Assembly (NCBI RefSeq): GCF_015690345.1
Contig: NZ_JADPUN010000264.1
Span: forward strand, 1 to 32,380
DNA length: 32,380 nt
Direction: 5' to 3'
Origin: Plantactinospora alkalitolerans
Lineage (GTDB): Bacteria > Actinomycetota > Actinomycetes > Mycobacteriales > Micromonosporaceae
Of the stretch, positions 1-32,380 are shown piece after piece. The position numbers and the translations under genes were made by a program. Positions within the stretch are counted from its first letter, which is position 1. Every line of letters begins with the position of its first letter. A model generated the notes under the pieces. The model did not search any database, had not been told where the DNA came from, and saw nothing but the letters and a program-made list of their open reading frames with translations.

Positions 1-528
1 GGTTTCGCTGGCCACCACCGTGCCCAGGGTGTCCCGACGGTGCAGCTCCAGCACGGCACCCAGCGCCGTACCGCCGACCACCGTCGCCAGCGCGCCCGTG
101 TTGCAGTGGGTGAGCAGACGCGGACGGGCGCCGCACAGCTCGACCAACAGGTCGGCACCCCGGGTGGCCATCGCGGCGGACGCCTCGATCTCCTCGTCCC
201 GGATCGCCAGGGCCTCGGCGAGTACCGCGTCGGCACCCTCCGGCAGCCGGGCCGCCGCCCGCCGGGCGCCCCGGGCCAGGTTGACCGCGGTCGGCCGGGC
301 GGTCTCCAGCAGGCGTACCGCCGCCGCCGGGTCGGGCGACCGGCGCGCGGCCATCGCCACCCCGAGGGCACCGGCCACACCGAGTGCGGGCGCGCCGCGC
401 ACCGCGAGCCGCTGGATCGCCGCCACCAGCTGCTCGACGGTGGTGAGCCGCAGCACCGTGAGCCGGCCCGGCAACGCGGTCTGATCGATGATCTCGACGG
501 CACCGTCAACCCAGTCGATCGTACGCAT
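1..528 (-). CDS. mtnA: S-methyl-5-thioribose-1-phosphate isomerase, N-terminal part (runs off the left edge)
   Basis: The minus frame from ATG 528 is open to the window edge (176 codons). It begins MRTIDWVDGAVEIIDQTALP, the usual opening of MtnA, which isomerises methylthioribose-1-phosphate to methylthioribulose-1-phosphate in the methionine salvage pathway. Visible family motifs are AVRGAPALGVAGA near residues 40-50 and THCNTGALAT at about 140-149, whose Cys142 matches the catalytic cysteine of the family. The catalytic aspartate and the C-terminal Rossmann-like half lie outside the window. The start is supported by a TACCCT -10 box seven bases upstream, which implies a leaderless mRNA. It follows the M48 peptidase gene on the same strand after 71 bp that contain a hairpin, so it is probably transcribed alone. 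The identification is firm; only the 3' part is missing. Confidence 0.93.
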   Translation of the reverse strand, partial: MRTIDWVDGAVEIIDQTALPGRLTVLRLTTVEQLVAAIQRLAVRGAPALGVAGALGVAMAARRSPDPAAAVRLLETARPTAVNLARGARRAAARLPEGADAVLAEALAIRDEEIEASAAMATRGADLLVELCGARPRLLTHCNTGALATVVGGTALGAVLELHRRDTLGTVVASET

Positions 529-535
529 GATCGCC

Positions 536-541
536 AGGGTA
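536..541 (-). promoter_or_regulatory. -10 box of a leaderless mtnA promoter
   Basis: On the minus strand TACCCT (TANNNT form) is followed by seven bases and then the ATG of mtnA at 528. This is the usual arrangement for leaderless actinobacterial mRNAs. No convincing -35 box is visible. Confidence 0.5.
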
Positions 542-574
542 CGACTCCCTGACCAGGTCCGGCGAGCCGAGCGC

Positions 575-595
575 ACCCGGCCCGCCGAGCCGGGT
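575..595 (-). terminator. Hairpin terminator after the M48 peptidase gene
   Basis: ACCCGGC and GCCGGGT form a perfect 7-bp stem with a 7-base loop, starting five bases after the stop of the M48 gene. There is no U-run, as is common for actinobacterial terminators. Confidence 0.5.
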
Positions 596-599
596 CGGT

Positions 600-2450
600 T
601 CAGTCCGCCGAGCCGAACGACTTCAGCGCCTCCAGCAGGGTGTCGCGGCTGTTCTTCTCCAGCAGCTCGCTGCTCCAAGCCTCCTGCAAGGTCAGCCGGC
701 GGCCGTCGTGCAGCACGAGTTCCGCCTTGAGCGGCACCTGCTTGTGCACCGTCGCCGTGGCGAGTTCCTCGAACGGCATGAACTGGTGCCGGCTGGCCAG
801 CTCGGCGATCGGGGCCGACTCGACCAGCTCCCGGAGCCGCTTCGTACCCTTGTCCGCCTTGCCCGGGTTGCCCACGAAGACCAGGCCACGGTTGAGCATC
901 AGCAGGTCGTGGTCGACGCCGTCCACCTTGATGTTGGCGAGCGCGGCGAGCAACCGGGCGCCGCTCGCGTCCGCCCGGCGCTGCACCACCTTTCCGGCCG
1001 CCGGGTCGATGCCGATCGCGGTGAGCCGCGCGACGGCTTCCGGCAGGGTCTGCGGCGCGACGGCCAGCTCGGCGATCTCGGCCAGCGGCATCGGCTGACC
1101 GTTCCGGCCGACGAACCGGGCCGGCTCCGACCAGGAGTGCTGCCAGCGGGCCGCACCGGAGGCGACGGCAGCGCTCTGCAGCAGCGACTCCATCGGCTCC
1201 GCGAACTTCCCGGCCGCCTCCCGGCGGGTCGCGTTCGGAAAGAACTGCTCGGCGAACTCTCCCAGCCGACCGCTCTGCACCAGTTCGAGTACGGCCGGCA
1301 GCCCGGGATCGGGCGTACCGGTGAACCGGCCGAGGGCCCGGAAGACGGCGTCGGCCTGCCGCTGCACTCCGGCGGCGACCATCGCGGCGGTGAACTCCGG
1401 CCAGGGCAGCATGGTCCGGTCCCCGGCGTCGACCACCACCTGCTGGAGGCGCCGGCCGAGCGCGGCGATGTCCGGCAACAGTACCCGGGCCGGTCGGTCG
1501 TCCGAGGCACCGGCGGTGTCCGGTGCGGTCGCGATGATGCCGATCCGTTCGGCGATCGGCGGATGGGTGTCCCAACGGGAGCCGCCGCCCTCGGGCTCGG
1601 CGCCCCGCATCTCGTCCAGCTCCGCCTGGCGGGCGACGATCAGCTCGTTGAATCCGCCGAAGAGGTCGTCCGGAACGAACCCGGCCTGCCAGCCCGGGTG
1701 GACGTACCGCTGGAAGTAGAAGTCCCAGGCCGCGTCGAGGACGGGCAGCTCGCGCAGGGCGGACGCGGCGGCGGCCCGACCGGCGACCTGTACGGAGGAA
1801 CGGTCCGCCTCCAGTTCCTGGCGACGGGACGCGGCGTTGTCGACGAGCAGGTACAGCCGGGAGTATCCCCGGAACACCCAGCCCACCGGGTTACGCGGGC
1901 CGATCCGGCTGATCGTGCCGCCCATCGCCAGCCGGCCCCGGTACGCGACGGCACCGAGCCGGGTGTGCCGGCCCGAGTAGTGGCCCAGCTCGTGCGCGAG
2001 TACGGACCGGATCTGGTCCACCCGCATCGCCTGGAGCAACGGCATTCCGATGTAGAGGATGCGCCGACCGCTGATCAGGCCGAGCAGTTTGGTGTCCTCG
2101 CTCACCGCCGCGTTGACCTCGGGAACCAGCCGGATCTCGTTCGGTACCCGGGTGCCCACCACGGTGGCCAGCTCGTGCACCGTACGCCAGAGTTCCGGCG
2201 CCTGGTCCGGGCCGACGGTGAGCCCCGGCGCGGGTTCCGGCTTGGCCCGGATGGCTTTCCACAGTGCGACGGAGACGGCGCCGACCGTCGCGACGAACAG
2301 CGGAAATGCGATCTTCAGCGCGATCAGGCTGCTCAGCACCGTGCTGAGCCAGATCACCAGGGCCACCGCGCCGCCGAGCTGGACGAGCGCGACGACGTAG
2401 AACCCGGCGAGCATCACCACCGACGCCAGCGCACGGAAAGTGGCGACCAC
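600..2450 (-). CDS. M48 family metallopeptidase, membrane-bound
   Basis: This 616-residue protein resembles HtpX/Ste24-type zinc peptidases. Two hydrophobic segments occupy about residues 5-65. The zinc site HELGH is at 153-157, the third ligand is in the ELEAD motif at 212-216, and the family motif THPPIAERI follows later. The N-terminus should sit in the membrane with the peptidase domain in the cytoplasm; substrates are unknown. I chose GTG 2450 because GGAGGA lies just upstream and the first hydrophobic helix starts there. The frame stays open to 2675, but the extra 75 residues are Arg/Pro/Ala-rich and look non-coding. The C-terminal 250 residues are outside the peptidase core and I do not recognise them. 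The gene is divergent from the PHP gene. Confidence 0.85.
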   Translation of the reverse strand: MVATFRALASVVMLAGFYVVALVQLGGAVALVIWLSTVLSSLIALKIAFPLFVATVGAVSVALWKAIRAKPEPAPGLTVGPDQAPELWRTVHELATVVGTRVPNEIRLVPEVNAAVSEDTKLLGLISGRRILYIGMPLLQAMRVDQIRSVLAHELGHYSGRHTRLGAVAYRGRLAMGGTISRIGPRNPVGWVFRGYSRLYLLVDNAASRRQELEADRSSVQVAGRAAAASALRELPVLDAAWDFYFQRYVHPGWQAGFVPDDLFGGFNELIVARQAELDEMRGAEPEGGGSRWDTHPPIAERIGIIATAPDTAGASDDRPARVLLPDIAALGRRLQQVVVDAGDRTMLPWPEFTAAMVAAGVQRQADAVFRALGRFTGTPDPGLPAVLELVQSGRLGEFAEQFFPNATRREAAGKFAEPMESLLQSAAVASGAARWQHSWSEPARFVGRNGQPMPLAEIAELAVAPQTLPEAVARLTAIGIDPAAGKVVQRRADASGARLLAALANIKVDGVDHDLLMLNRGLVFVGNPGKADKGTKRLRELVESAPIAELASRHQFMPFEELATATVHKQVPLKAELVLHDGRRLTLQEAWSSELLEKNSRDTLLEALKSFGSAD

Positions 2451-2692
2451 GATTCTTCCTCCCCATGAATGCGGCAACCGCCCGTCGGCCGTAGCACTCG
2501 ACGGAGAAAGCGGCGCACGGACAGTACGACGTCGATCTGCGTCCGACAACCCCTTAGCGGCGGACCTCGCCCGGCCGACCGACCAGGTCGGGGCCGTTCC
2601 GAGAAACTCGGCGCGGCCCGACGGCGGTCCCGCGCCCACAGGTACCGGCGCCGCAACGGCGGTGATGCCCGGCATCGACGGCGGAGGGAAAC

Positions 2693-2698
2693 TAGTGT
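2693..2698 (+). promoter_or_regulatory. -10 box of a leaderless promoter for the PHP-domain gene
   Basis: TAGTGT is followed by six bases and the GTG start at 2705, predicting a transcript that begins at or near the start codon. No strong -35 box is seen. The rest of the 254-bp divergent gap to the M48 gene shows nothing recognisable. Confidence 0.5.
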
Positions 2699-2704
2699 GG
2701 CGGT

Positions 2705-3778
2705 GTGACCGACCGCGACCCCCTCGCTGATCTGCGCCGGATCGCCTTTCTGCTGGAGCGTGCGAACGAGGCCAGCTACCGGGTCCGGGCGTTCCGGTCC
2801 GCCGCCAGGACCCTCGCCGAACTGCCCGCCGAGGAACTGGCCGCGCGGGCCGGGGCGGGCACCCTGACCGAGCTGTCCGGTGTCGGTGACGTGACCGCCC
2901 GCACCGTCACCGAATCGCTGCGGGGCGAGGAACCCGTCTACCTGCGCCGGTTGACGGCGACCGAGGGAGTCGACCTGGAGGGTGCCGCCGCAACGCTGCG
3001 GGCCGCGCTCCGCGGCGACTGCCACACCCACTCCGACTGGTCGGACGGCGGTTCGCCGATCGAGGAGATGGCGCTGGCAGCGGTCGACCTGGGGCACGAG
3101 TATCTGGTGCTGACCGACCACTCCCCGCGTCTGAAGGTGGCACGCGGGCTGACCCCGGACCGACTACGCCGGCAACTCGACCACGTCGCCGCGATCAACG
3201 CCGCGCTGCCGGAGGGTTTCCGGATCCTCACCGGCATCGAGGTCGACATCCTCGACGACGGTTCCCTCGACCAGGAGGAGGAGTTGCTCGCCCGGCTGGA
3301 CGTGGTGGTCGGCTCGGTGCACAGCAACCTGCGGGATCCGCAGGCCCGGATGACCCGGCGGATGCTGGCCGCGATCGCCAACCCGCACCTGGACATCCTC
3401 GGCCACTGCACGGGCCGGATGGTCCTGGCCCGGCCGCCGGGGGTGACCGGCGCCGGGGACCGGGGCCACCGCGCCCGTACCCGACCGCCGAGCGAGTTCG
3501 ACGCCGACGCGGTCTTCGCCGCCTGTGCGGAGTACGGCAAGGCCGTGGAGATCAACTCCCGTCCGGAGCGGCAGGACCCGCCGAAGCGGCTGATCCGGCT
3601 GGCGGTGGAGGCCGACTGCCTGTTCGCGATCGACACCGACGCACACGCGCCGGGTCAGCTCGACTGGCAGGGGTTCGGATGCGAACGGGCCGCCCGGTGC
3701 GGCGTACCGGCCGACCGGGTCGTCAACACCTGGCCGGCCGAGCAACTGCTGGACTGGACCGCCTCACACCCGGACTGA
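2705..3778 (+). CDS. PHP domain phosphoesterase with PolX-type helix-hairpin-helix N-terminus
   Basis: This protein has 357 residues. The first 80 resemble the helix-hairpin-helix domain of family X polymerases (ANEASYRVRAFRSAARTL at 20-37, then LSGVGDVTA at 57-65). A full PHP metal-binding domain follows: DCHTHSDWSD at 105-114, TDHS at 137-140, GIEVDI at 177-182, GSVHS at 203-207, LGHCTGR at 232-238 and DTDAHAP at 310-316. In bacterial PolX the polymerase core lies between these two parts; here it is absent. The likely activity is metal-dependent phosphoester hydrolysis, perhaps on DNA ends, but the substrate is inferred. Its 3' end overlaps the convergent EamA gene by 15 bp. Confidence 0.85.
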   Translation: MTDRDPLADLRRIAFLLERANEASYRVRAFRSAARTLAELPAEELAARAGAGTLTELSGVGDVTARTVTESLRGEEPVYLRRLTATEGVDLEGAAATLRAALRGDCHTHSDWSDGGSPIEEMALAAVDLGHEYLVLTDHSPRLKVARGLTPDRLRRQLDHVAAINAALPEGFRILTGIEVDILDDGSLDQEEELLARLDVVVGSVHSNLRDPQARMTRRMLAAIANPHLDILGHCTGRMVLARPPGVTGAGDRGHRARTRPPSEFDADAVFAACAEYGKAVEINSRPERQDPPKRLIRLAVEADCLFAIDTDAHAPGQLDWQGFGCERAARCGVPADRVVNTWPAEQLLDWTASHPD

Positions 3779-4738
3779 TTCGCTCAGCGGCGCCATCGGA
3801 GTCGGGATCTCCCGGCGGCGCCGCCGAGTGCCGATCATGCCCTGCGATACCGCCACGCCGAGCAGCACGATCGCCGCGCCCGCCGGCTGGTACCAGGCGA
3901 GGTGCTCGTTCAGCGCGACGACTCCGATCAGCACCGCGAAGATCGGGATGACGTAGGTGACCGTCGAGGCGGTGCTCGCCCCGGCCAGCCGGATGTTGCG
4001 CATGTTGATCACGAAGGCCAGGCCGGTGCCGAGCGCACCCAGCGCCAGGACACTGGCGATCACCTCGCCGGAGAGCCGGGTCGGGACCGGCGGGGCGCCG
4101 GCGATCAGCGGCGCGACGATCGCGAGCTGCGCCGTCGCCATCAGCAGCTGCCCGGCGGAGAGCGCGAGGCCGGATTCGGGTCGGCCGGCGAAGAACCGCT
4201 TCTGGTACGGAATCGCCACGCCGTAACACGCCGCCGCCGCGAGGCAGAGCAGTTGCCCGGTGAAGTGGGCACCGCCGATGCCCTGCCACACGCCGAGCAC
4301 CACCAGCACCCCGACGAAGCCCAGCCCCAGGCCGACGCCCCGGCGGGCGGTCATCCGCTCGGTCCGGAACACCAGCACCGCCAGCGGCAGTACCACCAGT
4401 GGGGTGGTCGCGTTCCAGATCCCGGCGAGCATCGACGACACCCGCTGTTCGCCGTACCCGAAGAGGGTGAACGGCAGTGCGATTCCGATCGCCGCGTACG
4501 CCGTGCTGTGCAGCCACAACTTCGGGTCCCGGGGCAGCCGCTCGCGGAGGATCGCCAGCACCACCAGCAGGGTGATCGCGCCCGCGCCGACCCGGCCCAG
4601 GGTGACGTAGACCGGGTGCATCTCCCGGATACCGACCTTGATGAAGAGGAAGCTCGATCCCCAGATGGCGGCGAGCGCGAAGAAGCCCGGCAACCAGGCC
4701 CGGAAGGCAACTTTGTCAGGAGTGGCAAGGGCAGTCAC
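3764..4738 (-). CDS. EamA/DMT family transporter
   Basis: This 324-residue, strongly hydrophobic protein has about ten predicted membrane helices in two EamA repeats. The first begins FFALAAIWGSSFLFIKVGIR, and the sequence ALGALGTGLAFVINMRN belongs to the second repeat. Family members export amino acids, nucleobases or other metabolites; the substrate cannot be read from sequence. I start it at GTG 4738, just before the first helix. GTG 4747 is an equally possible start, and the upstream frame to 4909 lacks membrane-protein character. There is no clear ribosome binding site or -10 box. The gene is convergent with the PHP gene and divergent from the Uma2 gene. Confidence 0.85.
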   Translation of the reverse strand: MTALATPDKVAFRAWLPGFFALAAIWGSSFLFIKVGIREMHPVYVTLGRVGAGAITLLVVLAILRERLPRDPKLWLHSTAYAAIGIALPFTLFGYGEQRVSSMLAGIWNATTPLVVLPLAVLVFRTERMTARRGVGLGLGFVGVLVVLGVWQGIGGAHFTGQLLCLAAAACYGVAIPYQKRFFAGRPESGLALSAGQLLMATAQLAIVAPLIAGAPPVPTRLSGEVIASVLALGALGTGLAFVINMRNIRLAGASTASTVTYVIPIFAVLIGVVALNEHLAWYQPAGAAIVLLGVAVSQGMIGTRRRRREIPTPMAPLSESVRV

Positions 4739-4854
4739 TCCTGACACTCTGCAACAGGGGTCCGACAATGTCCCGCGACTTTCCGGTCCTCGTGTCGGAC
4801 GACACACGCCGCAGGACGGGGTTGGTACCGTCGAGTGCGTCGAGGAGGTGACCC

Positions 4855-5451
4855 ATGGCGATGCCGGCCCAGCTCGATCCGCTTGTCGATTTCGACGGCA
4901 TGTGGACAACCCAGCTCGCCGACCGCTATCTTCCGCTGCCGGAACTGCCTACCGCACGTTACGAGTGCATCAACGGAAGGTTAGTGATGGCCCCGGCAGA
5001 AGTCGGCGCCAACAGCTACGGAGAGATGGCCCTCGCCCACCTGCTCCGACCCACGGCCCAGGCCGCTGGGTTCTACGTCTAGGGGCCGGTCAACCTCACG
5101 TTCGAGCTGAAGCAGTGGATCCAGCCGGACGTCACGATCCTGCACGCGCTTCCGCAGACCGACGAGGAGGACAAGTGGGTGCCGGTCCGGCTCTGCACCC
5201 TGGCGATCGAGTTCGTCTCCGCCGGCAGCCGGAAGCAGAACTTCGTCGACAAGCCGCGACGATGTGCCGAGGGCGGTGTTCCGTACTTCATGCGGGTGGA
5301 GATCGTCCGACGGCTCCGGCACGCCTCCGTCGAGGTCTTCACCCTGGTCGACGGCGAGTACCAGCGCACCGCCGAGGCGGTCGCCGGGCAGCGACTCCGG
5401 GCCGACCACCCGTTCGAGATCGACTTCGATCCGCGCGAACTGCTGCCCTGA
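4855..5451 (+). pseudogene. Uma2-family (PD-(D/E)XK-like) endonuclease gene interrupted by an in-frame amber codon
   Basis: A Uma2-type reading frame of 199 codons starts at ATG 4855 behind AGGAGGTGA, a near-ideal ribosome binding site. It reads RYECINGRLVMAPAEVGANS, then GFYV, and hits TAG at 5080-5082. The same frame continues without a gap as GPVNLTFELKQWIQPDVTIL and further Uma2-like sequence (LAIEFVSAGSRKQNFVDKPR, GVPYFMRVEI) to the stop at 5451. Total length fits the family, and most Uma2 proteins would have a sense codon here; Tyr (TAC/TAT) is one substitution away. The 75-residue N-terminal fragment lacks the catalytic core. It is therefore a recent nonsense pseudogene, a sequencing error or, less likely, a readthrough gene. 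The function of Uma2 proteins is itself poorly known. Confidence 0.8.
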
Positions 5452-5510
5452 TCCAGTCCCGGCGCGGCACTATCCGTGGGGTGGACCGTAATACCTGCCG
5501 GTAACACGGA

Positions 5511-5539
5511 TGAACGGGACGGCACGGATCACGTAGGGT
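5511..5539 (+). promoter_or_regulatory. Promoter of the DUF885 gene (leaderless)
   Basis: TGAACG (5511-5516) and TAGGGT (5534-5539) are separated by 17 bp. The GTG start follows six bases later at 5546. Confidence 0.5.
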
Positions 5540-5545
5540 CGTGCC

Positions 5546-7216
5546 GTGGGAAGAATCAACGAGCTGGCCGACCGCTACGTCGACGACTGGGCGCGACTCA
5601 ATCCGACCGGCGCCACCTTCGTCGGCATCGGCGGACACGACGACCAACTCGGGGATCTCTCACCCGACGGTTTCGCCGCCCAGGCCGACCTGACCCGGCG
5701 TACGCTCACCGCGCTCGACGCCACCGAGCCGGACTCCGAGGCGGAACGGACCGCCAAGGAGGCGATGCAGGAGCGACTGAACCTGGAACTCGCCAGGTAC
5801 GACGCCGGCGAGTCGACCAGCGAACTCAACGTCATCGCCAGCGGGCTGCACGAACTCCGGCAGGTCTTCGACCTGATGCCGACCGAGGGCGCGGAGGCGG
5901 TCGGTAACATCGCCGCCCGGCTCGGCCTGTTCGCCGGGGCGGTGGAGGCGTACAAGACGACGCTGCGTACCGCCGCCGAGGCGGGCCACGTCAGTTCCCA
6001 GGCCCAGATCGTCGAGGTCGCCAAGCAGTGTGACGTCTGGACCGACCCGGACGGCGACAACTTCTTCCACGCTCTGGTCGAGCGGCTGCCCGCCGATGGT
6101 GCCCTCGCCGCCGAACTGCGTCGGGGAGCGGCCGCCGCCACCGCCTCGACCGCACAGTTCGGGCGCTTCCTGCGGGAGGAACTCGCTCCCCTCGGCCGGA
6201 CCAAGCAGGCCGCCGGCCTTGAGCGGTACGAACTCGCCTCGCAGTACTTCCTCGGCGCGAAGATCGACCTCGCGGAGACGTACGCCTGGGGGTTCGAGGA
6301 ACTGGCCCGGCTGGAGGCCGAGATGCGCGCGGTCGCGGCGGAGATCGCCGGGCCGGGCGCCAGCGTCGACGACGCGGTGCGGGCGCTGGACGCCGACCCG
6401 GCGCGCCAAATCCAGGGCAAGGAGGCGTTCCGGGACTGGATGCAGGCGCTCGCCGACAAGGCGATAGCCGAACTGCACGGCACCCACTTCGACATCCCGG
6501 AACAGGTACGCCGGATCGAGTGCTGCCTGGCGCCGACCAGCGACGGCGGGATCTACTACACCGGCCCGAGCGAGGACTTCTCCCGACCCGGCCGGATGTG
6601 GTGGGCGGTGCCGCAGGGCATCACCGAGTTCTCCACCTGGCGCGAGGTGACCACGGTCTTCCACGAGGGCGTACCCGGTCATCACCTCCAGGTGGCCCAG
6701 ACCCAGGTCCGCGCCGACCTGCTCAACCGCTGGCAGCGGCTGCTCTCCTGGTCGTCGGGACACGGCGAGGGCTGGGCGCTGTACTCGGAACGCCTGATGG
6801 ACGAGCTGGGTTACCTCGCCGATCCGGGCGACAAGCTCGGCATGCTCGACGGGCAGGCGTTCCGGGCCGCCCGGGTGATCGTCGACATCGGCATGCACCT
6901 GGAGTTGGAGATCCCGCAGAACAACCAGTTCGGATTCCACCCGGGCGAGCGGTGGACCCCGGAGCTGGGTTGGGAGTTCATGCGGGCGCACTGCCGGGTG
7001 CCGGACGAGAACCTGCGCTTCGAGCTGAACCGCTACCTGGGCTGGCCGGGGCAGGCACCGTCGTACAAGGTGGGCGAGCGGATCTGGTTGCAGGCCCGGG
7101 CGGACGCCAAGGCCCGCAAGGGAGCCGACTTCGACCTCAAGGAGTTCCACCGCGCAGCGCTCGACCTGGGCTCGATCGGCCTGGATCCGCTGCGGTCAGC
7201 GCTGGCCCGCATCTAG
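5546..7216 (+). CDS. DUF885 domain protein, predicted zinc-dependent hydrolase
   Basis: This 556-residue protein has the DUF885 architecture: a largely helical body and a C-terminal region with the signature HEGVPGHHLQ. His373, Glu374 and His379 form the HExxxGH metal-site motif, and GHGEGWALYSE, which normally supplies a further ligand, follows. Family members are thought to be metallopeptidases or related hydrolases, but I know of no firm substrate for this subgroup. No signal peptide is visible, so it should be cytoplasmic. GTG 5546 is chosen from the -10 box six bases upstream and the fit of GRINELADRYVDDWARLNP to the family N-terminus. It ends 20 bp from the convergent reductase gene. 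Confidence 0.88.
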   Translation: MGRINELADRYVDDWARLNPTGATFVGIGGHDDQLGDLSPDGFAAQADLTRRTLTALDATEPDSEAERTAKEAMQERLNLELARYDAGESTSELNVIASGLHELRQVFDLMPTEGAEAVGNIAARLGLFAGAVEAYKTTLRTAAEAGHVSSQAQIVEVAKQCDVWTDPDGDNFFHALVERLPADGALAAELRRGAAAATASTAQFGRFLREELAPLGRTKQAAGLERYELASQYFLGAKIDLAETYAWGFEELARLEAEMRAVAAEIAGPGASVDDAVRALDADPARQIQGKEAFRDWMQALADKAIAELHGTHFDIPEQVRRIECCLAPTSDGGIYYTGPSEDFSRPGRMWWAVPQGITEFSTWREVTTVFHEGVPGHHLQVAQTQVRADLLNRWQRLLSWSSGHGEGWALYSERLMDELGYLADPGDKLGMLDGQAFRAARVIVDIGMHLELEIPQNNQFGFHPGERWTPELGWEFMRAHCRVPDENLRFELNRYLGWPGQAPSYKVGERIWLQARADAKARKGADFDLKEFHRAALDLGSIGLDPLRSALARI

Positions 7217-7236
7217 ATCATCAGGTACGCGGCGGG

Positions 7237-7800
7237 TCAGGCGGCAGCGGCCGCCGGCTCGTACGTCAGCAGAAGCGCACCCGACGTGAACTGCCGGGTG
7301 CCGGTCAGCCGCAGGTTGGTGCGCGGGTACCGACCGTCGAACAGGCGCGTGCCGCCGCCGAGCAGCACCGGGTTGACGACGAGGCGGTACTCGTCGATCA
7401 CGCCGAGCCCGGCGGCGGCGCTCGCGGCCCGGCCGCCCGCGAAGAGCGCGATGTCCCGGCTGCTCTGCCGCTTCAGTTCGGTGATCGCGGCGGCGGGGTC
7501 GCGGTCGAGGACGTGGGAGTTGTGCCAGTCGCTGTGTTCGAGGGTGCGGGACAGCACGTACTTGGGCAGTTCGTGCATCCGGCGCACCTGGACAGGTGAG
7601 GCTTCCGGCCCGGCGTTCGGCCAGTAACCCGCCAACTCCTCGAAGGCCACCCGCCCGAACATCATGCCGTCGATGTCGCCCAGCAGGTCATCGAGGTACC
7701 GCTGGAACTCCTCGTCCGAGAAGTGCCAGTCGATCTCGCCGTCGGCGTCGTTGACGTAGCCGTCCAACGACACGTTGATGTGCAGAAAGAGTCGTCCCAC
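7237..7800 (-). CDS. RibD C-terminal/dihydrofolate reductase-like protein
   Basis: This 187-residue protein belongs to the dihydrofolate reductase-like superfamily. It begins LFLHINVSLDGYVNDADGE, followed by MMFGRVAFEEL, and has the nucleotide-binding stretch ALFAGGRAASAAAGLGVIDE and the family ending VNPVLLGGGTRLFDG. These soluble proteins are NAD(P)H-dependent reductases by homology; physiological substrates are mostly unknown and it is unlikely to be the housekeeping FolA. GTG 7800 has GGAGG five bases upstream. The gene is divergent from a TetR gene with two operator-like palindromes between them, so it is a likely target of that repressor. Confidence 0.87.
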   Translation of the reverse strand: MGRLFLHINVSLDGYVNDADGEIDWHFSDEEFQRYLDDLLGDIDGMMFGRVAFEELAGYWPNAGPEASPVQVRRMHELPKYVLSRTLEHSDWHNSHVLDRDPAAAITELKRQSSRDIALFAGGRAASAAAGLGVIDEYRLVVNPVLLGGGTRLFDGRYPRTNLRLTGTRQFTSGALLLTYEPAAAAA

Positions 7801-7825
7801 GGGTGCCTCCAGTGGCTCGGGCCCA

Positions 7826-7847
7826 TTTTTGGTCAGACGACCAAAAA
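7826..7847. promoter_or_regulatory. Operator-like palindrome O1 (TetR type)
   Basis: TTTTTGGTC, four bases (AGAC), then GACCAAAAA: a perfect 9-bp inverted repeat of 22 bp total. It lies 26 bp upstream of the reductase start, between the divergent reductase and TetR genes. Confidence 0.75.
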
Positions 7848-7866
7848 CGTGCCCACAAGCTATCTC

Positions 7867-7888
7867 TTCTTGGACGAGTGGTCAAGAA
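7867..7888. promoter_or_regulatory. Operator-like palindrome O2 (TetR type)
   Basis: This second 22-bp imperfect palindrome has outer arms TTCTTG and CAAGAA plus inner C/G pairs. It shares the pattern TTnTTGGnC with O1, is centred 41 bp from it (about four helical turns), and overlaps the -35 box of the TetR gene. It suggests autorepression. Confidence 0.6.
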
Positions 7889-7900
7889 ATGACGTAGCAT
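7870..7900 (+). promoter_or_regulatory. Promoter of the TetR gene at 7907 (leaderless)
   Basis: TTGGAC (7870-7875), a 19-bp spacer and TAGCAT (7895-7900), with ATG six bases further on. Confidence 0.55.
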
Positions 7901-7906
7901 CGCGTC

Positions 7907-8518
7907 ATGGCACGCACCGGCCGACCCCGCTCCTTCGACGACAGGCAGGTCATCGAGGCCGCCAAGGAGGTCTTCTGGCAGCGCGGATATACCCGCACGT
8001 CGATGCGTGAGCTCAAGAACGAGCTCGGCGTCCTGCCCGGCAGTCTTCATGGAGCCTTCGGCGACAAGCACACGTTCTTCCTCCGGGCGCTCGAGCGGTA
8101 CGCCGAGGATGCGCGCGAGGCCGCCACGGCGCTCCGGGTGGACGGGCCGGCGCTGTCGCGCGTGCGCCAGTTCCTCACCGAGGCGCTCGACGCGGCGAGG
8201 TCCGCGCCAGGGCGCGGCTGCATGCTCGGTAACACCGCCGCCGAAGTGCTACCCGAGGATGAGGAGGCTGGCCGGATCATCCGGCGGGCATTCGGTGAAC
8301 TGGAGGCCGCCCTCGAGGAGGCACTGATCAACGCACGGCGGGCCGGCGAGGTCCGCGCCGACGTGGACTGCGGCGCGTACGCCCGGCTGCTGCTCGCGCT
8401 CCTGCAGGGACTGCACGTCATTGCCCGGGTGGAGCGCGACCCGCGACGGCTCGATGATGCCATCGACGCGGCTCTCGCAGCCATCACGGCGTCAGGTGCT
8501 GACGCTCGACCTCTGTGA
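7907..8518 (+). CDS. TetR/AcrR family transcriptional regulator
   Basis: This 203-residue protein starts ARTGRPRSFDDRQVIEAAKE and has a TetR helix-turn-helix at about residues 30-52 (TSMRELKNELGVLPGSLHGAF), where GSLHGAF is the recognition-helix end. The rest is an all-helical ligand-binding domain that I cannot assign to an effector. It should bind as a dimer to O1 and O2 in the gap before it, repressing itself and the divergent reductase-like gene. The leaderless promoter supports ATG 7907. Its 3' end is 31 bp from the convergent second TetR gene. Confidence 0.9.
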   Translation: MARTGRPRSFDDRQVIEAAKEVFWQRGYTRTSMRELKNELGVLPGSLHGAFGDKHTFFLRALERYAEDAREAATALRVDGPALSRVRQFLTEALDAARSAPGRGCMLGNTAAEVLPEDEEAGRIIRRAFGELEAALEEALINARRAGEVRADVDCGAYARLLLALLQGLHVIARVERDPRRLDDAIDAALAAITASGADARPL

Positions 8519-8549
8519 GGCCAGCCCTCGTCAACAGCGCCTGAAACTG

Positions 8550-9236
8550 TCAGTCGTCGGGTGCCAGCAGGCCGGCGAGGATCCGGGACAGGGTCTCCTC
8601 GAAGCGCTCCGCCGGTGCGGCCGTCGCCGGGAAGGCGCCGCCCAGCACCGCCGCCACCTGCGGATGTCCGCCCGCCGCGACCGCGTGGGCGAGGTAGGCG
8701 CCCTGCCGCTGCCGGGTGCCCGCGGTGGCGCCGAGTTCGTTGAGGGCGAATGCGGCGGTGACGGTGTTCAGTACGGCGAACGCCTCCATCTTGCGCGCCG
8801 CGGCCGCCGGGTGCCCCGCGAGCAGCGTCAGGACGTGTTCGAGCAGGTCCACGCCGTGCGGGCCGAGGGTGGGGCGGGTGAGCACCAGTTCGGGCAGCCA
8901 GGGGTGCCGAAGCATGATCGCCCGCCCCTGCCGGGCCACCTCCAGCAGGCCGGTCACCCACGGGCCGTCCGGCGCCGGCAGGTCGTAGCCGGCCGCGGCC
9001 TCGTCGGCCATCAGGTCGAGCAGGTCGTCCCGACCGGTGACGTACCGGTAGAGCGACGCCGCTCCGGTGCCCAACCGCGCGGCGACGCGGCGCATGGTGA
9101 CGGCCGCCAGACCTTCCCCGTCGGCCAGTGCGACCGCCGCGGCGGTCACCTCGGCCCGGGAACGCTCCGCCGGCCGGCCCACACCGGCTCGACGTTCCCG
9201 GAGCCATACCGGGAGCACCGGTTCCGCTGCGTCCAT
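8550..9236 (-). CDS. TetR/AcrR family transcriptional regulator
   Basis: This 228-residue protein has an N-terminal HTH (LAAVTMRRVAARLGTGAASL followed by YRYVTGRDDLLDLM, about residues 44-77) and a long C-terminal ligand domain of the TetR_C type with a conserved HPWLPEL segment. ATG 9236 follows GGGAGGG. It is divergent from an alpha/beta hydrolase gene, and the gap holds an inverted repeat, so the simplest model is that it represses the hydrolase and itself. The inducer is unknown. It is only distantly related to the TetR protein at 7907; the two do not look like a recent duplication. Confidence 0.9.
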   Translation of the reverse strand: MDAAEPVLPVWLRERRAGVGRPAERSRAEVTAAAVALADGEGLAAVTMRRVAARLGTGAASLYRYVTGRDDLLDLMADEAAAGYDLPAPDGPWVTGLLEVARQGRAIMLRHPWLPELVLTRPTLGPHGVDLLEHVLTLLAGHPAAAARKMEAFAVLNTVTAAFALNELGATAGTRQRQGAYLAHAVAAGGHPQVAAVLGGAFPATAAPAERFEETLSRILAGLLAPDD

Positions 9237-9247
9237 CCATTCCCTCC

Positions 9248-9272
9248 CGTTGGTCGGCTCACCGTACCAACG
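9248..9272. promoter_or_regulatory. Inverted repeat between TetR and hydrolase genes, candidate operator
   Basis: CGTTGGT, 11 bases, then ACCAACG gives perfect 7-bp arms. It lies just upstream of TATCGT (9277-9282), a possible -10 box for the hydrolase gene. Confidence 0.45.
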
Positions 9273-9328
9273 CTGCTATCGTTATTTGCGAACACCGTTC
9301 TCGAAGTCGCTGCCGTACGGAGGTTGGA

Positions 9329-10219
9329 ATGGCCAGGACGCCCCGGAACGCACGCAACGGCGACGTGACCCTCGCGGTCGACGAACTCGGCGGCGCTGGC
9401 GGGAAGCCGCTGCTGCTGGTCATGGGCCTCGGAGTCTCGCGGTACTGGTGGCCCGACGGCCTGGTGGAGGCCCTGGTCGACGCCGGGTTCCACGTGGCGG
9501 CCTTCGACGGCCGGGACGCCGGAGGCTCCACGCGCTTCGACGACGTACCGGCCGACAACCCGCTCATCTCGCTGCTGCGGCGACGGTCGCCGGCCTACAC
9601 CGCCGAGGACATGGCCGACGACACCGTCGCGGTGCTCGACGCCCTCGGTTGGCAGCGCGCCCACCTCTTCGGCATCTCGCAGGGCGGCCTGGTGGCCCAA
9701 CGCACCGCGCTGCGCCATCCGGAGCGGGTACGCACCCTGACCTCCTTCGCCGCCGTACCGAGCGACGCCGGAGGCGCGGCCGTGCTGCGGTACGTCCGAC
9801 TGCCCTTCCTGGCCCGCCTGGCGCGCTTCCGGTTCCCCGCCGGCCGGGAGGGCGACGTGGCGGCCGGGCTGGCCCTGGCGCAGGCGATCGCCGCTCCCGG
9901 GTACCCCTTCGACGAGCAGGACACCCGGATCCGGGTGGAACGCGAACTCGACGCCGGACTGCCCAGCGGAGTCCGGGACACCCGGGCACAGGCCCGGCAG
10001 ACCGGCGCCTCCTGGCACGGCCCACGGCTGCGGGAACTCCGGGTACCAACCCTCGTCCTGCACGGCGAGCACGATCCGCTGCTCCGCCGGTCCGCCGGCC
10101 GACAGATCACCAAGGCGGTGCCTGGCGCCCGGTACGTGGAACTGCCCGGCACCGGCCACGACCTGCCCCGAGCCGTCTGGCCAACGGTGGTACGGGAGAT
10201 CCACGCCCTGGCAGAGTGA
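9329..10219 (+). CDS. Alpha/beta hydrolase
   Basis: This 296-residue protein has the alpha/beta-hydrolase fold. The oxyanion region is LLLVMGLGVSRYWWP, the nucleophile elbow GISQGG has Ser117, the acid Asp249 is in LHGEHDPLL, and the base His277 is in GTGHDLP. Its overall type resembles aclacinomycin methylesterase (RdmC)-like esterases, but the substrate is not predictable. ATG 9329 is chosen because GGAGG lies five bases upstream and the fold begins directly after it; the same frame is open from 9128 but overlaps the divergent TetR gene. It is likely controlled by the TetR at 8550-9236. Confidence 0.88.
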   Translation: MARTPRNARNGDVTLAVDELGGAGGKPLLLVMGLGVSRYWWPDGLVEALVDAGFHVAAFDGRDAGGSTRFDDVPADNPLISLLRRRSPAYTAEDMADDTVAVLDALGWQRAHLFGISQGGLVAQRTALRHPERVRTLTSFAAVPSDAGGAAVLRYVRLPFLARLARFRFPAGREGDVAAGLALAQAIAAPGYPFDEQDTRIRVERELDAGLPSGVRDTRAQARQTGASWHGPRLRELRVPTLVLHGEHDPLLRRSAGRQITKAVPGARYVELPGTGHDLPRAVWPTVVREIHALAE

Positions 10220-10271
10220 TCCACTCCCGAGGCCGAGCACCGGTTCCCGCGGCCCGCCCCGGACCAACCGT

Positions 10272-10518
10272 TCCGACCCGGGGTGCGCAGTCCGACCGCC
10301 TGTGCGATCCGGTCGGCCGGACCACCGGCGGCGGCGGCGAGCCAGACCATCAGCCGCGTCGCGATGATCGCATGTGCGTACCCCGGCGGCGGCATAACCG
10401 AGAGAACTCCCTCGGGGCTGATCTCGTACCGGTGGTGCTCGTCGGCGGCCATCATCGCGGTCGGGTCATCGAGCGTCACGACCGGGGGCATGTGCCTGCC
10501 GACAGCCTCGGAGCTCAT
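10272..10518 (-). pseudogene. Truncated Uma2-family gene (N-terminal remnant)
   Basis: From ATG 10518 the minus strand encodes a Uma2 N-terminal half: HRYEISPEGVLSVMPPP, then YAHAIIATRLMVWLAAAAG and ADRIAQAVGLRTPG. After about 80 residues the similarity stops. The frame then runs into sequence antisense to the hydrolase gene without the expected catalytic region (IPD...V and the later EV...K part). About 100 C-terminal residues are missing, most simply by a deletion that joined this gene to the hydrolase end. It is probably non-functional. It is the second damaged Uma2 gene in the window. Confidence 0.65.
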
Positions 10519-10530
10519 GCCCGCAACGTA

Positions 10531-10567
10531 CCGAAGCCGGCCGGGACAGCGCCCCGGCCGGCTTCGG
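10531..10567 (-). terminator. Strong hairpin terminator of the ABC-transporter operon
   Basis: CCGAAGCCGGCCGGG pairs perfectly with CCCGGCCGGCTTCGG (15 bp) around a 7-base loop, 16 bp after the stop of the second ABC gene. It may also block reading in the other direction. Confidence 0.8.
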
Positions 10568-10582
10568 CTCGTCCGTCGTCCG

Positions 10583-12718
10583 TCACCCCCGCTGTCGGGG
10601 CGCTCCGGCGGGTACGCCGCCCGGCCCGGCCACCACGGCCGGTTCCACGTCGACCGCCGGCTGCGAGAACTGCGCGTGGTAGAGCCGGTGGTACGCCCCC
10701 TCGGCGGCCAGCAGCTCGTCGTGGGTGCCCTGCTCGACGATCCGGCCGCTCTCCATCACCAGGATCAGGTCGGCGTCCCGGATGGTCGACAGCCGGTGCG
10801 CGATCACGAAGCTGGTCCGGTCCTCCCGAAGTGCGGCCATCGCCCGCTGCAACAGCACCTCGGTACGGGTGTCCACCGAACTCGTCGCCTCGTCCAGGAT
10901 CAGCAGCGACGGGTCGGACAGGAACGCCCGGGCGATGGTGATGAGCTGCTTCTCGCCCGCGCTGACGTTGTTGCCCTCCTCGTCGATGACGGTGTCGTAG
11001 CCGTCCGGCAGGCTCTGGACGAACCGGTCGACGAAGGTCGCCTTCGCCGCCGCGACGATCTGCTCCTCGCTCGCCTCCGGGTTGCCGTACGCGATGTTGT
11101 CCCGGATCGTGCCGCCGAACAGCCAGGTGTCCTGGAGCACCATGCCGATCTCGCCGCGCAGGGTGTCCCGGCGCAACTGGGTGAGGTCGACACCGTCCAG
11201 GGTGATGCGTCCGGCGTCGAGCTCGTAGAACCGCATGATCAGGTTGACCAGGGTGGTCTTGCCGGCGCCGGTCGGCCCGACGATCGCCACCGTGTGTCCG
11301 GGCTCGGCCACCAGGGACAGGTCGTCGATCAGCGGCTTTTCCGGCTCGTACCGGAAGGAGACGTGCTCGAACTCGACCCGGCCGTGCCGGTCGGTGAGCC
11401 GGGCCGGCGCGGCCGGGTCCGAGCTCTGCTCCCGCGCGTCCAGTACGTCGAAGACCCGTTCCGCCGAGGCGACCCCGGACTGCAGCAGGTTCGCCATCGA
11501 CGCGACCTGGGTGAGCGGCTGGGTGAACTGCCGGGAGTACTGGATGAACGCCTGGACGTCGCCGAGCGTCATCGCCCCGGAGGCGACCCGCAGGCCGCCG
11601 ATCACCGCGATCACCACATAGCTCAGGTTCCCGATGAACATCATCGACGGCATGATGATGCCCGAGACGAACTGCGCCCCGAAGCTCGCCTTGAACAGCT
11701 CGTCGTTCTTGGTGCCGAAGGCCGCCTCGACCTCGCGGTGCCGGCCGAAGACCTTGACCAGCTCGTGCCCGGTGAACGCCTCCTCGATCTGGCCGTTCAA
11801 CGCTCCGGTGTGCTGCCACTGCGCGATGAACTGCTTCTGTGACCGCGTCGCGATCTGCTTCGTCACCAGCACCGACAGTGGCACGGCGACCAGGGCGACG
11901 AGGGCGAGCAGCGGCGAGATCACGAACATCATCACGACCACGCCGACGACGGTGAGCAGCGAGGTGAGGAGCTGACTCAACGTCTGTTGCAGGCTCTGCG
12001 AGATGTTGTCGATGTCGTTGGTGACCCGGCTGAGCAGTTCGCCCCTGGGCTGGCCGTCGAAGTACGGCAGCGGCAGCCGGTTGAGCTTGTCCTCGACGTC
12101 GGCCCGCAACTGCCGGACGGTGTTCTGCACGGCACCGTTCAGGATGTACCCCTGCAACCAGCCGAGCAGGCTGGCGGCGAGGAACAGGCACATCGCCAGC
12201 AGCAGGACCTGGCCGAGCCGGCCGAAGTCGATGCCGACGCCCGGCAGGACGTCCATCTTCTCCAGCATGTCGGCGAAACTGCCGTTGCCGGCCGCGCGGG
12301 CGTTGTCGGCGGCCTGCTGGGCGGTCACCCCGGCCGGCAACTGTTTGCCGATCAACCCGGAGAAGATCAGGTCGGTGGCGTGCCCGAGGATCTTCGGCCC
12401 GATGACGGAGAATGCCACGCTGACGATCGCCAGCAGGATGACCGCGACCAGGTGTACGCGCTGCGGCCGGAGCCGGCCCATCAACCGCCGGGCCGACGGG
12501 CCGAAGTTCATCGACTTCTCGGTCGGCATCCCGACGTTCCCCCAGGGCGGGCCGCCCCGGGGGCCGCCGGACGGCAGCCGTGCCGGAGTTGTCCGGGCCG
12601 TCTTCTGGTTCATCTCCGCACTCCGGGTCTGCTCGTCCGCCGGCTGGTCGTCGGCGCCGGTGTTCCGTCCGTTCATGCCGGTCCTCTGTCCGTCCATCCC
12701 GGTGTTCCGCTCGCTCAT
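10583..12718 (-). CDS. ABC exporter half-transporter, consensus-site subunit
   Basis: This 711-residue protein has a membrane domain of six predicted helices (about 85-415) and an ATPase domain. Walker A is GPTGAGKTT at 481-489, Walker B ends LLILDE with Asp609 and catalytic Glu610, and the switch His641 is in IAHRLST. The signature is VSAGEKQ instead of LSGGQ. It pairs with the product of the preceding gene; together the motifs fit BmrCD/LmrCD-like heterodimeric multidrug exporters, though the substrate is unknown. The ATG overlaps the upstream stop as ATGA, so translation is coupled. The N-terminus carries three 7-residue repeats and a long polar tail before the first helix. The TetR upstream is the likely regulator. 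Confidence 0.9.
12656..12718 (-). repeat. Three tandem 21-bp repeats encoding the N-terminus of the ABC subunit
   Basis: The first 21 codons are three 7-residue units: [14 protein letters not shown] and MNGRNTG. Each begins with ATG, and the first ATG overlaps the stop codon of the upstream gene. The DNA repeats are imperfect. Confidence 0.75.
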
Positions 12719-14448
12719 GACCGCACCGCCACGGTCAACTGGGACTCGACGATCTCGGCGTACGTCGTACAACTCTCCAGAAGTTCCTCGTGCCGTCCGG
12801 CACCGACGATCGACCCGTTCTCCAGCACGATGATCTGGTCGGCGTCGATGATCGTGGAGACCCGCTGAGCCACGATCACCACTGCGGCGTCGGCCGTGAC
12901 CGGGCGCAGCGCCGCCCGCAGCCGGGCGTCGGTGCCGAGGTCGAGCGCCGAGAACGAGTCGTCGAAGAGGTAGATCTCCGGTTTGCGTACCAGGGCACGG
13001 GCGATCGCGAGCCGCTGCCGCTGTCCACCGGACAGGTTCGTTCCGCCCTGTGCCACCGGAGCGTCCAGCCCTTCCGGCAGCGCCTCGACGAAGTCCCGGG
13101 CCTGGGCGATCTCCAGGCTGGTCCAGAGTTCCTCGTCGGTCGCGTCCGGCTTTCCGTACCGAAGGTTGCTGGCCACTGTTCCGGTGAAGAGGTACGGCCG
13201 CTGCGGTACCAGGCCGATCCGCTCCCAGAGCAGGTCCGCGTCGAGTTCCCGGACGTCGACGCCGTCGACCAGCACCGCACCGCCGGTGACGTCGAAGAGC
13301 CTGGGCACCAGCCCCAACAGGGTGGTCTTGCCCGCGCCGGTGCTGCCGATGATCGCGGTCGTCTCCCCGGCCCGGGCCCGGAACGAGATGTCCCGGAGCA
13401 CCGGCGCCGCCGCGCCCGGGTACTGGAACCGGACGTCCCGCAGTTCCAGGTCACCGTGGGCCTGTACCTCGGTCACCGGTCGCGGGGCCGGCACGACGGA
13501 GGAACTGGTGTCGAGCACCTCGGTGATCCGCTCGGCGCAGACCGCCGCCCTCGGCACCATGATCAGCATGAAGGTCGCCATCATGACGGACATCAGGATG
13601 AACATCAGGTAGGTCAGGAAGGCGGTCAGCGCACCGATCTGGATCTGTCCGGAGTCGATCCGGGAGGCACCGAACCAGAGCACCGCGACGCTGGACGCGT
13701 TGAGCACCAGCATCACGATCGGGAAGACCAACGCCATCAGCCGGCCGACCTGGAGCGCGGTGGCGGTCAGGTCGCCGTTCGCCGCGTCGAACCGCCGGGT
13801 CTCGTACGGTTCCCGGACGAACGCCCGGACCACCCGGATGCCGGTGATCTGCTCCCGCAGTACCCGGTTCACGGTGTCGATGCGGGTCTGCATCAGCCGG
13901 AACTGCGGCACCATCCGGCGGATCACCAGGCCGATGGCCAGCACCAGCACCGGTACGCAGACCAGCATCAGCCAGGAGAGACCGACGTCCTCCCGGAGCG
14001 CCATGATCACGCCGCCGAGCAGGGTGATCGGGGCCGCGACGAGCATCGTGCAGGTCACCACGACGAGCATCTGCACCTGCTGGACGTCGTTGGTGTTGCG
14101 GGTGATCAGCGAGGGCGCACCGAACTGGCCGACCTCACGGGCGGAGAACCCCATCACCCGGTGGAAGATCGCGGCCCGTAGGTCGCGGCCGAAGCTCATC
14201 GCGGTCCGCGCGCCGAAGAAGACGGCGGCGATCGAGCAGACGATCTGCACCCCGCTGATCAACAGCATCCAGCCGCCGGTGCTGACGATGTAGCCGGTGT
14301 CGCCTCGGGCGATGCCGTTGTCGATGATGTCGGCGTTGAGGCTCGGCAGGTAGAGCGAGGCCATGGTGCCGACGAGTTGCAGCAGTACCACGGCGGTGAG
14401 CGGTCGGGCGTACGGCCGCAGATAGCCGCGTAGTAGTCGCATCAGCAT
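12715..14448 (-). CDS. ABC exporter half-transporter, degenerate-site subunit
   Basis: This 577-residue protein has six predicted membrane helices (about 15-300) and an ATPase domain. Walker A is GSTGAGKTT at 368-376 and the signature is a canonical LSGGQ at 472-476. Walker B reads YLFDD, placing Asp497 where the catalytic Glu normally sits, and the switch histidine is replaced by Gln528 (VAQRVST). These changes mark a degenerate catalytic site, as in one subunit of heterodimeric exporters. The canonical signature here would complete the active site on the partner. ATG 14448 has a GGGGGA run six bases upstream. The stop overlaps the partner's start by four bases. Confidence 0.9.
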
Positions 14449-14482
14449 CGGTGGTCCCCCGTATCGAATGCGCGGTTGACGA

Positions 14483-15145
14483 TCATGGCTGCTCCGGGTG
14501 GTGTCGACGCACGCCGTCGAGCAGCAGGGCAACGATCTTCTCCGGAGCCAGCGGTTGCCCCTCGGTTATCAGTGGATGGGAACCCGAGAAGAGGATGAGC
14601 TGCAGCAGCCGGGCCACCTCCTCTACCGGGTGGCGGAACTGGTCCTGGTCCGGCCGCAGCAGGTCGGCGGTCAGTTCCAGGATCTGCTCCCTCGGCGCCC
14701 GAAGCTTGGCGCGGTACTCCTCGTGGTCCTTCGGCACCGGCGGCGAGTGCACACCGATCGCGATCAGCAGGTTGATCACACCGATCAGGCGTCGTTGCAT
14801 GACACCGACCGCCTCGATGAGGCGCTCGCGCAGCGGCTGCGACCGGTCCACGGCCGCCAACTCGGCCAGCGGCTCGACGGGATCGAGCGCGGTCCGAACG
14901 GCCGCCTGGATCAACGAGTCCTTGTCCGGGAAGACGCGGAAGATGGTGCCCTCGGCGACCCCGGCCGCCTCGGCGATCTGCCGGGTGCTGACCTTCATCC
15001 CGTACTCGCTCACCAGTGGCAGCGTGGCGGCGATCAGCGCCGCCCGGCGTTCGTCCGGCGGCAGTGGCCGGGCCCGCTTGGCGGGGCACTGTGCCGGCCC
15101 GCCCTCCGGGGGATCCGCCGCGCCGCTGTTGCGCTGTGCTGTCAC
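14483..15145 (-). CDS. TetR/AcrR family regulator of the ABC exporter operon
   Basis: This 220-residue protein has a typical TetR HTH (VSTRQIAEAAGVAEGTIFRV, then FPDKDSLIQAAV, about residues 52-83). A helical ligand domain ends FSGSHPLITEGQPLAPEKIV. The first 30 residues are polar and probably disordered. It lies upstream of and on the same strand as the two ABC genes (34-bp gap), so it is probably the first gene of the operon and an autorepressor relieved by an exporter substrate. The operator at 15162-15176 lies just upstream of its -10 box. GTG 15145 sits eight bases after TACAGT, suggesting a leaderless mRNA; no Shine-Dalgarno sequence is present. Confidence 0.9.
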   Translation of the reverse strand: MTAQRNSGAADPPEGGPAQCPAKRARPLPPDERRAALIAATLPLVSEYGMKVSTRQIAEAAGVAEGTIFRVFPDKDSLIQAAVRTALDPVEPLAELAAVDRSQPLRERLIEAVGVMQRRLIGVINLLIAIGVHSPPVPKDHEEYRAKLRAPREQILELTADLLRPDQDQFRHPVEEVARLLQLILFSGSHPLITEGQPLAPEKIVALLLDGVRRHHPEQP

Positions 15146-15153
15146 GGGGAGGA

Positions 15154-15159
15154 ACTGTA
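15154..15159 (-). promoter_or_regulatory. -10 box of the TetR-ABC operon
   Basis: On the minus strand TACAGT is followed by eight bases and the GTG start at 15145. The palindromic operator lies immediately upstream, where it would block RNA polymerase. Confidence 0.55.
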
Positions 15160-15161
15160 AC

Positions 15162-15176
15162 TGAGTGAGTCACTCA
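15162..15176. promoter_or_regulatory. TetR operator of the ABC exporter operon
   Basis: TGAGTGA, G, TCACTCA is a perfect 15-bp palindrome. A further CTCA on the right extends the repeat to 15180. It sits between the -10 and -35 positions of the operon promoter. Confidence 0.8.
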
Positions 15177-15306
15177 CTCACCACTGATTTTCGGCCTGTC
15201 GTCCAGTCGGAAACGTGACCCCGGCAACAGCCCGAACGAGGCCGTCGCCCACCGGGCCGATCTTCTGGATCTTCCGCCCGCCCCGGACGGCGGTGCGCAT
15301 CCCCCA

Positions 15307-15318
15307 CCCGACGTCGGG
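15307..15318. promoter_or_regulatory. Perfect 12-bp palindrome in the murD promoter region
   Basis: CCCGACGTCGGG lies where a -35 box would be for TAGAGT at 15329. It may be a regulator site; no regulator can be named. Confidence 0.35.
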
Positions 15319-15328
15319 CCGCCCCGAC

Positions 15329-15334
15329 TAGAGT
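15329..15334 (+). promoter_or_regulatory. Likely -10 box of the MurD-family gene
   Basis: TAGAGT predicts transcription from about 15341, giving a 5' UTR of about 67 nt. A small hairpin (GCGCGT/ACGCGC, 15339-15356) lies at its very start. Confidence 0.4.
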
Positions 15335-15407
15335 TTGGGCGCGTACCAGAACGCGCATGATCGCCACTGCGGACCGCGGGCGATCCGCGGGTGAAGGAGT
15401 TTCTCGG

Positions 15408-16787
15408 GTGCAGTTGACGGAATTGCGTGGTCGGCGTGTCGCGGTCTGGGGCACCGGCCGGGAGGGCGTCGCGGCGGTCAACGCGATCGCTCCGGTCGGA
15501 CCGGCCGACCTCGTCGCGGTGATGGACCGGGAGACCTACGCCGCCAACCCCTGGACCGGACGGCTCGCCGAGGCGGCTCCCCTGCACACCGGACCCGCCG
15601 CCCTGGAGGCCCTGCTCCGGGCGGATGTGGTGGTCCGGTCCCCGGTGATCGGCGAGACCCACCCCTGGGTCGTACGCCTACGCCAGCAGGGCGTGCCGAT
15701 CACCAGCGGCACCGCGCTGTGGATGGCCGAACACGCCGCCGCGACGATCGGAGTCACCGGCAGCAAGGGCAAGAGCACCACCACCAACCTGATCAGCCAC
15801 CTACTCGCCGGAGTCGGCCGACCCAACGCGATCGGCGGCAACATCGGCGTACCCGTGCTCGACCTGCCCCCCGCCGACCGGTACGTGCTGGAACTCTCCA
15901 TGTACCAGTGCGCCGACCTGACCGACTCACCCGAGGTGGCGGTGCTCACCTCGCTGGTGCCGGAACACCTCGACTGGGCCGGCGGAGAGGCGGAGTACTA
16001 CCGCCACAAGCTCAACATCGTCGAGCACGGGCCACGGCAGGTGGTGTTCAACGCGCACGACGAGCGGCTCCGCGCCGAACTGACGGCTCGGGCCGGGCTG
16101 CCGCTGGTGCCCGCCGGATCGGGCGCCGGTCCCGAGGGCGGAATCCACGCGGCCACCGGCCCGGACGGCGCCCGCTGGCTGTACGTCGACGACCAGCCGC
16201 TCTTTCCGCGTACCGCCCTGGCGTTGGTGGGGCGGCACAACGAGTGGAATCTCTGTGTCGCGCTCGCCGCGCTGCGGGCGGTCGGCGTCGACTGCGTGGC
16301 CGAGCGGGAGCGCCTCGCCGCCGCGCTGGCCACCCTCCCGGCGTTGGAGCACCGGCTCACCCCGATCGAGGACCCGTCCGGCATCACCTTCGTCGACGAC
16401 TCGTTGTCGACCATCCCGCAGTCGGCGATCCACGCCATCGAGGCGTACGCGACCCGCCCGTTGACGGTCATCGTCGGCGGCGAGGACCGGGGGGTGGACT
16501 ACGCACCGCTGCGCGACTTCCTCGCCGAACAGGGAGTCACCCTGACGATGATCGGCATCCCGGACAGCGGGCCCCGGATCCTGGACGTGGTCAAGGACGT
16601 CGCCACCGTCACCACCCTGACCGCCGACGACCTGGTCGAGGCCGTTCGGCTCGGCCGGGAGCGTACCCCCGCCGGTGGGGTGGTGCTGCTCTCTCCGGCC
16701 GCGCCCAGCTACGGCCGGTTCGACAACTACGCGCACCGGTCCCGGGTCTTCCGGCAGGCGATCCAGGACAGCGCCGAGTCCGGGTGA
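15408..16787 (+). CDS. murD: MurD-family UDP-MurNAc-L-alanine:glutamate ligase, possibly the L-glutamate (MurD2) type
   Basis: This 459-residue cytoplasmic Mur ligase adds glutamate to UDP-MurNAc-L-Ala in peptidoglycan synthesis. The N-terminal domain has VAVWGTGREG (11-20), the P-loop is GVTGSKGKSTT (115-125), then ELSMYQ (162-167), PEHLDW and the Lys201 region (YYRHKLNI), GRHNEWN (275-281) and a C-terminal LLSPAAPSYGRFDNY. Ordinary MurD has DSKATN near residue 332, contacting D-Glu; here it reads DSLSTIP. That change, the WGTGREG opening and the isolation from a dcw cluster recall MurD2, which adds L-Glu before MurL epimerises it. No murL is in the window, so this is inference. GTG 15408 has AAGGAG eight bases upstream; the frame is open from 15357. 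Confidence 0.85.
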   Translation: MQLTELRGRRVAVWGTGREGVAAVNAIAPVGPADLVAVMDRETYAANPWTGRLAEAAPLHTGPAALEALLRADVVVRSPVIGETHPWVVRLRQQGVPITSGTALWMAEHAAATIGVTGSKGKSTTTNLISHLLAGVGRPNAIGGNIGVPVLDLPPADRYVLELSMYQCADLTDSPEVAVLTSLVPEHLDWAGGEAEYYRHKLNIVEHGPRQVVFNAHDERLRAELTARAGLPLVPAGSGAGPEGGIHAATGPDGARWLYVDDQPLFPRTALALVGRHNEWNLCVALAALRAVGVDCVAERERLAAALATLPALEHRLTPIEDPSGITFVDDSLSTIPQSAIHAIEAYATRPLTVIVGGEDRGVDYAPLRDFLAEQGVTLTMIGIPDSGPRILDVVKDVATVTTLTADDLVEAVRLGRERTPAGGVVLLSPAAPSYGRFDNYAHRSRVFRQAIQDSAESG

Positions 16788-16820
16788 CCGGGCGCGGTCC
16801 CGCTCCCGGCCGCGCCGAAC

Positions 16821-16853
16821 GCGGGGGGCCGGTCCACCGACCGAGCCCCCCGC
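16821..16853. terminator. Bidirectional hairpin between the murD and CWB2 genes
   Basis: GCGGGGGGC plus GGTC pair with GACC plus GCCCCCCGC, with small internal bulges and a 4-base loop. It lies between two convergent genes and can serve both. There is no U-run. Confidence 0.7.
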
Positions 16854-16872
16854 ACCCGCACCGGGCGTACCG

Positions 16873-18897
16873 TTACCGGCTCGTCCGCTCGTTGAGTTCC
16901 GCCACGAGCGCCTTCAGTTCCTCCGGCGTACGGGGCCCCGGGACGCCCGTCGTCGGCTGCCGCGCCGCGCCACGGGCCCCGTCGGCCGGAACGACGGCAC
17001 CGGAGATCCCGACGTCGGTCACGTTCTCCCGCTGCGTGAAACCGCCCGGACCGCTGATCCGGCTGCCGATCCGGGTCTGCTGGTCGGCGGGGACGACACT
17101 GGGACCGCCGAAGACGAGCCCGGTGTGCACCGTCCCGCTGTTCTCGTCGAGATACCACTCGACCTCGGTCGAGAGGTTCGGATCGGTACCCCGGGTGAGC
17201 AGCAGCGGGGACCTGATGGTGCCCATCAACGCACCACCGGCGAGCGCGTCCGGCCAGTCCAGACCGGTGGCGACCCCGACGTACGGCGTGGCGCCGAAGA
17301 AGAACCAGCCCGTGTACCACGCCGTCTCGTAGCGGTTCCGCCCGATGATCTCGATCGGCACGTACGGCTTGGTGGCGATGGACGCCTGTAGGCCGATCCC
17401 GAAGATGAGGGAACGCTCCGACAGCGGGTCCAGATAACTCCTGGTCGCCGGGATCAGCGTGTAGTCCTTGGTCAGCACCACCACCGCCGAGCGCGCACTG
17501 CCCGGGGTGTTGTACGAGCCGGCCGCCGCACCGGCCGCGAGCGCGTCCGGAAAGTCGGCGCCGGTCGCGGTGAGGATCAGGTCCGGGGTCGGGTCGATCT
17601 CGTTGGCGATGGCGATCGAGGTCGTGTAGCGGTCCTGCCCGGCGAGCCGCTCCACCTGGTAGCCCAGCGCCTCGACCTGGGTCTGGACGGTCGTCGAGAG
17701 CGCACCGGGGCTGCCGAGCAGGTAAACCGTCCGGCCGGGGGCGAGGATCCGCTGGATCTCGGTCCGGGTGGCGTCGTCCAGCGCGTCCGGCGGGGTCAGC
17801 AACAGTGGCCCCTGCTTCGCGGCGGCCAGCGCCCCGCCACCGAGCGCGTCGGCGTACAGGTCCGACCGGGACAGTACGACCGCTCCGGCCGCCTGGCGGA
17901 CGTCGGCGCCGTCGGCCACGTTCGCCCAGTGGGACCGCGAAACGGCGACCGCCGTGGTGTGCCGGTTCTGGCCGGTGAGCCGCGCCACCGTGTCCAGCCG
18001 GCGCGGCTGGTACGCAGGCACGCCGGACAGCCCGGCCACCACCGTCGGGTTTCCGGCTCCGCTGCCGTCGGCGGGCGCCGTCGCCACGCCGGTGTCCTGG
18101 CTGAACGCGATGGTCCTGCCGATCGGCGACCAGGCCGGGTTGTCGTGGTTGGCCGCGTTCGACGTCACCGGGACGACGTTGTCGCCATCGACGTCGGCGG
18201 CCCAGACCTGGTTGCGCCCGCTGTCGTCCGCGCGGACGAAGGCCACCCTCGTCCCGTCCGGGGAGATGGCGGGGTTGCTGGCGTTCTCCACGATGGTCCG
18301 GAAACCGAAACTCGGGTCGTAGATCCCGACGTCCGACCGCCCGCTCGGGGCGTCCGCGCTGCCGGCCTGCGTCTGGTAGACGACCAGGTCACCGGGACCG
18401 GCGTCCGGCCGCAGGTAGTGCCGCCCGTCCTGGGGCGAGAAGGTGGTCGGGGCGTTGCCGCTCACCGCGCGCTGGACTTCCAGCCGCCACGGCTTGCCGG
18501 CCTCCTTCCCGGCCCAGACCGCCTCGACGCCGTTGCCCCGGTAGCTGGGATCACGGCGGTCGACCAGCGTGTCCTCGGGAGGAGCCATGATGTAGGGGGA
18601 CACGATGAAGTGGTTGCTGGCGTCGTCGAACCGGATGGTGACAATCTGGTGACCGACGTTGCTGTAGATCAGACGGCTGCCGTCGGGCGACCACGAGGCG
18701 CCGTCGATCACCTGCGCCACGGTGAGCGTCTCGCCGCTGGCGAACCTCAGGGTGTTGGTGCCGTTGCTGGCGCTCAGCACCTCGCCGTCACCGCCGGGAC
18801 TGGCGGTGGCGGCGGTCGTGCCACCGAGCACGGTGGCCGCACCGAGGGCGAGGACCGAGGCGAGCGCCAACGGTCGGTGGGGAAGACGTGGAGTCAA
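16873..18897 (-). CDS. Secreted beta-propeller and CWB2-repeat cell-wall-binding protein (copy 1)
   Basis: This 674-residue exported protein starts MTPRLPHRPLALASVLALGA, a signal peptide ending near TAATAS (about residue 33). Residues 65-290 carry TolB/PD40-like propeller motifs (WSPDGSRLIY at 69, ISPDGTRVAF at 211, WSPIGRTIAF at 256). Three CWB2 repeats follow, with markers RLTGQNRHTT (306), RLAGQDRYTT (417) and IIGRNRYET (517). CWB2 domains bind cell-wall polymers, so the protein is probably surface-attached; the propeller partner is unknown. I start it at TTG 18897: GAGGAG lies seven bases upstream and the signal peptide begins there. It is a close paralogue of the gene at 22107, in the same orientation. 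Confidence 0.88.
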   Translation of the reverse strand: MTPRLPHRPLALASVLALGAATVLGGTTAATASPGGDGEVLSASNGTNTLRFASGETLTVAQVIDGASWSPDGSRLIYSNVGHQIVTIRFDDASNHFIVSPYIMAPPEDTLVDRRDPSYRGNGVEAVWAGKEAGKPWRLEVQRAVSGNAPTTFSPQDGRHYLRPDAGPGDLVVYQTQAGSADAPSGRSDVGIYDPSFGFRTIVENASNPAISPDGTRVAFVRADDSGRNQVWAADVDGDNVVPVTSNAANHDNPAWSPIGRTIAFSQDTGVATAPADGSGAGNPTVVAGLSGVPAYQPRRLDTVARLTGQNRHTTAVAVSRSHWANVADGADVRQAAGAVVLSRSDLYADALGGGALAAAKQGPLLLTPPDALDDATRTEIQRILAPGRTVYLLGSPGALSTTVQTQVEALGYQVERLAGQDRYTTSIAIANEIDPTPDLILTATGADFPDALAAGAAAGSYNTPGSARSAVVVLTKDYTLIPATRSYLDPLSERSLIFGIGLQASIATKPYVPIEIIGRNRYETAWYTGWFFFGATPYVGVATGLDWPDALAGGALMGTIRSPLLLTRGTDPNLSTEVEWYLDENSGTVHTGLVFGGPSVVPADQQTRIGSRISGPGGFTQRENVTDVGISGAVVPADGARGAARQPTTGVPGPRTPEELKALVAELNERTSR

Positions 18898-18980
18898 GAC
18901 AGGGCTCCTCGTGACAGCTCGCGCCGCACTGCCCAGCTGGGCCGGTCGACCCCCCGTGGGACGGCGCCTCCTGCACCATA
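18898..18980 (-). promoter_or_regulatory. Promoter and structured leader of CWB2 gene copy 1
   Basis: On the minus strand TATGGT (18980-18975) is a -10 box, six bases before a leader of about 70 nt. The leader can form nested stems: outer GCGCCG with CGGCGC (plus-strand 18921-18926 and 18962-18967) and inner CCCA with TGGG (18932-18935 and 18957-18960). It ends in GAGGAG before the TTG start. Its sequence is strongly conserved with the leader of copy 2, with 1- and 2-base indels that would break a reading frame. Confidence 0.55.
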
Positions 18981-19162
18981 GGCGTCCGGAATGACGCACG
19001 CTGCCCCGTTGGGTTGGCCGCGCGGTGGCGGCGCCCGGCACTGCGGTGCTCACTTCGAGGTGGGGGGTCCGGCGGGGTTGCCCCGCGCTGGTGCTCCGAA
19101 TACCTTGATCGAGGAAATCGGCGTACAGCTATCCGACCATTCTGGACGGAGAGGGCGCAGGG

Positions 19163-20137
19163 GTGCTTGAGCCGCTAGGCCTTGAGCCGACGGTCGAGGC
19201 CGTCTATCGGCTCATGTTGGCGGAGCCGGGCTGGGGCGTGCGGGAGATCGCCGCGTACCTGGGGTGGCGTGACGACGACGTGCGCGACGCGCTTGATCGG
19301 CTCGCCGAGCTCAAGCTGCTGCATCAGGGCGTCGATGTGCCGAACCGAGTGGTCAGCCCGCAGGTGGGTCTCTTCGCGCTGCTGGCTCGCAGCGAGGCGG
19401 AGCTGGCCCACCGCCAGCGGCAGATCGAGGCGAGCCGTTCGGCGATCGCCGACCTGGCGCAGACCTATGGTGCGGTCGCCGGCATGGGCGCCGAGATCCT
19501 CGAACGCCTCGACGGTGTGGCCGCCGTGCGCGACCGGCTGGTGGGGCTGTCCGCGAATGCTCAAGAGGAGTGCATGTCGCTCAGCCCCGGTGGGGCGCAG
19601 ACGCCGGACGCGATCGAGGCCAGCCGTGCGCTCGACGAGTCAGCGCTGGCACGTGGCGTGCGGATGCGCAGCCTTTACCAGGACAGCGTGCGAAATGACG
19701 CCCTGACGATGCGCCATCTCGAATGGCTGGCGTCACTGGGCGCGGAAGTCCGCACGGTGGCGGCGCTGCCCATCATGTTGGTCATCGTCGACCGGCAGGT
19801 GGCGCTCGTGCCCATCGAACCGTCAGACCCTCGGCAGGGCGCTCTGGTCATGCACAGCCACGGCGCGGTGGCCGCGATGGTGGCCCTCTTCGAGCAGTTC
19901 TGGTCGGTCGGCGTCGCGCTGGATCCCACGCCCGTCCGGGACGGCGAGGGTCTCTCCGCGCAGGAGCGCGAGTTGCTGCGGCTGCTGGCGAACGGAGACA
20001 CCGACGAGTCCGTCAGTCGCAAACTCGGTTTGTCGCTGCGTACGGCACGCCGGTTGACCGCCACGCTGATGTCACGCCTGGACGCGCGGAGTCGGTTCGA
20101 AGCGGGGGTACGGGCGGCCCGGCGCGGCTGGGTGTGA
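19163..20137 (+). CDS. LuxR-type regulator with N-terminal TrmB-like winged helix
   Basis: This 324-residue protein has two DNA-binding-like domains. Residues 10-55 resemble a TrmB/MarR-type winged helix (VREIAAYLGWRDDDVRDALD). A coiled or helical linker follows at about 75-115. The C-terminus, about 262-322, is a LuxR/GerE HTH (LSAQERELLRLLANGDTDES, then VSRKLGLSLRTARRLTATLM). The middle has a helical/PLD-like look but no assignable sensor motif. It is probably a transcriptional activator. The next gene is a small exported protein 194 bp downstream, and that gap holds two related palindromes, so autoregulation or control of the downstream operon is likely. GTG 19163 is preceded by GGAGAGG; TTGATC and TATCCG upstream, 19 bp apart, may be its promoter. 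Confidence 0.85.
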   Translation: MLEPLGLEPTVEAVYRLMLAEPGWGVREIAAYLGWRDDDVRDALDRLAELKLLHQGVDVPNRVVSPQVGLFALLARSEAELAHRQRQIEASRSAIADLAQTYGAVAGMGAEILERLDGVAAVRDRLVGLSANAQEECMSLSPGGAQTPDAIEASRALDESALARGVRMRSLYQDSVRNDALTMRHLEWLASLGAEVRTVAALPIMLVIVDRQVALVPIEPSDPRQGALVMHSHGAVAAMVALFEQFWSVGVALDPTPVRDGEGLSAQERELLRLLANGDTDESVSRKLGLSLRTARRLTATLMSRLDARSRFEAGVRAARRGWV

Positions 20138-20143
20138 TCCCTC

Positions 20144-20157
20144 GGCAGCATGCTGCC
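20144..20157. promoter_or_regulatory. LuxR-box-like palindrome, site 1
   Basis: GGCAGCATGCTGCC is a perfect 14-bp palindrome six bases after the regulator's stop codon. Its right half and flank (TGCTGCCAGG) recur exactly at 20229-20238. Confidence 0.6.
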
Positions 20158-20221
20158 AGGTCATCGCCGGCCACCGTGACGTCGCCGCTGGCCACCGAGG
20201 TCATACCGTCGGCGCCAGGGT

Positions 20222-20235
20222 GACAGTCTGCTGCC
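20222..20235. promoter_or_regulatory. LuxR-box-like palindrome, site 2
   Basis: GACAGTCTGCTGCC matches site 1 at 11 of 14 positions, with centres 78 bp apart. It lies about 100 bp upstream of the small exported protein's start and may be the activator site for that operon. Confidence 0.55.
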
Positions 20236-20331
20236 AGGCGACTTGCGGCCAGCCCTGAAACGGTGACGGTGCACAATTCCTTCGACCAGAATCGAGTTCA
20301 TCAAGGACCACGATTTCGAAGGGAAAACGCG

Positions 20332-20601
20332 ATGCACAAGAAGGTGTGGAGTCGTATCGGGCTGACCGCTGCCGCAATTCTCGGTGCGACCGCCGTTGCC
20401 GGTGTAGCCGGCCCGACGGCTCAGGCCGCCGACGTCCTCAACAATGTCTCTGACAGCGCGTTGACCGCCGCGGAGCGGATCGCCAGCAGCGACGTCGCTG
20501 TGCCCCTGCGCTTTGCGCAGTTGGTCGCCGGCACGGACTACTTCGACTCGGGCGACCTGATCGAGGAGCAGGTGAACACCGACGGATTCTCCTGGGGATG
20601 A
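20332..20601 (+). CDS. Small exported protein of unknown function
   Basis: This 89-residue protein starts MHKKVWSRIGLTAAAILGAT, a clear signal peptide with probable cleavage after AQA at residue 32. The mature part of about 57 residues is mildly acidic, has no cysteine and ends DGFSWG. I do not recognise a family. ATG 20332 is chosen because AAGGGA lies eight bases upstream and the signal peptide starts there; the frame is also open from 20263. It is the first gene of a three-gene unit with a 90-residue protein and a glycosyltransferase-like protein, downstream of two LuxR-box-like sites. It could be a secreted signal, a cell-wall component or a precursor peptide; none is shown. Confidence 0.75.
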   Translation: MHKKVWSRIGLTAAAILGATAVAGVAGPTAQAADVLNNVSDSALTAAERIASSDVAVPLRFAQLVAGTDYFDSGDLIEEQVNTDGFSWG

Positions 20602-20602
20602 C

Positions 20603-20875
20603 ATGTACGCGGTCGCGTTCACGCTGCGCCAGGCTCGCGATGGTGCGCGGGCGGGTGCCGACGCTGCGACGTTGACCGACGTCTTCTGGTCGCTGGCAAT
20701 GGCCTGCGACAACTTGGAACACGTTCATGTCAGCACGGTCGCCGGCCAAATCGAAGTTACATTGTTCGTCCAGGCCGGCGACCAGATGGGTGCCGAGCAC
20801 GCAGCGCTGGCCCTATGTCGGCGCGTTGTCGACCGGACGCCACTATTGGCCGGTTGGGCAATTCTCCGTCCGTGA
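20603..20875 (+). CDS. Small protein of unknown function (90 residues)
   Basis: The start codon follows the previous stop by one base, with GGGGA from the end of that gene as ribosome binding site, so translation is coupled. The protein starts MYAVAFTLRQARDGARAGAD. It has alternating hydrophobic strands (HVHVSTVAGQIEVTLFVQAG) between helices, consistent with a small alpha/beta fold. It has no signal peptide, no metal-binding cysteine cluster and no family I recognise. Its place between an exported peptide and a glycosyltransferase-like gene suggests an accessory or recognition role, as inference only. The plausible fold pattern and tight spacing favour a real gene. Confidence 0.65.
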   Translation: MYAVAFTLRQARDGARAGADAATLTDVFWSLAMACDNLEHVHVSTVAGQIEVTLFVQAGDQMGAEHAALALCRRVVDRTPLLAGWAILRP

Positions 20876-20906
20876 GTTCGTGACCATCCAAGATTGGACG
20901 CCCCTA

Positions 20907-21944
20907 ATGACGAATCGACCGTCGCACGTCCGCCCACGCCCGCCGGACGTGATCGTGGTGCCGACCGTGCGGCCGGGCAAGCGGCTACGCCACGCGACAG
21001 GTCTCGCCGAGGCCCTCGGTTGCCCGCTGGTTGCGCTGCGCAGCCGGCAACCGCCCCGAAGCGAGCCTCTTGTCGCGGGCGTCGGGGTGCCGGTGTTCGT
21101 GCTGGACATCGCGCCGGGCGCGACACATGGACTGCCGGCGTTCGAGACGGACGCATTGCTTCGGAGGACACCGTTCCACGTCCGGACCGACCTCAGCCTC
21201 AAGCGCAATCTCGCATTCCGGCTGGCCCGACAGGCTGGTTGGTCCCGTGTCTTCTTCCTGGACGACGACGTCACCGTCCCCGACGTGCACGATGTGCGCC
21301 GTGCGGTCGGGCTGCTCGACAGGTACGCCGCAGCGGGCCTGGTCATCGACGGGTTCCCGGACGGTGCTGTAGCCAGCCACGCCACGTTTGCGCTGGGTGC
21401 CTCGGCGGGCCGTTCGGTGGCCGGTGGCGCTCTCGCCGTCACCGTCGCGGACCCGCCCTCCTTCTTCCCGACCATCTACAACGAGGACCTCTGCTACCTG
21501 CTGCACGAGGGCGGCATGCGTCCGTCCGCGGTCACCGGGCGCGCCCTACAGGAGCCTTACGATCCGTTCCGCGACCCGGGTCGCGCTGGCGTCGAGGAGT
21601 TCGGCGAGACGGTGGTGGGCGGCCTGCACTACATCGCCAGCCACGGGTACGCGCCGCGGGACGCGGACGCCGAATACTGGCGGGTTTTCCTCAACAAGCG
21701 GGACCGCCGCCTGGCGGAGGTGCGGGACCAAGCGGCATCGACGATGGACGGCGCGCTGAAGGAGGCCGTCTACGCGGCCCTGTCCCGCGCGCGGGAGATG
21801 CAGGCGCTCATCACGCCAGCGCTCTGCGTTGCGTACGTCGCGGCGTGGCTGCGCGACCGAGACACGTGGGGGCGGTATCTGCGCACACTCCGGGAGACCA
21901 CGCTGGAGGGCGCGCTCCGCCACGTCGACCAGGTGGCCTGCTGA
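20907..21944 (+). CDS. Glycosyltransferase-like protein (GT-A type)
   Basis: This 345-residue protein reads like a GT-A nucleotide-sugar transferase. A Rossmann-like start (PPDVIVVPTVRPGKRL, 12-27) leads to FFLDDDVTVPD, whose Asp119-121 form a DxD-type metal and sugar-nucleotide motif. FFPTIYNEDLCYL (186-198) then places an acidic pair where the catalytic region is expected. The C-terminal 80 residues are helical. There is no signal peptide or clear membrane anchor. Donor and acceptor are unknown; the small proteins encoded just upstream are possible acceptors. ATG 20907 has a weak ribosome site, and GTG 20880 in the same frame is an alternative start. The gene ends the cassette, 110 bp before a terminator hairpin. 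Confidence 0.75.
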   Translation: MTNRPSHVRPRPPDVIVVPTVRPGKRLRHATGLAEALGCPLVALRSRQPPRSEPLVAGVGVPVFVLDIAPGATHGLPAFETDALLRRTPFHVRTDLSLKRNLAFRLARQAGWSRVFFLDDDVTVPDVHDVRRAVGLLDRYAAAGLVIDGFPDGAVASHATFALGASAGRSVAGGALAVTVADPPSFFPTIYNEDLCYLLHEGGMRPSAVTGRALQEPYDPFRDPGRAGVEEFGETVVGGLHYIASHGYAPRDADAEYWRVFLNKRDRRLAEVRDQAASTMDGALKEAVYAALSRAREMQALITPALCVAYVAAWLRDRDTWGRYLRTLRETTLEGALRHVDQVAC

Positions 21945-22053
21945 CGCAGCACCGTCACGCCCGGAGCGCCGACGACACCCTCAACCGGATCCACAACACC
22001 CTGGCCGGCCAGGTCACCTCGACAGCCGGCTGAAAAGATCCGAGCACGCGAAC

Positions 22054-22080
22054 GGGGGCCGGTCGAATCGACCGGCCCCC
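22054..22080. terminator. Perfect 13-bp hairpin between the glycosyltransferase and CWB2 copy 2 genes
   Basis: GGGGGCCGGTCGA and TCGACCGGCCCCC form a perfect stem around one central base (a few pairs would open to make a loop). It lies between convergent genes and can stop both. No U-run. Confidence 0.75.
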
Positions 22081-22106
22081 GCGCGTACCCGTTCTATGCT
22101 GCCGTC

Positions 22107-24140
22107 TTACCGGTCGTCCAGACGCTCCCGCAGGTCCGCCAGGGCCGCCCGGATCTGCTCCGGCGTACGACGCTCGGTCGGCTGCGCCGCCGCCGTACGG
22201 GCCCCCTGGTTGCGGGCCGCGATGCTGGCAGCACCGGTGCCGTTGATCCCGATGTCGGTCCGGTTCTGCAGCTGGGTGTACCCACCCGGACCGCTGATCC
22301 AGGTACCGACCCCCGTCTGCTGTCCGGTGGCGACAACGCCGGCCGAGCCGAAGATGAGCCCGGTGTGCAGGGAACCGCTGTGCTCGTCGAGGAAGAGCTC
22401 GGGCTCGAACGACAGCGTCGACGCGCCGCCCCGGGTGAGCAGCACCGGGCCGTTGATCGTCGCCATCAGGGCACCACCGGCGAGTGCGTCCGGCCAGTCC
22501 GCACCGGTCGCGATTCCGGCGTACGCGGTGCCGCCGAAGAAGCCCCAGGCGGTGAACAGCGCCGTCTCGTACCGGTTGGTTCCGTAGATCTCGATCGGGT
22601 TGTAGGCCGCCGTGGCGGTCTTGCCCTGGAGGCCGACTCCCACGACCACCGACCGCTCGTTCAGCCCGTTGAGATAGGTCTCGGTCGCCGGGTCCAGGAC
22701 GTAGTCCTTGGTGAGGATGACGACCGCGGCCTGGTCACTACCCGGAGTGTTGAACGAACCGGCCGCCGCACCGGCCGCCAGCGCGTCCGGGAAGTTGGCG
22801 CCGGTGGCGGCGAACACCCAGGTCGGCTCCGGGTTGATCTCCTTCGCGATCTCGAGCGAGGTGGTGTACCGGTTCTGCCCGGCGAGCCGCTTCACCACGT
22901 AGCCCAGCGCCTCGACCTGGTTCTCCACAGTGGTCGAGATCGCGCCGGGGCTGCCCAGCAGGTAGACGGTCTTGCCCGGGGCGAGGATCCGCTGGATCTC
23001 GGTCCGGGTGGTGACGTCCAGCCCGTTCGGATGGGTCATCAGCAGCGGCCCCTGCTTCGCGGCCGCCAGCGCCGCGCCGCCGAGCGCGTCGGCGAACAGG
23101 TCGGACCGGGACAGCACGACGCCTTCGGCCGTCGGACGCGGGTCGGAGGCGTTCGACGCGGTGGCCCAGTGCGACTGGGAAACCGCGGCCGCGGTGGTGT
23201 ACCGGTTCTGTCCGGAGAGCCGGACGACCTTGTCCGTCCGGCGCGGCTGGTACGAGGGAACCCCGGAGAGGTTGGGCACCGTGGTCGGGGTCGCCGCCCC
23301 GCTGCCGTTCGCCGGTGCCGTCGCCACGCCACTGCCCTGGGTGAAGGCGATGGTCGTGCCGTCGGGCGACCAGACCGGGTTGTCGTGGGCGGCCGCGTTC
23401 GAGGTCACCTGGACGACGTTGCTGCCGTCGATGTTGGCGACCCAGACCTGGTTGCGGGTGCCGTCCGAGCGGATGAACGCGACCTTCTTGCCGTTTGGTG
23501 CCATGGCGGGGTTGCTGGCGTTCGACAGGATCGTCTGGAATCCGCTGTCGGAGTTCGGGTCGAAGACACCGACGTCCGGCGTCCCGGTCGGCACGCCCCC
23601 GCTGTCCGCCTGGGTCTGGTAGACGAAGAGGCTACCCGGACCGGAGTCCGGAGCCAGGTAGTGCCGTCCGTCCTCGGGCGAGATGGGGACCGCGGTGTAG
23701 CCGCCCGAGCTGGGCTGCACCTCGAGCCGCCACGGCAGGCCAGCCTGCTTGGCGGCCCAGAGCACGCCGATGCCGTCGCCCCGGTAGCTCGGGTCGCGAC
23801 GCTGGACGCTGTCCTGGCCGGACATCCACCAGTAGTTCCAGCCCTCGTTGTGCCGGACCGTCGCGATCCGGCCGTTCTCGGTGGCGAAGATCGCCCGGCT
23901 GCCGTCGGGCGACCAGGCCGCCCCGGTCATGGTGGTGATGGTCGGGTCGTCAGGGCTGTCGAGCGTGAGCTTGGAACCGTTGGAGAACGTGATGCTCGTG
24001 CTGCCGTTGCTGGAGGTCAGCGTGTTGCCGGTGCCAGCGGGGCTCGCCTGTACCGCCGTCGTGCCAGCGATGGCGGTGGTCGCGCCGAGCGCGACCACCG
24101 AGGCGAGCGCCAACGGCCGGTGAATGAAACGTGGAGGCAA
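22107..24140 (-). CDS. Secreted beta-propeller and CWB2-repeat cell-wall-binding protein (copy 2)
   Basis: This 677-residue paralogue of the product at 16873-18897 has the same plan. The signal peptide MPPRFIHRPLALASVVALGA ends near VQA. Propeller motifs are WSPDGSRAIF (76), MAPNGKKVAF (213) and WSPDGTTIAF (257). CWB2 repeats are marked by RLSGQNRYTT (307), RLAGQNRYTT (418) and IYGTNRYET (about 517). Both copies end in a short helix after RTPE. The TTG start at 24140 follows GAGGAG by five bases, as in copy 1. The second domain after the signal peptide differs most, which suggests different partners on the cell surface. Both are monocistronic with matching leaders, so they are probably co-regulated. 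Confidence 0.88.
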   Translation of the reverse strand: MPPRFIHRPLALASVVALGATTAIAGTTAVQASPAGTGNTLTSSNGSTSITFSNGSKLTLDSPDDPTITTMTGAAWSPDGSRAIFATENGRIATVRHNEGWNYWWMSGQDSVQRRDPSYRGDGIGVLWAAKQAGLPWRLEVQPSSGGYTAVPISPEDGRHYLAPDSGPGSLFVYQTQADSGGVPTGTPDVGVFDPNSDSGFQTILSNASNPAMAPNGKKVAFIRSDGTRNQVWVANIDGSNVVQVTSNAAAHDNPVWSPDGTTIAFTQGSGVATAPANGSGAATPTTVPNLSGVPSYQPRRTDKVVRLSGQNRYTTAAAVSQSHWATASNASDPRPTAEGVVLSRSDLFADALGGAALAAAKQGPLLMTHPNGLDVTTRTEIQRILAPGKTVYLLGSPGAISTTVENQVEALGYVVKRLAGQNRYTTSLEIAKEINPEPTWVFAATGANFPDALAAGAAAGSFNTPGSDQAAVVILTKDYVLDPATETYLNGLNERSVVVGVGLQGKTATAAYNPIEIYGTNRYETALFTAWGFFGGTAYAGIATGADWPDALAGGALMATINGPVLLTRGGASTLSFEPELFLDEHSGSLHTGLIFGSAGVVATGQQTGVGTWISGPGGYTQLQNRTDIGINGTGAASIAARNQGARTAAAQPTERRTPEQIRAALADLRERLDDR

Positions 24141-24223
24141 GGGTACTCCTCGCGACAGATTGCGCGCCGCACTGCCCACTTGGGGCGGTTGACCCCCGTG
24201 GGGCGGCGCCGTCGAGAACTTTA
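24141..24223 (-). promoter_or_regulatory. Promoter and structured leader of CWB2 gene copy 2
   Basis: On the minus strand TAAAGT (24223-24218) is followed after seven bases by a leader starting GGCGCCG. Nested stems are GCGCCGC with GCGGCGC (plus-strand 24164-24170 and 24203-24209), CCCAC with GTGGG (24175-24179 and 24198-24202) and a GGGG/CCCC core. The leader runs to GAGGAG and the TTG start. The same arrangement is found before copy 1. Confidence 0.55.
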
Positions 24224-24511
24224 AGGGTTCCTTTATTCAGCGCGCAGCCCCGTTTCGGCTCCACGGGACAATATGGTCCGTTAGGTCAGTGGAAGGCGAC
24301 CGATTCGGCGGTTCGGAATTGAAAACCCACACTCTGGTACGGTCCGGGCGCGCTAATCCCGTTTACCGTACCGACGGGATCACTATCAGTTCTGATCGCC
24401 ATCGGAGTCGGCGTTCCGAAACCGAACTGCGGGCCCGGGACCGTGGCCGGTCCCGAACCCGCAGCAGCGGCTTTCTCCACACTCAGTGGTGGCGCGAAAC
24501 AGGTCGCTCCC
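24224..24511. other. Non-coding gap between the CWB2 copy 2 promoter and the nuclease gene
   Basis: No gene is supported here, and base composition is less GC-rich than in the neighbours. It holds two interleaved inverted repeats: GGTACGGT/ACCGTACC (24336-24343 and 24365-24372) and ATCCCGT/ACGGGAT (24356-24362 and 24374-24380), which would be mutually exclusive stems. The terminator at 24428-24463 is listed separately. Confidence 0.5.
24428..24463 (-). terminator. Hairpin terminator after the nuclease/nucleotidase gene
   Basis: CGGGACCG and CGGTCCCG pair around TGGC, extended by TGCGGG with CCCGCA across 2-base bulges. It begins 49 bp after the stop at 24512. Confidence 0.65.
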
Positions 24512-27500
24512 TCACAGCCGGGCGCACTGTCCCGTCGCCGGACCCCGTACCGTGTTGGCCCGGCCGTCGTTGCCCGGCCCGGGGTTGTTGCCCAGGCAGG
24601 AGAGCGGACCGCTGATCGTGTTCCCGGCCACCAGCACCGGCTGGCCGCCGGTGTTACCGACCAGGGACACCGGGCCGGCGACGGTGACGGTGTCCACCCG
24701 TACGCCGCCGGTGCTCAGCACGATCGAGACCGGGCCGCTCACCCTGCCCTTCTCGACGTGCACCTGACCGGTCCCGCCGACCACCGACACCGGGCCGGAG
24801 ACCGTGGTCCCGTCCAGGGTGAGCAGCACCGAACGGGTCGCGGTCAGCGGGCCGGCGATGCTGCCGCCGGTGGCCACCAGCGACGCGCCGGGCAGGACGG
24901 TCACCGGGCCGGAGATCGTCGCATTGTCCAGGCAGGTCAGCCCGGAGAAGACGGTCAGCGGCCGGTTGTGCCGCCCGGTGATCGTCGTGGTGCACTCCGG
25001 GCCGGGCCGCCCGATCGTCGACCGTGGCGCCGGATCGGCGGTCACCGGCGACTTGTCGGCGAGGTAGTCGGTCAGCATGGTCAGGTCGTTGTCCCCGGTG
25101 GTGACCCGGTCGGTGCCACCGGCCAGGGTGGCGAAGTTGTCCCCGCCGGACGCGAGGAACGAGTTGACCGTCAACCGGTAGCTGCCGGTCGGGCTGATCG
25201 GCGTGCCGTTCAGGGACATCGACGTGATCCGGGAGCCCTGTGCGGCCTCCGGGTCGTAGGTGTAGCTGAACCCCTTCGAGACACCCAGCCAGAGCACCGG
25301 CCGGGACGCGCCCGCCGGCTGCCACTGCTCCTCCAGTACCTGCTTGAGCTGGGCACCGGTGTAGCTCTTCGTCACCACGTCGTTGGCGAACGGCTGCACC
25401 GAGAACGCCTCCGAGTAGGTGATCACCCCGTCGGCGCCGTACAACAGGTCGGCCCGCAGGCCACCCGGGTTCATGAACGCGATCTGCGCCCCGCCCCGGC
25501 CGGCGGCGGAGGTTCCGGCGAGTTGCACGTCGGCGATGAAGTTGCCGAGCACCGACTCCTTGCCCCGGTCCTCGTTACCCGCCTCGTTGTACGCCCGCTT
25601 GATGTCCGCGGTGATCGACCCGAGTTCCCGCTGGCCCAACTCCTGGGCCCGTACCTTGGCCGCCACGACGATCGCGGCGACCGCCGGGTCCTGCGGTGCG
25701 CCGACCACGTCGACCAACGCGACGCCGGCCGAGGTCACCTCGCCGGATGCCGGGTCGACGGTCAGCTTGACCCGGCCCAGCCGCTTGCCGTAGTCCTCGG
25801 CCTGGACCACCGGGCGCAGCCTGTCGGTGCCGGGCACCGGCACCTCGAAGGCGTACGGCTGGTGGGTGTGCCCGCTGAAGATGGCGTCGATCGTCGCGTC
25901 GGCCCGGGTGAACTTTCCGAAGACCGGATCGTTCGCCAGTTCCTCGGCCGAGTCGATGTTCTCGGTCGCGGCCCCCTCGTGGGCGAGCAGCACGACCACG
26001 TCTGCCTCGCCGTTGGCCGGATCGCCGTCCTTGAGCGCCCCGGCGACCGCGTTGGCCTCGGCCACCGGGTCCCGGAAGGTGATCCCGGCGATGCCGTCCG
26101 GGCTGACCAGTGACCCGGTCTGCTCCGTCACCACGCCGACGAAGCCGACCCGGATCCCGCCGATGGTGCTGACCGAGTACGCCGGCAGTGCCCGCTCGTC
26201 GCCCCGGTACACGTTCGCGCCGAGCAGCGGGAAGTCGGCCCGGTCGGTCACCCGGCCGGTCAGGTCCGCGATGCCCTTGTCGAACTCGTGGTTGCCGACC
26301 GCCGACGCGGCCACCCCGATCTGGTTCAGCGCGTCGATCGTCGGGTTGTCGTCGTCGATCGCCGAGATGAACGTGGAGGCGCCGATGTTGTCGCCACCGG
26401 AGACGAAGGCCGTGTTCGGGTTCTCCGCCCGCAACTGGTTGACCAGGCCGGCGACCTGGGCAGCCCCGCCGATCGGCCGGCCGTCCGGCGCGTTGCCGGG
26501 CGATTCGATGCGGCCGTGGAAGTCGTTGACGCTGAGCAGTTGCAGCTCGACCGGGCCGGTCGGGGCGGTGTTCAACCCGACGACGATCGGGTTGTGGTCG
26601 CTGGCCCGGTACGGGTCGGCGGCGTAGAACTCCGGGTGCCCGTCGTACTGGAAGGCGTACGACTCGTGCGAGTTGATCTGCCAGACGTCGACGCCGGTGA
26701 CCCGGGCCGCCAGCGACGGCGAGGCGACCGCGTGGTCCAGCGACCCGGACTCGCCCCCGAAGACGTAGCTGTGCTTGCCGGTGTCGTTGAGGTCGACGTA
26801 CGCGGAGTCGTAGAGGACCCGCATCGGGTCCTCCTGGGTGTACGCGTTGAAGTCGCCGAGCAGTAGCACGTCGTCGCTGCCGCTGTCCGTCTTCAACTGC
26901 TCGACGAAGGTGACCAGCGAGCGTGCCTGGCGTACCCGGTCGCCGTTGAACGCGCCCTGTCCGTCACCGCTGTCGGCGTTGTCGCCGGTCGCGGCGTCGG
27001 AGGTGCTCTTCGACTTGAGATGGTTGGCCACCACGGTGAAGGTGACCGGGCCGGCGGTGAAGCTCTGCGCGATCGGCTCCCGGGCGTTGGACCACACCGT
27101 CTCGTCGTTGATCGTCCGGGACGGGCCCTTCGGCTGCACCCTGGCCGGCTTGAAGATGATCGCCGTGGTGATGAAGTCCTGCTGCGTCGCGGCCGGCAGG
27201 TCGGCCGGGGTGCGGACGTAGTCCCAGGTGCCCGCGCCGTCGGCCGTGTTCAGCGCGGCGACGAGTCGCTGAAGCGCCTGCTGCGGATCGGCGGCGTTGA
27301 ACCGGACCGAATTCTCGATCTCCTCCAGGGCGACCACGTCGGCGTCGAGCGCGCTGATCGCCGAAACGATCTTCGCCTCCTGCTTGGCGAGCCCGGCCTC
27401 GTCCGGCGCGCCCCGGGCGTCGCCGCCGAAGTGGACAAAGTAGTTCAGCACGTTGAAGCTGGCCAGCCGCAGGTCGCCACCGACGTTCTCCGGAGCGGCC

Positions 27501-28891
27501 GTACGCGGGTTGGTCACCTTGAACGTGGTCCGACCGGCCGGCGGGGTGTCCGCGCTGACCGGGGTGGTCGGCTGGAGCCGCCACTCGTTGAAGCCGTACG
27601 ACAGCACGGTCGGGCCGAACGCCTCGACGCTGTCGCCGACCCGGAGCGGGTTCGTCTTCGACAGGTACGGCGGCAGCAGCCCGGCGTCCGCCAGGTTGGT
27701 GGTCCGGCCGTCGTCGATCAGGAGCCGGCCCAGTTTGTTGCCGGCCGCTGCCTGGCGGGCGGCGTCGGAGCCGGGCCGGGCGATGTCGGTCGGGATGACC
27801 GCGGCGCGGTCTCCGGCGGCGAGCACCACCTCGCCGTACCGGTTGGTGTTGTACACCTCGGAGACGGTGTACTGGCCGACCGGTGCGACCAGCATCGACT
27901 CGACCGATTCCCGGGCGGCCGGGTCCAGCGGCAGGCCGAGCGCGACCGGTGCCGGCAGCGCGACCCCCTCCGCGCAGACCTGTACGTCGGTCCGGGTGCC
28001 GATGCTGACCTGGGTCAGTCCGTTGAACTCGCTCGCGGTGCCGCTGACCCGGATCCGGTCGCCGACGGCGACACCCGGGTGGTTGGCGGTGTTGGTGGTC
28101 AGGTAGACGAAGACGCCGTCCGAGGCGGTGCCGGCGACCGGCGACCGCCCGCCGCTGCCGGCGGTCTGCAGGTAGATGCCGTTGTACCCGCCGGTCCGGT
28201 GGTCCGCGGTGACGACGCCCTCGATCGTGACCCGGGTGCCGGCCAGCGGGGTCGCGTCGCCGGTCCCCTGGACCTGGGCGATGGTGTGGCTGACCGGGGT
28301 GTCGCAGCCGACCGGTTCCGGGTCGGGGTCCGGGTCTCCGCCGGTGTTACGGGTGCCGAAGCTGTGTGCTGCCGGTGCCCGCCAGTCACCGTCGACGCGC
28401 TGGAGCGACTGTCCTACCGGGGTACTGCTGCCTTCCGCGACCGCGATGTCGGTGGCGGCCAGTCCGCCCGCCGGTCCGCCGGCCCCGGTCATGCCGCCCT
28501 CGTAGCTGAGGAACTCGGCGACGGCGCCGTCGGGGGCGACGAGCGCGACCGCGTCGGGCGAGCCGTTCTGGATGCCGTCCGTCGGATACGTCGCGACGAC
28601 CACACCTGCCGCCGGCACGGCACCGGTCAGCGTCCTCGTGCCGTACGCCGCACCGTTGTTTCCGTTGTAGAGGACGAGCTGCCACCCGGAGAGGTCGGTT
28701 CCGGCCGGAGCCTCGACCTCGATGGCCTCGCCGGTGTCGGTGCCGACGTTGTCGTAGTGAATTTCGCTGATGAAGCGCGTCGCCGCGGGTTCTGCGGCGA
28801 ACGCCGCGACCCCACTGGTCACACCGAGCGCACCACTGGTGAGAAGTACGCCCAGCGCCTTGAGCGAGCGTCCGTGTCTGTTCCGGCGCAT
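24512..28891 (-). CDS. Secreted ExeM/NucH-like endonuclease fused to 5'-nucleotidase
   Basis: This 1459-residue exported enzyme has five parts. A signal peptide (1-32, cut near AFA) precedes a lamin-tail-like domain (36-150). An OB-fold-like region (195-310) comes next. The endonuclease/exonuclease/phosphatase domain (475-775) has ASFNVLNYF, ALEEIEN, GDFNAY and SDHNP. The 5'-nucleotidase part has NDFHG (789-793), GGDN, GNHEFD, GHTH (1007-1010), then its C-terminal domain with NPGGLRADL and ASGGDNF. Residues 1320-1455 hold (S/A)GP repeats. It should degrade extracellular DNA and release phosphate from the nucleotides. ATG 28891 has GGAGG seven bases upstream; the frame is open to 29476 but that part is not protein-like. 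Fusions of these two enzymes are known in actinobacteria. Confidence 0.93.
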   Translation of the reverse strand: MRRNRHGRSLKALGVLLTSGALGVTSGVAAFAAEPAATRFISEIHYDNVGTDTGEAIEVEAPAGTDLSGWQLVLYNGNNGAAYGTRTLTGAVPAAGVVVATYPTDGIQNGSPDAVALVAPDGAVAEFLSYEGGMTGAGGPAGGLAATDIAVAEGSSTPVGQSLQRVDGDWRAPAAHSFGTRNTGGDPDPDPEPVGCDTPVSHTIAQVQGTGDATPLAGTRVTIEGVVTADHRTGGYNGIYLQTAGSGGRSPVAGTASDGVFVYLTTNTANHPGVAVGDRIRVSGTASEFNGLTQVSIGTRTDVQVCAEGVALPAPVALGLPLDPAARESVESMLVAPVGQYTVSEVYNTNRYGEVVLAAGDRAAVIPTDIARPGSDAARQAAAGNKLGRLLIDDGRTTNLADAGLLPPYLSKTNPLRVGDSVEAFGPTVLSYGFNEWRLQPTTPVSADTPPAGRTTFKVTNPRTAAPENVGGDLRLASFNVLNYFVHFGGDARGAPDEAGLAKQEAKIVSAISALDADVVALEEIENSVRFNAADPQQALQRLVAALNTADGAGTWDYVRTPADLPAATQQDFITTAIIFKPARVQPKGPSRTINDETVWSNAREPIAQSFTAGPVTFTVVANHLKSKSTSDAATGDNADSGDGQGAFNGDRVRQARSLVTFVEQLKTDSGSDDVLLLGDFNAYTQEDPMRVLYDSAYVDLNDTGKHSYVFGGESGSLDHAVASPSLAARVTGVDVWQINSHESYAFQYDGHPEFYAADPYRASDHNPIVVGLNTAPTGPVELQLLSVNDFHGRIESPGNAPDGRPIGGAAQVAGLVNQLRAENPNTAFVSGGDNIGASTFISAIDDDNPTIDALNQIGVAASAVGNHEFDKGIADLTGRVTDRADFPLLGANVYRGDERALPAYSVSTIGGIRVGFVGVVTEQTGSLVSPDGIAGITFRDPVAEANAVAGALKDGDPANGEADVVVLLAHEGAATENIDSAEELANDPVFGKFTRADATIDAIFSGHTHQPYAFEVPVPGTDRLRPVVQAEDYGKRLGRVKLTVDPASGEVTSAGVALVDVVGAPQDPAVAAIVVAAKVRAQELGQRELGSITADIKRAYNEAGNEDRGKESVLGNFIADVQLAGTSAAGRGGAQIAFMNPGGLRADLLYGADGVITYSEAFSVQPFANDVVTKSYTGAQLKQVLEEQWQPAGASRPVLWLGVSKGFSYTYDPEAAQGSRITSMSLNGTPISPTGSYRLTVNSFLASGGDNFATLAGGTDRVTTGDNDLTMLTDYLADKSPVTADPAPRSTIGRPGPECTTTITGRHNRPLTVFSGLTCLDNATISGPVTVLPGASLVATGGSIAGPLTATRSVLLTLDGTTVSGPVSVVGGTGQVHVEKGRVSGPVSIVLSTGGVRVDTVTVAGPVSLVGNTGGQPVLVAGNTISGPLSCLGNNPGPGNDGRANTVRGPATGQCARL
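24536..24916 (-). repeat. C-terminal (S/A)GP repeat region of the nuclease/nucleotidase
   Basis: Seven units occur about every 18-22 residues: ISGPVTV, IAGPLTA, VSGPVSV, VSGPVSI, VAGPVSL, ISGPLSC and VRGPATG (residues 1326-1452). The intervening sequence is hydrophobic/polar alternating, which suggests a small beta-solenoid. Confidence 0.75.
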
Positions 28892-29229
28892 CAAGTTGCC
28901 TCCGATAGGGGGTAGACGCTCGGAGCATATGCGGGGGCAGTGGCCAATCGAGAGCTGCCAGGTGTACGGAACACCATGGATGTTCGGCTGTAACACGCCG
29001 AAGTTCGGACTATTCGGTGTTATCGACCGGTTGCCGGCGCGTGGTCGGCGGCACCGTACCGAGCTGTCGCCAGGTGACCAGGTCGGACCTGAGGCGAGGA
29101 TGATTCGGCAACCGGCCATTTCCGGGAGGGCCGCGGCCCGTTCGGGCCGAGTTTTGGCTACCGTAGTCGTCCAGGTCTTGCCGGGCGGGCCACATCCACG
29201 CCCGCCGTATCGCCCTGATCGAGGTGTCC
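28892..29229. other. Divergent intergenic region between nuclease and VanW genes
   Basis: No gene is supported in these 338 bp. It must carry both promoters; TATGCT on the minus strand near 28928 is a possible -10 box for the nuclease. An imperfect inverted repeat, TAACACGCCGAA (28991-29002) with TTCGGTGTTA (29013-29022), is the main structured element and may be an operator. I found no clear PHO box. Confidence 0.4.
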
Positions 29230-31131
29230 GTGAGTCAGTACGGCGAGAACAGATTGCCCGCCGACGAGCAGCCGACGGTCCAGATGGCCGCCGTCTCGGT
29301 ATCCGCCGAGGAACGGCCGACCATCCAGATCGCCGCCGTGACCCTGCCGGCCGAGCAGCGGTCCGGCCACACCCGGCCTGGTCCGCCGGCTGCCGGCGGG
29401 TGGGGAAACCCGGGCACCGACGCGGGAGAGTCCAGCGCACCGCCGCCAGCGGCGCGTCGAGGGCTGCGCCGGACACTGCTCGCGGTCGGCACCGCCGCCG
29501 CCGTACTCGTCGTCGGAGGCACCGCGGCCGGTGGCTACGCGTACGCCGGCGAGGTGCCCCGGGGCACCAGCGTGCTCGGCGTCGACCTGGGCGGCAAGAG
29601 TCGGTCCGAGGCCGTTTCGACCCTCCGTGCCGACCTGGACCGCCGGGCGAGCACGTTCACCACACCGGTGCCGGTACGGATCGGTGACCGGACCGGTGAG
29701 ATCTCCCCTGCCGCCGTCGGGCTGGCGGTCGACGTGGAGGCGACCGTGGAGGCGGCCGCCGCGCACCGACCCGGGCCGGTGAGCCTGCTGTTCGGCTCCC
29801 GGGCCGCCACCCCGGTCGTCGCCGTCGACGTCGAGAAACTCGACACCGAACTACGCAGGATCATCGGCAGGACCGGTCCGCAGATGACGCTGCCGGCGAT
29901 CACCTTCACCGGCACCACCCCGAAGCCGGTGTACCCGAAGCCGAGCAAGGGCATCCGGCCCGACGATTCGGCCAAGGCGGTCCGGGACGGCTGGCTGCGG
30001 GGGCAGCCGGTGGTGGTGCCACTGGTCGAGACCCATCCGGTGACCACCACCGAGGAGGTCGATCGGCTGATCACCGAGCTGGCCAGGCCTGCGGTCGCCA
30101 CCCCGGTGTCGGTGAACACCGACCGGGGCGCCTTCACGATTCCGCCGGCCGCGATCGCGAAGAGTCTCGTCCTCAGCGCCGACAAGACCGGCAAGATCGA
30201 GCCCCGGGTGGACGAGAAGAAGCTGCGCGCCGCGTTGACCAGCCAGCTCGGCAAGGTCGAGGTGAAGGCGAAGGACGCCAGCATGTCGATCCAGGGCAAC
30301 AAGCCCAAGATGGTCGCCGGCGCCGGTGGGCAGCAGGTGGACGTCGCCACGCTGGCCCGCGACCTGCTGCCGGTGCTGTCGAAGACCGACGGCCGCCAGG
30401 TCACGGCGAAGCTCAAGGCGGTGCAGCCGAAGGTCAGCACCGAGGACCTGACCAAGATGGGCATCAAGGAGCGGGTCTCCACCTTCACCACCAACTTCAC
30501 CGGCGGACTCAGCTCCTCCCGCAGCCAGAACATCGTGACGATCGCGAGGGACGTGGACGGCACGCTGGTGAAGCCGGGCGAGACCTTCTCGCTCAACGGC
30601 CACACCGGCGAGCGCGGCTACGCTCAGGGCTACCGCGACGCACCGGTCATCCTGGACGGCAAGCTCGTGCCGGGAGTCGGTGGCGGGACGTCGCAGTTCA
30701 CCACGACGCTGTTCAACGCGACGTACTACGCCGGGCTGGAGGACGTGGAGCACAAGCCGCACTCCTACTGGTTCAGCCGCTACCCGGCGGTGATCGAGTC
30801 GACCATCTTCTGGCCGAGCCTGGACTTCAAGTTCCGCAACGACACCCCGCACGGCGTACTGATCGACACCTCGCACACGTCGAGTTCGATCACCGTGTCG
30901 ATCTGGAGCACGAAGGTGTACGACAAGGTGAGCACCGAGTACAGCCCCCGGCGGAACATCACCAAACCGAAGGTGATCAAGCTCGCGCCCGGGCCGTCCT
31001 GCATCCCCACCAACGGGATCGACGGTTTCACCCAGGACGCGTTCCGGGTGTTCCGCAAGGACGGCAAGGTGCTCAAGCGGGAGAAGTTCACCTGGAAGTA
31101 CCTCGCCGAACCCCGCTACAGCTGCGGCTGA
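29230..31131 (+). CDS. Membrane-anchored VanW family protein with PG-binding-4-like domains
   Basis: This 633-residue protein has a cytoplasmic, Pro/Gly-rich N-terminus, one membrane helix (about 82-106, LLAVGTAAAVLVVGGTAAGG) and an extracellular part. The latter has repeated peptidoglycan-binding-4-like segments (about 110-400) and a VanW domain (about 415-545), with VKPGETFSLNGHTGERGY and GVGGGTSQFTTTLFNATYYA. VanW proteins occur near glycopeptide-resistance genes and in the envelope of many Gram-positives; their biochemical role is unsettled. GTG 29230 has GAGG five bases upstream; GTG 29224 would add two residues. The N-terminus repeats a short motif (QPTVQMAAV and RPTIQIAAV). It is divergent from the nuclease gene. 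Confidence 0.88.
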   Translation: MSQYGENRLPADEQPTVQMAAVSVSAEERPTIQIAAVTLPAEQRSGHTRPGPPAAGGWGNPGTDAGESSAPPPAARRGLRRTLLAVGTAAAVLVVGGTAAGGYAYAGEVPRGTSVLGVDLGGKSRSEAVSTLRADLDRRASTFTTPVPVRIGDRTGEISPAAVGLAVDVEATVEAAAAHRPGPVSLLFGSRAATPVVAVDVEKLDTELRRIIGRTGPQMTLPAITFTGTTPKPVYPKPSKGIRPDDSAKAVRDGWLRGQPVVVPLVETHPVTTTEEVDRLITELARPAVATPVSVNTDRGAFTIPPAAIAKSLVLSADKTGKIEPRVDEKKLRAALTSQLGKVEVKAKDASMSIQGNKPKMVAGAGGQQVDVATLARDLLPVLSKTDGRQVTAKLKAVQPKVSTEDLTKMGIKERVSTFTTNFTGGLSSSRSQNIVTIARDVDGTLVKPGETFSLNGHTGERGYAQGYRDAPVILDGKLVPGVGGGTSQFTTTLFNATYYAGLEDVEHKPHSYWFSRYPAVIESTIFWPSLDFKFRNDTPHGVLIDTSHTSSSITVSIWSTKVYDKVSTEYSPRRNITKPKVIKLAPGPSCIPTNGIDGFTQDAFRVFRKDGKVLKREKFTWKYLAEPRYSCG

Positions 31132-31178
31132 CCGGCGCACCTTCCGTGGTATGACACATCCGGGATGCCATCGACACA

Positions 31179-31208
31179 TTGCGATATGGCGATCCGGGTC
31201 TCTACGCT
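31179..31208 (+). promoter_or_regulatory. Predicted promoter of the trypsin-like protease gene
   Basis: TTGCGA (31179-31184), an 18-bp spacer and TACGCT (31203-31208) fit a housekeeping sigma promoter, giving a 5' UTR of about 55 nt. Confidence 0.5.
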
Positions 31209-31221
31209 GCCGACATCGTGA

Positions 31222-32073
<852 letters not shown>

Positions 32074-32141
32074 ACCCGACCGGGTCGTGGTCGGGGCCGT
32101 GGGAACCGACCATCCATCCGGAAGGACACGGGTTGAGCCAC

Positions 32142-32217
32142 GATCGGTAGTAGAAACAGCGACCGTAGGCAGTAAGAGTTTTCGTAGGGCAGTGGGAGTT
32201 TGCAGGGCGGTATAAAC
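32142..32217. repeat. Four imperfect short tandem repeats downstream of the rRNA terminator
   Basis: Related units of about 18-22 bp follow one another: GATCGGTAGTAGAAAC, GTAGGCAGTAAGAGTTT, GTAGGGCAGTGGGAGTTT and GCAGGGCGGTATAAAC. They share a (G)GCAGTAnnAgttt core and lie between the protease stop and the rRNA-operon terminator. Function unknown. Confidence 0.5.
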
Positions 32218-32251
32218 AATGTGGGGCCACCCCGAAGGGTGGCCCCACATT
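32218..32251 (-). terminator. Terminator of the rRNA operon
   Basis: Reading leftward after the 5S gene, a perfect 15-bp stem (AATGTGGGGCCACCC with its complement) closes a 4-base loop. It is followed on the minus strand by a T-rich run (TGTTTATA). This is the strongest intrinsic terminator in the window and may also insulate the protease gene. Confidence 0.88.
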
Positions 32252-32259
32252 ATGAAGAT

Positions 32260-32378
32260 GTCCGGCGGCGTCTTACTCTCCCACACCCTCCCGAGTGCAG
32301 TACCATCAGCGCTGGAGGGCTTAGCTTCCGGGTTCGGAATGTTACCGGGCGTTTCCCCTCCGCCATAACCGCCGTAAC
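32260..32378 (-). rRNA. rrf: 5S ribosomal RNA
   Basis: The minus strand reads GTTACGGCGGTTATGGCGGA at the 5' end (32378). It contains the conserved segments CCCGGTAACATTCCGAACCC and GGAAGCTAAGCC, then TGATGGTACTGC, and ends CGCCGCCGGACA, which pairs with the 5' end. Length is about 119 nt, typical of actinobacterial 5S. The 23S and 16S genes should lie to the right, outside the window. Exact ends may be off by one or two bases. Confidence 0.95.
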
Positions 32379-32380
32379 TC

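Follow-up and report, generated by a model that had tools for sequence, protein, structure and literature searches.

Genes and features of the locus

The window, by which we mean the whole 32,380-nucleotide stretch of Plantactinospora alkalitolerans DNA analysed here, contains four plus-strand open reading frames between two minus-strand paralogues that the initial annotation had labelled CWB2. We confirmed this arrangement, and the close spacing claimed for the last three genes also held, with a single base between the stop codon of the precursor gene and the ATG of p90 (Table 1). All four genes constitute one insertion/deletion block that a congener, G003, lacks at the corresponding site: by blastn, the flanks at 15551-19009 and 22040-24376 match G003 at 91.1% and 91.4%, respectively, and their counterparts there are only 106 bp apart. 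The lower GC content remarked upon at 20140-20900 is real as well, at 64.1% against 70.2% for the window, which puts it at the 0.6th percentile of 761-bp stretches. Homologues of p90 (E<=0.01) are present in 45 of 300 genomes of the family, and homologues of the glycosyltransferase (GT; E<=1e-5) in 56, the window genome being counted in both, and this conservation argues against chance open reading frames.

Table 1. Positions of the genes and sequence features in the window
Feature	Position	Strand	Basis or remark
Four-gene block	19010..22039		3,030 bp; congener G003 has 106 bp at the site (blastn)
Candidate operator CCTTGATCGAGG	19103..19114		60 bp before the regulator start; exploratory
TrmB-LuxR regulator, 324 aa, proposed peptide receptor	19163..20137	+	GerE E=2e-7; TrmB match in the family
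Regulator domains (limits set by us)	residues ~1-65, ~66-125, ~126-250, ~258-324		winged helix, coiled coil, effector domain, LuxR helix-turn-helix, respectively
Operator half-site ATCAAGG	20300-20306		before the precursor gene
Putative secreted peptide precursor, 89 aa, single C-terminal core NTDGFSWG	20332..20601	+	place and core type as in related loci
Predicted Sec-type signal peptide, cut after AQA (AQA/AD)	20332..20427	+	sequence inspection
Proposed active core DGFSWG, immediately 5' of the stop	20581..20598	+	peptides of the nearest regulators end in NGFSWG and SGFSWG
p90, 90 aa, predicted beta-alpha-beta-beta-alpha-beta (ferredoxin-like) fold	20603..20875	+	alignment and AlphaFold2
GT-A-like glycosyltransferase with FFLDDDV motif, proposed cargo	20880..21944	+	alternative start ATG 20907

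The first gene had been called a LuxR-type regulator, and the GerE domain bears this out; it is found in all 17 members of the regulator family, which additionally has a TrmB-type N-terminal half. The TrmB Pfam family (PF01978) matches 15 of the 17 members at E<=0.5 (best 1.1e-10), while for the window regulator by itself TrmB is not among the top Pfam matches listed. A profile of the family aligns over residues 12-253 with TrmBL2 (5box; E 3.2e-4). No TPR domain appears among the best Pfam matches listed for the window regulator, nor among the 25 of 70 families listed for the 17 members, and no autoinducer-binding domain is listed in the Pfam scan of the window regulator. A structure predicted from the single regulator sequence was poor (pLDDT 56.6) and was left unused.

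The 89-residue product of the second gene begins with MHKKVWSR, followed by a hydrophobic stretch and then AQA/AD, and because of this order we predict a Sec signal of about 32 residues and a mature part of 57; the original description of a signal peptide with a mature part of about that length was thus a fair reading by inspection. Neither Pfam nor NCBIfam gave the protein a match above cut-off, and a sequence search returned no credible relative, since the 8 of 300 genomes with E<=0.01 are the window genome and seven matches at 0.004-0.008. The statement that it could not be placed in any family therefore stands as far as direct sequence search goes, but does not stand otherwise: relatives surfaced only by way of gene neighbourhood and C-terminal core, through which the protein joins the precursor family described below.

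The p90 fold was predicted from an alignment of 17 members and from AlphaFold2 run on one sequence (pLDDT 81.8, pTM 0.73). The window p90 has no Pfam match, and the best Foldseek hit had an E value of 1.2e-3, with none at <=0.001. Precursor and p90 reading frames abut in the window and in two further loci, L069 and L072. The last gene likely starts at GTG 20880 or ATG 20907, the first start in its frame, 20727, overlapping the p90 gene, and we take it to be of the GT-A type from its FFLDDDV motif. Pfam offers no family above cut-off for it, PF20691 TAGT coming closest (E=0.1), and NCBIfam gave no match; a scan of genome contigs found two relatives, in a Nocardia record and a Ktedonobacteraceae record, and there were no matches in the plasmid collection, the phage collection or PDB sequences.

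The palindrome CCTTGATCGAGG is suggestive as an operator, although not established as one: 13 of 54 upstream sequences match it at 9 or more of 12 positions, against a mean of 5.4 and a maximum of 21 for scrambled palindromes.

A family of precursors with repeated cores

Judged by its place and its C-terminus, the window precursor appears to belong to a precursor family, short and of Sec type, whose defining feature is a tryptophan core of about six residues, roughly [D/G/N][G/D]xxW[G/D/Q/T/E]. In 52 hand-curated precursors there are one to six copies of the core, with at least two in 24 of them, and the spacers between cores are not conserved. These precursors adjoin the same type of regulator, with a TrmB-like N-terminal half and a LuxR helix-turn-helix, and often a p90 gene as well.

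Co-occurrence had been proposed as a check on the cassette, and the outcome is mixed. Regulator and p90 occur together in 49 of 55 p90-centred regions, and a small secreted-like open reading frame with a tryptophan core was counted by hand in 30; the other 25, including seven of SARP/BTAD type (L060-062, L065-068), have no such precursor, and the GT is not a constant member.

A test that uses no motif, scoring small secreted-like open reading frames in which a tryptophan tetrapeptide is repeated at least twice, was positive for 29 of 402 in five sets of cassette regions (9/203, 11/90, 3/56, 4/40 and 2/13), compared with 0/27 in control loci and 0/409 in Markov-simulated DNA. Six of the 29 look spurious, and some of the remaining 23 are near-duplicates. 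Among plasmid records retrieved solely by regulator homology are precursors with three, three and six copies (L202, L204 and L209). The plasmid pCLA1 of Streptomyces clavuligerus ATCC 27064 (L213) carries a precursor with two copies of DLPWT. A strict motif expression was less useful. Its 31 matches in the p90-centred set, two of which look spurious, are partly circular because it was defined on that set, and on fresh loci it generalised poorly, finding one plausible precursor in 16 regions and three in 12 regulator-centred ones, with one spurious match in each, and a single, spurious match in 14 distant regions. In 12 plasmid regions a precursor was seen by eye in nine, as against three by the strict expression. 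Of the 29 regulator loci in the genus of the window, only that of the window itself has a precursor matching the strict expression within about 1.5 kb, and the other 28 lack one. Among 33 control loci, which included 29 GT homologues, the strict filter gave no precursor. A looser one-copy motif failed to separate the sets (0.63 per 10 kb in plasmid loci, 0.40 in distant-regulator loci and 0.61 in controls). Since the strict expression generalises poorly and the looser one is too noisy, we rely on the motif-free repeat test and the hand-curated cores.

Co-variation of core and regulator

Related regulators go with related cores. In the regulator tree, the window regulator (core DGFSWG) groups with those of L152 (NGFSWG) and L196 (SGFSWG) with SH-aLRT 91. 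For the hand-picked cores placed on this tree, the residue before the tryptophan requires 14 changes, compared with a mean of 32.5 and a minimum of 28 in 200 shuffles. A Mantel test of core against regulator distance, from which L091, L168 and L198 were left out, gave r = -0.42 (0 of 5000 permutations), a comparison to be read bearing in mind that linked genes co-vary through shared descent.

The independent correlation with the core is carried by the middle domain of the regulator (residues 126-250). For the domain-wise and partial Mantel tests L167, L174 and L175 were left out as well, and close relatives were thinned. With the other domains held fixed, the middle domain kept a partial correlation of -0.32 (n=24; 1/1000 permutations) and -0.40 (n=36; 0/1000), while in the same thinned sets the N-terminal domain, the C-terminal domain and p90, the last compared with the L076 loci left out, retained none. 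When thinning was at its strictest (n=10), the partial correlation of the middle domain was not significant (88/1000); in the full set of 48 rows a partial correlation remained for the coiled coil too (-0.17, 1/1000). A column-by-column search for specificity residues placed 11 of the 20 top columns in the middle domain, compared with its 39% share of columns.

Function of the cassette

The original view of the locus as a regulated unit making a secreted small peptide is supported, all four genes lying in one block. We consider it probable that the locus is a peptide-pheromone cassette, resembling quorum sensing, in which the TrmB-LuxR regulator is the receptor and the cargo is variable, here a GT. 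The small gene would encode a Sec-exported precursor, which extracellular proteolysis may trim to a short peptide carrying the DGFSWG core, repeated up to six times in relatives. The peptide would re-enter the cell, probably via an oligopeptide permease, and bind the middle, TrmB-type effector domain of the regulator, changing transcription of the precursor-p90-GT unit. In such a scheme p90 may be an accessory to the cassette, and the GT would be a local output that may modify a glycan at the surface.

The precursors might instead be secreted bioactive peptides, of a bacteriocin- or RiPP-like kind, under a regulator that responds to something else. By eye, the neighbourhoods often resemble natural-product clusters, and the short repeated cores are reminiscent of multi-core RiPP precursors. 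However, the gene calls read by eye show no modification enzyme recurring beside the precursors, and core type tracks the regulator middle domain, which is not required of a mere product. We regard this reading as unlikely. Just as improbable, in our view, is a role of the small protein as output or accessory, for instance as a p90 partner or a wall-associated protein, with a sugar or some other small molecule as the signal sensed by the regulator. Archaeal TrmB binds sugars, the sensor half of the regulator resembles TrmBL2, and p90 is often adjacent; yet p90 distance is barely related to the core (r -0.14, partial 0.02), and one to six cores with unconserved spacers suit excised peptides better than a folded protein.

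The initial annotation had suggested that the unit perhaps glycosylates its own product, the GT acting on the exported peptide or on a wall protein, a reading we now hold to be very improbable, and one that fits the data less well than a pheromone read by the regulator. It would agree with the gene order precursor-p90-GT, and in two genomes (the f4 genomes L183 and L214) a p90-like gene and a GT2 gene likewise come after a GFSWG precursor. That GT2, however, has no detectable homology to the window GT (BLASTP E=0.13), most cassettes read have no adjoining GT, and homologues of the window GT sit in loci without precursors; nothing points to the peptide as its substrate.

Relation to known systems

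The RRNPP systems of Firmicutes (PapR-PlcR, NprX-NprR, Phr-Rap, SHP-Rgg) likewise place a small exported precursor beside a cytoplasmic regulator, with a short C-terminal core whose type varies with the receptor, and the window and 30 of 55 p90-centred regions share the short precursor, predicted to be exported, next to a regulator. The window regulator differs in having no listed TPR domain; the receptor here would be a TrmB-LuxR protein, and the present cassettes are found in actinomycetes, with several precursors carrying two to six cores. In the winged helix, the coiled coil and the effector domain there is alignment with archaeal TrmBL2, but the present regulators add a C-terminal LuxR-type helix-turn-helix, and the ligand would be a peptide rather than a sugar. 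Like actinobacterial LuxR solos, they have a C-terminal GerE domain, and no LuxI partner was noticed in the loci read; unlike the solos, the window regulator has no listed autoinducer-binding domain. The yeast alpha-factor precursor is similarly built, with several copies of a short core and intervening spacers after a signal peptide, but the present precursors are bacterial and we claim no common descent.

The assertion that no described system has this composition agrees with our search, which found none in the open-access literature, subscription journals and bioRxiv being largely outside its coverage. In the part available to us of a 2012 survey of actinobacterial LuxR proteins the term TrmB is absent (PMC3466318), and gamma-butyrolactones are described as the Streptomyces signals in the available parts of two reviews (PMC4748050, PMC13220807). 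We lean, with somewhat less assurance than for the locus itself, towards a previously undescribed class of actinomycete peptide quorum sensing. Its receptor would be a TrmB-type effector domain joined to a LuxR helix-turn-helix, and its signals would be Sec-exported xxW peptides, excised from precursors of one to six cores. Many private channels would coexist, spread by way of insertions and plasmids, each with different cargo (glycan genes, natural-product clusters).

The centring of the correlation on one regulator domain offers a concrete candidate binding site. If the pheromone reading is true, the ligands of actinobacterial LuxR-type solos would be testable with peptides of about six residues, and a peptide language with its receptor gene next door would mean that inducers could be predicted and synthesized for the gene clusters of actinomycetes, of which many stay silent in culture.

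Gain or loss of the cassette as a block

The window is a single contig from a 9.2-Mb draft genome, and the four genes claimed by the initial annotation are borne out at 19163-21944. In the congener genome G003 the two paralogues that flank the cassette adjoin each other. Window positions 15551-19009 and 22040-24376 match G003 at 91.1% and 91.4%, respectively, and between these matches lie 3,030 bp in the window versus 106 bp in G003. We found no match in G003 to the 89-residue small protein or to the glycosyltransferase (GT), and the best match there to the window regulator is distant (2.3e-24), so all four genes were acquired or lost together, in a single block. The four cassette genes have a lower third-position GC (0.73-0.85) than the three neighbours for which it was measured (0.91-0.94). 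No transposase or integrase was noticed within the block. By eye, each of the CWB2-like paralogues has a TolB-like propeller stretch; they show 60-62% identity to each other's family copies.

Features of the window and examples of precursors with repeated cores
Feature	Window position or accession	Remark
TrmB-LuxR regulator	19163-20137	
Precursor, 89 residues	20332-20601	core DGFSWG, directly before stop
p90, 90 residues	20603-20875	
GT	20880 (or 20907)-21944	
Insertion/deletion block	19010-22039	boundary versus congener G003 clean
Two tandem CWB2-like paralogues	16873-19053 and 22107-24179	neighbours in G003
L202 precursor	NZ_CP108311, WP_331734796.1	GFGW x3
L204 precursor	NZ_CP108250, WP_266637118.1	GIGWD x3
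L209 precursor	NZ_CP109189, WP_329212364.1	GAGWD x6
L159 precursor		DAGWQ x3 plus one decayed copy
L174 precursor		DPSWT x4
L213 (S. clavuligerus pCLA1) precursor		DLPWT x2

Regulator, p90 and precursor

A C-terminal GerE domain is present in all 17 regulator family members, TrmB (PF01978) matches 15 of the 17, and profile positions 12-253 align with TrmBL2 (5box, E 3.2e-4), so the regulator is a sensor of the TrmB type to which a LuxR helix-turn-helix has been added. The window p90 has no match in Pfam, nor did anything in the PDB match at E<=0.001; a structure prediction from one sequence (pLDDT 81.8) suggests a beta-alpha-beta-beta-alpha-beta fold. The 89-residue protein, which the initial annotation could place in no family, found no credible relative by sequence search.

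Homologues of p90 occur in 45 of 300 family genomes, the window's included. We considered 55 p90-centred regions (20 + 20 + 15), picked from p90 homology matches. Of these, 49 contain a regulator of the window's type, and 30 a small ORF that combines a tryptophan core with a hydrophobic N-terminus (28 by the strict regex, our precursor motif filter, plus L089 and L110). The proposed check of whether all four genes co-occur thus gives a mixed result: the GT does not belong to the unit consistently, and the strict precursor is absent from all 29 GT-centred control loci. The strict regex, derived from this same p90-centred set, gave 31 matches over its 372 kb, 2 of which look spurious; none came up in 128 kb of control sequence (33 loci), and Markov simulations averaged 0.2. 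A single base separates the stop of the precursor from the p90 start in the window, L069 and L072. With both L076 entries excluded, p90 (E<=0.001) accompanies 39 of 48 regulator-precursor loci, and weaker p90-like genes adjoin the L152/L183 and L196/L214 precursors. In L060-L062 and L065-L068, regulator and p90 adjoin a BTAD/SARP-like regulator and an azole-forming (TOMM)-like enzyme (by eye); no tryptophan-core precursor was found in these regions, which perhaps have a different ligand or a distant precursor.

GT homologues occur in 56 of 300 family genomes. By eye, they lie directly downstream of an XRE-like regulator in L007, L016, L018, L019, L021, L025, L026, L028 and L031; the C-terminal part of these regulators recurs, and this is a separate regulator-GT pairing. 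L183 and L214 have GFSWG precursor, p90-like and GT2-like genes in the window's order, with homology between their GT2-like genes and the window GT undetectable (E=0.13). We read the GT as cargo.

Further regions were found by regulator homology. Plasmid records matching the regulator number 115; in 12 regions sampled out of 30 records listed among these matches, a precursor was seen by eye in nine (none in L203, L208 or L211), and the strict regex matched in three, with 1 spurious match. In genus g50, which we infer to be Streptomyces-like, a precursor could be seen by eye at 8 of the 16 loci whose regulator matched at E<1e-60, and repeats occur at 4 of 14 loci with more distant regulators. 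In the window's own genus the strict regex finds nothing within the fetched flanks of 28 of 29 regulator loci, one of which (G001) has a DSLIWD precursor ~6 kb off. A loose one-copy regex did not separate plasmid and distant loci from controls. It follows that regulator and precursor are strongly associated in the regulator subfamily close to the window's, and only patchily outside it. At L174, L175 and L167 (L215, L217 and L218), precursors with DPSW/EPSW repeats and their distant TrmB-LuxR regulators occupy a conserved site by dnaK-grpE-dnaJ-hspR- and clpB-like genes (by eye).

Repeated cores

Several precursors carry the core two or more times. A motif-free test, asking whether a tryptophan tetrapeptide recurs within a small secreted-like ORF, was positive for 9/203 ORFs in the p90-centred set, 11/90 regulator-centred, 3/56 larger-region, 4/40 plasmid and 2/13 phylum, with 0/27 in control loci and 0/409 in simulated DNA; 6 of the 29 matches look spurious, of which one lies in L062 and the others are a transmembrane protein that recurs across L152-L154, L183 and L185. 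At least two copies are present in 24 of 52 hand-curated precursors, some near-identical, and tryptophan is the penultimate residue in 28 of 53, the window counted. At the GFSWG-precursor position in a relative (L186:6187-6642), the reading frame looks decayed: it ends PDGFSRA, with no tryptophan and no obvious signal stretch.

Co-variation of core and regulator

We built a quick tree of 54 regulators and marked each with its core, picked by hand. The window (DGFSWG) clusters there with L152 (NGFSWG) and L196 (SGFSWG) across two families (SH-aLRT 91), and the GGxEWG, xIW, xGWQ and LPWT cores each fall largely together. The residue before W requires a minimum of 14 changes versus a shuffled mean of 32.5 (minimum 28; 200 shuffles), and the residue after it 19 versus 31.0 (minimum 25). 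The Mantel r is -0.42 for 32 thinned regulators (0/5000 permutations).

Shared descent by itself would be expected to have its effect on all regulator domains. By domain (n=24), r is -0.02 for the N-terminal, -0.25 for the coiled coil, -0.41 for the middle and -0.23 for the C-terminal domain. Once the other domains are controlled for, the correlation of the middle domain stays at -0.30 to -0.40 across all thinned sets (0 to 2/1000 permutations at n=20-36, 88/1000 at n=10) and at -0.35 when all 48 are included. For the N- and C-terminal domains no correlation remains; the coiled coil has -0.17 (1/1000) unthinned only, and -0.15 (33/1000) at n=36. For p90 versus core, r is -0.14 and the partial value 0.02. 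Of the computational evidence, this domain-centred correlation gives the best hint of a middle domain that reads the peptide.

A literature search of mostly open-access work, with few subscription papers or bioRxiv preprints, found no description of such a cassette, and its novelty is provisional given that coverage. Most likely, and we would say probably, the cassette is a peptide-pheromone system with the TrmB-LuxR protein as receptor, in which the peptide would be secreted, processed, imported and bound to give an output.
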